Source: Enterobacter kobei
GTDB taxonomy: Bacteria; Pseudomonadota; Gammaproteobacteria; Enterobacterales; Enterobacteriaceae
Length of the DNA stretch: 64,000 nt
Assembly (NCBI RefSeq): GCF_001729765.1
Contig: NZ_CP017181.1
Span: 1,426,001-1,490,000, forward strand
Direction: 5' to 3'
Shown: piece by piece, positions 1-64,000 of the stretch
Numbering within the stretch: position 1 is the first letter of the stretch
How the letters are laid out: each line of letters begins with the position of its first letter
The notes under the pieces: generated by a model
Database searches by the model: none
What the model was told of the DNA's origin: nothing
What the model saw: only the letters and a program-made list of their open reading frames with translations
Program-made: the position numbers and the translations under genes

Positions 1-1149
1 CCGTGGATTTTTGACGGCGACACGCTCACGCAGTTTAAGGTCTGGGGGGAGGCGATAATCAACGGCACGCTGAATATCGCCGCGCTGCTGCTGGCCCCGA
101 TGATTGCCTGGTCGCTGGCGCGCAATAAAGATTTCGACAATCCGGTTTCGGCAGTGGTTATCGCCGTCAGCAGTTTTATCATCATGATGCCGATGCGCCT
201 GCAGTTGACGCCCGTCGGCAGTGAGACCACGGTGAACGTCACTCAGGTACTGACGTTCGCCAATATCGGCTCTACCGGGATTTTTGCCGGAGTGCTGATC
301 GGGCTACTCTCAACGGAGCTGTTTATTGCCATTTCGCGGCTAAAGGCGCTGCACATTTCGCTGGGGGAAAATGTGCCTCCGGCGGTGAGTAAATCCTTTA
401 CCGCGCTGATCCCAACCATTCTGACATTGTCAGTATTTGCCGTGCTGGCAGCACTGCTGGCAAACGTGCTGCACACGGACCTGATCCATCTCATCACGAC
501 CTTTATCCAGCAGCCGCTGCGGCTGATCAACACCAGCCTGCCGGGAACGATTTTTATCTACAGCTTCGGTAACTTCCTGTTCACGCTCGGGATTCATCAG
601 TCGGTGGTCAACAGCGTGGTACTGGAACCGTTCCTGCTGATCAACACCAACGAGAACATGCTGGCCTTTGCCAATGGCCAGCCCATCCCGCATATCATCA
701 ACAACATCTTCGTGCCGACGTTTGGAATGGTGGGCGGGACGGGCAGCACCATTTCGCTGCTGATCGCCATCTTTATCTTCTCCCGGCAGAAGTCGGCGAA
801 GCAGGTGGCGCGCCTGTCGCTGGCGCCCGGTTTATTCAACATCAACGAGCCGGTGATTTTTGGCCTGCCGATTGTCTTTAACCTGCCGCTGATGATCCCG
901 TTTGTGCTGTTGCCCGCGATTGGCATTTACGTTGCCTGGCTCTGCACCACGCTGGGGTTAATGTCGCGCTGCGTGGTGATGATCCCGTGGACCACGCCGC
1001 CGATTCTGAGCGCCTGGCTGGCCACGGCAGGGGACTGGCGGGCGGTGGTGGTGCAGTTGGCAATCATTGTTTTTGGTGTATTCTTCTACCTGCCTTTCCT
1101 CAAGATTGCCGAGCGAGTGGCGTTGAAAAACAGCGGGATAGAAAACTAA
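1..1149 (+). CDS. PTS lactose/cellobiose-family EIIC permease (5' end outside window)
   Basis: This is the C-terminal part (about 382 residues) of a phosphotransferase-system EIIC, the membrane subunit that moves a beta-glucoside or diacetylchitobiose-like sugar while it is phosphorylated. The frame is open from base 1, so the start lies upstream of the window. The protein is strongly hydrophobic with about eight membrane segments. It carries family blocks GIHQSVVNSV, GGTGSTISL and the very typical GLFNINEPVIFGLPIVFN, which lies in the sugar-binding half of EIIC(Lac/Cel) proteins. A GntR regulator follows 15 bp after the stop, so the two are probably co-transcribed and the regulator likely senses the phosphorylated sugar. 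The exact substrate cannot be read from sequence. Confidence 0.88.
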   Translation, partial: PWIFDGDTLTQFKVWGEAIINGTLNIAALLLAPMIAWSLARNKDFDNPVSAVVIAVSSFIIMMPMRLQLTPVGSETTVNVTQVLTFANIGSTGIFAGVLIGLLSTELFIAISRLKALHISLGENVPPAVSKSFTALIPTILTLSVFAVLAALLANVLHTDLIHLITTFIQQPLRLINTSLPGTIFIYSFGNFLFTLGIHQSVVNSVVLEPFLLINTNENMLAFANGQPIPHIINNIFVPTFGMVGGTGSTISLLIAIFIFSRQKSAKQVARLSLAPGLFNINEPVIFGLPIVFNLPLMIPFVLLPAIGIYVAWLCTTLGLMSRCVVMIPWTTPPILSAWLATAGDWRAVVVQLAIIVFGVFFYLPFLKIAERVALKNSGIEN

Positions 1150-1164
1150 CTGAAAGGAAGGACG

Positions 1165-1881
1165 ATGGCGGCGAAGTACATCACCATAGCGCGGGAAATT
1201 AAAAAACGCATTATCAGCCAGCAGTACGCCGCCAACGAACCCCTGCCGGACCAGTTTGCGCTGGCGGCGGAGTTCAGCACCAGCCGGATGACCATCCAGC
1301 AGGCGATGCGCCAGCTGATTGTCGAAGGTCTGGTTTATACCCGTCAGGGGCAGGGCACCTTTATCCGCAAAAACTTCCTTCAGCTTTCCCAGTGGGATCT
1401 CTCCGGCAGCGACTATTTTGGTGCCACCAAAACCTGGGAACATCTGGGTAAGGTCACGAGCCAGGTGGTGCATTTTGAACTGCGCTTCCCGAACGAGAAA
1501 GAGCAGGCGTCGCTGATGATTAATGCCGATGCCCCGGTCTATGACTTTATTCGCCTGCGTTTATTAAACGGTGAACCGATGTCGCTGGATTCAACGGTCA
1601 TGCCGATGACCCTGGTGCCCGGCCTGACGAAAAGCCATCTTGACGGTTCGGTGTTTCAGTATGTTCAGGAGACGCTGGGGCTGAAAATTATGGGGTCATA
1701 CAGGGTGGTGCGGGCGCTAAAACCCAATGCGCTGGACAGGCAACATCTGGTCTGCGAGGAAACCGATCCGGTGCTGGAGGTGGAGCAGGTCATTTATCTG
1801 GAAGATGGCACGCCGCTGGAATATGCCCACTGCCACTATCGGTACGACCACGGCGGGATCGTTATCGTGAATAACGGGTAA
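1165..1881 (+). CDS. GntR-family (HutC subfamily) transcriptional regulator with UTRA domain
   Basis: The protein has 238 residues. The N-terminal 70 residues form a GntR winged helix (ITIAREIKKRII...TSRMTIQQAMRQLIVEGLVYTRQGQGTFI). The rest is a UTRA effector-binding domain, with the typical strand DAPVYDFIRLRL and the C-terminal block PLEYAHCHYRYD. UTRA regulators usually repress sugar-uptake operons and respond to the phosphorylated sugar. The gene lies 15 bp after the EIIC gene with AAGGAAGG as ribosome binding site, which supports an autoregulated PTS operon. The ligand is unknown. A strong terminator follows directly after the stop codon. Confidence 0.88.
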   Translation: MAAKYITIAREIKKRIISQQYAANEPLPDQFALAAEFSTSRMTIQQAMRQLIVEGLVYTRQGQGTFIRKNFLQLSQWDLSGSDYFGATKTWEHLGKVTSQVVHFELRFPNEKEQASLMINADAPVYDFIRLRLLNGEPMSLDSTVMPMTLVPGLTKSHLDGSVFQYVQETLGLKIMGSYRVVRALKPNALDRQHLVCEETDPVLEVEQVIYLEDGTPLEYAHCHYRYDHGGIVIVNNG

Positions 1882-1913
1882 AAAAAAAGCGGGCATCGAA
1901 GCCCGCTTTTTTA
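1881..1913. terminator. Bidirectional rho-independent terminator
   Basis: A-run, stem GCGGGC, loop ATCGAA, stem GCCCGC, then a T-run. The A-run and T-run flank the hairpin symmetrically, so it can end both the PTS/GntR operon on the plus strand and ldtB on the minus strand. These two units converge here. Confidence 0.9.
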
Positions 1914-1923
1914 ATGCTCGTTA

Positions 1924-2844
1924 TTAGTTCAAACGCACCGGCATACCGGAGCGGTTCTGCACGGCCTGGTCAACGATGGTCGTTTCCACGTCAGGCTGAG
2001 AGGTCACCGCCTGCACCGCGCTGTTCAGCGTAACAGGGACGACTTCGTTGTTGTTGATCTGGTCTTCGCTGGTAGACAGCGGGTTGTGCACTTCAATGTA
2101 ACGGCTACCGTCTGGCTCAGTGGTGGCTTTTACCGGTTCGTTAATGAACTGCACGCGCGTACCGACCGGCACGTTTTCGAACAGGAACTTGATGTCGTCG
2201 TTACGCAGACGCACGCAGCCGTGGCTTACGCGCAGGCCGATACCGAAGTTGGCGTTGGTGCCGTGAATGGCGTACAGACGGCCAATGTACAGCGCGTACA
2301 GACCCATCGGGTTATCCGGGCCGGCTGGCACAACGGCTGGCAGCGGTTCGCCGGCAGCAATGTATTCTGCGTGCATTTTGGCGGTAGGGGTCCAGGTTGG
2401 GCCCGCTTTCTTACGCTCAACTTTGGTGGTCCAGTTCATTGGGGTGTCTTTACCCAGCTGGCCGATACCGATTGGCAGCACGATAACGGTGTTGGTGCCT
2501 TTCGGGTAGTAATACAGACGCATTTCGGCGCTGTTAATGACGATACCTTCATGAACGGTATCCGGCAGGATCAGCTGCTGAGGAATATTCAGTACGGTAC
2601 CCGCTTTTGGCAGATACGGGTCAACGCCCGGGTTTGCTTCCAGCATGTTGGACAGGCCCAGCTGGTACTGTGCGGCGAAATACTCCAGCGGCTGAGAGTT
2701 ACCTTCTGGTACCGTCACCACCTGGTTTTCGCCCACCAGACGGCTTCCGTCTGTCGGCAGGGGATACGTCACCGCAGACGCGGTCTTACAAAAACCTACT
2801 ACGGCTAACGCCGCCGCAAAAAGCGTTGTTAATTTCATGTTCAT
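1924..2844 (-). CDS. ldtB: L,D-transpeptidase LdtB (YbiS), Braun lipoprotein anchoring
   Basis: The protein has 306 residues, the same length as E. coli YbiS. It links the C-terminal lysine of Braun lipoprotein to meso-diaminopimelate in periplasmic peptidoglycan. A signal peptide ends near residue 24 (CKTASA). A LysM-like segment lies around residues 38-90. The YkuD catalytic domain spans about residues 98-235, with the hallmark HGTN (His194) and SHGCVRLRN (His208, catalytic Cys210). It is monocistronic, transcribed divergently from ybiT and ends at a shared terminator. LdtB has close paralogues (ErfK, YcfS). Its position next to ybiT and its near-identical sequence favour LdtB. Confidence 0.95.
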
Positions 2845-3066
2845 GTTGTGCGAGGTATCTAAGCCATTCAGGCGATGAGTTGATAAGTCTGAATCTATGA
2901 TGGGAGCGCATTATATGTGCATTCCCGCTCGCAGGGAATTCAGATGTGTACGAAATCACATTTTTTTCGATTTTGTTAAAGTTTAGTGGATTGCCGCAAC
3001 ACGGGATCTCAATTCGGAATTGTGGCATAATGCCGTGTTTATCACACTTTTCGCAGGAATCTCCCC
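2845..3066. promoter_or_regulatory. Divergent ldtB / ybiT intergenic region
   Basis: This 222-bp gap separates the divergent ldtB and ybiT genes and must hold both promoters. A possible -10 box for ybiT is CATAAT near 3026. The stretch 2945-2990 is AT-rich. No operator palindrome or hairpin stands out. Confidence 0.45.
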
Positions 3067-4662
3067 GTGTTAGTTACCAGCAACGTCACTATGCAGTTTG
3101 GCAGTAAGCCGCTGTTCGAAAACATTTCCGTCAAATTTGGCGGCGGCAACCGTTACGGCCTGATTGGTGCCAACGGTAGCGGAAAATCCACCTTTATGAA
3201 GATCCTCGGCGGCGACCTGGAGCCGACGCTTGGCAACGTGTCGCTCGATCCGAACGAGCGCATCGGTAAGCTGCGTCAGGATCAGTTCGCCTTCGAAGAG
3301 TTCACCGTGCTGGACACCGTGATCATGGGGCACGCGGAGCTGTGGGAAGTGAAGCAGGAGCGCGATCGCATTTACGCCCTGGCTGAAATGAGCGAAGAGG
3401 ACGGCTACAAAGTGGCCGAACTGGAAACGCATTACGGCGAGATGGATGGCTATTCAGCTGAAGCGCGTGCGGGCGAGCTGCTGCTGGGCGTGGGCATTCC
3501 TGTTGAACAGCATTACGGCCCGATGAGTGAAGTCGCGCCAGGCTGGAAGCTGCGTGTCCTGCTGGCGCAGGCGCTGTTCTCTAACCCGGACATCCTGCTT
3601 CTCGACGAACCAACGAACAACCTGGACATCGACACCATCCGCTGGCTGGAGCAGACGCTGAACGACCGCGACAGCACCATGATCATCATTTCGCACGACC
3701 GTCACTTCCTGAACATGGTCTGTACGCACATGGCGGATCTGGACTACGGCGAGCTGCGCGTGTACCCGGGCAACTACGACGAATACATGACGGCTGCGAC
3801 CCAGGCGCGTGAACGCCTGCTGGCCGACAACGCCAAGAAGAAAGCGCAGATTGCGGACCTGCAATCCTTCGTCAGCCGCTTCAGCGCGAACGCCTCTAAG
3901 TCTCGTCAGGCGACGTCCCGCGCCCGTCAGATCGACAAAATCAAGCTGGAAGAAGTCAAAGCTTCCAGCCGTCAGAACCCGTTCATCCGCTTCGAGCAGG
4001 ACAAGAAACTGTTCCGTAACGCGCTGGAAGTGGAAGCCCTTACCAAAGGCTTCGATGAAGGTCCGCTGTTTAAAAACTTCAACCTGCTGCTGGAAGTGGG
4101 CGAGAAGATTGCCATTCTGGGGGCCAACGGCGTGGGTAAATCCACCATGCTGAAAACCCTGGTGGGTGAACTGCAGCCGGACAACGGCACCGTGAAGTGG
4201 TCAGAAAATGCGCAGATTGGTTACTACGCGCAGGACCATGAATACGAGTTCGAAAACGACCTGACCGTGTTTGACTGGATGAGCCAGTGGAAGCAGGAAG
4301 GCGACGACGAGCAGGCGGTGCGTAGCATTCTGGGTCGTCTGCTGTTCAGTCAGGACGACATCAAAAAGCCGGCGAAAGTGCTGTCCGGTGGTGAAAAGGG
4401 TCGCATGCTGTTCGGCAAGCTGATGATGGAAAAACCCAATATTCTGGTAATGGACGAACCGACTAACCACCTGGATATGGAATCTATCGAATCGCTTAAC
4501 ATGGCGCTGGAGATGTATCAGGGCACGCTGATCTTCGTCTCTCACGACCGTGAATTCGTCAGCTCGCTGGCGACCCGCGTGATCGAAATTACGCCAGAGC
4601 GCGTGGTGGACTTCACCGGTAACTACGAAGATTACCTGCGCAGCAAAGGTATCGAGAGTTAA
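3067..4662 (+). CDS. ybiT: ABC-F family ATPase YbiT
   Basis: The protein has 531 residues (E. coli 530) with two ABC ATPase domains in one chain and no membrane segment, so it is a ribosome-associated ABC-F protein rather than a transporter. Domain 1 (about residues 1-250) has Walker [10 protein letters not shown] and Walker [13 protein letters not shown]. Domain 2 (about 320-531) has GANGVGKST, signature LSGGEKGR and [12 protein letters not shown]. The charged linker between them (about 250-310) is the expected P-site tRNA-interaction motif. Translation starts at GTG, which matches the start of the E. coli homologue. It is monocistronic and is followed by a REP and a second palindromic repeat. 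Confidence 0.95.
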
Positions 4663-4667
4663 AAAAA

Positions 4668-4700
4668 GCCGGGTGGCGGCTTAGCCTTACCCGGCCTACG
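4668..4700. repeat. REP element
   Basis: GCCGGGTGGCGG...CTTACCCGGCC is a classical enterobacterial REP palindrome. It lies directly after the ybiT stop codon and may act as a 3' mRNA stabiliser. Confidence 0.85.
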
Positions 4701-4707
4701 TTCCATT

Positions 4708-4753
4708 CCCTCTCCCTGTGGGAGAGGGTCAGGGTGAGGGCATCAGGCCGCAC
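4708..4753. repeat. Intergenic palindromic repeat (CCCTCTCCC type), copy 1
   Basis: CCCTCTCCC-TGT-GGGAGAGGG forms a near-perfect hairpin. A conserved tail GGGTGAGGGCATCAGGCCGCAC follows in the same order in the other copies (the tail is quoted here in parts: GGGTGAGGGCATC then AGGCCGCAC). Further copies lie at 16317-16368, 34451-34500 and 38087-38132. It is distinct from REP and ERIC. Confidence 0.75.
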
Positions 4754-7131
4754 TACACCACCCAATCACACCTTTCTTCACCATTCACCAGCAGCTTACG
4801 TTTTTCCCCCGTCGGTAACGACACCTTCAGCGCGTTCCATGCCGGACGATAATCACCGCGTGCACCGATGTTCAGGTTGACGGTTGCCCCGTCGCACACC
4901 ATTTCCCACGCCACCCACAGCGCATTGCCGTTCTGGTAGCCCCAGGACTCGCCGTCATCTTCAAACAGCAGGCCGGACGTGGTGCCGACGCCTTTCACCG
5001 GGAACAGCTTCAGCTCGCGGGTATCGTCTTTTTCGGCGCTCACGTGACGGATGCGCTCGCTGAGCGGCAGAGCGGCACCGGCGCGCACCAGCAGCGGCAG
5101 TTTCTCCAGCGGCGCGTCGAGGACGATCGCTTGCCCGCCAGCGAACCATTCGTGAGTGTAGAAATCGTACCAGCCGGTTTCGTTATCCGGCAGCCAGACG
5201 TGGCGTTTACGCTGCCCGGCCTCGACGATGCTGGCGACAAGGAGGTCGCGGCCCAGCAGGAAGTCATCGCACTCTTCGAAGGTCCGCGCGTCGTGCTCGT
5301 GGTCGAGGAAGGTCGGGCGCAGCATCGGTTCGTCGTCGGCGTGCGCCTGCCAGAGCAGGGTGTAGAGATAGGGCAGCAGACGGTAGCGCAGCTCAATCGC
5401 ACCGCGAATAGCGGGGGTGACGCCCGGGTACATCCACGGCTCGTTGACCGTGTGGTCATCGTTCCACGAGTGAATGGTAAAGCGCGGATGCATCACGCCG
5501 TTTTGCACCCAGCGCACGAACAGTTCGGCGTCTGGCTTGTCGCCGGAGAAACCGCCGACGTCGTGGCCGACGTTGAACAGCCCGGAGAGGCTCATGCCCA
5601 GCCCCATGCGGATGTTATAGCGCAGGGTATCCCAGTGAGTGCGGTTATCGCCGCTCCAGGTCTGGACGTAGCGCTGCATCCCGGCGCAGCCGGAGCGGGA
5701 AATGAGATACGGACGTTTTTCCGGCGCGAAACGCTGCTGCGCTTCCAGCGAGGCGCGCATCATCAGCAGCGGCATCACCGGGCGAATGTGTTTGATGGCA
5801 ATCTCTTTGCCGAAGCCAAAACAGCGTGCTTCCCCGTCCCATACTTCATATTCGTTGTTATCGTTCCAGGTCGAGTCTATCCCCATCTCCAGCAGCTGCG
5901 TGGTCACGCCGTTCTGCCACCACTGCACCGTCTGCGGGTTGGTGAAATCGAGATGCGATCCTTCGTCATCCCAGAAGCTGGAACGTTCAGGTACATCAGT
6001 TTCTGAGTCGCGAATGAACAGGCCACGTTCCGCCACTTCGTTATAGCGGGGATGATCCTGCAGCAGACACGGCTTGATGTTGGCGGCCAGCTTTAACCCG
6101 GCATCGTGGAACGCCTGGCTCATCACCTTCGGCTGCGGCACTTTGTCATGGTTCCAGTTAAAGACGTAGCGCTTGCCGTTAATGGAGGTATAGCCGGAGG
6201 AGAGCTGGAACGAGTCGCATGGAATCGCGTGTTCTTCACACAGGCGGATAAAGTTCATCAGCTGGTTTTGCGCGTCCGGCGCGTCGGTATAGTGCATGGT
6301 CGAGCCGCTGTAGCCCAGGCTCCATTTCGGTCCGAACAGCGTTTTCCCGGTCAGGCGCACGAAGGCTTTGGTGACGTCCAGTACGCGCTTGCCGGTAAAG
6401 ATGTAGTAATCGATATCGCCCGCTTCCGCCTGCCAGCGCCGATAGGCGGTGTGGTAGTTGTCGATCTCGTTGCCCAGATCCAGCCAGCAGCTGCTCAGGT
6501 TATCGTAGAACAGGCCGTAGCTCACGTCGTCGCGACGGGTGAGGGTGAACGGAATGTGCTTGTACAGCGGGTCGGTGCTGGCGGCGTTGTAGCCCATCGC
6601 ATCCAGGTTGCGCATCTCGTAGCGTTTACCGTTGCGCTGTAGATCGCCCGCTTTCTCGCCCAGCCCGTAGAAACGTTCGTCCTTGCGACGGCTCAGATAG
6701 TGCGCCACGCCGTCACCGTGCGCGTTCAGCAGGTACGCACTGGTCGGACGGTCATTGACCAGCGGCTGCCACTCGCCTGCGTCATTGCGGTAGTGCCACT
6801 CCAGCCACAGGGGCTGGTGGACGGTCACCCGAAGCTGCTCCGTCGCCACCGTCACGGTATTTTCCTGCCGCGTCAGCGTCCAGGCCGGGCAGGTAAAGCC
6901 ACTGACATCGTCACGACGGCGACCTTCCCACGGCACGTCTTGCGCCGGGGCGATGCTCCAGGTGCGGTCCAGCGCCAGTTCACCTTTGCGTTTGATCAGC
7001 ACGCGGAACAGGTTCTCTTCCAGCACATACAGGCACAGGCGGTGCTGGTTATCCACCAGCAGTTCCAGATGGTTTGCCGACTGCGTATCAACGGTCCAGT
7101 TTTTCAGGGTTTTCATATGCGATACATCCAC
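4753..7131 (-). CDS. Glycoside hydrolase family 31 (alpha-glucosidase/alpha-xylosidase type)
   Basis: The protein has about 792 residues and is predicted to be cytoplasmic, with no signal peptide. It has the GH31 layout: an N-terminal beta-sandwich (about 1-250), a TIM barrel (about 265-620) with nucleophile Asp424 in TWNDNNE and proposed acid/base Asp495 in WSGDN, then C-terminal beta domains. The block FNVGHDVGGFSG is typical of the family. It retains an alpha-linked glycoside-cleaving role; the exact substrate is not evident. The first codon lies 2 bp after the stop of the upstream MFS gene, so the two form an operon. An alternative start is Met6 (7116). E. coli K-12 has no gene here, so the pair is an accessory sugar-use module. 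Confidence 0.9.
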   Translation of the reverse strand: MDVSHMKTLKNWTVDTQSANHLELLVDNQHRLCLYVLEENLFRVLIKRKGELALDRTWSIAPAQDVPWEGRRRDDVSGFTCPAWTLTRQENTVTVATEQLRVTVHQPLWLEWHYRNDAGEWQPLVNDRPTSAYLLNAHGDGVAHYLSRRKDERFYGLGEKAGDLQRNGKRYEMRNLDAMGYNAASTDPLYKHIPFTLTRRDDVSYGLFYDNLSSCWLDLGNEIDNYHTAYRRWQAEAGDIDYYIFTGKRVLDVTKAFVRLTGKTLFGPKWSLGYSGSTMHYTDAPDAQNQLMNFIRLCEEHAIPCDSFQLSSGYTSINGKRYVFNWNHDKVPQPKVMSQAFHDAGLKLAANIKPCLLQDHPRYNEVAERGLFIRDSETDVPERSSFWDDEGSHLDFTNPQTVQWWQNGVTTQLLEMGIDSTWNDNNEYEVWDGEARCFGFGKEIAIKHIRPVMPLLMMRASLEAQQRFAPEKRPYLISRSGCAGMQRYVQTWSGDNRTHWDTLRYNIRMGLGMSLSGLFNVGHDVGGFSGDKPDAELFVRWVQNGVMHPRFTIHSWNDDHTVNEPWMYPGVTPAIRGAIELRYRLLPYLYTLLWQAHADDEPMLRPTFLDHEHDARTFEECDDFLLGRDLLVASIVEAGQRKRHVWLPDNETGWYDFYTHEWFAGGQAIVLDAPLEKLPLLVRAGAALPLSERIRHVSAEKDDTRELKLFPVKGVGTTSGLLFEDDGESWGYQNGNALWVAWEMVCDGATVNLNIGARGDYRPAWNALKVSLPTGEKRKLLVNGEERCDWVV

Positions 7132-7133
7132 TA

Positions 7134-8435
7134 TCAGGCGCGCTTGGCGCGACGTTCAGCAATAAATGCTACCAGGAAGACAGCGCCAATCAGGTCAAAG
7201 AAGCCCATGGCAATAAAGAGCGGGTTAAAGCCGATTTTGTCGGCGGTCACACCGATTAACAGCGAGAACAGGAAGCTGGCGATCCACGCCGCCGAGCCGC
7301 GCATGCCGTTGACGGTCGCCATCTGGCCCTTATCAAACGACTCCACGACCAGGGCGCTGAGCATGCAGGAGATAATCTGGTGCCCAAAGCCGCCGATGGA
7401 GATCAGCACGATGGTGATATACGGATCGCGGGTAATGGCGACAATGCCCAGAGAAATCATCAGAAACGCGCCGGTGACGGAGCTGGCGACGACGGAGTTA
7501 ACGCGGGAGCAGCCGAACAGGCGGGTGTACAATCGCGTCAGGTAGCCACTTGCCACGCTGCCGAGGTCAGCAGCGAGGAATGGCAGCCAGGCGAACATCG
7601 CAATCTGCTTCAGGTCCATGTCGTGTTCTTTGGCGAGATACAGCGGCACCCAGAAGCTCAACACCGCCCAGGCCGGTTCCGCCATAAAGGCCGGGATGGC
7701 GATACCGTAGAAACGTTTGTTTTTCGAGACGGTTTTCAGTGCGGTCAGGAACGGCAGTTTGACCGCAGGCGGTTCGTTATCCTGCTTGATAAATGCCAGC
7801 TCATCCTTGCTCAGGTTCGGGTGCTGCTCCGGGTTGTGGTAGAACGCCCACCAGAGGATCACCCACAGCAGCGCCAGCACGCCGGTAAACATAAACGCAC
7901 CCTGCCAGCCAAACGACGCGTGAGCAAAGTAGATAATTGGCGGGGCCAGCATCGCACCGATGGAGAAGCCCACGCCCGCCCAACCGGCGGCAACAGGACG
8001 TTCCGATTTCGGGAACCATTCACCGATGGTTTTGGCGTTCGCCGGGGTTGCGGCGGCCTCAGAGGCCCCCATAAAGAAGCGCAGGATAGCCAGGTGCAGC
8101 CAGCTTCCGGCCCCCGCGTGGAAGATACACATCAGCGCCCAGATCCCGGCGCAGACCATAAAGCCAATCTTCAGGCCGATGACGTCAATCAGCCAGCCGC
8201 ACAGGGGCTGGAAAATGGTGTAGGCGATCTGGAATGCGCCGACGATCCAGGAGTATTGCTCGGTGGTGATCCCGAGGCTCTCTTTCAGTTCCGGCGCGAG
8301 GATCCCCAATGAGTTTCGGGTTATGTAGTTAACGGTGACGCCCAGTAAAAACAGCACCAGCACGTACCAGCGCAGGTTCTTGATGACGCGACGGGTTTTG
8401 CTTCTCGCAACGGTGTTATTGATGTCCTGACTCAT
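7134..8435 (-). CDS. MFS transporter, anion:cation symporter type (hexuronate/glycoside uptake)
   Basis: The protein has about 433 residues and twelve predicted membrane segments. The N-terminal part (NYITRNSLGILAPELKESLGIT) and the block MGASEAAATPANAKTIGEWFP resemble ExuT/GudP-like sugar-acid transporters. ATG 8435 is preferred over GTG 8447 because GGAGAG stands at proper distance. The gene precedes the GH31 glycosidase in an operon, so it probably imports the glycoside or sugar acid that the enzyme hydrolyses. A LacI regulator is divergent from it. The transported compound cannot be named from sequence. Confidence 0.88.
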   Translation of the reverse strand: MSQDINNTVARSKTRRVIKNLRWYVLVLFLLGVTVNYITRNSLGILAPELKESLGITTEQYSWIVGAFQIAYTIFQPLCGWLIDVIGLKIGFMVCAGIWALMCIFHAGAGSWLHLAILRFFMGASEAAATPANAKTIGEWFPKSERPVAAGWAGVGFSIGAMLAPPIIYFAHASFGWQGAFMFTGVLALLWVILWWAFYHNPEQHPNLSKDELAFIKQDNEPPAVKLPFLTALKTVSKNKRFYGIAIPAFMAEPAWAVLSFWVPLYLAKEHDMDLKQIAMFAWLPFLAADLGSVASGYLTRLYTRLFGCSRVNSVVASSVTGAFLMISLGIVAITRDPYITIVLISIGGFGHQIISCMLSALVVESFDKGQMATVNGMRGSAAWIASFLFSLLIGVTADKIGFNPLFIAMGFFDLIGAVFLVAFIAERRAKRA

Positions 8436-8705
8436 TTTACTCTCCACAAGACGGACGCTAAGGGGACGGAGGTTCAGGTGTCACACAGATTGTTATGCCT
8501 TTGATTTCTATCCGTTTAGAATGCTTAAGTTGCTATACAACTAGTATGGAAGTTGTGTGACAAGTTCACCTTAAGGGAGAAAATGAGTGGGCAATAGTGG
8601 ATTTTGTGCAAAGTTTCTCATAACGGGTGCAAACCCTCTGGCATGATGGTCGTTATGCCCGTTATTACCTGACAGATACGCTATGAAAATTTTTTCATTT
8701 CGCAA
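8436..8705. promoter_or_regulatory. Divergent control region of the GH31 operon, with candidate operator
   Basis: The 270-bp region between the MFS transporter (minus) and the LacI regulator (plus) is AT-rich. An inverted repeat AGTTG-CTATA-CAACT lies at 8528-8542, and a related half-site AGTTG occurs at 8551-8555. It is a reasonable but unproven operator for the adjacent regulator. Confidence 0.4.
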
Positions 8706-9797
8706 ATGGAGCCAGATCACAAAATGGACAAAAGGCTAAAAATCACCGAAATCGCCGCCCGTACGCAACTCTCTATCAGTACCGTTTCCCGCGTGCTGGC
8801 GGGCAAAGCGAACACCAGCGAAAAAGCGCGTGCAAAGGTGCTGGCGTGCGCACGGGAGCTGGGGGTGATGGATGGCATGGCGGCGGGGCGTCTGCTGCTT
8901 AACAGCCTGGTGGTTTTTGCTCCCCAGCGAGCCTTTGACGAGCGGTCCGACATCTTTTACTACCGCGTGATCCAGAGCGTCAGCAAAGGGCTGGCTTCGC
9001 ACGAGGTTCGGCTACGCTACTGTGCGCTGGAGGAGAACGACAGCGACGCGCAGCTTTTTCTGGCACGCATGAACGAGCCGGATACCCAGGCAGCCATTCT
9101 GCTCGGTATTGACGATCCGCATATCCACGATCTGGCGGTGGACGTGGGGAAACCCTGCATGCTGATTAACTGCCGTGACCGCCACATGCGTCTGCCTGCC
9201 GTAGCACCGGACCATCGCGCCATTGGCGAGCGGGCGGCGGAATACCTGTTCGAAATGGGACACCGCGACGTGATGAACGTGCTGTGCCTGCGCCGTTACA
9301 CCATGGAGCTGCGCCTGGCAGGGATCCGCGACGCGTGGCACGCCCATAACCTGACGTTCAGCGACAAGCGCGATCTGCTGGTGGTGCCGAGCTTTAGCGC
9401 ACGCGAAACGGAACAGCTGGTTAGCGAGTGGCTTAACCAGCAGAAGGGAAAAGATCTGCCCACCGCGTTTTTGGTCGGCGGCGACTTTATGGCGGCGGGC
9501 ACCATCAGCGCTTTGCAGAAACAGGGATTGCGGGTACCGCAGGACGTTTCCGTCATGAGCATCGACGGCTTTAATCTGGCGGCGATTCAGGATGTGCCCC
9601 TGACGGCAGTGCATGTCCCGCGTGATGAACTGGGAACGGAAGCGGTACATATGCTCCAGCAGCGGCTGATGCGCCCGGACGCCCCGGTGGGAACCTTGCT
9701 GCTGAACGGCACGTTGACCGTGCGGGAATCGGTACGGCGGATACGTCAGGGGAAACGACGCACCGCCGTTGAGCGGGAAGGGCTGTACGACAGTTAA
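8706..9797 (+). CDS. LacI-family transcriptional regulator
   Basis: The protein has 363 residues. The N-terminal HTH is typical of the LacI family: KITEIAARTQLSISTVSRVLAG, quoted in parts as KITEIAARTQ and LSISTVSRVLAG. The hinge helix is replaced by a divergent segment (GVMDGMAAGRLLLNS). A periplasmic-binding-protein-like effector domain follows, with VSVMSIDGFNLA near the C-terminus. The start could also be ATG 8724, because neither start has a strong ribosome binding site. It is divergent from the MFS-GH31 operon and is likely its local regulator. Its stop codon overlaps the convergent ybiU stop by three bases. Confidence 0.9.
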   Translation: MEPDHKMDKRLKITEIAARTQLSISTVSRVLAGKANTSEKARAKVLACARELGVMDGMAAGRLLLNSLVVFAPQRAFDERSDIFYYRVIQSVSKGLASHEVRLRYCALEENDSDAQLFLARMNEPDTQAAILLGIDDPHIHDLAVDVGKPCMLINCRDRHMRLPAVAPDHRAIGERAAEYLFEMGHRDVMNVLCLRRYTMELRLAGIRDAWHAHNLTFSDKRDLLVVPSFSARETEQLVSEWLNQQKGKDLPTAFLVGGDFMAAGTISALQKQGLRVPQDVSVMSIDGFNLAAIQDVPLTAVHVPRDELGTEAVHMLQQRLMRPDAPVGTLLLNGTLTVRESVRRIRQGKRRTAVEREGLYDS

Positions 9798-11050
9798 ACC
9801 ATGCCCAGCGCGCGCTTGCCGTGGATGTTGAGATCGTTCACGGTAAAGCGGTCCTGCCAGCTTTTTTCATAATCTTCACGCGGGAAATCTCCCGGTGACG
9901 CACCGGTTTCCAGCGCTTCCTTCACCTTTTTCGCGTAGGCGAGGTTCTTCTCGCACATTGGCGCGGCAGGGATGTACATCACGTTGCCCCAGCCCTGCTG
10001 ATTTTCCACCGGAGCGACGGAGTGGATCACATCGCAGTGCCACCACACGGAATCCCCTGCGTCCAGCGCCGGTATGCTGGTTAATGCTTCGATGAGCAGC
10101 GGGTGCCATTTTTCCGAAATCGGCAGCACGCGGCCCGGCGCGACGCCGCAGAGTTCATCTTCCGGCACGTCGTCCAGCAGCGGACGCAGCAGAATGTAGG
10201 CCATCGCTTCCGGGATGGGCACCACGTGCAGCAGTCCCTGGCCCGGGATCATGTCCGACAGCGCCGTCCAGCCCTGGAAAGTACGGAACACCGAACACTT
10301 GGTGGTGTTATCCACGGTGTACTCTTCCACTTCGGTGCGGTGCGCGGCGTTCCATGGATCGTACTTATCAACATTGCCGTCAAACACGCGGGCAAACACC
10401 TGCTGATAGGCAGGCAGCAGCCAGCGCTCCAGCGCGCCGGAATCGGTATGCGCGCCCAGCCCTTTAGAGGTGGTGCCCGGTGGGCGGTGGCGAATACGAT
10501 CCGGATAAATCACGCTGACATCCGGGTCGAACCACTGCTTGCCGTTGCTCTCGAATGTCCATAAACGGTTCAGGAACGACTGCACCTGCGCCATCTCTTC
10601 GCTCTGACGCGCCTGCATTTGCGCCTGCGACCAGTAGATCGGGTAAATCTCCGGACGAGAGGCGGTTAAGGTGCCGAAGAAGTTATCGCCCGGCCCTTTG
10701 TACACCTCGTCAAAGTTATTGAGATCGAGATAGTCGAGCATCGACTGATCCCACGCCAGCGCCTGTTCGCGCGGAAAATGACCTTTGATCACCGCGCAGC
10801 CCCGACGCTTAACCGCCTCGCGCTGTTCAGCGGTGATTGTGCCGTTTTTCACATCCGCGAACGGGATCGTCGGCCAGACGGGTTGGCCTTTATTCTTGAG
10901 GGCGTTGATCTCTGCCACGCGGGTGGCAATGTTGTCGCTGAGCTTGTCGAACACCGCCTGAACATCACCGATCTGGGCGCGTAGCTCGCGCTTCATCTGG
11001 CGAATTGCCGCTTTGTGGTCCGCTGGCAAAGTTTCACTGGTAAAGGTCAT
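9794..11050 (-). CDS. ybiU: DUF1479 family protein YbiU (putative Fe(II)/2-oxoglutarate dioxygenase-like)
   Basis: The protein has 418 residues, like E. coli YbiU. The family (DUF1479) is thought to have a double-stranded beta-helix fold related to phytanoyl-CoA-type oxygenases. His-x-Asp in LGAHTDSGALERW and a distal histidine in WWHCDVIHSVAPV fit a 2-His-1-Asp iron site. The physiological substrate is not known to me. It is transcribed alone. A 16-bp palindrome shared with ybiV and ybiY lies 13 bp upstream of the start codon, overlapping the ribosome-binding region, which predicts tight repression. Confidence 0.9.
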   Translation of the reverse strand: MTFTSETLPADHKAAIRQMKRELRAQIGDVQAVFDKLSDNIATRVAEINALKNKGQPVWPTIPFADVKNGTITAEQREAVKRRGCAVIKGHFPREQALAWDQSMLDYLDLNNFDEVYKGPGDNFFGTLTASRPEIYPIYWSQAQMQARQSEEMAQVQSFLNRLWTFESNGKQWFDPDVSVIYPDRIRHRPPGTTSKGLGAHTDSGALERWLLPAYQQVFARVFDGNVDKYDPWNAAHRTEVEEYTVDNTTKCSVFRTFQGWTALSDMIPGQGLLHVVPIPEAMAYILLRPLLDDVPEDELCGVAPGRVLPISEKWHPLLIEALTSIPALDAGDSVWWHCDVIHSVAPVENQQGWGNVMYIPAAPMCEKNLAYAKKVKEALETGASPGDFPREDYEKSWQDRFTVNDLNIHGKRALGMV

Positions 11051-11062
11051 AACTGCCTCGCA

Positions 11063-11078
11063 TCTTTCATTCGAAAGT
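11063..11078. promoter_or_regulatory. Shared palindromic operator, site A (ybiU)
   Basis: TCTTTCATTCGAAAGT matches the reverse complement of the site in front of ybiY at 15 of 16 bases. The arms are CTTTC and GAAAG around ATTC. It sits 13 bp before the ybiU start codon. See the other sites at 12081 and 15555. Confidence 0.65.
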
Positions 11079-11156
11079 AAAAATATCTACAAATGATACT
11101 TTAAGTTAAAAATAAGTTAATGCAAGTTTAAAAACTTGACGCAAGCCACAGGACGG

Positions 11157-11189
11157 AAAAAGAGTGAGAGGCCGGAGCGGGGCTCCGGC
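11157..11189 (-). terminator. Probable terminator downstream of ybiV
   Basis: The stem GCCGGAGC / GCTCCGGC lies at 11171-11189. On the minus strand it is followed, after a short spacer, by TTTTT. The gap between hairpin and T-run is longer than ideal. Confidence 0.5.
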
Positions 11190-11199
11190 GGGAGAGAGA

Positions 11200-12015
11200 T
11201 TAGGCGTCGAACGGGGAATGGTTATCGAGCACGGCCTGAATGACGTTCAGCGCGCCCTGATGGTTGTTGTCGTCGGTGCTGTAGCGGGCGATCTGTTTGA
11301 TGCTTTCTGCCGCGTTGTTCATCGCAAATGAGTATTTCACCAGCTTCAGCATCTCCGCGTCATTGCCGCTGTCGCCAATTGCCACGCACTGCTGCGGGGA
11401 GAGCTCCCAGCGCTTCAGCAGGCGGCTGATGCCGTTGGCTTTATGCAGGCCAGGAATGATCAAGTCCACAAACCCAAAGCCGCTGGTGACCGGTTTCATA
11501 ATGCCGTCGAGAGAAACATGCAGCGCGTCGATCAGGTTCGGGATATCGCTGTCGGGCAGGTTCAGTGAGAACTTGAACAGCACATCGTCAATCTCGTGAT
11601 AATCGCTGACGCGCGTTAAGCGATGGTAGTGCTTAGACATCAGCGCCACAAATTCGTCCGGGGCTTTATCGCTGACGTAAGCGCTCTGCAGCCCGCAGGC
11701 CACGAAGTTCAGCGCGTTATCTTTCAGCAGTTCGCCAATGACGATCTGCGACTCATGGCGAGTCAGTTCGCCGTGGAAAACGTGTTCCCCGTGATCGAAC
11801 ACCAGCGCGCCGTTTTCCGCCACGAAGGAGATTCGATCTTTAAGCTCAGGGAAGAAAGAGATGAGCTGATAATACTGATTGCCGCTGGCGACAACGAATT
11901 CAATGCCGCGGGCGTTAAGCTGCTCAAACTGTGCCTGGAAGCGGTCACGATCGTACTGCTTGGCATCATCAAGGAAAGTTCCGTCCATATCGGTGACGAT
12001 AACTTTTACGGTCAT
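11200..12015 (-). CDS. ybiV: HAD sugar phosphatase YbiV (Cof-type)
   Basis: The protein has 271 residues from ATG 12015. This start has AGGAG at good spacing and matches the E. coli protein; a longer frame reaches 12048. It is a HAD hydrolase of the Cof subfamily that dephosphorylates sugar phosphates in the cytoplasm. Motif I is DMDGTFLDD (nucleophile Asp). Motif II is VVASGNQ, and motif IV is [10 protein letters not shown]. The paralogue ybjI lies at 38137. Its place among ybiU, ybiW-ybiY and fsaA, together with a shared upstream palindrome, links it to the metabolism of an unusual sugar phosphate. Confidence 0.95.
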
Positions 12016-12080
12016 ACTGTGCTCCTGGGTCACTGCGTTTTGAAACATTCTAATAACAAGGTGACGGGGAGCACAAATTT

Positions 12081-12096
12081 AATTTCGAATGAAAGT
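12081..12096. promoter_or_regulatory. Shared palindromic operator, site B (ybiV)
   Basis: AATTTCGAATGAAAGT differs from the ybiY site at one base. It lies 66 bp upstream of the ybiV start codon, where a promoter would be expected. Confidence 0.65.
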
Positions 12097-12102
12097 CAGA
12101 AA

Positions 12103-12177
12103 GCCGGGTGGCGGCTTCGCCTTACCCGGCCTGCGGGGGAGACAATGTAGGCCCGGTAAGCGCAGCGCCACCGGGCG
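12103..12177. repeat. REP pair (BIME)
   Basis: Two REP palindromes in opposite orientation occupy the gap between ybiV and ybiW: GCCGGGTGGCGGCTTCGCC at 12103 and a Z-type partner ending in CGCCACCGGGC at 12177. Confidence 0.85.
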
Positions 12178-12182
12178 TTTTT

Positions 12183-14615
12183 TTACAGCGTATGCTCGGT
12201 ACGCGCAATAATATCGTCCTGTGCATCCGGCGACAGGGCGGTGAAGAACGCCGAGTAGCCCGCCACGCGTACCACTAAATCTCGGTACTGGTCAGGGTGT
12301 TTCTTCGCTTCCAGCAGCGTTTCGCGCGAGACGATGTTGTACTGAATATGCCAGCCTTTATGCACCTCGAAGAAAGTGCGCAGCAGCACCATCAGCTTCT
12401 GGCGATCGCTGTCGTTTTCCAGCGTCGACGGGTTCAGCTTCTGGTTCAGCAGCACGCCGCCCAGAATCGCCTCGGTAGGGAGTTTACCCACGGAGCCGAT
12501 GACCGCCGTCGGGCCGAGGTGGTCGGTACCGGACGCCGGGCTTGCCCCTTCCGCCAGCGGGGTATGCGCCTTACGTCCGTCCGGAGTCGCCATCGTTGCC
12601 GCACCAAACGGCACGTTTGCGGAGATGGAGGAGGTGCCCGCGTAGTAGTTACCGCCAATCGGACCACGACCATAGCGCGGGTTGTGGTACTGCTTCAGCT
12701 CTTCAATGTAGGTCTGGTAAGCACGCGTCAGCAGCATATCCACGCTGTCGTCGTCGTTACCGTACTTTGGCGCGCCGTTGATCAGACGCTGACGCAGCTG
12801 CTCGTGGGTCAGCCCGTCGAAATCATCCGCCAGCGCCGCCGCCAGCTGCTGTTGACCGATGAAGCCCTGTTCAAACACCAGCTTCTTCACCGCCGCCAGA
12901 CTGTTGCCGAGGTTGGCGATACCCACCTGCAGGCCGGAAACCCAGTCATACTTCGCGCCGCCCTGCTTGATGCTTTTCGCGCGTTCGATGCAGTCGTCCA
13001 CCAGCGCCGAGCAGAGAATATCGTGCACGTTCTCTTCCAGCATGGTGTCCACCACGTACTCAATTTCGATGGATTTGCGGGTGTAGTAGCGAATCTGCGT
13101 ATCCCACGCCGCCATCACCTCCTCGAAGTTATCGAAGTTACCGGCAGAGAGCGCTTTTTCCTGCGGCAGGAATACCTTACCGCTGGTGGCGTCGCGGCCG
13201 CCTTCCAGCGCGGCGAGCATCACGCGGGCAAAGTTGATAAAGCTCATGCCGGTGCAGCGATAGCCCCACTTGCCGCCCACGGCGGTTTCGATACAGCCGA
13301 TGGCCGCGTAGTCATAGGCGTCATCACGTTCAACGCCGAGCTTGATAAATTCCGGGATAACGATTTCATCGTTGTTGAACGCCGGCATCCCGAAGCCGCA
13401 GCGGATCACCTGTACGCAGGCGTCAAGGAAGTCGTTGCTCATGCCTGCGTGGTAACGCACGCTCAGGTTCGGCTGAGTGGAGCGCAGGCGACCGCAGGAT
13501 TCCAGAATCGCGTAGGAGAGCGGGTTGACCGCGTCCATTGGCTCACCGTTGACCAGCTTCTGGCCGCCGATGGTGACGTTCTGGTACAGCGGGCTACCGG
13601 CAGAGGCCTTAGAGTGCGAGCCGGAGCGGATCTTGTTCACTTCCAGCAGCTTCAGCCAGCAGCTGTGGAGCAGCTCGATAGCGTGTTCGCGGCCGAGGCT
13701 CTGGTTAAGCTCGACGTCGCGGCGGTAGTAAGGATAGAGATACTGGTCCATACGCGCGAAGGAGACGGAATGGCCGTTAGACTCAATCTGCAGGATCAGC
13801 TGAATGAAATAGCACAGCTGCAGCGCCTGCCAGAAGGTTTTTGGCGGCTCGTGGGCAATCACGTCGCAGTTTTCCGCCATTGCCAGCAGCTCGTCGCGGC
13901 GGCTTTCGCGGGTTTCCGTGGCCGCCATTTCACGTGCCAGAGCGGCAAAACGTTTGATGTGCAGGCTCACCGCGTCCAGCACGATATCGATCGCTTTCAG
14001 GAACTGGTCGCCGTGCAGATCGTCCAGCACCGTCAGGTTGATACGCGAGCGGCGCTCGGCGACTTTAGCGCGCAGGCCGTCGAGACCTTTCTCCAGCACC
14101 AGCGGGAAGTTTACCGCCAGGTGCGCGTCGCCGGAGGTCATGTTGCCTTCGGCTTTGATAATACCGGTTTCCAGCAGGCCTTTTTGCTCGTCGGTGAACA
14201 TGCCGTAGCAGCGATCCTGCACCGTCTGGCCGCGCCACCACGGGCAGATCGCATGCAGGACGCGCTTGTTCTCTTCGCTTACCGCAAAGCCCGCGCCCGG
14301 ACGGTCCGCCAGATCGTCGATCTCTTTTTCAATCCAGGAGACGGTGTATTCCGGGAAGATAGGTGCGGCGCGAACTTCGCTTGCCTGGTTACCGATAATC
14401 AGCTCGTCGTGTTTGATCCAGATGGTACGCTCAGCCAGATGATGCGCCAGCGCCAGGGCGCGACGCACCGGGATCGGCTTGTCCATGTGCTGCTGGTACA
14501 TTTCGGTGTAATGCTGCGCGCGCTCGGTACAGACCGGCGGCTTAATGATATGGACCAGCGCGGTTTTGTGCGCCTTGATGCGCTCGCTGAGGGTGTTGAG
14601 ATTTAACGTCGTCAT
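12183..14615 (-). CDS. ybiW: Glycyl-radical enzyme YbiW (PflF)
   Basis: The protein has 810 residues. It is a glycyl-radical enzyme related to glycerol/diol dehydratases and was once annotated as a pyruvate formate-lyase. The glycyl loop is RVAGYSAFF with the radical Gly786. The active-site cysteine is Cys441 in AIGCIETAVGG, with Glu443 as in the dehydratase branch (GCxE); true pyruvate formate-lyases have two adjacent cysteines here. I recall reports assigning YbiW homologues to 1,5-anhydroglucitol-6-phosphate lyase, which I cannot verify here. The activase ybiY is upstream, 4 bp away, in the same operon. The enzyme should act only without oxygen. Confidence 0.93.
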   Translation of the reverse strand: MTTLNLNTLSERIKAHKTALVHIIKPPVCTERAQHYTEMYQQHMDKPIPVRRALALAHHLAERTIWIKHDELIIGNQASEVRAAPIFPEYTVSWIEKEIDDLADRPGAGFAVSEENKRVLHAICPWWRGQTVQDRCYGMFTDEQKGLLETGIIKAEGNMTSGDAHLAVNFPLVLEKGLDGLRAKVAERRSRINLTVLDDLHGDQFLKAIDIVLDAVSLHIKRFAALAREMAATETRESRRDELLAMAENCDVIAHEPPKTFWQALQLCYFIQLILQIESNGHSVSFARMDQYLYPYYRRDVELNQSLGREHAIELLHSCWLKLLEVNKIRSGSHSKASAGSPLYQNVTIGGQKLVNGEPMDAVNPLSYAILESCGRLRSTQPNLSVRYHAGMSNDFLDACVQVIRCGFGMPAFNNDEIVIPEFIKLGVERDDAYDYAAIGCIETAVGGKWGYRCTGMSFINFARVMLAALEGGRDATSGKVFLPQEKALSAGNFDNFEEVMAAWDTQIRYYTRKSIEIEYVVDTMLEENVHDILCSALVDDCIERAKSIKQGGAKYDWVSGLQVGIANLGNSLAAVKKLVFEQGFIGQQQLAAALADDFDGLTHEQLRQRLINGAPKYGNDDDSVDMLLTRAYQTYIEELKQYHNPRYGRGPIGGNYYAGTSSISANVPFGAATMATPDGRKAHTPLAEGASPASGTDHLGPTAVIGSVGKLPTEAILGGVLLNQKLNPSTLENDSDRQKLMVLLRTFFEVHKGWHIQYNIVSRETLLEAKKHPDQYRDLVVRVAGYSAFFTALSPDAQDDIIARTEHTL

Positions 14616-14619
14616 AGGT

Positions 14620-15519
14620 TTATCCTCGTAAGGTCGCGGTTAACCCTTTCTGGCAGGCGTACTGCTGCGCGAAGTCCAGCAGGGCAGGGTTATCCAGCGG
14701 TTTGTCAGGGGCAGAGTAGGGTTGGCCAAGCAGGGTGTATTTGTTCATGCCCAGCGTGTGATACGGCAGAAAATGAATATCATCGACGCCAAGTTCATCG
14801 GCGGCGAAGTTGGTAATGGCGGTCACGGACGCTTCATCGGCATTGAACCCCTGAATCAGCGGTACGCGAATGGTGATTTTTTTCCCGGCAGCGGCAAGGC
14901 GCTTCAGGTTATCGAGGATCCGTTTGGCCGAGCCGTCCGTCCACTGTTTGAACACCTCAGGATCGACGTGTTTCAGGTCGGCGAGGAACAGATCGACGTA
15001 CGGTAATGAAGGCTCGATATAGTGCCACGGCACGTGAAGACAGGTTTCAACGGCGGTGTGGATCCCCTGTTCGTGGCTGGCTTTAAACAGCGCGTGCGCC
15101 AGCTCCGGGTTCATAAACGGCTCGCCGCCGGAAAGCGTAATACCGCCGCCGCTGCGGTCGTAAAAGGGCTTATCGCGCAGCACGGTCGCCATGATCTCGC
15201 CCACCTGCCGTTCTTCACCGCATACGGTCAGCGCCTGCGTCGGGCAGCAGTCAGTGAGGGCGTTGAGCGTCTCTTCACGCAATTTTTCACGGTGGATGAC
15301 GAGACCATTCAGCGCGCGTTCGATACAGCCAGGCGCCGCCTGCTGACACAGGTCGCAGCCGTCAAGGCACAGGCGCGCATCAAACAGCACGTCCCGGCTA
15401 CGGGAACGGCTTTCCGGGTTCTGGCACCAGCGACAGCCCAGCGAGCAGCCTTTCAGGAAAACCACGGTACGAATACCGGGGCCATCGTGGGTGGAGTAAC
15501 GCTGAATATTGAAGATCAT
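14620..15519 (-). CDS. ybiY: Glycyl-radical enzyme activating enzyme YbiY (PflE), radical SAM
   Basis: The protein has 299 residues from ATG 15519, the start with a GAGGGT-type ribosome binding site and the start of the E. coli protein; the frame remains open to 15588. The radical-SAM cluster motif CSLGCRWC sits near residue 26. An inserted ferredoxin-like region with cysteines ([20 protein letters not shown]) follows, as in activases of dehydratase-type glycyl-radical enzymes. It places the radical on Gly786 of Ybi[12 protein letters not shown] is the SAM-binding block. The operon ybiY-ybiW is preceded by an FNR-like site and by the shared palindrome. Confidence 0.93.
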
Positions 15520-15554
15520 GTTTTTACCCTCAAGTTGCATATGAAGATTAAATG

Positions 15555-15570
15555 ACTTTCGAATGAAAGT
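15555..15570. promoter_or_regulatory. Shared palindromic operator, site C (ybiY / fsaA)
   Basis: ACTTTCGAATGAAAGT is a perfect inverted repeat (ACTTTC-GAAT-GAAAGT). It lies 36 bp before the ybiY start and 77 bp before the divergent fsaA start, so one protein could control both. Single-mismatch copies lie before ybiU and ybiV. Confidence 0.7.
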
Positions 15571-15574
15571 TATC

Positions 15575-15588
15575 TTGATGCAGGTCAA
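15575..15588. promoter_or_regulatory. Candidate FNR box
   Basis: TTGAT-GCAG-GTCAA matches the FNR consensus TTGAT-N4-ATCAA at 9 of 10 bases. It stands 56 bp upstream of ybiY, as expected for anaerobic activation of an oxygen-sensitive glycyl-radical operon. CRP binding is a less likely alternative. Confidence 0.55.
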
Positions 15589-15646
15589 CTCCTGAGCAGG
15601 TTTTCCTGTGATAGGTTAAGTGCAGGCTAATTTTGAGGGTGACATC

Positions 15647-16316
15647 ATGGAACTTTATCTCGACACATCTGACGTTTGACGTTGCGGCAGTCAAAAAGCT
15701 GGCGCGTATCTTCCCGCTGGCGGGCGTGACCACCAACCCAAGCATTGTGGCGGCAGGTAAAACGCCGCTGGATGAGCTTCTGCCCGCGCTGCACGACGCG
15801 ATGGGCGGTAAAGGCCGTCTGTTCGCGCAGGTGATGGCGACGACCGCTGAAGGTATGGTGGAAGACGCGCGTAAGCTGCGCGCGATGATTAACGACCTGG
15901 TGGTGAAAGTGCCGGTAACTGCCGAAGGGCTGGCAGCCATCAAGATGCTGAAAGCGGAAGGCATTCCGACGCTGGGTACGGCGGTGTACGGCGCGGCCCA
16001 GGGTATGCTCTCCGCGCTGGCAGGAGCAGAGTATGTCGCGCCATACGTGAACCGCGTGGACGCGCAGGGCGGGGACGGTATCCAGACCGTGGTTGAGCTG
16101 CAACAGCTGCTGACGCTGCACGCCCCGCAATCAAAAGTGCTGGCCGCGAGCTTTAAAACCCCACGTCAGGCGCTGGACTGCCTGCTGGCAGGATGCGAGT
16201 CCATCACGCTGCCGCTGGACGTGGCGCAGCAGTTTATTACCTCTCCTGCGGTAGACGCAGCGATTGTGAAGTTTGAGCAGGACTGGCAGGGGGCGTTTGG
16301 TCGGACGTCGATCTGA
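15647..16316 (+). pseudogene. fsaA: fructose-6-phosphate aldolase FsaA, frameshifted by a 7-bp duplication
   Basis: ATG 15647, with GAGGG upstream, starts the expected [10 protein letters not shown] and then meets TGA at 15677. The following 633 bp encode the rest of FsaA in the +1 frame ([10 protein letters not shown]...[11 protein letters not shown], with the Schiff-base lysine in [10 protein letters not shown]). The break is exactly a tandem copy of TGACGTT (15670-15676 and 15677-15683). Removing one copy restores a normal 220-residue protein reading [11 protein letters not shown]. The frame can be opened from TTG 15633, but that protein would have a nonsense N-terminus without Asp6 of the active site. 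FsaA aldol-cleaves fructose 6-phosphate and 1-deoxy analogues. The gene is divergent from ybiY. Confidence 0.88.
15670..15683. repeat. 7-bp tandem duplication TGACGTT in fsaA
   Basis: Two adjacent copies of TGACGTT lie at codons 8-11 of fsaA. The duplication shifts the frame and creates an immediate TGA. Confidence 0.92.
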
Positions 16317-16368
16317 CGGGTGCGGCCTGATGCCCTCACCCCAACCCTCTCCCACAGGGAGAGGGAGC
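16317..16368. repeat. Intergenic palindromic repeat (CCCTCTCCC type), copy 2
   Basis: Inverse orientation to copy 1: it begins with GTGCGGCCTGATGCCCTCACC and ends in the hairpin CCCTCTCCC-ACA-GGGAGAGGG. It starts directly after the fsaA stop codon (first segment quoted in full is GTGCGGCCTGATGCCC then TCACC). Confidence 0.75.
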
Positions 16369-16376
16369 AAACACTA

Positions 16377-16402
16377 AAACGGCAACCTGAAGGTTGCCGT
16401 TT
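16377..16402. terminator. Terminator between convergent fsaA and moeB
   Basis: A perfect 11-bp stem AAACGGCAACC / GGTTGCCGTTT with a TGAA tetraloop. The A- and T-rich ends allow use from both directions. Confidence 0.88.
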
Positions 16403-16405
16403 GCT

Positions 16406-17158
16406 TTAACCTCCACAAACCTCACATCCCGGATTACGCATCAGCTTCATCTCGCGGAACTGGCAGGTCATCGCGTCATACATCACGATTTTTCCTGCGG
16501 CAGGCGTACCGTAATGTGCCAGCACTTTAATCGCTTCCATCGCCTGCAGCGACCCAATCACGCCGACGAGCGGCGCCATCACGCCCGCCTCAACGCAGGT
16601 TAGCGCATTCTCACCAAACAGACGGCTCAGGCAGCGGTAGCAGGGGGCCCCCTCCGCATAGGTGAAGACGCTGATCTGCCCTTCCATGCGGATCGCCGCG
16701 CCGGAGACCAGCGGGGTTGTGTGGGCAAAACAGCCTGCATTAAGCTGGTTACGAACGGCGACGTTATCGGTGCAGTCGAGCACCAGATCGTGCTGCGCAA
16801 TCTGCGCAAATAACGCCTCGTCATCCAGCATCGCGTCAAGCAGGGTGAACTGAACGTTGGGGTTGATGCGCGCCAGGGCAGCCCGGGCGGATTCCACTTT
16901 TGGCTCGCCAATGGTCGCGTCGCTGTGCAGCGTCTGGCGCTGGAGATTAGACACCGATACGGTATCAAAATCCAGCAGCGTCATCCTGCCCACGCCCGCC
17001 GCGGCCAGGTATTGCGCGGCGGCGCAGCCGAGCCCGCCGAGGCCAACAACCAGCACGCTGGCCGCCTTGAGTGCTTCCTGTCCCTCGAAATCAAATCCGC
17101 GCAGGACAATCTGGCGGTTGTAGCGCATCATCTCCTGGTCGCTCAGTTCCACCGTCAT
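16406..17158 (-). CDS. moeB: Molybdopterin-synthase adenylyltransferase MoeB
   Basis: The protein has 250 residues (E. coli 249). It adenylates the C-terminal Gly-Gly of MoaD so that MoaD can be sulfurated during molybdenum cofactor synthesis. The nucleotide-binding loop GLGGLGCAAAQYLAAAGVG lies near residue 36. Further down are the conserved DCTDN and two zinc-binding CxxC pairs, CYRC (about residue 172) and CEVC at the very end. The start ATG lies 1 bp after the stop of moeA, so moeA-moeB is an operon transcribed on the minus strand. Confidence 0.96.
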   Translation of the reverse strand: MTVELSDQEMMRYNRQIVLRGFDFEGQEALKAASVLVVGLGGLGCAAAQYLAAAGVGRMTLLDFDTVSVSNLQRQTLHSDATIGEPKVESARAALARINPNVQFTLLDAMLDDEALFAQIAQHDLVLDCTDNVAVRNQLNAGCFAHTTPLVSGAAIRMEGQISVFTYAEGAPCYRCLSRLFGENALTCVEAGVMAPLVGVIGSLQAMEAIKVLAHYGTPAAGKIVMYDAMTCQFREMKLMRNPGCEVCGG

Positions 17159-17159
17159 G

Positions 17160-18392
17160 TCAGCCTCCGAACAGGTGGTTGAAGCGCTCTACCTCAACCC
17201 ATTCACCCGCTTCCACGTTGCCGCGCTCGCGCTCCAGCACGATAAAGCAGTTGCCCAGGCTGAAGGAGCTGAAAATGTGCGAACCCTGGTGCCCGGTCGT
17301 GCTGACTTCCAACTCACCGTGCGCGTTATGCGCCAGAATGCCGCGCTGGAAATCAAGCCGACCCGGCGATTTTTTCAGGCGCGTCGCGGCGCGCACGCGC
17401 AGGCGTTCCGGCAGCGGGCTGGCGGCGTTGCCGGAAAGCTTCGCCAGCAGCGGGATCACCAGCTGGTAAAAGGTGAGTGCCGCTGAGACCGGGTTACCCG
17501 GCAGACCGCAGAACCAGCTGTGCGGAAGCTTGCCAAACGCGAACGGTTTGCCCGGTTTGATTGCCAGCTTCCAGAAGGCGATTTCGCCCAGCTCTTCAAG
17601 AAGGGTTTTGGTGTAATCCGCTTCCCCCACGGAGACGCCGCCGGAGCTGATGACCACATCTGCGGATTTATCCGCCTCAATAAATGCCGCGCGCAGTTTT
17701 TCCGGATCGTCAGGAATGATGCCGAGATTAATCACTTCGCAGCCCAGCTGCTCCAGCATCAGGTGGACGGCCAGCCGGTTGGTGTCGTAAATCTGACCGT
17801 CCTGCAGCGGCTGGCCCGGCAGCTGCAGCTCGTCACCGGTGGAGAACACCGCGACGCGCACTTTCCGGATAACGTCAATGTCCGCGATGCCGAGCGAGGC
17901 CAGCACCGGAAGCTCCGCCACCGTCAGCTTCTGCCCGGCGGCAAAGACCGTTGCGCCAAGGTTAATGTCCTCGCCGGTACGGCGGATGTTCTGGCCCGCT
18001 TTGACGCTGGCGGTAAAACGCACGCCGTCGTCCGTCTGTTCGGTTTCTTCCTGCATCACCACGGCATCGCAGCCTGGCGGAACCGGCGCGCCGGTCATGA
18101 TGCGCACGCAGGTGCCCACAGGCCTTTCACCGCTAAACGGCTGACCGGCAAAGGCTTTACCCGCCACCGGCAGGGCGTTGCCCGTCTGGAGGTCCGCCAG
18201 GCGTACCGCGTAACCGTCCATCGCGGAATTATCGAACCCCGGCACGTTAAGCGGAGAGACGATATCGCGCGCGGCGATTCGGCCAAAACAGCGCACGAGG
18301 GGCAGCGTTTCGACGTCTTGCAGCGGGGAAAGTCGGTCAAGCATCTGCGTGAGTGCCGTCTCAAGCGGCATCAGTCCGGCGGTAAAATCCAT
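17160..18392 (-). CDS. moeA: Molybdopterin molybdenumtransferase MoeA
   Basis: The protein has 410 residues from ATG 18392, which has AGGAG upstream and matches the E. coli N-terminus; the frame extends open to 18428. It inserts molybdate into adenylylated molybdopterin. Visible blocks are the MoeA N-terminal NSAMDGYA, the MogA-like domain with GDELQLPGQ and [14 protein letters not shown], and PGKPFAFGK. moeB follows 1 bp later. The gap to the divergent iaaA (18393-18580) holds both promoters. No riboswitch-like structure was recognised there. Confidence 0.96.
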
Positions 18393-18580
18393 GGTGGGCT
18401 CCTGAGGAGTAACAACGAAAGCGTCCATTATGGCAGAAAAGTGCGGCTAACTGTATGACCCGATGGGTGTACGCTTTACATCACAGTTGCGTCTTTCTAT
18501 ATTCAAAAATCATCTGAAGTTTCATCGACGATAATGATATTTATAGAAAAAGCCGCGAATCAGGCTAACGGGTGATGCGA

Positions 18581-19519
18581 ATGGTTAATGCGGTAATCGC
18601 AATTCATGGTGGCGCAGGGGCAATCACCCGTGCACAGCTCAGTCCTGAGCAGGAAAAGCGTTATATTGACGCGCTGTACGCCATTGTTGAAACAGGTCAG
18701 AAAATGCTGGAAGCGGGCGAGAGCGCGCTGGATGTGGTCACCGAGGCGGTGCGTCTGCTGGAGGAGTGTCCGCTCTTTAATGCTGGCATCGGTTCAGTCT
18801 TTACCCGGGATGAAACCCACGAGCTTGATGCTTGCGTGATGGACGGCGTCACCCTGAAGGCAGGGGCCGTTGCGGGCGTGAGTCATCTGCGTAATCCGGT
18901 GCTGGCGGCGCGTCTGGTGATGGAAGAGAGCCCGCACGTTCTGCTGACGGGCGCCGGGGCGGAGAAATTTGCCCGTGAGCACGGAATGGAACCGGTATCG
19001 CCCGATCTTTTTTCCACGGAGGAGCGCTATCAGCAACTGCTGGAAGCCCGTTCAGCGGGTATGACGCAGCTTGATCATGCTGCGCCGCTGGATGAGACCA
19101 CCAAAATGGGCACGGTCGGCGCGGTGGCGCTGGATAAGGCCGGCAACCTCGCGGCGGCGACCTCAACGGGCGGCATGACCAACAAGCTGCCCGGCCGCGT
19201 CGGCGACAGCCCGCTGCCGGGCGCCGGCTGCTATGCCAATAACGCCACGGCGGCGGTGTCGTGTACCGGCACCGGGGAAGTGTTTATTCGCGCCCTCGCG
19301 GCCTACGACATCACCGCGCTGATGGATTACGGCGGTTTAAGCCTGAGCGAGGCCTGCGAGCGCGTGGTGATGGAAAAATTGCCTGCTCTGGGCGGCGTTG
19401 GCGGCCTAATTGCCGTGGACCGTGAGGGCAACGTGGCCCTGCCGTTTAACAGCGAAGGGATGTATCGCGCCTGGGGTTACGCCGGTGATGAACCGAGCAC
19501 GGGCATCTATCGTGAATAA
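18581..19519 (+). CDS. iaaA: Isoaspartyl peptidase / L-asparaginase IaaA
   Basis: The protein has 312 residues from ATG 18581, with GGGTGA six bases upstream; GTG 18572 and ATG 18575 are alternatives. [11 protein letters not shown] aligns with the E. coli start. It is an N-terminal-nucleophile hydrolase that cleaves itself before the threonine in [11 protein letters not shown] (near residue 176) to give alpha and beta chains. It then removes isoaspartyl residues from peptides. [15 protein letters not shown] is the substrate-binding block. The C-terminus is a few residues shorter than in E. coli. It leads the gsiABCD operon, with a gap of 11 bp, which fits a shared role in peptide and glutathione scavenging. 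Confidence 0.95.
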
Positions 19520-19530
19520 GGGGGCCGCGC

Positions 19531-21402
19531 GTGCCGCACAGTGAAGAGCTGGACAACGGCGAAGTACTGGCTGTCCATCAGCTGAATATTGCGTTTCAGG
19601 AAGAGCGGCAGTTCATCCCCGCAGTAGAAAATTTATCGTTCTCGCTCAGACGCGGCGAGACGCTGGCAATTGTTGGCGAATCCGGTTCCGGTAAATCGGT
19701 CACCGCGCTGGCGCTGATGCGTCTGCTGGAACAGACGGGCGGGCAAATCAGCAGCGAGAAGATGCTCCTGCGCCGCCGTAATCGTCAGGTCATTGATTTA
19801 AACGAGCTGAGCGGCGCGCAGATGCAGGGCGTGCGCGGGGCAGATATTGCGATGATCTTTCAGGAGCCGATGACTTCGCTTAACCCGGTTTTCCCGGTAG
19901 GGGAACAGATTGCCGAGTCCATCCGGCTGCATCAGGGGCTAAGCGGCGATGAGGCGCTCAACGAAGCCAGAAGGATGCTGGAGCTGGTGCGCATTCCCGA
20001 GGCGCAGGCCATTCTGGGACGTTACCCGCATCAGCTTTCCGGCGGTATGCGCCAGCGGGTGATGATTGCCATGGCGCTCTCCTGCCGTCCGGCGGTACTG
20101 ATTGCGGATGAACCGACAACGGCGCTGGACGTGACGATTCAGGCGCAGATCCTGCAGCTTATCAAAGTGCTGCAGCAAGAGATGGAGATGGGGGTAATAT
20201 TTATCACCCACGATATGGGCGTGGTGGCTGACATCGCCGACCGGGTGCTGGTGATGCACAAGGGCAATGCGGTGGAAACCGGCACGGTCGAACAGATTTT
20301 TCATGCCCCTGTGCATCCTTATACTAAAGCGCTGCTGGCGGCGGTGCCGCGTCTTGGCGCGATGAACGGCAGCGACCTGCCGCGTCGTTTTCCGCTGATT
20401 TCCCTTGAAGCGACAGGGCAGCAGGAGGATGAACGCGAGCAGGATACCGTGGTGCCGGGCAAACCCATTCTTGAAGTGCGCGACCTGGTGACCCGTTTTC
20501 CGCTGCGCAGCGGGATTTTCAATCGCCTGAAGCGCGAAGTCCACGCGGTCGAAAACGTCAGTTTCGATTTATGGCCGGGCGAAACGCTGGCGCTGGTGGG
20601 GGAGTCCGGCTGCGGGAAATCCACCACCGGACGCGCACTGCTTCGGCTGGTGGAGACGCAGGAAGGGACAATCACCTTTAACGGCGAACGAATCGATACC
20701 CTGCCAGACAACAAATTACAGGCGGTACGCCGGGATATTCAGTTTATTTTCCAGGATCCGTATGCCTCCCTCGATCCGCGCCATACGGTGGGGTACTCCA
20801 TTATGGAGCCGCTGCGGGTGCATAATCTGCTCGACGGCGAAGCAGCGCAGCGCCGCGTGGCCTGGCTGCTGGAGCGCGTCGGCCTCAAGCCGGAACATGC
20901 CTGGCGTTATCCGCACGAGTTTTCCGGCGGGCAGCGGCAGCGTATCTGCATTGCCCGTGCGCTGGCGCTGAACCCGAAAGTGGTGATTGCGGATGAATCC
21001 GTTTCGGCGCTGGATGTCTCAATCCGGGCGCAAATCATCAACTTATTGCTCGATTTACAGCGGGATATGGGCATCGCTTTCCTGTTTATCTCGCACGATA
21101 TGGCGGTGGTCGAGCGCATCAGCCATCGCGTGGCGGTGATGTTCATGGGGCAAATCGTGGAGATAGGTCCGCGAAGGGCAGTGTTTGAGAACCCGCAACA
21201 TCCTTACACTCGCAAGCTTATCGCGGCGGTACCGGTTGCTGACCCCGCGCATCGTCACGGCCAGCGCGTGCTGCTGCAGGATGAAATGCCGAGCAATATT
21301 CGCAAACGCGGCGAGGCCGTGGAGCGCGTGACGCTGCGCGAAGTCGGGCCGGGTCATTTCGTCGCTCCCCCGCGTCAGGACAATGCGTTTTCGCGGTTAT
21401 AA
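19531..21402 (+). CDS. gsiA: Glutathione import ATP-binding protein GsiA
   Basis: The protein has 623 residues with two fused ABC ATPase domains of the oligopeptide family. Domain 1 (about 15-280) has GESGSGKS, signature LSGGMRQRV and [11 protein letters not shown]. Domain 2 (about 315-600) has [18 protein letters not shown] and [11 protein letters not shown]. Note ADES in place of the usual ADEA/ADEP, though the catalytic Glu is kept. Each half ends with the oligopeptide-transporter segment [12 protein letters not shown] or [12 protein letters not shown]. It drives glutathione uptake with GsiBCD. Translation starts at GTG, as the alignment to E. coli (MPHSDEL) indicates. Confidence 0.95.
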
Positions 21403-21425
21403 CTTACAACAGGCAGGAGAACACA

Positions 21426-22964
21426 ATGGTTACTTTTGTAGCGCGTAGATGGTTGTTAGCCGCGAGCGTGACGGCAGCCCTGGCCGCTGCCCCCGCGTTC
21501 GCTGCCAAAGATGTGGTGGTTGCTGTCGGCTCCAACTTCACCACGCTGGATCCGTATGACGCCAACGATACGCTTTCCCAGGCGGTGGCGAAATCGTTCT
21601 ATCAGGGGCTGTTCGGCCTGGATAACGAGATGAAGCTCAAAAATGTTCTGGCGCAGGGGTATACCGTCTCCGACGACGGTCTGGTCTATACTATCAAGCT
21701 TCGTTCCGGCGTGAAGTTCCAGGACGGTACCGATTTCAATGCGGAGGCGGTAAAGGTCAACCTTGACCGTGCCAGCAACCCGGAAAACAGCCTGAAGCGC
21801 TATAACCTTTATAAAAACATCGCCAGCACCGAGGCGGTGGATCCGACGACGGTCAAAATCACGCTGAAAGCGCCATTCTCGGCGTTTATCAATATACTGG
21901 CGCACCCGGCAACGGCGATGATCTCGCCTGCCGCGTTGAAAAAGTACGGCAAGGAGATTGGCTTCCACCCGGTCGGTACCGGCCCGTACGAGCTGCTCAC
22001 CTGGAACCAGACCGATTTTGTGAAGGTGAAGAAATTCCCAGGGTACTGGCAGAAAGGGCTGCCGAAGCTGGACACCATCACCTGGCGTCCGGTGGTGGAT
22101 AACAATACCCGCGCAGCGATGCTGCAAACGGGTGAGGCGCAGTTTGCTTTCCCCATCCCGTATGAGCAGGCCGCTATTCTGCAGAAAAACAGCAAGCTGG
22201 AGCTGGTGGCCAGTCCGTCAATCATGCAGCGCTATATCAGCATGAACGTCACGCAGAAGCCGTTTGATAACCCAAAGGTACGTGAAGCGATCAACTATGC
22301 GATTAACCGTCAGGCGCTGGTGAAGGTCGCTTTTGCGGGCTATGCCACCCCGGCGACCGGCGTGCTGCCTCCGGCTATTGCCTATGCGCAAAGCTATCAG
22401 CCGTGGCCGTACGATCCGGCTAAAGCGCGCGAGCTGCTCAAAGAGGCGGGCTTCCCGAACGGTTTCAGCACCACGCTGTGGTCGTCGCATAATCACAGTA
22501 CCGCCCAGAAGGTGCTGCAGTTCACCCAGCAGCAGCTGGCGCAGGTGGGCATCAAGGTGCAGGTCACCGCGATGGATGCCGGTCAGCGGGCCGCGGAGGT
22601 CGAGGGGAAAGGGCAGAAAGAGAGCGGCGTGCGGATGTTCTATACCGGTTGGTCGGCGTCGACCGGTGAAGCCGACTGGGCGCTTGCACCGCTGTTTGCT
22701 TCGCAAAACTGGCCGCCAACCCTGTTTAACACCGCGTTTTACAGCAATCCGCAGGTGGACAACGATCTGGCCGATGCCCTGAAAACCACTAAACCGGAAG
22801 AGAAAGCGCGCCTTTACAAAGACGCCCAGGACCTTATCTGGAAAGAGTCGCCGTGGGTACCGCTGGTGGTGGAGAAACTGGTTTCAGCCCATAACAGAGC
22901 GCTGACCGGATTCTACATCATGCCGGATACGGGCTTTAGCTTTGACGATGCGGATTTAAAATAA
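21426..22964 (+). CDS. gsiB: Glutathione-binding periplasmic protein GsiB
   Basis: The protein has 512 residues with a clear signal peptide (positive [21 protein letters not shown], quoted here as MVTFVARRW then [12 protein letters not shown], cleavage after AFA near residue 26). It belongs to the extracellular solute-binding family 5. The family block is [15 protein letters not shown]. It captures glutathione and hands it to GsiC/GsiD. It has a strong ribosome binding site (CAGGAG) and is followed by gsiC after 5 bp. Confidence 0.95.
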
Positions 22965-22969
22965 CACTC

Positions 22970-23890
22970 ATGCTGAATTATGTTTGTAAACGCTTGCTTG
23001 GGCTTATCCCGACGCTGCTGATTGTGGCGATACTGGTATTTTTGTTTGTGCATATGCTGCCGGGCGATCCGGCGCGTCTGGTTGCCGGGCCGGAAGCAGA
23101 TGCCGCCGTCATTGAGCTGGTGCGCAAGCAACTGGGCCTCGATCAGCCACTGTATATGCAGTTTCTTCATTACATTTGCAACGTTCTGCAGGGCGATTTT
23201 GGCATCTCGATGGTGTCGCGTCGTCCGGTAGCGGAGGAAATCGCCAGCCGCTTTATGCCCACGTTCTGGCTAACGATTGCCAGTATGAGCTGGGCAGTGG
23301 TGTTTGGGCTGGGCGCCGGGATTGTTGCGGCGGTCTGGCGCAACCGCTGGCCAGATAAGCTTGGTATGGCGCTGGCGGTCACCGGTATCTCTTTTCCGGC
23401 GTTCGCGCTGGGGATGCTGCTGATGCAAATCTTCTCCGTTGAGCTGGGCTGGCTGCCGACCGTTGGGGCCGATACCTGGAAGCATTACATTCTGCCCTCT
23501 ATGACGCTGGGGGCTGCCGTCTCGGCGGTAATGGCCCGCTTTACCCGCGCCTCCTTCGTTGACGTGCTGAGTGAAGATTATATACGCACCGCGCGGGCGA
23601 AAGGGGTCAGCGAGAAGTGGGTCATTCTTAAGCACGGGTTTCGTAATGCGATGATCCCGGTGGTGACGATGATGGGGCTGCAGTTTGGCTTTCTGCTGGG
23701 CGGCTCTATCGTCGTGGAAAAGGTCTTCAACTGGCCGGGGCTGGGGCGTCTGCTGGTCGATTCGGTCGAGATGCGCGACTACCCGGTAATTCAGGCGGAA
23801 GTCCTGCTTTTCTCCCTGGAGTTTATTCTTATCAATTTAGTGGTGGATGTGCTCTACGCCGCCATTAACCCGGCCATCAGGTATAAGTAA
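22970..23890 (+). CDS. gsiC: Glutathione ABC transporter permease GsiC
   Basis: The protein has 306 residues and six membrane segments. The N-terminal [14 protein letters not shown] and the EAA-type loop ([26 protein letters not shown], seen around residues 200-225) are typical of DppB/OppB permeases, and the loop docks on GsiA. It pairs with GsiD, whose ATG begins 1 bp after this stop. Confidence 0.95.
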
Positions 23891-23891
23891 A

Positions 23892-24803
23892 ATGCGATTG
23901 TTGAACTGGCGACGTCAGGCCGTTTTAAACGCTATGCCGGGGCTGAAACCGGAGCATATCCGCACGCCGTGGTCGGAATTCTGGCGGCGTTTTCGCCGTC
24001 AGCCGGTCGCCATGACGGCGGGGCTGTTTGTGCTGCTGCTGATTGCGGTGGCCATCGTTGCACCCTGGGTGGCGCCGTTTGATGCGGAAAACTATTTTGA
24101 CTACGACCGCCTGAACGATGGGCCGTCCATGCTCCACTGGTTCGGCGTGGATTCCCTTGGGCGCGATATCTTCAGCCGCGTGCTGGTGGGGGCGCAAATC
24201 TCGCTTGCCGCCGGGGTGTTTGCGGTACTGATCGGCGCGGCAATCGGTACCGTGCTGGGTCTCGTCGCCGGATATTACGAAGGCTGGTGGGACCGCATCA
24301 TCATGCGAATCTGTGACGTGCTGTTTGCCTTCCCGGGTATTCTGCTGGCCATTGCCGTGGTGGCCATTATGGGCAGCGGCATGGCGAACGTGATTATTGC
24401 CGTTGCGGTATTTTCGATTCCCGCCTTTGCCCGCCTTGTGCGCGGCAACACGCTGGTGCTTAAACAGCAGACGTTTATCGAGTCCGCCCGCAGCATGGGG
24501 GCCAGCGATGCCACCATTCTGTTCAGCCATATTCTGCCGGGAACGGTGTCGTCTATTGTGGTCTATTTCACCATGCGCATCGGCGTGTCGATTATTTCTG
24601 CGGCCAGCCTGTCGTTTCTGGGGTTAGGCGCACAGCCACCGACGCCGGAGTGGGGCGCGATGCTGAACGAGGCGAGGGCAGATATGGTGATTGCCCCGCA
24701 CGTGGCGATCTTCCCGAGTCTGGCGATTTTCCTGACCGTGCTGGCGTTTAACCTGCTGGGGGATGGGCTGCGCGACGCGCTGGATCCGAGGATTAAGGGG
24801 TAG
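23892..24803 (+). CDS. gsiD: Glutathione ABC transporter permease GsiD
   Basis: The protein has 303 residues from ATG 23892, which gives [17 protein letters not shown] as in E. coli; the frame is open further upstream to 23847 inside gsiC, which I reject. It has six membrane segments and the DppC-type motif [23 protein letters not shown] (seen near residues 197-220) that contacts the ATPase. [15 protein letters not shown] follows. It ends the gsi operon. In E. coli two cyclic-di-GMP genes (yliE, yliF) follow; here only a REP separates it from convergent rimO. Confidence 0.95.
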
Positions 24804-24816
24804 GGCAGTGGAATGT

Positions 24817-24848
24817 GCCGGGTGGCGGCTACGCCTTACCCGGCCTGG
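24817..24848. repeat. REP element between gsiD and rimO
   Basis: GCCGGGTGGCGGCTACGCC...CCCGGCC stands between the convergent genes. Confidence 0.85.
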
Positions 24849-24866
24849 AAATGAGGTGCAGTGCGA

Positions 24867-26192
24867 TTAAACCCGGCTACCCCAGAGGTCATATTCGTCC
24901 GCGTTTTCAACCTTCACGCGAATAATATCACCCGGCTTAACGCGAGTTTCGCCGTTCAGGTACACCGCGCCGTCGATTTCAGGGGCATCCGCCATGCTGC
25001 GGCCAATTGCGCCTTCTTCGTCCACTTCGTCAATGATAACCATGATCTCACGGCCCACTTTCTCCTGCAGACGTTCAGCAGAGATCTGCTGTTGCAGCTG
25101 CATAAAGCGGTTCCAGCGCTCTTCTTTCACCTCTTCGGGCACCTGATCCGCCAGTTCGTTGGCGGTTGCGCCTTCAACCGGGCTGTACTTGAAGCAGCCT
25201 ACGCGGTCCAGACGCGCTTCTTTCAGGAAATCGAGCAGCATCTGGAAATCTTCTTCGGTTTCACCCGGGAAGCCGACGATGAAGGTTGAGCGCAGGGTCA
25301 GATCCGGGCAGATTTCGCGCCACTGTTTAATGCGTGCCAGCTGACGGTCAACGGAGCCAGGACGTTTCATCAGCTTCAGGATACGCGGACTGGCGTGCTG
25401 CAGCGGGATGTCCAGATACGGCAGGATTTTGCCTTCCGCCATCAACGGAATGACGTCGTCAACGTGCGGATATGGGTAGACGTAATGCAGACGCGTCCAG
25501 ATCCCCAGCTTCGCGAGCTGCTCGCACAGGCCCACCATGCTGGTTTTCACCGGCTCGCCGTTGTGGAAACCGGAACGGTGCTTCACGTCTACGCCGTAAG
25601 CAGAGGTATCCTGGGAAATCACCAGCAGTTCTTTCACGCCAGCATCGGCCAGACGTTTAGCTTCCGCCAGCACGTCGCCAATCGGACGGCTCACCAGATC
25701 GCCACGCATGGACGGGATGATGCAGAAGGTGCAGCGATGGTTGCAGCCTTCGGAAATTTTCAGGTAAGCGTAGTGACGCGGCGTCAGCTTCACGCCCTGT
25801 TCCGGCACCAGGCTCAGGAACGGATTGTGCTTTGGTTTTGGCACGTAGTGATGAACATGTTCCAGCACCTGCTCGTAACTGTGCGGGCCGGTGATCTCCA
25901 GCACCTTCGGATGCACTTCGCGGATCTGGTCCTCTTTCGCGCCCAGACAGCCGGTCACAATGACTTTGCCGTTTTCCGTCAGGGCTTCACCGATGGCTTC
26001 CAGGGACTCCTGAACCGCGCTGTCGATAAACCCGCAGGTGTTCACAATCACCATATCGGCGTTGTCGTAGCTTGGCACCACGTCATAGCCTTCGGTACGA
26101 AGTTCGGTAAGGATGCGTTCGGAATCCACCAGGTTTTTCGGGCAGCCGAGGGAGACGAAGCCGATTTTCGGCGGGTGCGTAACATTGCTCAT
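24867..26192 (-). CDS. rimO: Ribosomal protein uS12 methylthiotransferase RimO
   Basis: The protein has 441 residues. It is a radical-SAM enzyme that methylthiolates the conserved aspartate (Asp88 in E. coli) of ribosomal protein S12. Order of domains: the UPF0004 domain with cysteines ([22 protein letters not shown]) for the second iron-sulfur cluster; the radical-SAM core with [11 protein letters not shown]; and a C-terminal TRAM domain. The gene is intact. Its first 16 codons and leader are duplicated at 30487-30549, on the far side of the bacteriocin island. Confidence 0.96.
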
Positions 26193-26204
26193 AGGTTAAA
26201 AATT
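26141..26204. repeat. Direct repeat, left copy (rimO 5' end and leader)
   Basis: 64 bp from the beginning of rimO across its start codon into the leader. The copy at 30487-30549 differs by one substitution and one missing T. Weaker similarity continues about 35 bp further in both copies (GGATT.TACAG). Confidence 0.9.
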
Positions 26205-26603
26205 GTTCGATTTTTGGAATGGTCAGGCAGGGATTCTACAGAGGTTGGGGGGAAATTTGTACTGAAGAATTGCGGTTAGCGCGGCTTTTTGGTCCTAACC
26301 GATTTTTCTGGTTATTACTGTTACAAATCAACCGAGTGGATTCAGGTCAGAATGTACGTGTAGTTGAGCCGGATTACTATTGGCTACTGGAGCGAGGCAG
26401 CATGTTCCTACTTGTGTATAGGGTACTTGAACGTTCTTAATAACTGTCTGTATTTGCAATAAGGCCGCGAAAGCGACCTTTTTTTGCTGGTTGCCCGGAA
26501 TGCGTTCCCTTGCAAGGCGTGGAGATCTTGCATCCTGATTGATTTAAGTTAAGTCACTTTTTGGATATTATGCTTTCTATATCAGTATGATTCATGAGGG
26601 ATT
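26205..26603. other. Leader region between rimO and the effector island
   Basis: The region is 399 bp long and AT-richer than its surroundings. It must contain the rimO promoter (minus) and the toxin promoter (plus). A terminator-like hairpin AAGGCCGC-GAAA-GCGACCTT followed by seven T lies at 26461-26487, although no plus-strand gene precedes it. That suggests a remnant of a lost upstream gene. No open gene was recognised. Confidence 0.5.
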
Positions 26604-28283
26604 ATGACCAGAGCACTGGTAAGGCTTGGAGACAAGACTACGAGCGGCGGGGAGGTGATTTCAGCTTCATCGACGATTATCGAAGAAAGAAATATTGCCC
26701 TGAATGGCGATATGGCATGGTGCCCACTAGAAACCTGCAACGGGCCATTTCAGATCAATGGGACCGCGTACCACTTTGCGGAAGACAAAGCCTGTGTAGC
26801 CACTGGCGATCGGGTACTTTGTAACTGTAAAAACAATCAGGTGCTGGGTAGCACAACACTTTGGGTGGAAGACAGCCCCGGCGACCATTTCGAAGAGCAC
26901 CGTAAACGGGCTGCGGAATGGCCCATTACCAAAATGGCAGCTGCGGCAGCAGCAATTACCGCTATCCCTGTATTTGCTAAATCAGTACTTCGCGGTACTG
27001 GCAATACTGATGCAAGAATAGCGGAAGAACCACAAGCCAACATTGGCGAAATGAGTTTCTATCAGTCCAGACCATCGCAGCCAGCCCCCGAGCCAGAACA
27101 GCACGCACAGGCCGCAAAGAAGAAAACTCCACCGCCGCCAGAGCCACCGAAGAAAAAATCACTGTTTGATAAAGTGACAGGTTTCTTTTTTGGTGAAGCG
27201 GAAGCAATGCCACTTCCCCCGCCTCCGGTTGTTATGGGCGGTTCAGCACAAGCAGGAATGGCAGCAGCAGCGGGAGGGGCTACAGCAAAAGCGAATCAGG
27301 ACGCAGCGAAAGCCCTTACGCATACGATGAAACACCTTTCCGGCCCTGAAGTCTGGAGCGGTTCGCTTGCGATGAATTTGCCGTTTGTTGTTATGGGGGC
27401 GATCGTCCAGTCAAAACTCAAGGGTGAAAAGAGCGATCTGCTAACGCCTGAAAAGTTATTGGAAGTCGCACACAGAAAGGGAACCGTACTAACACGTGTA
27501 CGCTACAACTGGATCACTGACGATGAAACCGGGCGATTAAAAGCCGTTGGCTATCATACCAGTACTGAAAGTGGGCGTGATCAGGTTCGTGTCCGGATGC
27601 TCGAAAAGCAGATGGATGGTAGCTATGAATTTTGGGGTGACGAGCGAATCGATAAGCCTCTGATCACATGGACACCAGCGAGTACGCCGGGATCGCAAGA
27701 TAGCTGGAATACTGGGAACAACAGCCCGCAAGCGGGTACTGTAACGATTCCGGGGCTTGAACATCCCGAAATTCAGGGCGTAACTATCACCACAACACCA
27801 GTACCGGAAGAGAAGGATTTTCGGGATTACATTCTGGTGTTTCCGGGGAACATACACCCGCCGATCTACATCTACCTCAGCAAGCCCCCAGTTGAACTAC
27901 TGGAAGTTGAATTGTACAAGGATTTCACAGGGCGTTCTCGACAAGGCAAGTATGAGGCTGATCATATGCCGTCAAGAGCCGCAGTTGAACAATTCTTAAT
28001 GGATGAGTATCCTGGACTTGATCAAAAACTGATCAGGAAAATGGCAGATCGGGTAGCTGCAATTGTTGTGCCAAAAGAAGTTCACCAGAAAATCAGTCAA
28101 ACTTACGGTGGACGTAACAAACCAGAGCAAATTGCAAGGGATGCGAAGAATTTGAGGAGTGCCTTGGATCGGAATTTTGATGCAATAAAACCGGCCCTTA
28201 AAGATTATGGGGCTACTGAAGAACAAGTTGAATCCGCCAGAGCTAAAATGCACAAGCTGAATACAGAGCAAGGATTGTACTAA
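26604..28283 (+). CDS. PAAR / S-type pyocin domain toxin with C-terminal putative nuclease domain
   Basis: The protein has 559 residues. Residues 1-90 look like a PAAR-type tip domain with ordered cysteines and a histidine (Cys40, Cys45, His57, Cys64, Cys73, Cys75) and the GDxTTSGG start. A hydrophobic alanine-rich stretch (110-130) and a proline/lysine linker (155-190) follow. An S-type pyocin domain covers about 270-428 (VLTRVRYNW...DQVRVRML...RDYILVFP). The last 120 residues, with KYEADHMPSRAAVEQFL, form the toxin domain. EADH-x-P resembles metal-dependent HNH-superfamily nucleases, but the activity is inferred. The PAAR domain suggests delivery by a type VI secretion system; none is encoded in the window. 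Its immunity gene overlaps the stop (TAATG). Confidence 0.8.
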   Translation: MTRALVRLGDKTTSGGEVISASSTIIEERNIALNGDMAWCPLETCNGPFQINGTAYHFAEDKACVATGDRVLCNCKNNQVLGSTTLWVEDSPGDHFEEHRKRAAEWPITKMAAAAAAITAIPVFAKSVLRGTGNTDARIAEEPQANIGEMSFYQSRPSQPAPEPEQHAQAAKKKTPPPPEPPKKKSLFDKVTGFFFGEAEAMPLPPPPVVMGGSAQAGMAAAAGGATAKANQDAAKALTHTMKHLSGPEVWSGSLAMNLPFVVMGAIVQSKLKGEKSDLLTPEKLLEVAHRKGTVLTRVRYNWITDDETGRLKAVGYHTSTESGRDQVRVRMLEKQMDGSYEFWGDERIDKPLITWTPASTPGSQDSWNTGNNSPQAGTVTIPGLEHPEIQGVTITTTPVPEEKDFRDYILVFPGNIHPPIYIYLSKPPVELLEVELYKDFTGRSRQGKYEADHMPSRAAVEQFLMDEYPGLDQKLIRKMADRVAAIVVPKEVHQKISQTYGGRNKPEQIARDAKNLRSALDRNFDAIKPALKDYGATEEQVESARAKMHKLNTEQGLY

Positions 28284-28750
28284 TGACAGTAAATGTTACA
28301 GCATTGATCCGTAGTTTAGGTAAATCTTATAAAGATTTGGTTGATTCTGGATTGATAACCTATAAAAGCGATCCCAAAGGAGCATCAGGTTCACCAACAA
28401 TTAGCCTTGATATGGCGAAAGAGGGCGTGTTTTTAGCGTTCAAACGTGATGGTCGTTTACTTAAAGAAATTACATTAAGCATACAACATGATACTTTGAG
28501 TGATTGGACATTCCCTAACGAGTTACCAACGCCTCTTAAGAAAAGCATGTCTCGCAATTGGATTCATGAAAACTTTGGTGAACCAGAAAACAGCATTCCG
28601 CCGAGAGTAATCATGAAGCAGGAAATCGGCAGGATTGAGCGATTCACTGTTGAAGATTTCCACATCCCAATCACAATGCAAATCCGCTATGACATGGCAG
28701 ATATGGTTGTTGCTGTTACTTTCTTGCCAACCTCGGAACTTCGTTGGTGA
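28283..28750 (+). CDS. Cognate immunity protein (DUF6392-like)
   Basis: The protein has 155 residues and no signal peptide. Its ATG overlaps the toxin stop codon (TAATG), the usual arrangement for toxin-immunity pairs with coupled translation. The N-terminal half (LIRSLGKSYKDLVDSGLI, GSPTISLDMAKEGVFLAFKR) resembles the DUF6392 family that I recall next to pyocin-type toxins; that assignment is from memory. It probably binds and blocks the C-terminal toxin domain in the cytoplasm. A strong terminator follows. The coding region is clearly AT-richer than the core genes. Confidence 0.72.
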   Translation: MTVNVTALIRSLGKSYKDLVDSGLITYKSDPKGASGSPTISLDMAKEGVFLAFKRDGRLLKEITLSIQHDTLSDWTFPNELPTPLKKSMSRNWIHENFGEPENSIPPRVIMKQEIGRIERFTVEDFHIPITMQIRYDMADMVVAVTFLPTSELRW

Positions 28751-28760
28751 TCTACCGTAC

Positions 28761-28785
28761 GCGGCCTTATGTAGGCCGCTTTTTC
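28761..28785 (+). terminator. Terminator of the first toxin-immunity unit
   Basis: Stem GCGGCCT / AGGCCGC, loop TATGT, then TTTTT. Confidence 0.92.
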
Positions 28786-28957
28786 GTCCTCGCTAAAAGT
28801 ACTCACCTTAAGATCACAAAATAATCAAATCCTAGGCATCCCGATTTTTGACAAAAAATTAAAGGGATCGTTTACTGAGATAAAAGTACAGTCAGTTTTT
28901 TTCTGCACGATTTGAAATCTCGTTCGTATAATCAGATTCAACCCTGCCCCCGCAGGG
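28786..28957. other. Junction before the orphan toxin module
   Basis: AT-rich sequence without a recognisable gene start. Similarity to the first toxin begins only about 28940 (frame reading NPAPAGMATARA compared with GSAQAGMAAAAG), so the PAAR-encoding 5' end was lost or never present. Confidence 0.55.
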
Positions 28958-29857
28958 ATGGCAACAGCAAGGGCCGCGACTACAGCAGGGATCGCCAATG
29001 ATGCAGCAATTGAGGCCGGATACGCAGCAGTGCAGAAAATTGGAGGAAATCTTTCGACGGCTGGTCGCTGGATAGCCCCGAGTCCTCCAACCGTTTTTCT
29101 GTTTGGCATGTTCTACTCGCCAAAGCTCAACAGTGGCGAACAGGACAACATTAATAAAATGCGCCTTGAGCAGGCCGCACGGAATAAAGAAGATGTTCCG
29201 ACCCGTGTTCGCTTTCGCTGGGAGGCTGACCAGTTCGGCATTATGAGGCCGAAAGGCTTCCATGTCAGCGCCGGAGGCGGACAGGACCGAGTGCCAGTGC
29301 GCATGCTTCAGAAGAACACCACCACCGGGAACTATGAGTTCTGGGAGGATGGCGCAGATAAGCCGATAGTCGTTTGGACTCCTGACTATCCGGGATATTC
29401 TTCCCCGACCAATACCGGCAGCCAGGACAACGTCTATATTCCTCCGAATGTACTGGTTTACCCGGAAAGTGAAATCAACAGCCTGTGGTCAACAGTTACC
29501 CCAGCACCGGGAGAACGTTCATTCCGGGATTATATTCTGGTGCATCCAGCAGGGACCTTCGATCCGATTTATGTCTATCTGAATGCGGATCACAAATACC
29601 ACACTGCACCAAAAGGGACCCCTCCATTACCAGCATTCCCTGATGCGAAAAGAGCACCACGTAAGACAGCTATTCAAGGTGGCGGACAACTTCGGGCAAG
29701 ATGGAAAGATGCCAAAGGTAAAATTTATGAATGGGATTCTCAACATGGCACAGTCGAAGTTTATGACCGTTCGGGCCGCAACCATTTAGGAGAGTTCAAT
29801 CACATAACAGGTGAGCAAACCAAGCCAGCAGATCCAACCAGAAAGGTAGAAAAGTGA
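28958..29857 (+). CDS. Orphan S-type pyocin / colicin E3-like ribonuclease module (N-terminally truncated)
   Basis: The frame encodes 299 residues. Residues 1-210 match the linker and S-type pyocin domain of the toxin at 26604, at clearly divergent sequence (DVPTRVRFRWEA, GGQDRVPVRML, RSFRDYILVHP). The C-terminal 60 residues are a colicin E3/cloacin ribonuclease domain: IYEWDSQHGTVEVYD, then HLGEFNHITGEQ and DPTRK. Asp260, His263, Glu267 and Arg295 correspond to the catalytic Asp510, His513, Glu517 and Arg545 of colicin E3, which cuts 16S rRNA in the decoding centre. There is no PAAR domain and no convincing ribosome binding site, so this is probably a displaced, silent cassette. A candidate immunity gene follows directly. 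Confidence 0.82.
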   Translation: MATARAATTAGIANDAAIEAGYAAVQKIGGNLSTAGRWIAPSPPTVFLFGMFYSPKLNSGEQDNINKMRLEQAARNKEDVPTRVRFRWEADQFGIMRPKGFHVSAGGGQDRVPVRMLQKNTTTGNYEFWEDGADKPIVVWTPDYPGYSSPTNTGSQDNVYIPPNVLVYPESEINSLWSTVTPAPGERSFRDYILVHPAGTFDPIYVYLNADHKYHTAPKGTPPLPAFPDAKRAPRKTAIQGGGQLRARWKDAKGKIYEWDSQHGTVEVYDRSGRNHLGEFNHITGEQTKPADPTRKVEK

Positions 29858-30111
29858 TGGTAATCTATTCTGTGGAAGTCTTTGATAAACAAAGCGAAGA
29901 ATTGGTTTTAGAGGTTGAGATCCCTAAGAGCAAACTGAAAGGAGTTGCTGCTATTATGGGGTGGGGGTCGGATGACGAAGAGGCATTTGTCAAAGGCATC
30001 GCAGGGTTCAATGTTAGCCAAACACAGGCATTGGATTTAGAAAATTTACTCGGCGAAAAATTCTATTCTAAAGACGTTATCGTGCAAATCGCTGGCGGAG
30101 AAATATCTTGA
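29857..30111 (+). CDS. Candidate immunity protein for the E3-like ribonuclease module
   Basis: The protein has 84 residues and is acidic. Its ATG overlaps the TGA of the ribonuclease module by one base (GTG 29854 is an alternative). Size and charge match colicin-E3 immunity proteins (85 residues, acidic). The N-terminal pattern with FDK and acidic residues is only vaguely similar to ImmE3, so homology is not claimed. Function is inferred from position. Keeping the immunity gene intact would protect the cell even if the toxin is silent. Confidence 0.65.
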   Translation: MVIYSVEVFDKQSEELVLEVEIPKSKLKGVAAIMGWGSDDEEAFVKGIAGFNVSQTQALDLENLLGEKFYSKDVIVQIAGGEIS

Positions 30112-30362
30112 AGCGGTCATTTCGTGGCTACACAGAAAGTGAATTCTTGGAGTTTGTTCGTTCAGTCTAAAATGTTGCGGATACTTCAAAATGTGAAGAT
30201 ATCAAAAACATACTGGAGTTTAAGCGCCTGACCCAACATCCTGACGGCTCTGACATCATTTTTTATCCCCGAGATGACCGCGAAGATAGTCCTAAAGGAG
30301 TTGTTCAAGAGGTCTAAGGATGACGCAAAGCCAATGTTAAACCGGGCTTTCTTGAGAAATGA
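30108..30362 (+). pseudogene. Degraded Im2/Im9-type (colicin DNase/pyocin) immunity gene
   Basis: One frame reads GYTESEFLEFVRSV, stop, NVADTSKCEDIKNILEFKRL, then TQHPDGSDIIFYPRDDREDS and PKGVVQEV, stop, G, stop, RKANVKPGF. This is the full pattern of Im9-like proteins (YTE-EFL, HP-GSDLIYYP, SP-G, W-R-ANG-PGFK). TAA at 30168, TAA at 30315 and TGA at 30321 interrupt it without any frameshift; the TGA stands where the conserved tryptophan (TGG) belongs. It begins in the last codons of the preceding immunity gene. No matching DNase toxin remains nearby, so it is the relic of a lost cassette. Confidence 0.85.
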
Positions 30363-30392
30363 GCCTTTGACACTAAGCATTAAATGTTGATT

Positions 30393-30423
30393 AAAAGCGC
30401 CGGGTTTTTATCACGGCGTTTTT
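30393..30423 (+). terminator. Probable terminator at the end of the immunity cassettes
   Basis: Stem GCGCCG / CGGCGT with a T-rich loop, followed by a T-run. The stem is short, with one wobble pair. Confidence 0.55.
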
Positions 30424-30486
30424 GCGTCAGGGTCAGAACTACCGGGGTTTAGAGCCAAGGCAGCAACGTATTATTTTCGCCCTTTA

Positions 30487-30549
30487 GGCAGCCGAGGGAG
30501 ACGAAGCCGATTTCGGCGGATGCGTAACATTGCTCATAGGTTAAAAATT
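30487..30549. repeat. Direct repeat, right copy (partial rimO 5' end)
   Basis: 63 bp with about 97 % identity to 26141-26204, same orientation. One T is missing in the former coding part, so it cannot encode RimO. The island of about 4.3 kb lies between the copies. The bssR promoter region follows (30550-30753), AT-rich and without a recognised gene. Confidence 0.9.
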
Positions 30550-30753
30550 CATCAATTATGGAGTTATCAGGGCGGGATTTTACAGCGTATCGCGTGGGAT
30601 TTATACACTCTTTGCAAGCGGGATGTACCGGGCAGAGGTTGTAACATTGTAAATAATGTTAATCAGTTAAGAATAATTGATCTCAGGCATTAAACTGTAC
30701 AATAAATGAACTTATTCTGACTGTGCAACATGGCTTACAGAGGAGGAAATAGC

Positions 30754-31137
30754 ATGTCCGTTGACAGACTGAAACGCGATCTGCTTAACAAGCTGATCAA
30801 CGCCCGAATCGACCTGGCCGCTTATCTGCAGCTCAGGAAGGCCAAAGGCTATATGTCAGTCAGCGAAAGCGAACATCTGCGTGATAATCTGTTTGAACTT
30901 TGCAATTTCATGCGTGAAAAAGCACCGATCCTGAGGGCGGAATACGATGAATGCGAGTTAATGGCGCTGCGTCGTGCCGCTGAGGTGCTCTCCATTGCTG
31001 GGGTATGTTTGATGAACGGACGCCACGACTGCCCGAATTTTATCGCTGTAAACGCGGAGAAGCTTGAAAACTGCCTGACAACGCTCTCTCTATGCATCAT
31101 GTGTCTGTCCGAGCATGAGAAGCTTGAACAACACTGA
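30754..31137 (+). CDS. bssR: Biofilm regulator BssR (YliH)
   Basis: The protein has 127 residues from ATG 30754, which has a perfect AGAGGAGG upstream; the frame is open from 30730. It equals the E. coli length and shares blocks YLQLRKAKGYMSVSESEHLRDN and VNAEKLENCL (the first spans residues 25-46). BssR influences biofilm formation and indole/AI-2 related genes in E. coli; the mechanism is not evident from sequence and no DNA-binding motif is seen. A hairpin GGGGGAG-GCAA-CTCCCCC follows at 31142-31159. Confidence 0.9.
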   Translation: MSVDRLKRDLLNKLINARIDLAAYLQLRKAKGYMSVSESEHLRDNLFELCNFMREKAPILRAEYDECELMALRRAAEVLSIAGVCLMNGRHDCPNFIAVNAEKLENCLTTLSLCIMCLSEHEKLEQH

Positions 31138-31141
31138 GCCC

Positions 31142-31159
31142 GGGGGAGGCAACTCCCCC
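31142..31159 (+). terminator. Hairpin after bssR
   Basis: Perfect 7-bp GC stem GGGGGAG / CTCCCCC with GCAA tetraloop. Only two T follow, so termination efficiency is uncertain. Confidence 0.55.
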
Positions 31160-31243
31160 TTCTGATTAAGCTTTTGTAAAAGTGGTAACGCGCCCGGAGG
31201 TACTGGCTAATCTTTATGCCATCTGCCGAAAAAGGAGCGCGTC

Positions 31244-32362
31244 ATGCCACGGTCCTCGTTGATTTTCCTTCCTGCGTTGTGCTTTTCCTTTTCACTTCTT
31301 GCGGCGCCAGAGGCGGTGAAGGTCGAGGTGCTGCAAAACCGACTCGATCGCCCCTGGTCGATGGCGTTCCTGCCGGACAATAAAGGGCTTCTGGTCACCC
31401 TCAAGGGCGGGCAGCTCAAACACTGGCAGGCCGGAAAAGGGCTTTCCGATCCCATTGTCGGCGTTCCGAAGGTCTGGGCGAACGGTCAGGGAGGATTGCT
31501 GGACGTGGTGCTGGCGCCGGATTTTGCAACGTCGCGCCGCGTCTGGCTGAGTTACGCCGAAGCAGGGCATGACGGCAAAGCCGGAACGACGGTGGGTTAT
31601 GGCCGCTTAAGCGACGATCTTTCCCGCATCGAGGCATTCCAGGTCGTGTTTCGCCAGATGCCGAAACTCTCTACCGGTAACCATTTTGGCGGACGGCTGG
31701 TGTTTGACGGCAAAGGCTACCTCTTTATCGGACTCGGCGAGAACAACCAGCGCCCGACGGCGCAGGACCTGGACAAGCTGCAGGGGAAAGTGGTGCGCCT
31801 GACCGAGGACGGTAAAGTGCCTGCGGATAACCCCTTTGTGAACACCGCCGGCGCACGGCCGGAAATCTGGTCTTATGGCATTCGCAACCCGCAGGGAATG
31901 GCGATGAATCCGTGGAGCGACACGCTCTGGCTGAACGAACATGGCCCGCGCGGCGGGGATGAAATCAACATCCCGGAGAAAGGCAAAAATTACGGCTGGC
32001 CGCTGGCGACACACGGCATTAATTACAGTGGCCTGAAAATCCCCGAAGCCAAAGGTGAACACGTCGAGGGAACCGAGAAGCCGCTGTTTGTCTGGAAAGT
32101 CTCGCCCGCGGTCAGCGGCATGGCGTTCTACAACAGCGACGTTTTCCCGCAGTGGAAAAACAAACTGTTTATTGGGGCGCTGAAGGAGAAAGACGTTATC
32201 GTCCTGAGCGTGGACGGAAACAAGGTCACGGAGGACGGGCGCATCCTGGGCGATCGGGATCAACGTATTCGCGATGTGCGGGTGGGGCCGGACGGGTATC
32301 TGTATGTGCTCACCGATGAAACGGACGGGCAACTGCTAAAAGTCAGCCCGTCCGGTGCGTAA
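31244..32362 (+). CDS. yliI: PQQ-dependent aldose sugar dehydrogenase YliI (Asd)
   Basis: The protein has 372 residues with a signal peptide (SLIFLPALCFSFSLLAAP). It has the six-bladed beta-propeller fold of soluble glucose dehydrogenase type, with motifs RPWSMAFLPD, GNHFGGRLVFDGKGYLFIGLGE (around residues 142-163) and GIRNPQGMAMNP. It oxidises aldoses in the periplasm when supplied with pyrroloquinoline quinone. The window shows no PQQ biosynthesis genes. It converges with gstB, whose stop lies immediately next to this one. Confidence 0.93.
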   Translation: MPRSSLIFLPALCFSFSLLAAPEAVKVEVLQNRLDRPWSMAFLPDNKGLLVTLKGGQLKHWQAGKGLSDPIVGVPKVWANGQGGLLDVVLAPDFATSRRVWLSYAEAGHDGKAGTTVGYGRLSDDLSRIEAFQVVFRQMPKLSTGNHFGGRLVFDGKGYLFIGLGENNQRPTAQDLDKLQGKVVRLTEDGKVPADNPFVNTAGARPEIWSYGIRNPQGMAMNPWSDTLWLNEHGPRGGDEINIPEKGKNYGWPLATHGINYSGLKIPEAKGEHVEGTEKPLFVWKVSPAVSGMAFYNSDVFPQWKNKLFIGALKEKDVIVLSVDGNKVTEDGRILGDRDQRIRDVRVGPDGYLYVLTDETDGQLLKVSPSGA

Positions 32363-32989
32363 TCAGGTGACCGGGGTCATCACGACGTTACGGTACGCCG
32401 GACGCTCGCTCAGTTGCTTGAGCCAGCGTTCAAGGTGAGGGCGCGGCGTCCAGTTCAGCCCCATATTGGTCAGGTTCCAGACAAACGGCGCCACGGCAAT
32501 ATCCCCCACGCCGAACGTCTCGCCGGAGAACCAGGCGTGCTTCGCCAGTTCGTCATCCATCATGGCAAACAGGTTTTCACAGGCATCCTGAGCGGCATGA
32601 ATAGCGGGATAGTCGCGCTCGGCCTCGGGGGTTCTCACCAGCCCCATCAGGATCACCCGGTGAACAGGAGAGAATGTCTGGTTTGCCCAGTCCATCCACT
32701 TTTCACCCTGGGCGCGCTGCGCCGGGTTTTCAACCCACAGACGGCCAAGGCCGTACTGGGCGGCGAGGTAGCGCACAATGGTGTTAGATTCCCAAAGCGT
32801 TGCGTCGGTTTCGTCATCGCGCAGCAGCGGCACCAGGCCGTTCGGGTTCATCGCCAGATAGTCGGCCTCTCTGTTTACCCCGTATGCCATGCCAGCCATA
32901 ATTTGATTAAACGGTAAATCCAGCTCTTCCAGCGTCCAGAGCACTTTCTTCACGTTGGTCGAATTGTTCCTGCCCCACAGCGTAATCAT
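32363..32989 (-). CDS. gstB: Glutathione S-transferase GstB (YliJ)
   Basis: The protein has 208 residues from ATG 32989 (AGGAGT upstream, E. coli start [17 protein letters not shown]); the frame is open to 33034. It has an N-terminal thioredoxin-like GST domain with the glutathione-contact block NPNGLVPLL followed by [12 protein letters not shown], and a C-terminal helical domain. E. coli GstB acts on bromoacetate and related electrophiles. The gene is monocistronic. Confidence 0.94.
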
Positions 32990-33231
32990 ATTTACTCCTG
33001 ATGAGTTGTGAATCCGGGTCACCTTTTTCGCCATGGTGAGATAAACCTAACAATTACGCAACAGAAGACAAAAAAATCGCCTGAATCAAAGCGTAAATGA
33101 ATGTTATTGCATAAACTTTAATAACTTTACCCTCGCTGGGTTTCTTTCACCGTTTTAGTGCGCTATTACTCATCGCTTCTTGCGACACGGTGATGTGACG
33201 TAATTTTTGAATGGACACTCGGGTGGCATTT

Positions 33232-34437
33232 ATGACGCGAAAAATGACTTCTCTGCGCAGCCTGGCGGCAGGCTCTGCGCTCCTTTTCCTGTTTGCACCA
33301 ACTCTCTACGCAGCAGAACAGGCTGCGCCCGAAGCGCCACCGGTGGATGCGCGCGCCTGGATCCTGATGGACTATGCCAGCGGGAAAGTGCTGGCGGAAG
33401 GCAATGCCGATGAGAAACTCGATCCGGCCAGCCTGACCAAAATCATGACCAGCTATGTGGTCGGCCAGGCCTTGAAAGCCGGAAAGATCAAGCTGGACGA
33501 TATGGTCACCATCGGAAAGGACGCCTGGGCGACCGGTAACCCCGCGCTGCGCGGGTCATCGGTGATGTTCCTGAAGCCAGGGGATCAGGTGTCCGTTTCC
33601 GATCTGAATAAAGGGGTAATTATTCAGTCGGGAAATGACGCGTGTATCGCGCTGGCCGATTATGTGGCCGGCAGTCAGGATTCTTTCATTGGTTTGATGA
33701 ATGGCTATGCGCAGAAACTCGGCTTAACCAACACGACATTCAAAACGGTTCACGGCCTGGATGCGCCTGGACAGTTCAGTACCGCGCGCGACATGGCGCT
33801 GTTGGGGAAAGCGCTGATCCACGACGTACCGGATGAATACGCGATCCACAAAGAGAAAGAGTTTACCTTCAACAAAATTCGCCAGCCGAACCGTAACCGT
33901 CTCCTGTGGAGCAGCAACGTTAACGTGGACGGCATGAAGACCGGCACCACGGCGGGCGCGGGCTATAACCTGGTGGCCTCTGCGACGCAGGGCGACATGC
34001 GTTTGATCTCGGTTGTGCTGGGCACCAAAACCGACCGCATCCGGTTTAACGAATCAGAAAAACTGCTGACCTGGGGCTTCCGTTTCTATGAAACCGTGAC
34101 GCCGATTAAACCGGATGCCACGTTCGTCAGCCAGCGCGTCTGGTTTGGGGATAAGAGTGAAGTGAATCTCGGGGCGGGAGAAGCCGGTTCCGTGACCATT
34201 CCACGCGGTCAGCTGAAAAACCTGAAGGCCAGCTTTACCCTGACCGACCCGCAGCTCACCGCGCCGTTGAAAAAAGGCCAGGTGGTCGGGACGATTGATT
34301 TCCAGTTAAACGGGAAGTCAATTGAACAGCGTCCGCTGATCGTGATGGAAGCGGTAGAAGAGGGTGGCTTCTTCAGCCGGATGTGGGATTTCGTATTGAT
34401 GAAATTCCACAGCTGGTTTGGCAGCTGGTTCAGCTAA
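33232..34437 (+). CDS. dacC: D-alanyl-D-alanine carboxypeptidase DacC (PBP6)
   Basis: The protein has 401 residues from ATG 33232, preferred because the length then matches E. coli (400) and GGGTGG lies upstream; ATG 33211 is possible. A signal peptide ends at YAAEQ. The class C low-mass PBP motifs are SLTKIM (catalytic Ser and Lys), SGN and [10 protein letters not shown] beta-rich PBP5 C-terminal domain and a terminal amphipathic membrane anchor ([15 protein letters not shown]) follow. It trims pentapeptides in peptidoglycan. Confidence 0.95.
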
Positions 34438-34450
34438 TCCATCATACTTT

Positions 34451-34500
34451 TCTCCCTCTCCCTGTGGGAGAGGGGCGGGGTGCGGGCATCAGGCCGCACC
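34451..34500. repeat. Intergenic palindromic repeat (CCCTCTCCC type), copy 3
   Basis: Hairpin CCCTCTCCC-TGT-GGGAGAGGG plus the tail GCGGGCATCAGGCCGCACC, between convergent dacC and deoR. Same layout as copy 1. Confidence 0.75.
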
Positions 34501-34504
34501 CCTC

Positions 34505-35263
34505 TCAATACATCAACTTCACCTGCTGCGCCTTCGCATGGACCACAATTTCCTCATCCGGGCGGCAATCGCTGACGATGGCGTCAAACTGCGCCAGCTC
34601 GCCCATTCTTGCCGACCGCACCTTACCAAACTTACTGTGATCGACCACCAGCACATGGTATTGCGCGGCGCTTAATGCCCAGTGCTTTACCGGCAGCTCC
34701 TCCAGGTTAAAGCAGGTCGCCCCCTGACGCACATTCACGCCCGCGGCGGAATAGAACGCGATGTCCGGACATAAGTTGCTGAGCGTGTCCTGCAGGTTGA
34801 GCGGCTTAAAGATAGCGTTGCTGGCGTGAAACTCACCGCCGCAGAGGATCACCCGGCACTCGGGTTTCTCCTGCAGCGCCAGAAAGGTGTTCAGGGAGTA
34901 ACACACGGCGGTAAAGGGAATACTGCTGTCGATGGCTTCGATAATCCACGGCGTGGTGGTGCCGCAGTCAAAAAACAGCGTCTGGTGCGGCTGTACCAGC
35001 GTGGCGGCCAGGCGCGCGGCTTTGCGTTTCTCTTCCACCAGACGCGTTTTCTGATCGCTTATCAGATAATGGCTGGCGCTACGCGGCTCAAGCACAATGT
35101 ACCCGCCCAGCAGCACCACGGGAGCGCTGTCGCTGTTCAGATCACGACGAATGGTCATCTCTGAGACGCCGAGGAGGTTGGCGGCTTCCTTAAGATGCAG
35201 CTTATCACTACGCTTCAGCGCCTGAAGCAGCTGAGCTATGCGGTCATCGCGTCGTGTTTCCAT
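34505..35263 (-). CDS. deoR: Deoxyribonucleoside repressor DeoR
   Basis: The protein has 252 residues. The N-terminal winged HTH (LKEAANLLGVSEMTIRRDLN) is followed by the sugar-phosphate-sensing DeoRC domain with FFDCGTTTPWI. It represses the deo and nupG genes and responds to deoxyribose-5-phosphate. Its effector-binding block and the C-terminal AQQVKLMY match the E. coli protein. It lies downstream of ybjG, separated by a terminator. Confidence 0.95.
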   Translation of the reverse strand: METRRDDRIAQLLQALKRSDKLHLKEAANLLGVSEMTIRRDLNSDSAPVVLLGGYIVLEPRSASHYLISDQKTRLVEEKRKAARLAATLVQPHQTLFFDCGTTTPWIIEAIDSSIPFTAVCYSLNTFLALQEKPECRVILCGGEFHASNAIFKPLNLQDTLSNLCPDIAFYSAAGVNVRQGATCFNLEELPVKHWALSAAQYHVLVVDHSKFGKVRSARMGELAQFDAIVSDCRPDEEIVVHAKAQQVKLMY

Positions 35264-35276
35264 AGTTCCTCAGGAT

Positions 35277-35308
35277 AAAAAAAATGAGCCCCCGCAGGGC
35301 GGGGGCTC
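35277..35308 (-). terminator. Terminator of ybjG
   Basis: Perfect 10-bp stem GAGCCCCCGC / GCGGGGGCTC with a 3-base loop; on the minus strand it is followed by an eight-base T-run. Confidence 0.92.
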
Positions 35309-35330
35309 AGTGTAACCTGTCCGGTTGGGG

Positions 35331-35939
35331 TTAGTCACGTATCCAGCCTTTGCGGATCGGGAGGGCAAAAATGGCGCGATAAAGGGAAGAGAGCCCCCGG
35401 TAGAGCGCTTCACCGAAGAGATTCCACAGGATTGCCGCGCTCACGCAGCCAATCAGTCCTACCAGGAAACCGCCGACCATATCCAGCGGCCAGTGGACGC
35501 CAAGATACACGCGGGACCAGGCAATCGCCGCGGCTGCGACCATCAGCACCGCACCAGACCACAGGCGATGCCAGAACAGGAAAGCCAGCGCGAAGGTGAA
35601 GATAACCGTACCGTGATCGCTCGGGAAGGAGTCATCCGGCGCGTGGTGCAGGAAGGTATAACCGACATGGTCGACAAAAGGACGATCGTGCGGGAACGCA
35701 TGGCCGAGAATATAACTAACCAGTACGCTGACCCCGAGCGCCATCGCGACTTTGATCACCAGCTGGCGCTGTGCCTTCACCTGGCTGCGAGGGCCCCAGA
35801 GCCAGAGGATAGCGGCCAACACAGGCACGATACTAATCAGATCTTTTGCCAGGAAGGTGGCAAAATCAATCATCCACTCTGGCGAGGCCGGTGTGGCGTT
35901 GATCTGATAAAACAGCTGATAATTCAGATTCTCTAGCAT
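35331..35939 (-). CDS. ybjG: Undecaprenyl-diphosphatase YbjG (BcrC type)
   Basis: The protein has 202 residues from ATG 35939, which matches E. coli (MLENLN); an upstream start at 35960 would overlap the previous gene. It is an integral membrane PAP2 phosphatase that recycles the carrier lipid undecaprenyl diphosphate on the periplasmic face. The three PAP2 signature parts are KVAMALGVSV...HDRPF, PSDHGT and SRVYLGVHWPLDM. It sits 7 bp downstream of another PAP2 gene and probably shares its transcript. Confidence 0.93.
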   Translation of the reverse strand: MLENLNYQLFYQINATPASPEWMIDFATFLAKDLISIVPVLAAILWLWGPRSQVKAQRQLVIKVAMALGVSVLVSYILGHAFPHDRPFVDHVGYTFLHHAPDDSFPSDHGTVIFTFALAFLFWHRLWSGAVLMVAAAAIAWSRVYLGVHWPLDMVGGFLVGLIGCVSAAILWNLFGEALYRGLSSLYRAIFALPIRKGWIRD

Positions 35940-35946
35940 AGCGTTA

Positions 35947-36675
35947 TCACTCTTTTGCAAACCGGGTGGAAACCAGCCCGTAGACGGCCACCTGGGAAAA
36001 CCAAACCCACCACCCGGCCCACAGGTTGTGAGAGAAAAAATGTGCCCCGCGCATCACCTGACCGAAGCCCATCGCCAGACCCAGCAGCACGCCGAGGGCA
36101 ACAAAGCTCCAGGCGAGACGTGGACGCTCGCGCCAGAAGTCAAAAAACAGCCCCATCACCATAAAACCGCTGGAGGCATGGCCGCCGGGGAAACAGCGCC
36201 CCGGCCCGCTGTCTGTCGGGACGGCGCTAAACAGGGGGTAAGACATCGCCTTCCCGCCATACTCCACCAGATCCCACGGGCAGCTGTGGTGGCTAATGCT
36301 TTTCAGTACGCCCACTACCAGCGCGCCAAGCCCCATCAGCAGCGCCGCCGTAACCAGCCTGGCGTTACGTTTGTAAGCGCCGTAAAGCAGCGCCACGGCA
36401 CCTAAGGCGATGGCGATATACTTCGCCAGACGATGGTTGAGCAAATCCAGCAGGTGGTCTTTCTGCAGCGGGAAGCTCTGCGTCGCCGCGTCATACCAAA
36501 AACCAGTGATCCATCTGTCGAGCGCTTCATCGCGCGAAAGCCACGTAAACACCACGGCAAGGACTAACAGCACGAAAAGCTGATAACCATAAAAGCGGGA
36601 GGGTAAGCGGTAAAGTCGTTTTGTCTTATTTGTCTGTAAGTTAGACAATTCTGAACGGCTGGAAGTGAGTGCCAT
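35947..36675 (-). CDS. PAP2-family membrane phosphatase (LpxT-like)
   Basis: The protein has 242 residues with about six membrane segments. It has the PAP2 signature CFPGGHASSGF and the segment SHHSCPWDL...YPLFSAVPTDSGPGRC, which resembles lipid A 1-diphosphate synthase (LpxT) and related phosphatases. The conserved third motif is RGAHFFSHNLWAGWWVW. E. coli K-12 has no gene here. Downstream ybjG follows in the same direction. Either lipid A or carrier-lipid dephosphorylation is plausible; the sequence does not decide. Confidence 0.82.
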   Translation of the reverse strand: MALTSSRSELSNLQTNKTKRLYRLPSRFYGYQLFVLLVLAVVFTWLSRDEALDRWITGFWYDAATQSFPLQKDHLLDLLNHRLAKYIAIALGAVALLYGAYKRNARLVTAALLMGLGALVVGVLKSISHHSCPWDLVEYGGKAMSYPLFSAVPTDSGPGRCFPGGHASSGFMVMGLFFDFWRERPRLAWSFVALGVLLGLAMGFGQVMRGAHFFSHNLWAGWWVWFSQVAVYGLVSTRFAKE

Positions 36676-36843
36676 AATTTGGGATCGTTGACGAGTAATC
36701 GGGCTATCATAAATCTGTCAACTTAAGGAAACCTTAAACGAAGACGATATGTGCTTTATTTCTGTTTATCCTCGATAAATCACTATCTCGGGCTGCGGCA
36801 TTTCATTACACTCGTCGCGATTTTGTCATTTTAAAGAGATTGC

Positions 36844-38076
36844 ATGTTAAACCGTTCTTCTTCTGGTTCACGTCTGGGTCGTCAGGCGTTGCTTTTCCCC
36901 CTGTGTCTGGTGCTCTACGAATTCTCCACCTATATCGGCAACGATATGATCCAGCCCGGCATGCTGGCCGTTGTGGAGCAGTACAACGCGGGAATTGAAT
37001 GGGTGCCGACCTCCATGACCGCCTATCTGGCTGGCGGCATGTTTTTACAGTGGCTGTTAGGGCCGCTGTCGGATCGTATTGGCCGCCGTCCGGTGATGCT
37101 GACCGGCGTGGTGTGGTTTATCGTCACCTGCCTCGCTACGCTGCTGGCGCAAAACATTGAGCAATTTACCCTGCTGCGTTTCCTGCAGGGGGTGAGCCTG
37201 TGCTTTATCGGTGCCGTGGGGTATGCCGCCATTCAGGAGTCGTTTGAAGAGGCGGTGTGTATCAAAATTACCGCGCTCATGGCAAACGTGGCGCTGATTG
37301 CCCCTTTACTCGGGCCGCTGGTGGGCGCCGCGTGGGTACATGTTGCGCCCTGGGAAGGGATGTTTATCCTCTTTGCGGTTCTCGCCGCTATCGCGTTCTT
37401 TGGCCTGCACCGCGCAATGCCGGAAACGGCGACCCGTCTGGGTGAAAAACTCTCGCTCAAGGAGCTGGGCCGGGATTACAAAGAAGTGCTGAAGAATGGC
37501 CGCTTTCTGGCGGGGGCGCTGGCGACCGGGTTTGTGAGCCTGCCGCTGCTGGCGTGGATTGCGCAGTCTCCGGTCATTATCATCAGCGGTGAAAAGCTCA
37601 GCAGCTACGAGTATGGTCTGCTGCAGGTGCCGATTTTTGGCGCGCTGATTATCGGTAACCTGGTGCTGGCACGTCTGACGTCACGCCGCACCGTGCGTTC
37701 ACTGATTATTATGGGTGGCTGGCCGATTGCAGCAGGGCTGATTCTGGCCGCGGTGGCGACCGTTGCGTCATCCCACGCTTATCTGTGGATGACGGCGGGG
37801 CTCAGCCTTTATGCTTTCGGGATTGGCGTGGCGAACGCCGGGCTGGTGCGCCTGACGCTGTTTGCCAGCGAGATGAGTAAAGGCACGGTGTCCGCGGCGA
37901 TGGGTATGCTGCAGATGCTGATCTTTACCGTCGGTATCGAGGTGAGCAAGCACGCTTACGCGATGGGTGGCAACGGTCTGTTCAGTCTGTTTAACCTCGC
38001 CAATGGCGTGCTGTGGGTTGGCCTGATGATGGTGTTCCTGAAGGACAAACGCGTCGGCAACGCCCTGCAACCGTAA
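36844..38076 (+). CDS. mdfA: Multidrug efflux transporter MdfA (Cmr), MFS
   Basis: The protein has 410 residues, twelve membrane segments, and is a proton antiporter for cationic and neutral drugs, including chloramphenicol. The functional Glu26 and Asp34 equivalents are visible in [16 protein letters not shown]. Motif A is [14 protein letters not shown]. Similarity to the E. coli protein is very high throughout. It is transcribed alone and is followed by a palindromic repeat. As a housekeeping gene of this group, it need not confer clinical resistance. Confidence 0.96.
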
Positions 38077-38086
38077 TCTGTTTATT

Positions 38087-38132
38087 CCCTCTCCCACAGG
38101 GAGAGGGTTAGGGTGAAGGCACCAGACCGCAC
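38087..38132. repeat. Intergenic palindromic repeat (CCCTCTCCC type), copy 4
   Basis: CCCTCTCCC-ACA-GGGAGAGGG with the tail GGTGAAGGCACCAGACCGCAC (quoted as GGTGAAGGCACC then AGACCGCAC) between convergent mdfA and ybjI. The tail is slightly diverged from copy 1. Confidence 0.75.
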
Positions 38133-38136
38133 GATA

Positions 38137-38949
38137 TCAATTAAACGGTGCCTCCCCGTTCAACACCTTCTCAATCACATCCAGCACACCTTCCTCGTTA
38201 TTATGCGGCGCTTCAAACCGCGCCACTGCTTTAATATGCGGTCTGGCATTCGCCATCGCGAAGCTGAACCCGGACTGACGCAACATCTCCACGTCGTTGC
38301 CGCTGTCACCGAAGGCAACCACTTCACTGTCCTCTATGCCCCAGCGCTGTTGCAGGATCCGCAGGCCGTTGGCTTTGTGCACGCCGGGGATAATCAGGTC
38401 GATACTGCCGTGGCCGGTTGTCACGGGCACCATAATGTCGTTAAGCTTTTCATGCAGCATCGCCTGGATGCGCGGAATTTCATGGTCTGACACGTTCAGC
38501 CCAAACTTGAAGAAAATGTCGTTCAGGTTGTCGAAATCACTCACCATTTCGAGCCGGTGATAGTACTTCGCGGCGATATCCTTAAAGCTATCGTCATAGC
38601 ATTTCAGCGTATAGGCGCTGTTTTTTCCGCAGGCGATAATCTCAATGCCCGGAACGTCGTTTAATACATTCGCGACGGTCTCGAAATGGGCTTTCGACAA
38701 TTCACCGTTAAAGACATCCTCTCCGGCGCTCACGACCCAGCCGCCGTTCTCAGCGACGAACGCAATTTCATGGGCAATCTCCGGGAAAAAGGAGATCAGC
38801 TGGTAGTACTGGTTGCCGCTGGCGACCACGAAGCGAATGCCTTGCGCCTTCATGCGGGCGTACTGCGCCAGAAAGCGCGGGCGGTTATAGGTCTTGGCAT
38901 CGCTCAGGAATGTGCCATCCATGTCGACGGCGATCAGTTTAACGCTCAT
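38137..38949 (-). CDS. ybjI: HAD phosphatase YbjI (FMN / sugar phosphatase, Cof type)
   Basis: The protein has 270 residues. Motif I is DMDGTFLSD, motif II VVASGNQ, motif [13 protein letters not shown]. coli YbjI hydrolyses FMN and some sugar phosphates and is thought to be part of riboflavin metabolism. It is a paralogue of ybiV at 11200. Its start overlaps the 3' end of ybjJ by 11 bp, so the two are co-transcribed. Confidence 0.94.
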
Positions 38950-40153
38950 ATCCCTTCTCCAGTGTCGTTTGTTTCGTTTCCGGCTTTGCCACCGCGCGCG
39001 CCACCAGCGCAGCGATGATCACCAACCCTAACACCACCAGCATGGCGCTGCGCAGCCCGTAGTGTTCACCCAGGAAGCCGAGCAGCGGCGGCCCCACCAG
39101 GAAGGCGAGGTAGCCCGTTGTCGCCACCACGCTGACGCGCGTCGGGGCATCCGGCCCGGTGTCGCTGGCGGCGGAAATGGTCAGCGGGAAGCCGAGTGAC
39201 GCCCCCAGTCCCCAGAGGATCACCGAGACGCCGGCAATCCAGTCCACGTCCACAAAGATAATCATCGCAATCCCCAGGCCGCCCAGCAGGGCGCTGGCGC
39301 GCACCACCGCCACGCGGCTGTAGCGGTCGATAAACCAGCCGCCGGTGAAGCGCCCGACGGTCATCCCCAGCGTAAACCCGGCGTAAATCAGCGAGCCGGA
39401 GGTCGGGCTAAAGCCGTGACCGTCCACCATCAGCAGCGGGAGCCAGTCGTTGGCGGAGCCTTCTGCAAACGCCATCGCCAGTACCACCACGCCGATCAGC
39501 ATCAGCTGGAAATCGCGGTAGAAGGGGAGTCCTTTTTCGGCTGACGAGCGTTCGTCAGCAGAGTTTTTACCGGTGCCGTCCGGGATGGCCCGGATGCCGG
39601 TGAGGATCGGAATGATGCACACCAGCGCCGCCAGCAGGATATGCAGATTGGCGGTCACACCCGTGGCCGTCAGCGCCATTCCCACGCCCGCACCGGCCAG
39701 CGTACCGAGGCTATAGAAGCCATGCATCATGGGCAGCACGGTTTTGTTCATCTCACGCTCGACCGCCGCCCCTTCAACGTTGATGGCTACCTCCGCAGAA
39801 CCGAAGCTGCCGCCAAATACCGTCAGCCCCAGCGCGAACAACACCGGCGAGGCAAACCACAGCGCGATGCTCAATACCACCATCCCGAACACCGCGCAGC
39901 ACATGGTGGTGCGGATCACTGCTCGCGTACCAAAGCGCTTCACCAGCCATGCGGAACAGAGAATGCCGCTCATGGAACCGATCGACAGGCCGAACAGCAC
40001 GATGCCCATCTCAGCCGTAGAGACAGACAAAATATCGCGAATGGCGGGCGTGCGCGTGGCCCAGGAGGCCATCAGCAGACCGGGAATAAAGAAGAACATA
40101 AATAGCGCCCACATGCGGAGCTGCAGGGTTTTACGGGGAGAGGTCAGCGTCAT
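38939..40153 (-). CDS. ybjJ: MFS transporter YbjJ
   Basis: The protein has 404 residues and twelve membrane segments. The FucP-like MFS pattern [19 protein letters not shown] and the block [16 protein letters not shown] are conserved with E. coli. The substrate is unknown. It is upstream of ybjI and overlaps it by 11 bp. It is divergent from the TetR regulator rcdA with a 24-bp perfect palindrome between them, 44 bp upstream of the ybjJ start, so RcdA likely controls both directions. Confidence 0.92.
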
Positions 40154-40196
40154 TGGGGTAGCACCAGAAGTACAACAATAGCGACAACACTAGCAA

Positions 40197-40220
40197 GTTT
40201 GTGTACATTTGTACACAAAC
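40197..40220. promoter_or_regulatory. Perfect 24-bp palindrome, probable RcdA operator
   Basis: Arms GTTTGTGTACA and TGTACACAAAC flank a central TT. It lies in the 81-bp gap between divergent ybjJ and rcdA, 15 bp before the rcdA start. This length and symmetry are typical for a TetR-family dimer pair. Confidence 0.75.
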
Positions 40221-40234
40221 CACGTGAGGAATTT

Positions 40235-40786
40235 ATGAGCAGACCACCGAACGATCCGCATCGCCGGGAGAAGATCCTGCAGGCAACACTCGATACCATT
40301 GCCGAGCACGGTATTCACGCCGTCACGCACCGTAAAATCGCCGCCTGCGCGGGCGTGCCGCTGGGGTCGATGACCTACTATTTCGACGGTATGGAGCCAC
40401 TGCTGGAGGAAGCGTTCACATGGTTTACGCAGCAGATGTCGCAGCAGTATCGGAATTTCTTTGCGGGCGTCACCGGGCCTGAAATGGCGTGCGAGTCCAT
40501 CACCACCCTGATCCACAGTTCGCAGGTGACGACGCCGCACAACATGGCGCTGATGTACCAGCTTTACGCCTTTATGCACCGCAGCGCGGCGCTCAAAACG
40601 GTGATGCAGGACTGGATGAAGATGAGCCAGACTACGCTGGAGCAGTGGTTCGATCCGGTTACCACCCGCGCGCTGGATGCGTTTATCGAAGGGATGACGT
40701 TGCACTATGTGACCGACCGGGCGCCGTTAACCCGGGACGAGATTCGGGCGATGGTTGGGAGGATTGCGGGGGAGGGAAACACTTAG
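40235..40786 (+). CDS. rcdA: TetR-family regulator RcdA (YbjK)
   Basis: The protein has 183 residues from ATG 40235 (TGAGGA upstream). The frame is open from 40199, but that part would cover the operator. The N-terminal HTH is [40 protein letters not shown] (about residues 9-48). In E. coli, RcdA activates csgD and several stress regulators. The C-terminal part ([16 protein letters not shown]) is conserved. Confidence 0.93.
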
Positions 40787-40882
40787 ACATCGCTCGTTAA
40801 GCCTGACATTACGTATGCTCACGTTTAGAAAAGCTGGATAACGGGCTTTGGTTATTCTTTGTTGGGGTTTATTTAAGGCAAC
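40787..40882. other. Gap after rcdA, nothing recognised
   Basis: This convergent gap between rcdA and the ybjL terminators contains no gene or repeat that I recognise. Confidence 0.5.
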
Positions 40883-40925
40883 AAAAAACCCATCAACCTT
40901 GAACCAAAACGGCGGGGTTGATGGG
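40883..40925 (-). terminator. Distal terminator of ybjL
   Basis: Stem CCCATCAACC / GGTTGATGGG, with a T-run on the minus strand (A-run 40883-40888). Confidence 0.8.
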
Positions 40926-40984
40926 CTCCACAAATTGGGGACATCAAAGAAAAGCAGTGGCACTAGTTATGACTGCCCCCTGAT

Positions 40985-41026
40985 AAAAAAGTTCTGCGCG
41001 TAACAAAAATTTTTTCATTACGCGCA
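40985..41026 (-). terminator. Proximal terminator of ybjL
   Basis: A perfect 9-bp inverted repeat TGCGCGTAA / TTACGCGCA with an AT-rich 14-base loop, 11 bp after the ybjL stop. On the minus strand it is followed by GAACTTTTTTA. The two terminators act in tandem. Confidence 0.75.
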
Positions 41027-41036
41027 AACTTCAGAG

Positions 41037-42722
41037 TTATCCGAGTCCTGGCCAGATGATGATGATCAGCGTACCTGCCAGCGTCAGCAGTACGTTGGCG
41101 ATAGCGTAGGTGCCTGCATAGCCCAGCGCCGGGATGTTGCTGCGCGCGGTGTCGCTGATAATTTCCATGGCCGGCGCACAGGTACGCGCCCCCATCATTG
41201 CTCCGAAGAGCAGGGCGCGGTTCATGCGCAGCACGTAGGCACCAAACAGGAAGCAGATCACCACCGGCACCAGGCTGACGATAAGGCCGGAAACCAGCAT
41301 CTGCCAGCCGACAGCACCCAGGCTGTGTCCAATGCCGCTGCCGGCGCTTAAGCCGACACCCGCCATAAACACCATCAGACCGAACTCTTTCACCATGTTC
41401 AATGCGCCCTGCGGAATGTAACCGAACGTCGGATGGTTCGCTCGCAGGAAGCCCAGCATGATCCCGGCAAACAGCAGACCGGCGGCGTTACCGATTCCGA
41501 AACTGAAGTTGCTGAACTGGAAGGTGATCATCCCGATCATCAGGCCCACAATAAAGAAGGCGCAGAAAGCCAGCAGGTCAGTGACCTGGCTGTGAATGGA
41601 GATAAAGCCGATGCGGTCGGCAACGGTTTTTACGCGTCGCGCGTCGCCGCTGACCTGCAAAACGTCGCCTTTGTTGAGCACGACGTTGTCGTCGATGGGC
41701 ATCTCAATCTGGCTGCGGATGACGCGGTTAAGGAAGCAGCCGTGGTCGGTCAGCTTGAGCTGCGCCAGACGACGGCCAACGGCGTTATGGTTTTTCACCA
41801 CGATCTCTTCGGTGACGATGCGCATGTCGAGCAGATCGCGGTCGAACACTTCTTTGCCGTTTCGGAAGCTTGGGTCGAGACGGGCATGCGCGTCCGGGTA
41901 ACCCACCAGCGCGATGTCGTCGCCCATCTGCAGCACCGCGTCACCGTCCGGGTTCGCCAGAATGCCGTTACGGCGGATACGTTCGATGTAGCACCCGGTC
42001 TGGCGGTAAATCCCCAGCTCGCGAAGATTTTTCCCGTCTGCCCATGCCACCAGCTCAGGTCCGACGCGGTAGGCGCGGATCACCGGGAGGTAGACTTTAC
42101 GTTTGCTGTCGGTATCCAGCCCGCGCTCACGGGCGATTTGCTGGGCACTGGTCTGCAGATCCTGATGCTGCAGTTTTGGCAGATAGCGCGCGCCGACAAT
42201 CAGGCTCACCAGACCAATCAGATAGGTCAGGGCATAGCCCAGGCTCAGGTGGTCGAGCGCGGTCGAAAGCTGTGCGCCAGCCATGCCCGAATGGCGCAGG
42301 GTATCGCCTGCACCCACCAGCACTGGCGTAGAGGTCATGGAGCCTGCCAGCATACCGGCCGTTAACCCGATATCCCAGCCAAACAGCTTACCCAGTCCTA
42401 AGGCGATCAGCAGTGCGCTGCCGACCATCACCAGCGCCAGCATCAGATAATTTTTGCCGTCGCGGAAGAAAATCGAAAAAAAGTTCGGTCCTGCTTCCAC
42501 GCCAACACAAAAAATAAACAACATAAAACCTAAGTTGAGCGCATCCGTGTTAATGCTGAAGTGCTGCTGGCCTAATAATAAGGAGACGACTAAAACGCCA
42601 ATGGAATTACCAAGTTGAACCGATCCCAGGCGCAATTTACCCAGGCAAAGACCCAGCGCCAGTACCACAAATAATAACAGGATGTAATTCCCATTTAACA
42701 AGTCTGCGACGTTTATATTCAC
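41037..42722 (-). CDS. ybjL: Putative transporter YbjL (AAE family)
   Basis: The protein has 561 residues. It belongs to the aspartate:alanine exchanger (AAE) family: N-terminal and C-terminal membrane halves of about five segments, separated by two cytoplasmic TrkA-C (RCK_C) domains (about residues 200-370). Substrate is not established; E. coli YbjL has been linked to glutamate export. GTG is the start codon (aligns with MNINVAELLNG) and has no strong ribosome binding site. Confidence 0.93.
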
Positions 42723-43001
42723 GGAGGCTAACTTCTTGTTTACCAGTAAGTTGTTGAATGAAAGGACTTTTTGGGCTACTGTTTTCTGGGTCAGGGAAAG
42801 GCGTTAACGCTCCCTGTTTCCTGCTTTATTCCCTAAAACATTAGCTGGCGTGTAGTTTAATCGCATTAGCTACTGACAGCTACTGATTATCGCATCACCC
42901 TGTGCGTACTTTGGCAAGGATTGCCGCATTGCTTTATCTGACTGGGCGTCTACCCGACGAAAGTGTATTTGATAGAGATAAGTCAGGAGGATTGTTTGAA
43001 T
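42723..43001. promoter_or_regulatory. Divergent ybjL / ybjM intergenic region
   Basis: About 280 bp hold both promoters. AGGAGG at 42985-42990 serves ybjM. No repeat or operator is obvious. Confidence 0.4.
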
Positions 43002-43370
43002 ATGAAACGAAACTGGGCGGGGGTGATCAGCTGCTTTTTGCTGTTCACGGTCGTATGCATGTCGCTCGCATTTAATGTGAAGGGCGCATTCAGGGCGTCC
43101 GGGCATCCGGAGCTGGGGTTGCTCTTCTTCACGCTACCGGGAGCCGCCGCCAGTTTTCTCTCCCGTAAAGGGGAAGTGGTGAAACCGTTACTGGGGGCGA
43201 TACTTGCAGCGCCATTATGTCTGCTGCTAATGCGCCTGCTGTATGTTTCAACGCGGAGTTTCTGGCAGGAGCTGGCGTGGTTGCTAAGTGCCATATTCTG
43301 GTGCGCCCTTGGCGCGCTCTGCTACCTATTTGTGCGCAGCCTGATTCAGCACCGACGGCACCACAAATAA
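43002..43370 (+). CDS. ybjM: Inner membrane protein YbjM
   Basis: The protein has 122 residues and four predicted membrane segments. It matches E. coli YbjM (GAFRASGHPELGLLFF, RSFWQELAWLLSAIFWCALGALC). Function is unknown. AGGAGG lies 11 bases from ATG 43002 but only 5 bases from TTG 42996. The TTG start would give exactly the same distance to the conserved WAG as in E. coli, so TTG is a serious alternative. Confidence 0.87.
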   Translation: MKRNWAGVISCFLLFTVVCMSLAFNVKGAFRASGHPELGLLFFTLPGAAASFLSRKGEVVKPLLGAILAAPLCLLLMRLLYVSTRSFWQELAWLLSAIFWCALGALCYLFVRSLIQHRRHHK

Positions 43371-43394
43371 AAACGCCCTCAGGGTGAGGGCGTC
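43367..43394 (-). terminator. Terminator of grxA (convergent with ybjM)
   Basis: Stem ACGCCCTCA / TGAGGGCGT with a GGG loop; T-run TTTTTATTT on the minus strand. Confidence 0.9.
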
Positions 43395-43400
43395 CTTTCA

Positions 43401-43670
43401 TTACTGCTCGGCAAACAGGCCAAGATGTTCTTTGGCGTAGGCTTCAAAGTCGGTGCAACCGCCGATGTGTTTCTGATCGAGGAAGATCTGTGGGACGGTT
43501 TCAACCGGCTTACCGACTGTTTTTTCCAGATCGGCTTTGGTGATGCCTTCCACGTGGATGTCCACATAGCGGAAATTGAAGTCATCGCGTTCTGCGGTCA
43601 GTTTCTCTGCCAGCTCTTTTGCGCGCACACAGTAAGGGCACCCTGGACGACCAAAAATTACTGCAAACAT
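43401..43670 (-). CDS. grxA: Glutaredoxin 1 GrxA
   Basis: The protein has 89 residues from ATG 43670 (GGAGAGAG upstream); the frame is open to 43724 without a matching N-terminus. Dithiol active site GCPYC near residue 11, cis-proline loop TVPQIF and glutathione-binding GGCTDFEAY. It reduces ribonucleotide reductase and protein-glutathione disulfides. In E. coli it is under OxyR control; I saw no clear OxyR site. Confidence 0.96.
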   Translation of the reverse strand: MFAVIFGRPGCPYCVRAKELAEKLTAERDDFNFRYVDIHVEGITKADLEKTVGKPVETVPQIFLDQKHIGGCTDFEAYAKEHLGLFAEQ

Positions 43671-43853
43671 TTCTCTCTCCTCAAAAAACAAGCCTGACGG
43701 CGAATGACACGTATAGTGCCCCATAACCTGTCGTCATTAAAGAAGGTTTCGCCTGTCGTTATAATACCTATGAGCTATGTTTCGCCAATTACACCGTGCA
43801 GATCATTGCCTATACTGGCTGCCATACGTTTTAAGCAAGCAAAGAGAGAGAAG

Positions 43854-44576
43854 ATGACACCCACGATTGACCTGCTCCTTTCCCACCGTTCCATTCGCCA
43901 CTTCACCGATGAGCCGATCACCGAGGCGCAGCGTACCGCCATTATTAACAGCGCAAGGGCGACCTCCAGCTCCAGTTTCCTGCAGTGCAGCTCCATTATT
44001 CGCATTACCGACCCGGCGATGCGTGAACAGCTGGTGACGCTGACCGGCGGGCAGAAGCATGTGGCCCAGGCCGCCGAGTTCTGGGTATTTTGTGCCGACT
44101 TTAACCGCCATCTGCAGATTTGCCCTGAAGCGCAACTGGGGCTGGCCGAACAGCTGCTGCTGGGCGTCGTGGATACCGCGCTGATGGCGCAAAACGCCTT
44201 TACGGCGGCGGAATCGTTGGGACTAGGCGGGGTCTATATCGGCGGGTTGCGTAACAACATTGAAAGCGTCACCGAACTGCTGAAGCTGCCAAAACATGTA
44301 CTGCCGCTGTTTGGCCTCTGCCTCGGCTGGCCGGCGGATAATCCGGATCTGAAACCGCGTATTCCTGCGGCAATGCTGGTGCACGAGAACCACTACCAGC
44401 CGGTCGATCGTGATGTCCTGAATCACTATGATGAAGAGCTGGCGAATTACTATCTGACGCGTGACAGCAATAACCGCCGCGATACCTGGAGCGACCACAT
44501 TCGCCGCACCATCATTAAAGAAAATCGCCCGTTTATTCTCGATTATCTGCATAAACAGGGCTGGGCGACGCGATAG
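43854..44576 (+). CDS. nfsA: Oxygen-insensitive NADPH nitroreductase NfsA
   Basis: The protein has 240 residues from ATG 43854, with AGAGAGAAG upstream. It is an FMN-binding flavoprotein that reduces nitro compounds (nitrofurans) by two electrons. Family markers: SHRSIRHFTDEPIT at the N-terminus (FMN contact), SLGLGGVYIGGLRNN and LFGLCLGWP. It is followed by rimK after 51 bp. In E. coli the small gene ybjC precedes nfsA; the 183 bp between grxA and nfsA here contain no ybjC. Confidence 0.95.
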   Translation: MTPTIDLLLSHRSIRHFTDEPITEAQRTAIINSARATSSSSFLQCSSIIRITDPAMREQLVTLTGGQKHVAQAAEFWVFCADFNRHLQICPEAQLGLAEQLLLGVVDTALMAQNAFTAAESLGLGGVYIGGLRNNIESVTELLKLPKHVLPLFGLCLGWPADNPDLKPRIPAAMLVHENHYQPVDRDVLNHYDEELANYYLTRDSNNRRDTWSDHIRRTIIKENRPFILDYLHKQGWATR

Positions 44577-44627
44577 TCCATTCTGTATGATATGAAGGCT
44601 TTTTCCATGTCTTCAGAGAGGTGCAGG

Positions 44628-45530
44628 GTGAAAATTGCCATATTGTCCCGGGATGGAACGCTCTATTCATGTAAACGCCTGCGAGAAGCGGCGGCAAAAC
44701 GCGGACATCAGGTTGAGATCCTTGACCCGATGTCCTGCTATATGAACATCGACCCCGCCGCTTCATCTATACACTACAAAGGCCGCAAGCTGCCGCATTT
44801 TGATGCGGTGATCCCGCGTATCGGCTCCCAGATCACCTATTACGGCACCGCCGCGCTGCGCCAGTTTGAGATGCTGGGCAGCTATCCGCTCAATGAATCC
44901 GTGGCCATTTCCCGCGCCCGCGACAAGTTGCGCTCGCTGCAGCTGCTCGCCCGTCAGGGGATCGATCTCCCCGTTACCGGAATAGCCCATTCGCCGGACG
45001 ACACCAGCGATCTGATCGACATGGTGGGCGGCGCGCCTTTAGTGATCAAGCTGGTAGAAGGCACGCAGGGTATCGGCGTGGTGCTGGCGGAGACGCGGCA
45101 GGCTGCAGAAAGTGTGGTCGACGCCTTTCGGGGACTGAATGCGCACATTCTGGTGCAGGAGTATATCGAAGAGGCGAAAGGGCGTGATATTCGCTGTTTC
45201 GTGGTCGGAAATGAAGTGGTGGCGGCCATTGAGCGTCAGGCCAAAGAGGGCGATTTCCGCTCTAATCTTCACCGCGGCGGCATAGCGAGAGTCGCTGATA
45301 TTAGCGATCGCGAGCGGGACATTGCCGTAAAAGCCGCGCAAACGTTGGGGCTGGACGTGGCGGGCGTTGACCTCCTGCGGGCGACGCGCGGGCCGCTGGT
45401 CATGGAGGTGAATGCCTCACCGGGGCTGGAAGGCGTGGAAAAAACCACGGGGGTCGATATTGCAGGTAAAATGATCACATGGATCGAGCGTCATGCCACG
45501 CCGGGCTACTGTCTGAAAACGGGCGGTTAA
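44628..45530 (+). CDS. rimK: Ribosomal protein S6-L-glutamate ligase RimK
   Basis: The protein has 300 residues with a GTG start at 44628 (AGAGAGG six bases upstream, aligns with [18 protein letters not shown]). ATP-grasp ligase that adds glutamate residues to the C-terminus of ribosomal protein S6. Motifs: [17 protein letters not shown] (ATP-binding lid), [19 protein letters not shown] and the metal site [15 protein letters not shown] longer frame from 44592 is rejected. Confidence 0.95.
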
Positions 45531-45593
45531 ATGGCATTGAACGCACTTTTTGCGTAATCTATGCGAAGTTTTTATTAGAGAGGCTGCACCGCG

Positions 45594-46070
45594 ATGGATT
45601 TACAGGTCGTACCAACACTGGATACGTTACGTCAATGGCTCGATGATGCCGGTATTACGTTCTTTGAATGTGATTCCTGCCAGGCGCTGCATCTGCCTCA
45701 TATGCAAAATTTCGACGGTATTTTTGATGCCAAAATCGATCTGATTAACGACGTGATCCTTTTCTCCGCGCTGGCCGAAGTGAAGCCGTCTGCGCTACTG
45801 GCGCTGGCCTCCGACCTGTCGGCCATCAATGCCAGTTCTTTGACGGTGAAAGCATTTCTCGATATACAGGATGATAATCTGCCAAAACTGGTCGTTTGCC
45901 AGTCTTTATTCTCCGGGGCAGGGCTCTCCTTTAAGCAGTTCGCCTGGTTTATGCGCTTGAGTGAAGAGCAAATTTCCATGGTCATGATGGAAGCCAATGC
46001 ACACCATCTGCTGTATAGCGCGGAAGATGATGCAGAGAATAATGATGCATCTCCCAATTTTCTTCACTAA
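45594..46070 (+). CDS. ybjN: YbjN family protein
   Basis: The protein has 158 residues, without signal peptide or membrane segment. It equals the E. coli protein in length and in blocks FFECDSCQALHLPHMQNFDG (residues 23-42) and ASSLTVKAFLDIQDDNLPKLV. The fold resembles type III secretion chaperones. E. coli YbjN affects motility, biofilm and stress responses by an unknown route. The last gene before potF; a hairpin follows. Confidence 0.92.
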   Translation: MDLQVVPTLDTLRQWLDDAGITFFECDSCQALHLPHMQNFDGIFDAKIDLINDVILFSALAEVKPSALLALASDLSAINASSLTVKAFLDIQDDNLPKLVVCQSLFSGAGLSFKQFAWFMRLSEEQISMVMMEANAHHLLYSAEDDAENNDASPNFLH

Positions 46071-46421
46071 GGCTGCCTGACTTTTGCGCAGTCGCTGCCA
46101 TGGCGGCTGCATTAGGCCATTTTTTCTGCTGCTTTTAACCTTTCTTTAAAGAATTTTTCACCTCCCCAAAGGCCGTTTCGGCTTATCACGTAGACTAAAC
46201 CTGCATAAAAAATTGATAAAAGGCGTTTTTTCGTCTGGGCTATAGCCGGAGACACGGGCTACAGTTATTCTTGCGATGCTTCAAAAAGCGAGCGGATCCT
46301 GCCGGGTAAAGAGGTTTCTTTTTATTTTGAGCAGAGCGACAAACTATGCATGATTTTTGCATATATCCAGATTGGACAGTTTTAGTTCGTTTGTTAACGA
46401 GCTTTCAGAAGGAATAACACT
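46071..46421. promoter_or_regulatory. ybjN terminator-like hairpin and potF promoter region
   Basis: A stem GCAGTCGC / GCGGCTGC with one wobble pair lies at 46088-46110, followed by a T-run at 46120-46125, and probably ends ybjN. The following 290 bp are AT-rich and must contain the promoter of potFGHI. No further gene was found. Confidence 0.55.
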
Positions 46422-47534
46422 ATGATCGCCTTGAATAAAAAATGGTTATCGGGTCTGGTTGCGGGTGCTCTGATGGCCGTCTCTGCCGGCACGCTCGCTG
46501 CGGAACAAAAAACGCTGCACGTTTATAACTGGTCTGACTATATTGCGCCGGATACCGTGGCCAATTTTGAGAAAGAGACCGGCATTAAAGTGGTCTACGA
46601 CGTTTTCGATTCCAACGAAGTGCTGGAAGGAAAACTGATGGCAGGCAGCACCGGGTTTGACCTGGTCGTGCCTTCCGCGAGCTTCCTGGAGCGTCAGCTG
46701 ACCGCGGGTGTCTTCCAGCCACTGGACAAGAGCAAATTACCGAACTGGAAAAACCTCGATCCAGAAGTCCTGAAGCTGGTGGCTAAGCATGACCCGGATA
46801 ACAAATACGCCATGCCTTACCTGTGGGCGACCACCGGTATCGGCTACAACGTGGATAAAGTCAAAGCGGCGCTGGGCCCGGACGTCAAGCTGGACAGCTG
46901 GGACGTGGTGCTGAAGCCGGAAAACCTTGAGAAGCTGAAAAGCTGCGGCGTCTCTTTCCTGGACGCGCCAGAAGAGATTTTTGCCACCGTGCTGAACTAC
47001 CTGGGCAAAGATCCGAACAGCAACAAGGCGGATGACTACACCGGTCCGGCGACCGATCTGCTGCTGAAGCTGCGTCCAAACATTCGCTATTTCCACTCTT
47101 CCCAGTACATCAATGACCTGGCGAACGGTGACATCTGCGTTGCGATTGGCTGGGCCGGGGATGTGTGGCAGGCGGCGAACCGCGCGAAAGAGGCGAAAAA
47201 CGGCGTGAATGTGTCCTACTTCATCCCGAAAGAGGGGGCGCTGGCCTTCTTCGACGTCTTCGCGATGCCAGCTGATGCGAAAAACAAAGACGAAGCGTAT
47301 CAGTTCCTTAACTACCTGATGCGTCCGGACGTGATCGCCCACATCAGCGACCACGTTTATTACGCCAACGGTAACAAGGCTTCCGTGCCGCTGGTGAGTG
47401 AAGCGATCCGCAGTAATCCGGCAATTTATCCGCCAGCGGACGTGTTCGCCAAGCTCTTCACCCTGAAAGTACAGGATCCAAAAATTGACCGCGTACGTAC
47501 CCGTGCGTGGACCAAGGTGAAAAGCGGTAAGTAA
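46422..47534 (+). CDS. potF: Putrescine-binding periplasmic protein PotF
   Basis: The protein has 370 residues with a signal peptide ending at LAAEQ (about residue 26). It binds putrescine for the PotFGHI importer. Visible ligand-pocket elements known from the E. coli protein: NWSDYIAPDT (Trp37/Ser38 region), VVPSASFLERQL, and AIGWAGDVWQA (Trp244/Asp247 region). It leads the potFGHI operon; a REP and a hairpin separate it from potG, which would allow high PotF levels relative to the membrane parts. Confidence 0.96.
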   Translation: MIALNKKWLSGLVAGALMAVSAGTLAAEQKTLHVYNWSDYIAPDTVANFEKETGIKVVYDVFDSNEVLEGKLMAGSTGFDLVVPSASFLERQLTAGVFQPLDKSKLPNWKNLDPEVLKLVAKHDPDNKYAMPYLWATTGIGYNVDKVKAALGPDVKLDSWDVVLKPENLEKLKSCGVSFLDAPEEIFATVLNYLGKDPNSNKADDYTGPATDLLLKLRPNIRYFHSSQYINDLANGDICVAIGWAGDVWQAANRAKEAKNGVNVSYFIPKEGALAFFDVFAMPADAKNKDEAYQFLNYLMRPDVIAHISDHVYYANGNKASVPLVSEAIRSNPAIYPPADVFAKLFTLKVQDPKIDRVRTRAWTKVKSGK

Positions 47535-47546
47535 CCCTTTGTCACA

Positions 47547-47598
47547 GGCCGGGCAAGCGAAGCGCCCCCGGCAACAGGCGCACCGTTCTGGTGCGCCT
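47547..47598 (+). repeat. REP-like element and stem-loop in the potF-potG gap
   Basis: A REP-like palindrome GGCCGGGCAAGCGAAGCGCCCCCGGC (47548-47573, described by its ends GGCCGGG and CCCCGGC) is followed by the stem AGGCGCACC / GGTGCGCCT (47576-47598). The pair may protect the upstream mRNA from exonucleases or attenuate transcription. Confidence 0.7.
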
Positions 47599-47632
47599 GC
47601 ACCATGATTTGATTTCTGCCGGAGAGCACCCC

Positions 47633-48766
47633 GTGAATGACGCGATCCCCCGCCCGCAGGCGAAAGTCCGTAAAGCGCTGACCCCGCTTCTTGAAATTCG
47701 TAACCTCACCAAATCTTTCGATGGCCAGCATGCCGTGGACGACGTCAGCCTGACTATCTATAAAGGTGAAATATTCGCGCTACTGGGCGCATCGGGCTGT
47801 GGCAAATCAACCCTGCTGCGTATGTTAGCCGGTTTTGAACAACCCACGGCCGGGCAAATCATGCTTGATGGCGTGGATCTCTCCAGCGTGCCGCCGTACC
47901 AGCGCCCGATTAACATGATGTTCCAGTCCTACGCACTGTTCCCGCACATGACGGTGGAGCAGAACATCGCCTTTGGCCTGAAGCAGGATAAATTGCCAAA
48001 AGCCGAAATCACCGCGCGCGTGGCCGAGATGCTGAGTCTGGTCCACATGCAGGAGTTCGCGAAGCGTAAACCGCACCAGCTTTCAGGCGGCCAGCGCCAG
48101 CGCGTGGCGCTCGCCAGAAGCCTGGCAAAACGCCCGAAACTGCTGCTGCTCGACGAGCCGATGGGGGCCCTGGATAAAAAACTGCGTGACCGTATGCAGC
48201 TGGAAGTGGTGGATATTCTTGAGCGCGTCGGCGTGACCTGCGTAATGGTGACCCACGACCAGGAAGAAGCCATGACCATGGCCGGACGTATTGCGATCAT
48301 GAACCGCGGGAAGTTTGTGCAAATTGGCGAGCCGGAGGAGATTTATGAGCATCCGACCACCCGCTACAGCGCCGAGTTCATCGGTTCGGTCAACGTCTTC
48401 GAAGGGCTACTGAAAGAGCGTCAGGAGGATGGCCTGGTCATTGAATCGCCGGGTCTGCAGCATCCGCTCAAGGTCGATCCTGACAGCGCCGTGGTGGACA
48501 ACGTGCCGGTCTACGTCGCGCTGCGTCCGGAGAAGATCATGCTCTGTGACGATCCGCCAGCCGATGGCTATAACTTCGCCGTGGGTGAAGTGGTGCACAT
48601 TGCTTACCTGGGCGATTTGTCTATCTATCACGTGCGTCTGAAAAGCGGTCAGATGCTGAGCGCCCAGCTGCAAAACGAACATCGCTACCGCAAAGGTCAG
48701 CCGACCTGGGGCGACGAAGTGCGCCTGTGCTGGGATGCTGACAGTTGTGTCGTGCTGACGGTATAA
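47633..48766 (+). CDS. potG: Putrescine ABC transporter ATPase PotG
   Basis: The protein has 377 residues from GTG 47633 (GGAGAG upstream; aligns with MNDAIPRPQAK). Cytoplasmic ATPase of the putrescine importer. Walker A GASGCGKST, Q-loop FQSYALFPHM, signature LSGGQRQRV, Walker B LLLLDEPMGALD. The C-terminal TOBE/OB region (about 285-377) is regulatory. A longer frame from 47591 is rejected. Confidence 0.96.
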   Translation: MNDAIPRPQAKVRKALTPLLEIRNLTKSFDGQHAVDDVSLTIYKGEIFALLGASGCGKSTLLRMLAGFEQPTAGQIMLDGVDLSSVPPYQRPINMMFQSYALFPHMTVEQNIAFGLKQDKLPKAEITARVAEMLSLVHMQEFAKRKPHQLSGGQRQRVALARSLAKRPKLLLLDEPMGALDKKLRDRMQLEVVDILERVGVTCVMVTHDQEEAMTMAGRIAIMNRGKFVQIGEPEEIYEHPTTRYSAEFIGSVNVFEGLLKERQEDGLVIESPGLQHPLKVDPDSAVVDNVPVYVALRPEKIMLCDDPPADGYNFAVGEVVHIAYLGDLSIYHVRLKSGQMLSAQLQNEHRYRKGQPTWGDEVRLCWDADSCVVLTV

Positions 48767-48776
48767 GGAGCGGCCA

Positions 48777-49712
48777 ATGAGTACACTTGAACCTCCAGCC
48801 CGCGCAGCCAGCTGGCTGACGCGCCTTAAGATGAAGCACGGCCGCAAGCTGGTGATTGCCATGCCTTACGTGTGGCTGATCCTGCTGTTCCTGCTGCCAT
48901 TCCTGATCGTTTTCAAGATCAGCCTGGCGGAGATGGCGCGGGCGATCCCGCCGTATACCGACCTGTGGGAGTGGGCAGACGGGCAGCTGACGCTGACCTT
49001 AAACCTCGGTAACTACCTGCAGCTCACCGAGGACCCGCTCTATATTGAAGCCTATCTGCAGTCGCTGCAGGTGGCGGCGATCTCGACGCTCTGCTGTCTG
49101 GTGATGGGCTACCCGCTGGCGTGGGCCGTGGCGCACAGTAAACCCTCGACGCGTAATATCCTCCTGCTGCTGGTGATTTTGCCGTCGTGGACCTCATTCC
49201 TGATCCGCGTTTACGCCTGGATGGGGATCCTGAAAAACAACGGCGTGCTGAATAACGTCCTGATGTGGCTTGGGGTTATCGATCAGCCGCTGACGATCCT
49301 GCACACCAACCTCGCGGTTTATATTGGCATTGTGTATGCCTATCTGCCGTTTATGGTTCTGCCGATCTATACGGCGCTGACGCGGATAGATTACTCGCTG
49401 GTGGAAGCCTCGCTTGACCTCGGTGCGCGTCCGCTGAAAACCTTCTTCAGCGTCATTGTCCCGTTGACCAAAGGCGGGATTATCGCCGGGTCGATGCTGG
49501 TCTTTATTCCGGCGGTAGGGGAGTTTGTGATCCCGGAGCTGCTCGGCGGGCCGGACAGCATCATGATTGGCCGCGTGCTGTGGCAGGAGTTCTTCAATAA
49601 CCGCGACTGGCCGGTGGCGTCTGCGGTGGCGATTATCATGCTGCTGCTGTTGATCGTGCCGATCATGTGGTTCCACAAACATCAGCAGAAACAGATGGGA
49701 GACCACGGATGA
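48777..49712 (+). CDS. potH: Putrescine ABC transporter permease PotH
   Basis: The protein has 311 residues and six membrane segments. The cytoplasmic loop VEASLDLGARPLKTFFSVIVPLTKGG (around residues 204-229) is the EAA loop contacting PotG. It starts 10 bp after the potG stop with AAGGAG, and its stop overlaps the potI start (ATGA). Confidence 0.96.
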   Translation: MSTLEPPARAASWLTRLKMKHGRKLVIAMPYVWLILLFLLPFLIVFKISLAEMARAIPPYTDLWEWADGQLTLTLNLGNYLQLTEDPLYIEAYLQSLQVAAISTLCCLVMGYPLAWAVAHSKPSTRNILLLLVILPSWTSFLIRVYAWMGILKNNGVLNNVLMWLGVIDQPLTILHTNLAVYIGIVYAYLPFMVLPIYTALTRIDYSLVEASLDLGARPLKTFFSVIVPLTKGGIIAGSMLVFIPAVGEFVIPELLGGPDSIMIGRVLWQEFFNNRDWPVASAVAIIMLLLLIVPIMWFHKHQQKQMGDHG

Positions 49713-50554
49713 ATAACTTACCGGTAGTGCGCTCTCCGTGGCGAATTGCGATCCTGGCGATCGGCTTTACCTTCCTGTATGCGCCGATGCTGATGCTGGT
49801 GATCTACTCGTTCAACAGTTCCAAACTGGTGACGGTCTGGGCGGGCTGGTCGACGCGCTGGTACAGTGAGCTGTTCCACGACGATGCAATGATGAGCGCG
49901 GTAGGGCTGAGCCTGACCATCGCCGCACTGGCGGCAACGATGGCCTCTGTTCTGGGCACCATCGCCGCGCTGGTGATGGTGCGTTTCGGCCGTTTTCGCG
50001 GTTCGAACGGCTTCGCCTTTATGATCACCGCGCCGTTGGTCATGCCGGACGTGATTACCGGCCTTGCGCTGCTGCTGCTGTTCGTGGCGCTGGCGCATGC
50101 CATTGGCTGGCCGGCGGATCGCGGCATGCTCACCATCTGGCTGGCGCACGTCACGTTCTGTACCGCCTATGTCGCCGTGGTGATCTCCTCGCGTCTGCGC
50201 GAGCTGGATCGCTCGATAGAAGAGGCGGCGATGGATCTCGGCGCGACCCCGCTGAAGGTCTTTTTCATCATTACCCTGCCGATGATCATGCCGGCGGTGA
50301 TCTCCGGCTGGCTGCTGGCATTTACCCTGTCGCTCGACGATCTGGTGATCGCCAGCTTTGTCTCCGGCCCGGGGGCGACAACGCTGCCGATGCTGGTCTT
50401 CTCCAGCGTGCGCATGGGGGTTAACCCGGAGATCAACGCCCTGGCCTCTATCATCCTCGGCGTGGTCGGAATTGTCGGATTTATTGCCTGGTATTTGATG
50501 GCGCGCGCGGAAAAACAGCGCGTGCGTGATATCCAGCGTGCAAGACGCGGCTGA
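49709..50554 (+). CDS. potI: Putrescine ABC transporter permease PotI
   Basis: The protein has 281 residues from ATG 49709, overlapping the potH stop by 4 bp (ATGA). Six membrane segments with the EAA loop IEEAAMDLGATPLKVFF. It forms the membrane channel together with PotH. A longer frame beginning at 49667 lies inside potH and is rejected. Confidence 0.96.
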   Translation: MNNLPVVRSPWRIAILAIGFTFLYAPMLMLVIYSFNSSKLVTVWAGWSTRWYSELFHDDAMMSAVGLSLTIAALAATMASVLGTIAALVMVRFGRFRGSNGFAFMITAPLVMPDVITGLALLLLFVALAHAIGWPADRGMLTIWLAHVTFCTAYVAVVISSRLRELDRSIEEAAMDLGATPLKVFFIITLPMIMPAVISGWLLAFTLSLDDLVIASFVSGPGATTLPMLVFSSVRMGVNPEINALASIILGVVGIVGFIAWYLMARAEKQRVRDIQRARRG

Positions 50555-50619
50555 AGCATTTAAAATTTCCAGTGATGTGCCGCGTATCACGCGGCACTGT
50601 TTTTCAGGGAAGTAAAACA

Positions 50620-51093
50620 TTGGGATTATTAAAAAAATCACGGCTTACGCACGCTCGTCCTAACGTTCCTGCGCTGGTACAGGTGGCGGCGCTCGCCATT
50701 ATTATGATCCGCTGCCTGGACGTGCTGATGATTCTGAATACCCTGGGCGTGCGCGGTATCGGTGAATTCATTCACCGCAGCGTGCAGACGTGGAATCTGA
50801 CGCTGGTTTTTCTGAGCAGCCTGGTGCTGGTGTTCATTGAGATCTACTGTGCGTTTTCGCTGGTCAAAGGGCGCAACTGGGCGCGCTGGGTCTATCTGCT
50901 GACGCAGGTGACCGCCGCCAGCTACCTGTGGGCCGCCTCGCTGGGGTATGGCTATCCCGAACTGTTCAGCATTGCGGGCGGATCAAAACGCGAGATTTTG
51001 CTCGCGCTGTTTTTGCAAAAACTGCCGGATATGCTGGTGCTGTTCTTCCTGTTCGTGCCTGCGTCCAGTCGACGGTTCTTCCTGTTGCAATAA
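50620..51093 (+). CDS. ybjO: Inner membrane protein YbjO
   Basis: The protein has about 157 residues. Proposed start TTG 50620, preceded by AGGGA; an alternative in-frame start is ATG 50572. Four predicted membrane segments (LVQVAALAIIMIRCLD..., LVFLSSLVLVFIEIYCAF, WVYLLTQVTAASYLW, LPDMLVLFFLFVPA). Function unknown. Position between potI and rlmC is as in E. coli. Confidence 0.82.
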   Translation: MGLLKKSRLTHARPNVPALVQVAALAIIMIRCLDVLMILNTLGVRGIGEFIHRSVQTWNLTLVFLSSLVLVFIEIYCAFSLVKGRNWARWVYLLTQVTAASYLWAASLGYGYPELFSIAGGSKREILLALFLQKLPDMLVLFFLFVPASSRRFFLLQ

Positions 51094-51133
51094 TGTGTAT
51101 AATCGCAGCCCCCGTTATTCTTAAGGTTTTCAT

Positions 51134-52273
51134 ATGCAGTGCGCACTCTATGACGCCGGACGCTGCCGCTCCTGTCAGTGGATAGAACAGCCGGTCTCTC
51201 AACAACTCACCGCCAAAATGGCCGACCTGCAACAGCTGCTGGCTGAACACGCGGTGGGGGAGTGGTGCGCACCCATCAGCGGACCGGAGCAGGGCTTTCG
51301 CAACAAAGCCAAAATGGTGGTCAGCGGCAGCGTCGAAAAACCGCTGCTGGGGATGCTGCACCGCGACGGCACGCCGGAAGATTTAACCGACTGCCCGCTG
51401 TATCCCGCGTCGTTTGAACCCGTCTTTGCCGCACTCAAACCGTTTATTGCGCGGGCAGGGTTAACGCCCTACCACGTCGCCCGCAAGCGCGGCGAGCTGA
51501 AATATCTCCTGCTGACGGAAAGCCAGCTAGACGGCGGCATGATGCTGCGTTTTGTGCTGCGCTCGGAAGCGAAGCTGGCGCAGCTTCGTGCGGCGCTGCC
51601 GTGGCTGCAGGCGCAACTGCCGCAGCTTAAGGTCATTACGGCAAACATACAGCCGGTGCACATGGCGATTATGGAAGGGGAGAAAGAGATCTTCTTCACC
51701 GAACAGCCTGCGCTGGCCGAAAATTTCAACGGCGTACCGCTGTGGATCCGCCCGCAAAGCTTCTTCCAGACCAACCCGACCGTCGCGAGTGCGTTGTATG
51801 CCACCGCCCGTGACTGGGTTCGGGCGTTAAACATTCATCATATGTGGGATCTGTTCTGCGGCGTGGGCGGTTTCGGCCTGCACTGCGCCACGCCTGAAAT
51901 GCAGCTGACCGGGATTGAGATCTCGGCCGAAGCGATTGCCTGCGCGAAACAGTCCGCCGCCGGGCTGGGGTTAACGAATCTCCACTTCCAGGCGCTTGAC
52001 TCTACCCAGTTCGCCACCGGCCAGGGCAATGTGCCGGAACTGGTGCTGGTCAACCCGCCGCGACGGGGCATCGGAAACGCACTCTGCGATTACCTGAGCC
52101 AGATGGCACCGGATTACATCGTCTACTCCAGCTGCAATGCGCAGACCATGGCGAAAGATATCGCCAGCCTGCCGGGCTACCGCATTGAACGCGTTCAGCT
52201 TTTCGATATGTTCCCGCATACCGCGCATTACGAAGTGTTGACCTTGTTAACCCGTAGGCCGGGTAAGGCGTAG
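51134..52273 (+). CDS. rlmC: 23S rRNA m5U747 methyltransferase RlmC (RumB)
   Basis: The protein has 379 residues. It methylates U747 of 23S rRNA. Iron-sulfur ligands [14 protein letters not shown] at the N-terminus and a further cysteine in DCPLYP. SAM-binding block [14 protein letters not shown], catalytic [11 protein letters not shown]. The normal C-terminus is TLLVKQ or similar; here the frame continues as TRRPGKA into a REP element, whose TAG serves as stop codon. Confidence 0.96.
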
Positions 52274-52285
52274 CCGCCACCCGGC
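52254..52285. repeat. REP element overlapping the rlmC 3' end
   Basis: GGCCGGGTAAGGCGTAGCCGCC...CCGGC; the rlmC stop TAG lies within its loop region. Confidence 0.85.
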
Positions 52286-52378
52286 AAGAACCCGGCACAA
52301 TGTTCAACAAAATGTGAACTCTTCCCCCGCTCGAAATCAGGTAAGCTTACGTCATAAGAAATGATTGAAGGCTGACCC

Positions 52379-53086
52379 ATGAAGCACATCCTGCTGGTGG
52401 AAGACGACCACGATATCGCGGCGCTTCTGCGACTCAATTTAGAAGACGAAGGCTACGCCATCACCCACGAGCCCGACGGGGGCAACGCCCTGCAGCGCCT
52501 GGAAAAACAGCCGTGGGATGCGGTGATCCTCGACCTGATGCTCCCGAACGTTGACGGGCTGGAGATTTGCCGACGCATCCGTCAGATGACGCGCTACCTG
52601 CCGGTCATCATCATCAGCGCCCGCAGCAGCGAAACCGACCGCATTACCGGGCTGGAAACCGGTGCCGATGACTATCTGGCTAAGCCGTTTTCGGTGCAGG
52701 AGCTGATTGCCCGCATTAAAGCGCTGTTCCGCCGTCAGCAGGCGATGGGGCAGGCACAAACGGACGGGCAAATTCAGGCGCACGGTTTGACGATCGATCC
52801 GCTGGCGCGCAGCGTCCTGCTCCACGGACAGGTGGTGGATCTCACCCCGCGCGAATTCGAACTGCTTTACTTCTTTGCCCGCCACCCTGGCGAAGTGTTT
52901 TCCCGTCTGGCGCTGCTGGAGCAGGTCTGGGGTTATCAGCACGAAGGCTATGAGCATACCGTCAACACCCATATCAACCGCCTGCGCATCAAGATTGAGA
53001 AGGACGCTGCCGAGCCGGAAATCGTTCGCACCGTCTGGGGTAAGGGATACAAATTTGCGGAGCCAACGCCTGATGCGTCGCTTTAG
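52379..53086 (+). CDS. OmpR-family response regulator
   Basis: The protein has 235 residues. The receiver domain (1-120) has the acidic pair Asp9/Asp10, phospho-acceptor Asp52 in LDLMLPNVDG, Ser80 and Lys102 (AKPF). The C-terminal winged helix (about 135-230) has LTPREFELLYFFARHPGEVFSR and VNTHINRLRIKIE. The kinase gene starts 14 bp before this stop, so the pair is translationally coupled. E. coli K-12 has no two-component system between rlmC and artJ. I do not recognise the specific system. Confidence 0.9.
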   Translation: MKHILLVEDDHDIAALLRLNLEDEGYAITHEPDGGNALQRLEKQPWDAVILDLMLPNVDGLEICRRIRQMTRYLPVIIISARSSETDRITGLETGADDYLAKPFSVQELIARIKALFRRQQAMGQAQTDGQIQAHGLTIDPLARSVLLHGQVVDLTPREFELLYFFARHPGEVFSRLALLEQVWGYQHEGYEHTVNTHINRLRIKIEKDAAEPEIVRTVWGKGYKFAEPTPDASL

Positions 53087-54539
53087 CCTCAGCCAGCGCC
53101 TGACGCTGCTGTTCATTCTGCTGATGATGCTCTGCGCCACCGTCGCCTGCGCGGTACAGCTCTACACCAGTACGCAATACGGCAACGCCATGGTTCAACG
53201 GTTGTCGGGCGGACTGGCGCAGCAGATCGTCCAGCGGGAACCGATTCTCGACGCGCAGGGCAGGGTTGACCGCAGTTCGCTGAAACCGCTCTTTGACCGT
53301 CTGATGACCTTTAATCCGAGCGTGGAGCTCTATGTTGTCTCACCCGACGGCGACATCCTGGCCGATGCCGCCCCGCCGGGCCATATTCAGCGGCAAAAAA
53401 TCGATCTGGCACCGGTTCAGACCTTCCTGAGCGGCACCGCCATCCCGGTACTCGGCGACGATCCGCGCAGCCAGAACAAAAAAGTCTTCAGCGCCACGCC
53501 GCTGCGTCAGGACGGCGAGCTTAAGGGCTACCTGTACATTATTTTGCAGGGCGAGGAGTCGAATGCGCTGGCGGACATGGCCTGGCATAAGGCGCTGTGG
53601 AGCACGGTGCTCTGGTCATTGCTGTGGGTTGCACTGTTCGGCCTGCTGGCGGGATTACTGGTCTGGTACTGGGTGACGCGTCCGGTTAAACGCCTGACGG
53701 AAGAGGTCACCGGGCTTGAGCAGGACAGCATTAGCGCAATCAGGCTGCTGGCAGCAGAGCCGCCGGACGTCGCGGCCAATGACGAAGTGGCACGCCTGCG
53801 CAACAGTTTTATCGAGCTGGCGCGCAAAATCACCCGCCAGTGGGATCAGCTGGCCGACAGCGATCGCCAGCGCCGGGAGTTTATCGCCAATATTTCGCAC
53901 GATCTCCGCACGCCGCTGACCTCTCTGCTGGGTTATCTGGAAACGCTATCGCTGAAATCCACCACGCTGACGCCTCAGGAGCACCAGCAATATCTCGCCA
54001 CCGCCCTGCGTCAGGGGCAAAAGGTACGCCATCTTTCCCAGCAGTTGTTTGAGCTGGCGCGTCTTGAACATGGCGGCATTAAACCGCAGCGCGAGCGTTT
54101 CGCGATGGCGGAGCTGATTTCCGACGTGGCGCAGAAGTTTGAGCTCACTGCCCGCACGCGAGAGGTCAATCTGCATATTGACGTGCCTGGGCCGTTGCCG
54201 CTGGTCAATGCCGATGTATCAATGATCGAGCGCGTGGTGACCAATTTGCTGGATAACGCAATGCGTCATACGCCGACCGGCGGGGAAATTCGTCTGGCGG
54301 TCTGGCAGGAGAATGAACAGCTTCAGGTCGAAGTGGCTGACAGCGGTACGGGCGTGGATGCGTCGCTGCGCGACGATCTGTTCCAGCGGCCTTCGGCGTT
54401 GAACACTCAGGCCTCGCGGGAGAACCGCGGCGGGTTAGGGCTGTTAATCGTCAAACGGATGCTGGAGCTGCACGGCGGTGGAATACGGCTGATGGAGTCG
54501 GTGAGTGGGGCACGATTCAGGTTCTTTGTGCCGTTGTGA
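53073..54539 (+). CDS. Membrane sensor histidine kinase
   Basis: The protein has 488 residues from ATG 53073 (GGAG upstream), overlapping the regulator by 14 bp. Membrane segments at about 9-30 and 175-200 enclose a periplasmic sensor domain of about 140 residues (PAS/Cache-like guess only). HAMP follows, then HisKA with phospho-acceptor His276 in NISHDLRTPL, and HATPase_c with N box NLLDNAMRHTP, DSGTGVD and GGLGLLIV. The signal is unknown. A frame continuing upstream from 52875 inside the regulator gene is rejected. Confidence 0.9.
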   Translation: MRRFSLSQRLTLLFILLMMLCATVACAVQLYTSTQYGNAMVQRLSGGLAQQIVQREPILDAQGRVDRSSLKPLFDRLMTFNPSVELYVVSPDGDILADAAPPGHIQRQKIDLAPVQTFLSGTAIPVLGDDPRSQNKKVFSATPLRQDGELKGYLYIILQGEESNALADMAWHKALWSTVLWSLLWVALFGLLAGLLVWYWVTRPVKRLTEEVTGLEQDSISAIRLLAAEPPDVAANDEVARLRNSFIELARKITRQWDQLADSDRQRREFIANISHDLRTPLTSLLGYLETLSLKSTTLTPQEHQQYLATALRQGQKVRHLSQQLFELARLEHGGIKPQRERFAMAELISDVAQKFELTARTREVNLHIDVPGPLPLVNADVSMIERVVTNLLDNAMRHTPTGGEIRLAVWQENEQLQVEVADSGTGVDASLRDDLFQRPSALNTQASRENRGGLGLLIVKRMLELHGGGIRLMESVSGARFRFFVPL

Positions 54540-54559
54540 GAATTGCCGGGTGGCGCTGT

Positions 54560-55852
54560 TGTATGACCGGATACATAGGTGACAGATCAGACCGGGAACA
54601 TAGGTAACACTTTTAGTCTATCCGGAGCACACTCTGGGTTTTTCGGTCGTAGTACGCAAGCGTTATCCCATTAAAGATGATGGCCTCAAGGCCATCATCT
54701 TGTTCTTCCAGCATGATGTACTCCCCAGTCAGTGCTTCACTCAGGAACACCGTACCCTTTTTTCCCATATAGAGGGTCCCCCTCGATTTCACCCTGTAGA
54801 CTGTACCTCCTTCCGGATAAGCATATTCAGGAACACGGCCATCCCAGTGTCGGTTTGAGGGTTGCCATACCGTTCCGGGCGTTGCTCCCGCCAGTGCTTC
54901 ATGCGGCCTTTCGTAGTTAAATTCTTTCCGGTAGTCACTGAACCACCGCTGTTGTTCTTCCATCGTCATGAAGGTGTTGCCCTGTTTCACCGCACTTTTC
55001 AGGGAGCGGTGCATTCGCTCATGGCGGCCATTTTCTTCCGGATGCCCCTTTCTGATACGCTCCGGCCTGATGCCCAGCTTGATTAGCCAGACGGCAAGAC
55101 GACTTAATCCGGCTATTCCTGTTCCCGCGAAGGGCTGGCCGTTATCGGTTCTAAGCACTTCCGGCAGACCATATTCCAGGAACGCATCCGTCAGGCACTC
55201 TCTGACAAAGGGTTCACTCTCACGGTGTGTTCCCCGGCAGCTGAGCAGATACCGGCTGTGATTATCGGTCAGGGTGAAAGGATGGCAGTACTCTCTGCTG
55301 AGCAGCCTGAACTTGCCTTTAAAATCAGCGCTCCAGACCTGATTGTTCTCACTGATGATGGTCAGGGGCTGGCGATTGCCTGGTGTTCTGCGTTTTCGTT
55401 TTTTATCCGGAACCAGGCCTTCGCACTTGAGGATATCGCCGATAGTGCTGGCGGCAGGTACGGTAAAATCGACGTGATGATTGAGCAACCACATCCGCAG
55501 TTTTTTTGGCCCCCAGTCAGGGTGTTTTTGACGCAGGGCAGTCAGGTGTCCGGCGATATCATCAGGAACCGTCCGGGAGTGGGAGCGTGGCGCACGCGAC
55601 CGGTCCGAGAGAGATGACAGGTCAGAAGGGTCAAAACGCTGAAGCCATTTATAGCCGGTTTTACGGCTGATGCCAAAAAGACGGCAAAGCGCGGAGAAGG
55701 AATCCGTACCTGCATGGCAGGCACGGATAAAATCAAGGCGTTGCATAGGTCGGGTCTCAGTCCAGGGCATAGCGAGTCTCCTCTTCTATGCCAGTTATAA
55801 CTGTTACCCATGTATCCGGTCTAAAGTGTTACCCATGTTTCCGGTTCATACC
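54560..55852. mobile_element. IS481-family insertion sequence inside a REP
   Basis: About 1293 bp, flanked by direct CTGT (54556-54559 and 55853-55856). Deleting the element and one CTGT restores a standard REP (GCCGGGTGGCGCTGTGCTTA...). Each end carries two tandem copies of a 20-bp motif of the type GACCGGATACATAGGTAACA, in opposite orientation at the two ends: about 54564 and 54589 on the left, 55801 and 55825 on the right. The outermost bases differ slightly between ends, so the exact boundary may vary by one base. Confidence 0.85.
54613..55770 (-). CDS. IS481-family transposase (DDE integrase)
   Basis: The protein has 385 residues and is full length. The N-terminal HTH (FSALCRLFGISRKTGYKWLQRF) is followed by a retroviral-type integrase core with the DDE triad: Asp in WSADFKGKF, Asp in LRTDNGQPF and Glu in GHPEENGRHERMHRSLK. 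A C-terminal beta-rich domain of about 80 residues follows. Met9 (55746) is an alternative start. No frameshift or early stop was found, so the element is probably active. Confidence 0.93.
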   Translation of the reverse strand: MPWTETRPMQRLDFIRACHAGTDSFSALCRLFGISRKTGYKWLQRFDPSDLSSLSDRSRAPRSHSRTVPDDIAGHLTALRQKHPDWGPKKLRMWLLNHHVDFTVPAASTIGDILKCEGLVPDKKRKRRTPGNRQPLTIISENNQVWSADFKGKFRLLSREYCHPFTLTDNHSRYLLSCRGTHRESEPFVRECLTDAFLEYGLPEVLRTDNGQPFAGTGIAGLSRLAVWLIKLGIRPERIRKGHPEENGRHERMHRSLKSAVKQGNTFMTMEEQQRWFSDYRKEFNYERPHEALAGATPGTVWQPSNRHWDGRVPEYAYPEGGTVYRVKSRGTLYMGKKGTVFLSEALTGEYIMLEEQDDGLEAIIFNGITLAYYDRKTQSVLRID

Positions 55853-55856
55853 CTGT

Positions 55857-55915
55857 GCTTATCCGGCCTACAAAACCCCCCTCGTAGGCCGGGTAAGGCG
55901 AAGCCGTCACCCGGC
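55857..55915. repeat. Remnant REP half plus second REP
   Basis: The right half of the REP split by the IS (GCTTATCCGGCC, 55857-55868) is followed by a complete REP in opposite orientation (GGCCGGGTAAGGCGAAGCC...CCCGGC, 55887-55915). The left half of the split REP is at 54544-54559. Confidence 0.75.
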
Positions 55916-55923
55916 AAAACACC

Positions 55924-56655
55924 TTACTGCGGGAACCACTGCTCGCGGATTTTCTGGTACGTACCGTCAGCTTTAATCGCTTTCAGCGCGCCGTTCAGTT
56001 TTGCAAGCAAGGCTTTGTTATCCGGACGTACCGCGATGCCGAGGCCGGTACCGAAGTACTGTGGATCGGTCACTTTCTCGGTCGCCGTGCCCAGCTGCGG
56101 GTTGGTTTTCAGCCACTCGTTGACCACGGCGGTATCGCCGAAGACGCCATCAATACGGCCATTTTTCAGGTCGATAATCGCATTCTGATAGCTGTCATAG
56201 GCCACGGTTTTCACTTCAGGATGTTTGTCCTGCAGGTATTTCTGGTGCGTGGTGCCGTTTTCCATCCCGATGCGTTTGCCTTTCAGCTCGTCGAAGGACT
56301 TATACGCCCCTTTCTTCGCAATCACTACCGCCGAGTTGGCGTAGTACGGGTCGGTGAACGCTACCTGCTTGCTGCGCTCTGGGGTGATGTCCATTCCGGA
56401 GATTACCGCATCGTATTTTTTGAACTTCAGCGACGGGATCAGGCTGTCAAAGGCGTGGTTGGTAAAGGTGCAGTCGGCCTGCATCTGTTTGCACAGCGCT
56501 TTCGCCAGGTCGATATCGAAACCGACGATCTGGTTGCTGGCATCCAGCGATTCAAACGGCGGATAGGTGGCGGACACGCCAAAATTGATTTTATCCGCTG
56601 CGGATGCGCCTGCGGCGAACGTTGCCAGTAATGCGGCCAGAACTAACTTTTTCAT
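55924..56655 (-). CDS. artJ: Arginine-binding periplasmic protein ArtJ
   Basis: The protein has 243 residues with a signal peptide (MKKLVLAALLATFAAGASA). Family 3 solute-binding protein specific for L-arginine. Ligand-binding elements: ATYPPFESLD, ISGMDITPERSKQVAFT, and GTTHQKYL. It is transcribed from its own promoter with two ARG boxes. ArtI at 58242 is a paralogue with about 60 % similarity. Confidence 0.95.
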   Translation of the reverse strand: MKKLVLAALLATFAAGASAADKINFGVSATYPPFESLDASNQIVGFDIDLAKALCKQMQADCTFTNHAFDSLIPSLKFKKYDAVISGMDITPERSKQVAFTDPYYANSAVVIAKKGAYKSFDELKGKRIGMENGTTHQKYLQDKHPEVKTVAYDSYQNAIIDLKNGRIDGVFGDTAVVNEWLKTNPQLGTATEKVTDPQYFGTGLGIAVRPDNKALLAKLNGALKAIKADGTYQKIREQWFPQ

Positions 56656-56718
56656 GGTAATGCTCCCGTCTGTCTTATTGATGCGCCGTGTCTGCGGCCT
56701 GGATGTACAATGCCAGTT

Positions 56719-56757
56719 AATGAATTTATATGCAATAAAAATGATTAAATATTATCT
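56719..56757 (-). promoter_or_regulatory. Tandem ARG boxes upstream of artJ
   Basis: AATGAATTTATATGCAAT and, after 3 bp, AATGATTAAATATTATCT. The first fits the ArgR consensus well, the second partly. The 3-bp gap is the standard spacing for hexameric ArgR, so arginine represses artJ. Confidence 0.7.
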
Positions 56758-56764
56758 TTATGGC

Positions 56765-56796
56765 AAAAAAAAGCGGATAACCAGAAAGTTATCCGC
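56765..56796 (-). terminator. Terminator of artPIQM
   Basis: Perfect 9-bp stem GCGGATAAC / GTTATCCGC with a six-base loop; eight T follow on the minus strand. Confidence 0.92.
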
Positions 56797-56822
56797 ATTG
56801 ATTAATCACATTTATGCACTTC

Positions 56823-56854
56823 TTGCCGGGTGGCGCTGCGCTTACCTGGCCTAC
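56823..56854. repeat. REP element at the artM 3' end
   Basis: GCCGGGTGGCGCTGCGCTTACCTGGCC; the artM stop codon (56851-56853) lies at its edge. Confidence 0.8.
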
Positions 56855-57519
56855 GATCTGCGCTCAAACGCTAAAGCTTTACGCTCAATCAGGCGCATCA
56901 TCAGCGTCAACAGGCCGTTCACGACCAGATACACCACGCCCGCCGCGCCGAAGACCATCACGTCATAGGTGCGTCCATACAGCAGCTGTCCGTGGCCCAT
57001 CACTTCCATCAGGGTGATGGTATAGGCCAGAGAGGTACTCTTGAACACCAGCACCACTTCGTTGGAGTAAGAGGAGAGCGCACGCTTAAAGGCATACGGC
57101 AGCAGGATCGCCAGCGTGTCTTTCTTGCTCATGCCGAGCGCCCCACAGGACTGCCATTGCCCTTCCGGGATTGCACGAATCGCGCCGTAGAACAGCTGGG
57201 TGGTATAGGCCGCGCTGTTCAGGGAAAGGGCTATCAGGGCGCACAGCCACGGCTCAGAGAGCAGATGCCAGATAACAGGATATTCCTGCAGCGACGGGAA
57301 CTGTCCCGGGCCGTAGTAAATCAGGAAGATCTGCACCAGCAGCGGCGTTCCGGTAAACAGGGTGATGTAGCCGCGCACAATCCATACCAGTACCGGCGTT
57401 TTCAGCGTCAGGACGATGGTGAAGATGAGCGCCAGGATCAGCGCCACGATAATGGACGCCACGGTCAGCGTCAGGCTGGTGTGCAGCCCTTTCATGAGCT
57501 CCGGGAAATATTCAAGCAT
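56851..57519 (-). CDS. artM: Arginine ABC transporter permease ArtM
   Basis: The protein has 222 residues and five membrane segments of the His/Glu/Gln permease family. EAA loop EGQWQSCGALGMSKKDTLAILLP (around 138-160). It overlaps the artQ stop by one base and is the last gene of artPIQM. Confidence 0.95.
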   Translation of the reverse strand: MLEYFPELMKGLHTSLTLTVASIIVALILALIFTIVLTLKTPVLVWIVRGYITLFTGTPLLVQIFLIYYGPGQFPSLQEYPVIWHLLSEPWLCALIALSLNSAAYTTQLFYGAIRAIPEGQWQSCGALGMSKKDTLAILLPYAFKRALSSYSNEVVLVFKSTSLAYTITLMEVMGHGQLLYGRTYDVMVFGAAGVVYLVVNGLLTLMMRLIERKALAFERRS

Positions 57520-58235
57520 CAGCCTGGTCTCCGTTCAAAGCGCGTCGCCCGCAGGTCAATACGCTTGAGGATGTACTGACTGAGCAACGTGATCACCAGG
57601 TAGATCGCCGCCGCCACAATGTACCAGGTAAAGGGCTCCTGAGTACGGGTGGCGATGCTTTTGGTTTGCAGCATCAAATCGTTAACGCTGATCAGGCTCA
57701 CCAGCGCGGTATCTTTCAGCAGCACCAGCCACTGGTTACCAAGGCCCGGCAGGGCATGGCGCCACATCTGCGGCATGACCAGACGGAAGAAGATCGCTGA
57801 TTTCGACATACCCAACGCCTGACCCGACTCCCACTGCCCCTGCGGCACGGCTTTCAGCGCACCACGCAGGGTTTGCGACGCGTACGCCGAGTAGAGCAGG
57901 GAGAGGGCTATCACGCCGCACAGGAACGGGCTGACGTCGAAGTTTTCAATCTGCATCTGCACCGGGATCTGCGCAAAGCCAAGATTGACAGTGAAGCCAT
58001 CCGACAGCGTAAGCAGCAGCTGCGAGGAGCCGAAATAGATAAACAGGACCACCAGAATTTCCGGTAGTCCACGCAGCACAGTGACCAGCGCGGAGCCTGT
58101 CCAGGCGACGGGGAACCATTTCGCGGACTCCCACACCGCAAAGAACATCGCCAGCACCAGGCCGATAATCAGTGCGCAAACGGCAAGGCCGACGGTCATC
58201 CCGGCGGCGCTTGCTAAAGGAAAAATTTCATTCAT
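57519..58235 (-). CDS. artQ: Arginine ABC transporter permease ArtQ
   Basis: The protein has 238 residues, five membrane segments. EAA loop [25 protein letters not shown] (around 142-166). It pairs with ArtM and contacts ArtP. It starts 6 bp after the artI stop. Confidence 0.95.
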
Positions 58236-58241
58236 CAGGAA

Positions 58242-58973
58242 TTACTTCTGGAACCATTTTTTGTAGATGGTTTCGTAGGTGCCGTCTTTCTTCACTTTTT
58301 CCAGCGCAGCGTTGAACTTCTGCTGCAGCTCAGTGTTGCCCTGACGAACGGCAATCCCCAGACCGGTACCGAAGTAGTCCTTATCGGTCACTTTGTCGCC
58401 TACTGGCGCCAGTTTATCGTTCGCTTTCAGCCACTCGGTCACGACCGCGGTGTCGCCAAAGACGCCGTCAATACGACCATTTTGCAGATCCAGCTTCGCG
58501 TTCTGGTAGCTGTCATACGGAACGGTGGTGATTTCCGGATGCTTATCCATGATGAATTTCTGGTGCGTGGTGCCGTTCTGCACGCCCACTTTTTTGCCTT
58601 TCAGCTGATCAACAGAGGTGAATTTCCCTTTCTGACCAATGAACAGCGCCGAGTTGTCGTAGTAAGGGGTCGTAAACAGCACCTGCTTTTCACGCTCAGG
58701 GGTGATGTCCATACCGGCCATGACGGCATCGATACGGCGGAACTTCAGGCTTGGGATCAGGCTGTCAAACGCCTGGTTGCTGAAAGTGCAGGTCGCATCG
58801 ATCTCTTTGCACAGGGCGTTTGCCAGGTCTACGTCAAAGCCAACAATTTTATTGTTTGCATCAATGGACTCAAACGGAGGGTAAGACGCTTCCGTGGCAA
58901 AACGAATGGTCTGGGCTGCGGTAGCGGAAAGGGTAACGCCAGCAAGCAGCACGGCAAGTAATACTTTTTTCAT
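58242..58973 (-). CDS. artI: Arginine-transport binding protein ArtI
   Basis: The protein has 243 residues from ATG 58973 with signal peptide MKKVLLAVLLAGVTLSATAA. Family 3 solute-binding protein with ATEASYPPFESIDANN and MAGMDITPEREKQVLF. Its frame stays open to 59228 inside artP, but those codons have no homology and are antisense-like filler. In E. coli ArtI contributes to arginine uptake less strongly than ArtJ. Confidence 0.95.
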   Translation of the reverse strand: MKKVLLAVLLAGVTLSATAAQTIRFATEASYPPFESIDANNKIVGFDVDLANALCKEIDATCTFSNQAFDSLIPSLKFRRIDAVMAGMDITPEREKQVLFTTPYYDNSALFIGQKGKFTSVDQLKGKKVGVQNGTTHQKFIMDKHPEITTVPYDSYQNAKLDLQNGRIDGVFGDTAVVTEWLKANDKLAPVGDKVTDKDYFGTGLGIAVRQGNTELQQKFNAALEKVKKDGTYETIYKKWFQK

Positions 58974-58992
58974 TATATTTCCCCTGACACAA

Positions 58993-59721
58993 TCAATGAG
59001 ATAAATAGTTTTTGAAGGCATCGGTTTGCGGGTTAGCGAAGCAGCTCGCATCACCTTGCTCAACGATATACCCGTTTTCCATGTAGACCACACGGCTGGC
59101 GGTTTTACGCGCCACTTCCACTTCGTGGGTAACGATGACTTGCGTGATATTGGTTTCCGCCAGCTCACGAATAATGCTGACGATCTGAGCGGTGATTTCC
59201 GGGTCCAGCGCCGCGGTCGGTTCATCAAACAGCAAAACCGCCGGTTCCATCATCAACGCACGGGCAATCGCCACACGCTGCTGCTGACCACCCGAAAGAT
59301 GCAGCGGATAACGGTCACTGTAAGGCTTAAGGCGCAGACGCTCCAGCAGCTTTTCGGCACGGCCGATGGCCTGATCCTTACTTAACTCCAGCACGCGGCA
59401 CGGGGCTTCAATCAGGTTTTGCTGCACCGTCAGATGTGGCCAGAGATTGTATTGCTGGAAGACCATGCCGACGTTTTGACGCAGCTCGCGAATCGCTTTA
59501 TCAGACGGCGTTTTCGCGAAATCAAAATGGTTACCGGCAATCGCCAGCGTACCTGAACGGGGCATTTCAAGCAGATTAAGGACACGCAGAAGGGAGCTTT
59601 TACCTGCACCGCTTGGGCCAAGCAAAACCAGCGTTTCGCCTTCCGGGCAGTTCAGCGTGATGTCAAACAGCGCCTGGTGTGCGCCGTAGAAGCAGTTAAT
59701 GCCGTTTAGTTTAATACTCAT
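58993..59721 (-). CDS. artP: Arginine ABC transporter ATPase ArtP
   Basis: The protein has 242 residues, with Walker [11 protein letters not shown]-loop [10 protein letters not shown], signature [10 protein letters not shown] and Walker [14 protein letters not shown]. First gene of artPIQM; artI follows after 19 bp. A single weak ARG-box-like sequence is seen upstream. Confidence 0.96.
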
Positions 59722-59783
59722 CGGGGCAGTCTTTACTCATCCAGGCAATCTATAGCAATTGAGGCCGCAGATAGTACCGTTGA

Positions 59784-59801
59784 CAGAATAGTTATGCAAT
59801 A
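59784..59801 (-). promoter_or_regulatory. Candidate ARG box upstream of artP
   Basis: AGAATAGTTATGCAAT resembles the ArgR half-site pair. Only one box is visible, so this is weak evidence. Confidence 0.35.
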
Positions 59802-59947
59802 TTTCTGCGTTAAAAGTTAAATATAACCCGTATTTCCTCTTAAACATAGCACAAAATAGCGAAGGGCAAAGGCGGCGAGTATAAATGTCGGCATTCCGCG
59901 AGAAATGCCGGACATTTTACGGGGGTAACATTTTTATAACTGATGAT

Positions 59948-60466
59948 TTAGCGGTTCTCAATCGACTGGCGCAGCGTGCCTGCCGGGGCATGAACGCTGC
60001 CGCCAATGTAGCGTACGTCGTCGACAGCCCAGCACTGACCTTCACGGATCATCAGTACCTCATCCTGCCAGGACTGGGTCCCCTGGGTCAGCTTGACGCG
60101 CAGCGGAATGTTTCGCGCATCGGTGTTGGGAATGGTAGAAGCGCTGGCCACTTCCGCACTGTCCGGCAGCGTGGTACGGCTGGAGAACGGATCGGATTTA
60201 AGCAGGGTATTATGCTGCGGATCGCGGGTGGCGTCGTTGAGCAGTTTTGCCAGACCGTCACTCAGGTAAGGGCGCAGGCCGGTGAGATCGTTGCTGCGGT
60301 GCTGAATGCGGTAATCATAGAACTGCTGCGCCACGGTGTCCGGGCCGCCGTCAATGCAGGGGCCGCTGCGGGTACCAATATCCTTAAAGGCTGGCGTGAC
60401 CGTGGTGGTACAGGCGCTGAGCACCAGCGCGCAGGGCACCAAAAGTGTTAAAGCAGAGTAGCGCAT
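59948..60466 (-). CDS. ybjP: Lipoprotein YbjP
   Basis: The protein has 172 residues with a lipoprotein signal (lipobox LSAC, Cys19 in LVLSACTTT). The DUF3828 domain follows (VAQQFYDYRIQHRSNDLTGLRPYLSDGLAKLL, about 45-76). Function unknown. After cleavage Thr20 follows the cysteine, which predicts sorting to the outer membrane. It is divergent from ybjQ. Confidence 0.92.
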   Translation of the reverse strand: MRYSALTLLVPCALVLSACTTTVTPAFKDIGTRSGPCIDGGPDTVAQQFYDYRIQHRSNDLTGLRPYLSDGLAKLLNDATRDPQHNTLLKSDPFSSRTTLPDSAEVASASTIPNTDARNIPLRVKLTQGTQSWQDEVLMIREGQCWAVDDVRYIGGSVHAPAGTLRQSIENR

Positions 60467-60563
60467 GTTGATTTCCTTATTTATTAACTATCCTTTCAAT
60501 CATAGCGTAACGAACCGATAATGCTGTGCCTAAGGCATTGAACGCTAAAGAAGGAGAGAAACT

Positions 60564-60887
60564 ATGCAGTTTTCAACAACGCCAACCCTGGAAGGGCAAA
60601 CAATAACCGAGTATTGCGGCGTGGTGACCGGTGAAGCAATTCTCGGTGCCAATATTTTCCGCGACTTTTTTGCTGGCATCCGTGACATCGTGGGTGGACG
60701 ATCCGGTGCCTACGAAAAAGAGCTGCGTAAAGCGCGAGAAATTGCTTTTAAGGAACTGGGCGAGCAGGCCAAGGCGCTGGGTGCGGATGCGGTAGTCGGC
60801 ATTGATATCGACTACGAAACGGTCGGGAAAGATGCCAGCATGCTGATGGTGAGCGTCAGTGGAACGGCGGTGAAAACTCGTCGATGA
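60564..60887 (+). CDS. ybjQ: UPF0145 family protein YbjQ
   Basis: The protein has 107 residues, with blocks [34 protein letters not shown] and [15 protein letters not shown] typical of the YbjQ family. It is thought to form a pentameric ring; function unknown. Its stop overlaps the amiD start (ATGA), so the two are co-translated. Confidence 0.95.
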
Positions 60888-61714
60888 AGCGTTCGCTCTC
60901 CACTCTCCTGCTGGCGCTGTTGCTGGCAGGATGTACCTCGGAAAAGGGCATTGTTGATAAAGGCGCGTACGAGCTGGATACCCGTCATCAGGCGCAGGCG
61001 GCCTACCCGCGAATAAAGGTGCTGGTGATCCACTACACCGCCGATGATTTTGACACGTCGCTGGCGACCCTAACCGATAAAAACGTCAGCTCTCATTATT
61101 TGATCCCCGCAAAGCCGCCAGCACCGGACGGCAAGCCGCGTATCTGGCAACTGGTACCCGAGAGCGAACTGGCCTGGCATGCAGGTATCAGCTTCTGGCG
61201 CGGTACCAACCGAATTAATGATACGTCTGTGGGCATTGAACTTGAAAATCGTGGCTGGCAAACGTCTGCTGGCGTAAAGCGTTTTACACCTTTCGAACCC
61301 GCGCAGATTGCGGCGCTGGTGCCACTCGCCAAAGACATCATTGCCCGCTACAACATCAGACCTGAGAACGTGGTGGCCCATTCGGACATTGCGCCGCAGC
61401 GCAAAGACGATCCCGGTCCGTTGTTCCCATGGCGACAGCTGGCTCAGCAGGGGATAGGCGCATGGCCCGATCCCGCGCGCGTCGCATTTTATATCAACGG
61501 ACGACCACGCTTTCAGGCGGTGGATACCGCAGCGTTACTCGATTTGCTTGCGCGCTACGGCTATGACGTACCGGCCAACAGCACCCCAGCGCAGCAAAAA
61601 CGTATCATCATGGTCTTCCAGATGCACTTCAGGCCTGACCTGTGGAATGGCGTCGCAGATGTCGAAACGATGGCCATTGCTGAAGCGCTTTTAGAGAAAT
61701 ACGGGCAGGGGTAA
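60884..61714 (+). CDS. amiD: N-acetylmuramoyl-L-alanine amidase AmiD (lipoprotein)
   Basis: The protein has 276 residues, lipobox LLAGC (Cys17), outer-membrane anchored. Zinc ligands of the amidase_2 fold: His50 (VIHYTADD), a second His in VVAHSDIAP and Asp in [12 protein letters not shown]-terminal peptidoglycan-binding-like domain (about 200-270). It cleaves MurNAc-L-Ala, including anhydro-muropeptides. Overlaps ybjQ by 4 bp. Confidence 0.95.
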
Positions 61715-61984
61715 TCCTTCGGATATCCCCGAAAGCGCCCGTTACTCCTGATTTACTTGAGATTAATCTTAGGTACAAACTCAATTCATTTTTAGTTAAT
61801 TGACTTAAAATTATCCGCATTTAAGATAGACACATAGCTTGCTAATTAATGCAGCAAATAAATATATCTCATTCATCTTTTATTTTTCTCCTTGAGCGTA
61901 TCATCAGGAAAAATATTCTTAGGCTAAGGTTTTTTTTGCTTTGGTCTGCATGCTAAAAATTAACATCTTAAATCGGGTATAACA
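61715..61984. promoter_or_regulatory. AT-rich region upstream of the IprA-like regulator
   Basis: 270 bp, strongly AT-rich from 61770. No gene seen. Probably holds the promoter of the following gene and may be an H-NS target. Confidence 0.4.
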
Positions 61985-62608
61985 ATGTTAAGTATTTACG
62001 GTAAAAAGTTACGTCCACAGGACGAAATGAATAGTATTATTTCTGCAACCTCAGGTTTTGAAGAGAAAACCTTAAAGAAATGGCAGAAAATATCCACCTC
62101 TGATTCACAATATATTCATATTATCGTCAGCGGCGAAGTTGAATTCCGACGTGAATCCGACGAACTGTGTATGTTCACGGTTACCGGCCAGTGCATTTTT
62201 GGTCTCTCTTCGATGTACTACGACGCGACCCATATGTACGGCCTCGTTCGGGCCAATACCGTGGTGCGCTCAATTAAAAAAGAGACCTTCGCACAGCTTA
62301 TGACGGATAACAATTTGTGGCCTCAACTGACCAAAGTTCTCTCCTGGTATATTTGTATGTTGAGCAAACGTGACGATGTTCTGGTTGCCCGCAGTGCGTA
62401 TTCAGTCGTACGTGAGTTTTTATACGAGATCAATGACCTGATTGTTCATCAGCAACGCGATATTAACGTTTATGATTATATTCAGGAGTACACCAACCTG
62501 GCTCGTAGCACCATCATTAAAATTCTTTCCGATCTCAAAAAAGGTCAATATATTGTTGTGGAAAAGGGAAGACTCCTTAACCTGACAGCCTTGCCTGAAA
62601 AATATTAA
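61985..62608 (+). CDS. IprA-like (YaiV-type) winged-helix transcriptional regulator
   Basis: The protein has 207 residues. A CRP-like cyclic-nucleotide-fold domain (about 40-130) without the cAMP-contacting residues is followed by a C-terminal winged HTH (DYIQEYTNLARSTIIKILSDLKKGQYIVVEKGRL, about 162-195) that resembles E. coli YaiV/IprA. IprA has been linked to peroxide resistance in Salmonella. Target genes are unknown here. Its stop abuts the convergent gspB stop with no gap. Confidence 0.8.
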   Translation: MLSIYGKKLRPQDEMNSIISATSGFEEKTLKKWQKISTSDSQYIHIIVSGEVEFRRESDELCMFTVTGQCIFGLSSMYYDATHMYGLVRANTVVRSIKKETFAQLMTDNNLWPQLTKVLSWYICMLSKRDDVLVARSAYSVVREFLYEINDLIVHQQRDINVYDYIQEYTNLARSTIIKILSDLKKGQYIVVEKGRLLNLTALPEKY

Positions 62609-63247
62609 CTACTCCAGCCGGTCTCCTTTCTCACTCAAAGGGGACCGGGCATCCACTTTATGATTCACATCCCTCTGCGAATTATCCTGCGTTTCGTCAA
62701 CCGGCGGCGCGGGAATTTTGCCTTGCGAATAATCTTGCTCTTGTTCTTTTAACGCCTGCTTAAGTAACTCGCTTATAGAGGCGTCATCACTGCCTGTGCT
62801 GGCGGAGGCGGCTTCGTGTGCTTCGGTTCCGGGTAACGTATCCCGGGAAGTATCATGGGGCACGTCACCATCAGGTGCCTGCTGCCAGTCGGCATCATCG
62901 CTGTTGATGGGCAGATCCTGCATGGCAGGAACATCCTCCTGCACCGGAGCAGGTTTTGGCTGCGGATGCGGATGGGGATGCGGGAACGGCTTGCTCACAT
63001 ACACATAGTGCATATCTGAAAGCTGCGTTTCCGGTTTCGCGGCGCTTGCTTTGACCGGTTCCGGCGCCGGATGGCGCAGGTTCCAGTAAACATGCGCGTA
63101 CAGCCCTGCCATGATCATGGCGCACAGAGCCACCATTCCTAAAAAGGCATGGCTAACGATGTTTCTCAGACGGGGGAGGCGGTATGAAAACCAGACCGCC
63201 TCGCCGGTGGTGTAACTGCGCTGAGCCGCAAGACAGATGGTAGACAT
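62609..63247 (-). CDS. gspB: GspB-like type II secretion assembly protein
   Basis: The protein has 212 residues. One membrane segment (about 35-55) and then a long proline- and charge-rich periplasmic region with an alternating HP run (PHPHPHPQPKP, about 88-98). No folded GspB C-terminal domain is seen, so the protein may be shortened or divergent. The identification rests mainly on the one-base overlap with gspA (TAATG) and on topology. GspB works with GspA to place the secretin in the outer membrane. Confidence 0.6.
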   Translation of the reverse strand: MSTICLAAQRSYTTGEAVWFSYRLPRLRNIVSHAFLGMVALCAMIMAGLYAHVYWNLRHPAPEPVKASAAKPETQLSDMHYVYVSKPFPHPHPHPQPKPAPVQEDVPAMQDLPINSDDADWQQAPDGDVPHDTSRDTLPGTEAHEAASASTGSDDASISELLKQALKEQEQDYSQGKIPAPPVDETQDNSQRDVNHKVDARSPLSEKGDRLE

Positions 63248-64000
63248 TAGGAATGCTTCTCCTGCGTGTTGGCGTCGGGTGTGGCATGCGTGGTCTGGAG
63301 CAGTACGCTCGGCGCGGTATGGGTTTCACGCATCAACTGCATCAACGTATCTTCGCCAGGAATGCCATCCACATGCAGATGCATTTTTTGCTGGAATTCG
63401 CGGGTGCGTTTCATCATCTCCGCCGTCCAGGTCTGCGAATGGGTTTCTGGCTGGCCAAGCGCCAGACTCAACTGCTGGTCAAGCCAGCCCATGTCTTTCG
63501 TGTCGCTGGCGGCACTGATAGCGTCTTTACCTTCCGGCGTCAGGCGGTGCAACTGGGTAAAGTTGCCGGTCGCATGCTGGTTAAACCAGCGGCGGCTTAC
63601 CTGCCAGGTACGGTTATTCATCAGCAGGTCGAGTGACGTATCTCCGACGCGGGCGACCACGGCATAGTTAAGATGATCGCCGGTTTTCAGCTCGCTCACC
63701 CACGGGTACCCCTCCTGGGCCAACGCATCGGGTGAGGCATTCCCCTGTTTACACATCAGGTTCACCTTCGCGGCGTTCTGGCACAGGGCATCATCCGCCG
63801 AGGCGTCATACCCCCACATCAGGTAGAGCTGATGCATGGCATCCGGCTGATTAACCATTTCGTTGTCGATGACCGGCACCACCGGTGCTTCAACTTTTGG
63901 CGCCTGCTGTTTCCAGCTGACGGGTACCGGGAGTTGAACCGGAAGTTTTCCGGCGATCGACGACGTTAAATACCAGCCGCAGGCGGCGAACAGCACTGAG
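63247..64000 (-). CDS. gspA: GspA, C-terminal part (5' end outside window)
   Basis: The visible 250 residues correspond to the part after the ATPase domain of E. coli GspA: a membrane segment (FAACGWYLTSS), a central periplasmic domain with cysteines (DDALCQNAAKVNLMCKQGNAS), matching WCDQAVRAGLACKSGNAS of the E. coli protein, and a PG_binding_1 domain near the end (REFQQKMHLHVDGIPGEDTLMQLM, about residues 200-223). The frame stays open to the window edge, so a start at 63996 is not real. GspA binds peptidoglycan during secretin assembly. Confidence 0.8.
   Translation of the reverse strand, partial: SVLFAACGWYLTSSIAGKLPVQLPVPVSWKQQAPKVEAPVVPVIDNEMVNQPDAMHQLYLMWGYDASADDALCQNAAKVNLMCKQGNASPDALAQEGYPWVSELKTGDHLNYAVVARVGDTSLDLLMNNRTWQVSRRWFNQHATGNFTQLHRLTPEGKDAISAASDTKDMGWLDQQLSLALGQPETHSQTWTAEMMKRTREFQQKMHLHVDGIPGEDTLMQLMRETHTAPSVLLQTTHATPDANTQEKHS

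Follow-up and report, generated by a model that had tools for sequence, protein, structure and literature searches.

Putative YciT Operators Upstream of ybiU, ybiV, ybiYW and fsaA in Enterobacter kobei and Related Bacteria

Three copies of a 16-bp sequence precede ybiU, ybiV and the divergently oriented ybiY and fsaA in the 64-kb stretch of Enterobacter kobei DNA analysed here, referred to as the window. It is highly probable that these sites are operators of the repressor YciT, which jointly switch ybiU, ybiV, ybiYW and fsaA, with proposed activation by FNR at ybiY/fsaA. The original prediction, made from the same DNA, placed these sugar-phosphate units under one regulator, and the tests of conservation and rarity described below agree with it. 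The term "undescribed regulon", however, has to be withdrawn, as a 2021 study had already reported the YciT regulon in E. coli (PMC8464067). The FNR-YciT promoter layout, an operator upstream of yjfP and a set of candidate targets in a second lineage may be new, and are modest extensions of that regulon. With 186 operator sequences, a little understood E. coli regulator becomes a clean comparative case, and direct tests become possible of what induces YciT and of how gut bacteria use 1,5-anhydroglucitol.

The Gene Block and Its Pathway

Four genes of the block lie on the minus strand. These are ybiU (9794..11050), which encodes a Gig2-like protein (Pfam PF07350; DUF1479 in the E. coli annotation) with 87% identity to E. 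coli YbiU; ybiV (11200..12015), which encodes a HAD-type sugar phosphatase of the Cof-type HAD family with 81% identity to E. coli YbiV; ybiW (12183..14615), which encodes a glycyl radical enzyme (TIGR01774, 1358 bits); and ybiY (14620..15519), which encodes the glycyl-radical enzyme activase (TIGR02494; 82% identity to E. coli). The fifth, fsaA (15647..16316, plus strand), encodes fructose-6-phosphate aldolase and is frame-shifted near its start. The ATG is out of frame with the remainder because of a 7-bp tandem duplication at 15670-15683, about nine codons in. This duplication is absent from the five Enterobacter relatives compared and may be either a real mutation or an assembly error.

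In E. coli, YbiW is a 1,5-anhydroglucitol-6-phosphate lyase (PMC12441222), which converts its substrate to 1-deoxyfructose-6-phosphate only in the absence of oxygen (PMC12441222, section 5.1, citing Ma et al.). It is the key glycyl radical lyase of radical-mediated 1,5-anhydroglucitol-6-phosphate glycolysis, a strictly anaerobic role that is the same here. The available text of that account does not discuss transcriptional control.

Three Copies of a 16-bp Sequence

An exact copy of the sequence, ACTTTCGAATGAAAGT, lies between ybiY and fsaA (15555..15570, plus strand), 35 bp from the ybiY start codon. Copies with one mismatch are found upstream of ybiV (12081..12096, plus strand; 65 bp from the start codon) and of ybiU (11063..11078, minus strand; 12 bp from the start codon). 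These coordinates and mismatch counts are as originally reported. The description of the sequence as a perfect inverted repeat, or perfect palindrome, does not hold: only the 6-bp arms, ACTTTC and GAAAGT, are complementary, and they flank an asymmetric GAAT core that does not pair and is conserved as such.

The three sites are not due to chance. In the 64-kb window, three matches with at most three mismatches to ACTTTCGAATGAAAGT were seen and 0.34 expected, none of 100 shuffles reached three matches, and there was no fourth match at this threshold. With equal base frequencies, 0.11 matches with at most one mismatch are expected per genome, compared to three within 4.5 kb. The whole genome (4.93 Mb) contained four matches with at most two mismatches, three of them in the block and one upstream of yjfP, and the reversed pattern, used as a control, gave two. 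The original statement that the window holds no other copy is correct, and the genome has a fourth one.

Conservation of the Sites Across Relatives

To follow the sites in related species, we used 76 ybiY loci, with flanking stretches no longer than 10 kb, from one-per-species genomes, to which the window and E. coli C43 were added. The best match was sought within 250 bp upstream of each gene, and genes without a start or an upstream region in the locus were dropped. The motif was retained upstream of all three units. Upstream of ybiY, the best match had at most two mismatches in 75 of 78 regions (exact in 56) and at most four in all 78. The threshold of two mismatches was reached in 51 of 53 regions upstream of ybiU and in 40 of 56 upstream of ybiV, where all 56 had at most four. 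In E. coli C43, all three sites were found at the corresponding positions, and each had one or two mismatches. No upstream match with at most four mismatches was found for the control genes ybiW (77 regions), moeB (57) and moeA (56), and in shuffled upstream regions of seven genes (one shuffle each) the best matches all had four mismatches or more.

Positions 3-14 of the operator, including the asymmetric core, were 93-100% conserved among 186 of the 187 best ybiY, ybiV and ybiU sites, i.e., those with at most four mismatches; the one left out was the ybiU site of Rouxiella, with five. The ybiY sites of Serratia and Rouxiella had three to four mismatches. In two loci, from Salmonella diarizonae and arizonae (L067, L091), ybiV is inverted, so that its count refers to the site on the ybiU side, and no fsa was detected within the locus. 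In three Escherichia loci (L057, L063, L069), ybiU was 82-84% identical to that of C43, compared to 94-100% for the other block genes, and is likely the result of allelic replacement. The operator core in these loci is GAAC rather than GAAT.

YciT as the Probable Regulator

ChIP-exo in E. coli K-12 placed peaks of YciT, a regulator of the DeoR family, upstream of the operon ybiUVWY and of fsaA, and deletion of yciT altered the expression of ybiV, ybiY and fsaA (PMC8464067, Gao et al. 2021). In a 2025 preprint, YciT was enriched on the ybiYW promoter, which was active without oxygen (PMC12132413). Both studies place YciT at genes of the block, so the single regulon over ybiU, ybiV, ybiYW and fsaA is already known and is the YciT regulon. 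The motif in the ChIP-exo study is palindromic (PMC8464067), and this word and the positions of the sites suggest that it is the same motif as the 16-bp sequence, which is almost certainly the YciT binding site.

The genome of E. kobei encodes its own YciT, 1.1 Mb from the block, with 83% identity to E. coli YciT. It matches NCBIfam NF040887 at 513 bits (cut-off 450) and contains, both above cut-off, the DeoRC sensor domain PF00455 and an N-terminal DeoR-type HTH, PF08220. Among the candidate regulators first proposed was an unlinked protein, and the E. coli regulon (PMC8464067) identifies it as YciT. Operators precede the same genes in this genome as in E. coli, and by analogy the Enterobacter protein would behave like its E. 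coli counterpart. Compared to the E. coli K-12 regulon (PMC8464067; PMC12132413), the targets ybiUVWY and fsaA are shared, the regulator is orthologous and the three sites lie in the same promoters. For this different genus, the present analysis resolves single sites and contributes the FNR-like site, an operator before yjfP, the order of ybiYW and yciT and, in a second lineage, candidate targets of another kind. YciT may do more than control this pathway, as few of its 49 ChIP-exo sites, 23 of them in regulatory regions, belong to it (PMC8464067) and Reg-Seq found YciT at phnA (PMC7567609).

Promoter Layout of ybiYW and fsaA

FNR binds the consensus TTGATN4ATCAA and, at class II FNR-activated promoters, its site is centred around -41.5. 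An FNR-like site with one mismatch to this consensus, TTGATGCAGGTCAA, lies at 15575..15588 (plus strand), next to the operator. On the ybiY strand, TTTAAT (15547..15552, minus strand) is found 2 nt past the operator and is the putative -10 hexamer of the ybiYW promoter, with a predicted +1 near 15540. The centre of the FNR-like site is 29.5 bp from this hexamer, i.e., at about -41.5 of the predicted ybiY start, as in class II promoters. Unlike in those promoters, the predicted operator would fill the space between the FNR-like site and the -10 element.

This layout is fixed across the loci. Read on the ybiY strand, 77 of 78 loci have an FNR-like site that starts 18 nt ahead of the operator and deviates from the consensus at no more than two of its ten positions (none in 11 loci, one in 47 and two in 19), and TTTAAT or a close variant occurs 2 nt past the operator in most of the 78. 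The order of FNR-like site, operator and TTTAAT suggests that activation by FNR is blocked by YciT. We infer the following mechanism: ybiU, ybiV, ybiYW and fsaA, which serve the breakdown of 1,5-anhydroglucitol-6-phosphate, would be under one sugar-phosphate-responsive YciT switch; in the absence of oxygen, FNR would activate the ybiY and fsaA promoters from its site beside the operator, around -41.5 of ybiY; YciT, bound between the FNR site and the -10 element, would bar RNA polymerase; and a phosphorylated metabolite would release YciT. The restriction of YbiW activity to oxygen-free conditions fits the proposed anaerobic activation by FNR. This FNR-like site could act on fsaA as well, in the opposite direction, where the -10 element is less clear.

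It is less probable, but deserves mention, that YciT activates from these sites, or has a dual role, instead of being a simple repressor. The ChIP-exo study reports changed expression, and its available text gives no direction (PMC8464067). In addition, the ybiV operator lies upstream of a conserved TTGTGC..TTGTTATTA stretch, a possible promoter. The other two sites are placed as expected for blocking, as the ybiY operator is flanked by the FNR-like site and the putative -10, and the ybiU operator is 12 bp from the start codon. We consider an activating or dual role unlikely.

The preprint describes an activator of the ybiYW promoter without naming it; its motif scan named none, and FNR is not mentioned in the text available to us (PMC12132413). 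Relative to the start predicted in the preprint, YciT lies near -5 and the activator near -20. These positions match the layout found here, with its roughly 20-bp spacing between centres, only if the predicted start is about 16 bp too far upstream. Given this shift the spacings agree, and we therefore propose FNR as the activator left nameless in the preprint (PMC12132413). A promoter scan of the block was uninformative, with two promoter-like matches and 1.8 expected. The ybiY-fsaA spacer of E. coli occurs in a genomic-SELEX list of minor sigma factor sites (PMC5493296).

Linkage and Co-Occurrence of yciT with Its Putative Targets

A YciT relative (E <= 1e-40) was present in all 77 genomes, i.e., our own and the 76 that contributed loci (49/49 and 28/28, our own being among the 28); in three of them (G024, G027, G066), the matched yciT frame contains one stop codon. 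In 18 of the 76 ybiY loci, a YciT-like gene was found within the fetched flanks. In 16 of 76, it shares the strand of ybiY and begins 3.38-3.41 kb past the start of that gene, directly 3' of ybiW; the adjacency was read as ORFs in one locus (L071) and from distances in the other 15. The order in Buttiauxella, Cedecea and Serratia (12 loci) is fsa, ybiY, ybiW, yciT, osmB, yciH, pyrF. In E. coli, yciT adjoins osmB, yciH and pyrF, and ybiYW-fsa lies near moeAB instead. The most economical account is that yciT and its targets formerly made up one operon and were separated later, with ybiYW-fsa as the part that may have moved.

A survey of 148 genomes of the order detected YciT in 23 and YbiY in 12, all 12 of which have YciT. 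The motif with at most one mismatch occurred in 22 of the 148, namely in 16 of the 23 genomes with YciT compared to 6 of the 125 without (Fisher p 1.2e-11 with relatedness ignored, a value that is too small because the genomes are related). Seven of the 23 YciT genomes had no match at this threshold. Operators also precede yciT itself, in all nine genomes of a genus referred to here as g9 (2-3 mismatches) and in two further families (two genomes each; 1-4 mismatches). In Enterobacter, E. coli and most YciT genes outside those families, no operator was found within 200 bp upstream of yciT. One genome of our own family without a YbiY match (L199, 3255-5454) carries an exact operator 30 bp before a YbiU-like reading frame, 66% identical to the YbiU of the window, and yciT comes directly after this frame.

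Operators of the DeoR family can resemble each other, and our genome encodes nine proteins with a DeoRC domain, YciT included. The sites could thus belong to another DeoR-family paralogue, with YciT merely cross-binding. This is very improbable: the E. coli evidence for YciT is direct (PMC8464067, PMC12132413), yciT is linked to ybiW, and operators precede yciT in other families. No match with at most four mismatches was found upstream of the DeoR paralogues of our genome, a neutral result, as its own yciT likewise had none.

The LacI-family protein encoded at 8706 (start codon more likely at 8724), the linked candidate of the original prediction, adjoins ybiU in our genome (8724-9797) and has a homologue in at least 33 of 76 loci, a lower bound because several loci hold shorter stretches; we reject it as the regulator, with next to no probability left to it, as the ybiY operator (at most four mismatches) is present in 78 of 78, E. 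coli, Buttiauxella and Serratia loci retain the sites with no such LacI gene found in the fetched stretch, its neighbours, an MFS transporter gene and a glycosyl hydrolase family 31 (GH31) gene, are more likely its targets, and the motif tracks YciT by linkage, co-occurrence and the operators before yciT. Within the stretches covered, the LacI homologue does not accompany the operator throughout, and in E. coli ybiT adjoins ybiU in its place. The LacI, transporter and GH31 genes together adjoin the block at 4753-9797. NCBIfam matches of the LacI neighbours to named transporters and alpha-glucosidases were all below cut-off, and the inverted repeats upstream of the LacI gene contained no clear operator. 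As GH31 enzymes can make 1,5-anhydrofructose, a precursor of 1,5-anhydroglucitol (PMC12441222), a functional link of this cluster to the block is possible.

A Conserved YciT-Like Operator Upstream of yjfP

The fourth match in the genome (L004, 1501-1516) is found 60 bp upstream of the esterase gene yjfP, which adjoins ulaR. A scan of 13 other genomes recovered seven more sites ending in TTTCGAATGAAAAT, all upstream of yjfP. The gene was found in 33 of 34 genomes, and we compared 31 upstream regions, from 30 of these 33 and one E. coli, leaving out three more divergent yjfP genes. A match with at most three mismatches occurred in 26 of the 31, including E. coli, at 60-64 or 104-109 bp, and the operator was absent (five mismatches or more) in the other five. 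Across 29 of the 31 regions, with two from Serratia left out, conservation was 0.876 in the operator core compared to 0.600 in its surroundings. This conserved YciT-like operator apparently marks a new target. Our literature search found no paper with both yjfP and YciT; yjfP does not appear in the main text of the ChIP-exo paper as available (PMC8464067), and may stand in its supplementary tables.

Candidate Central-Carbon Targets in a Second Lineage

The nine genomes of genus g9 (L200-L210, L249-L288) encode YciT with 53-54% identity and have no YbiY match. Here, sites were found before zwf (9/9, at most two mismatches), transaldolase and yciT (9/9 each, at most three), transketolase (2/2 examined) and NAD-isocitrate dehydrogenase (3/3 examined). 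Matches with at most two mismatches showed no excess over the reversed control in the nine genomes (72 vs 66), and those with at most one did (15 vs 3). Among 11 of these 15 that were inspected, four were at transaldolase, two at transketolase, three at zwf and two near GGDEF genes (L205, L206). A recurrent match inside a 507-aa reading frame (L262, L263) was set aside. Conservation of the transaldolase and yciT operators proves little, as their upstream regions are conserved throughout; because of this and the missing excess at two mismatches, the case depends on how well these genes fit together as a set and on the matches with at most one mismatch. The only paper we found joining YciT and transaldolase is the ChIP-exo study (PMC8464067, as far as its text is available). 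The central-carbon genes with such sites, i.e., those for zwf, transaldolase, transketolase and NAD-isocitrate dehydrogenase, appear to be new candidate targets of YciT.

We give even chances to a wider reading, in which the sugar-phosphate sensor YciT would be old and its regulon would have been rewired. In g9 it would control itself along with zwf, transaldolase, transketolase and NAD-isocitrate dehydrogenase, and in Enterobacteriaceae the anaerobic breakdown of 1,5-anhydroglucitol-6-phosphate, together with FNR, and yjfP. In this reading, ybiYW-fsaA, once in one operon with yciT, would have moved to the moeAB-ybiU region and kept its operator. Some of the g9 sites face a second gene: those of transaldolase also face an aroF-tyrA pair (L200), and those of transketolase a ClcA-type gene (L203).
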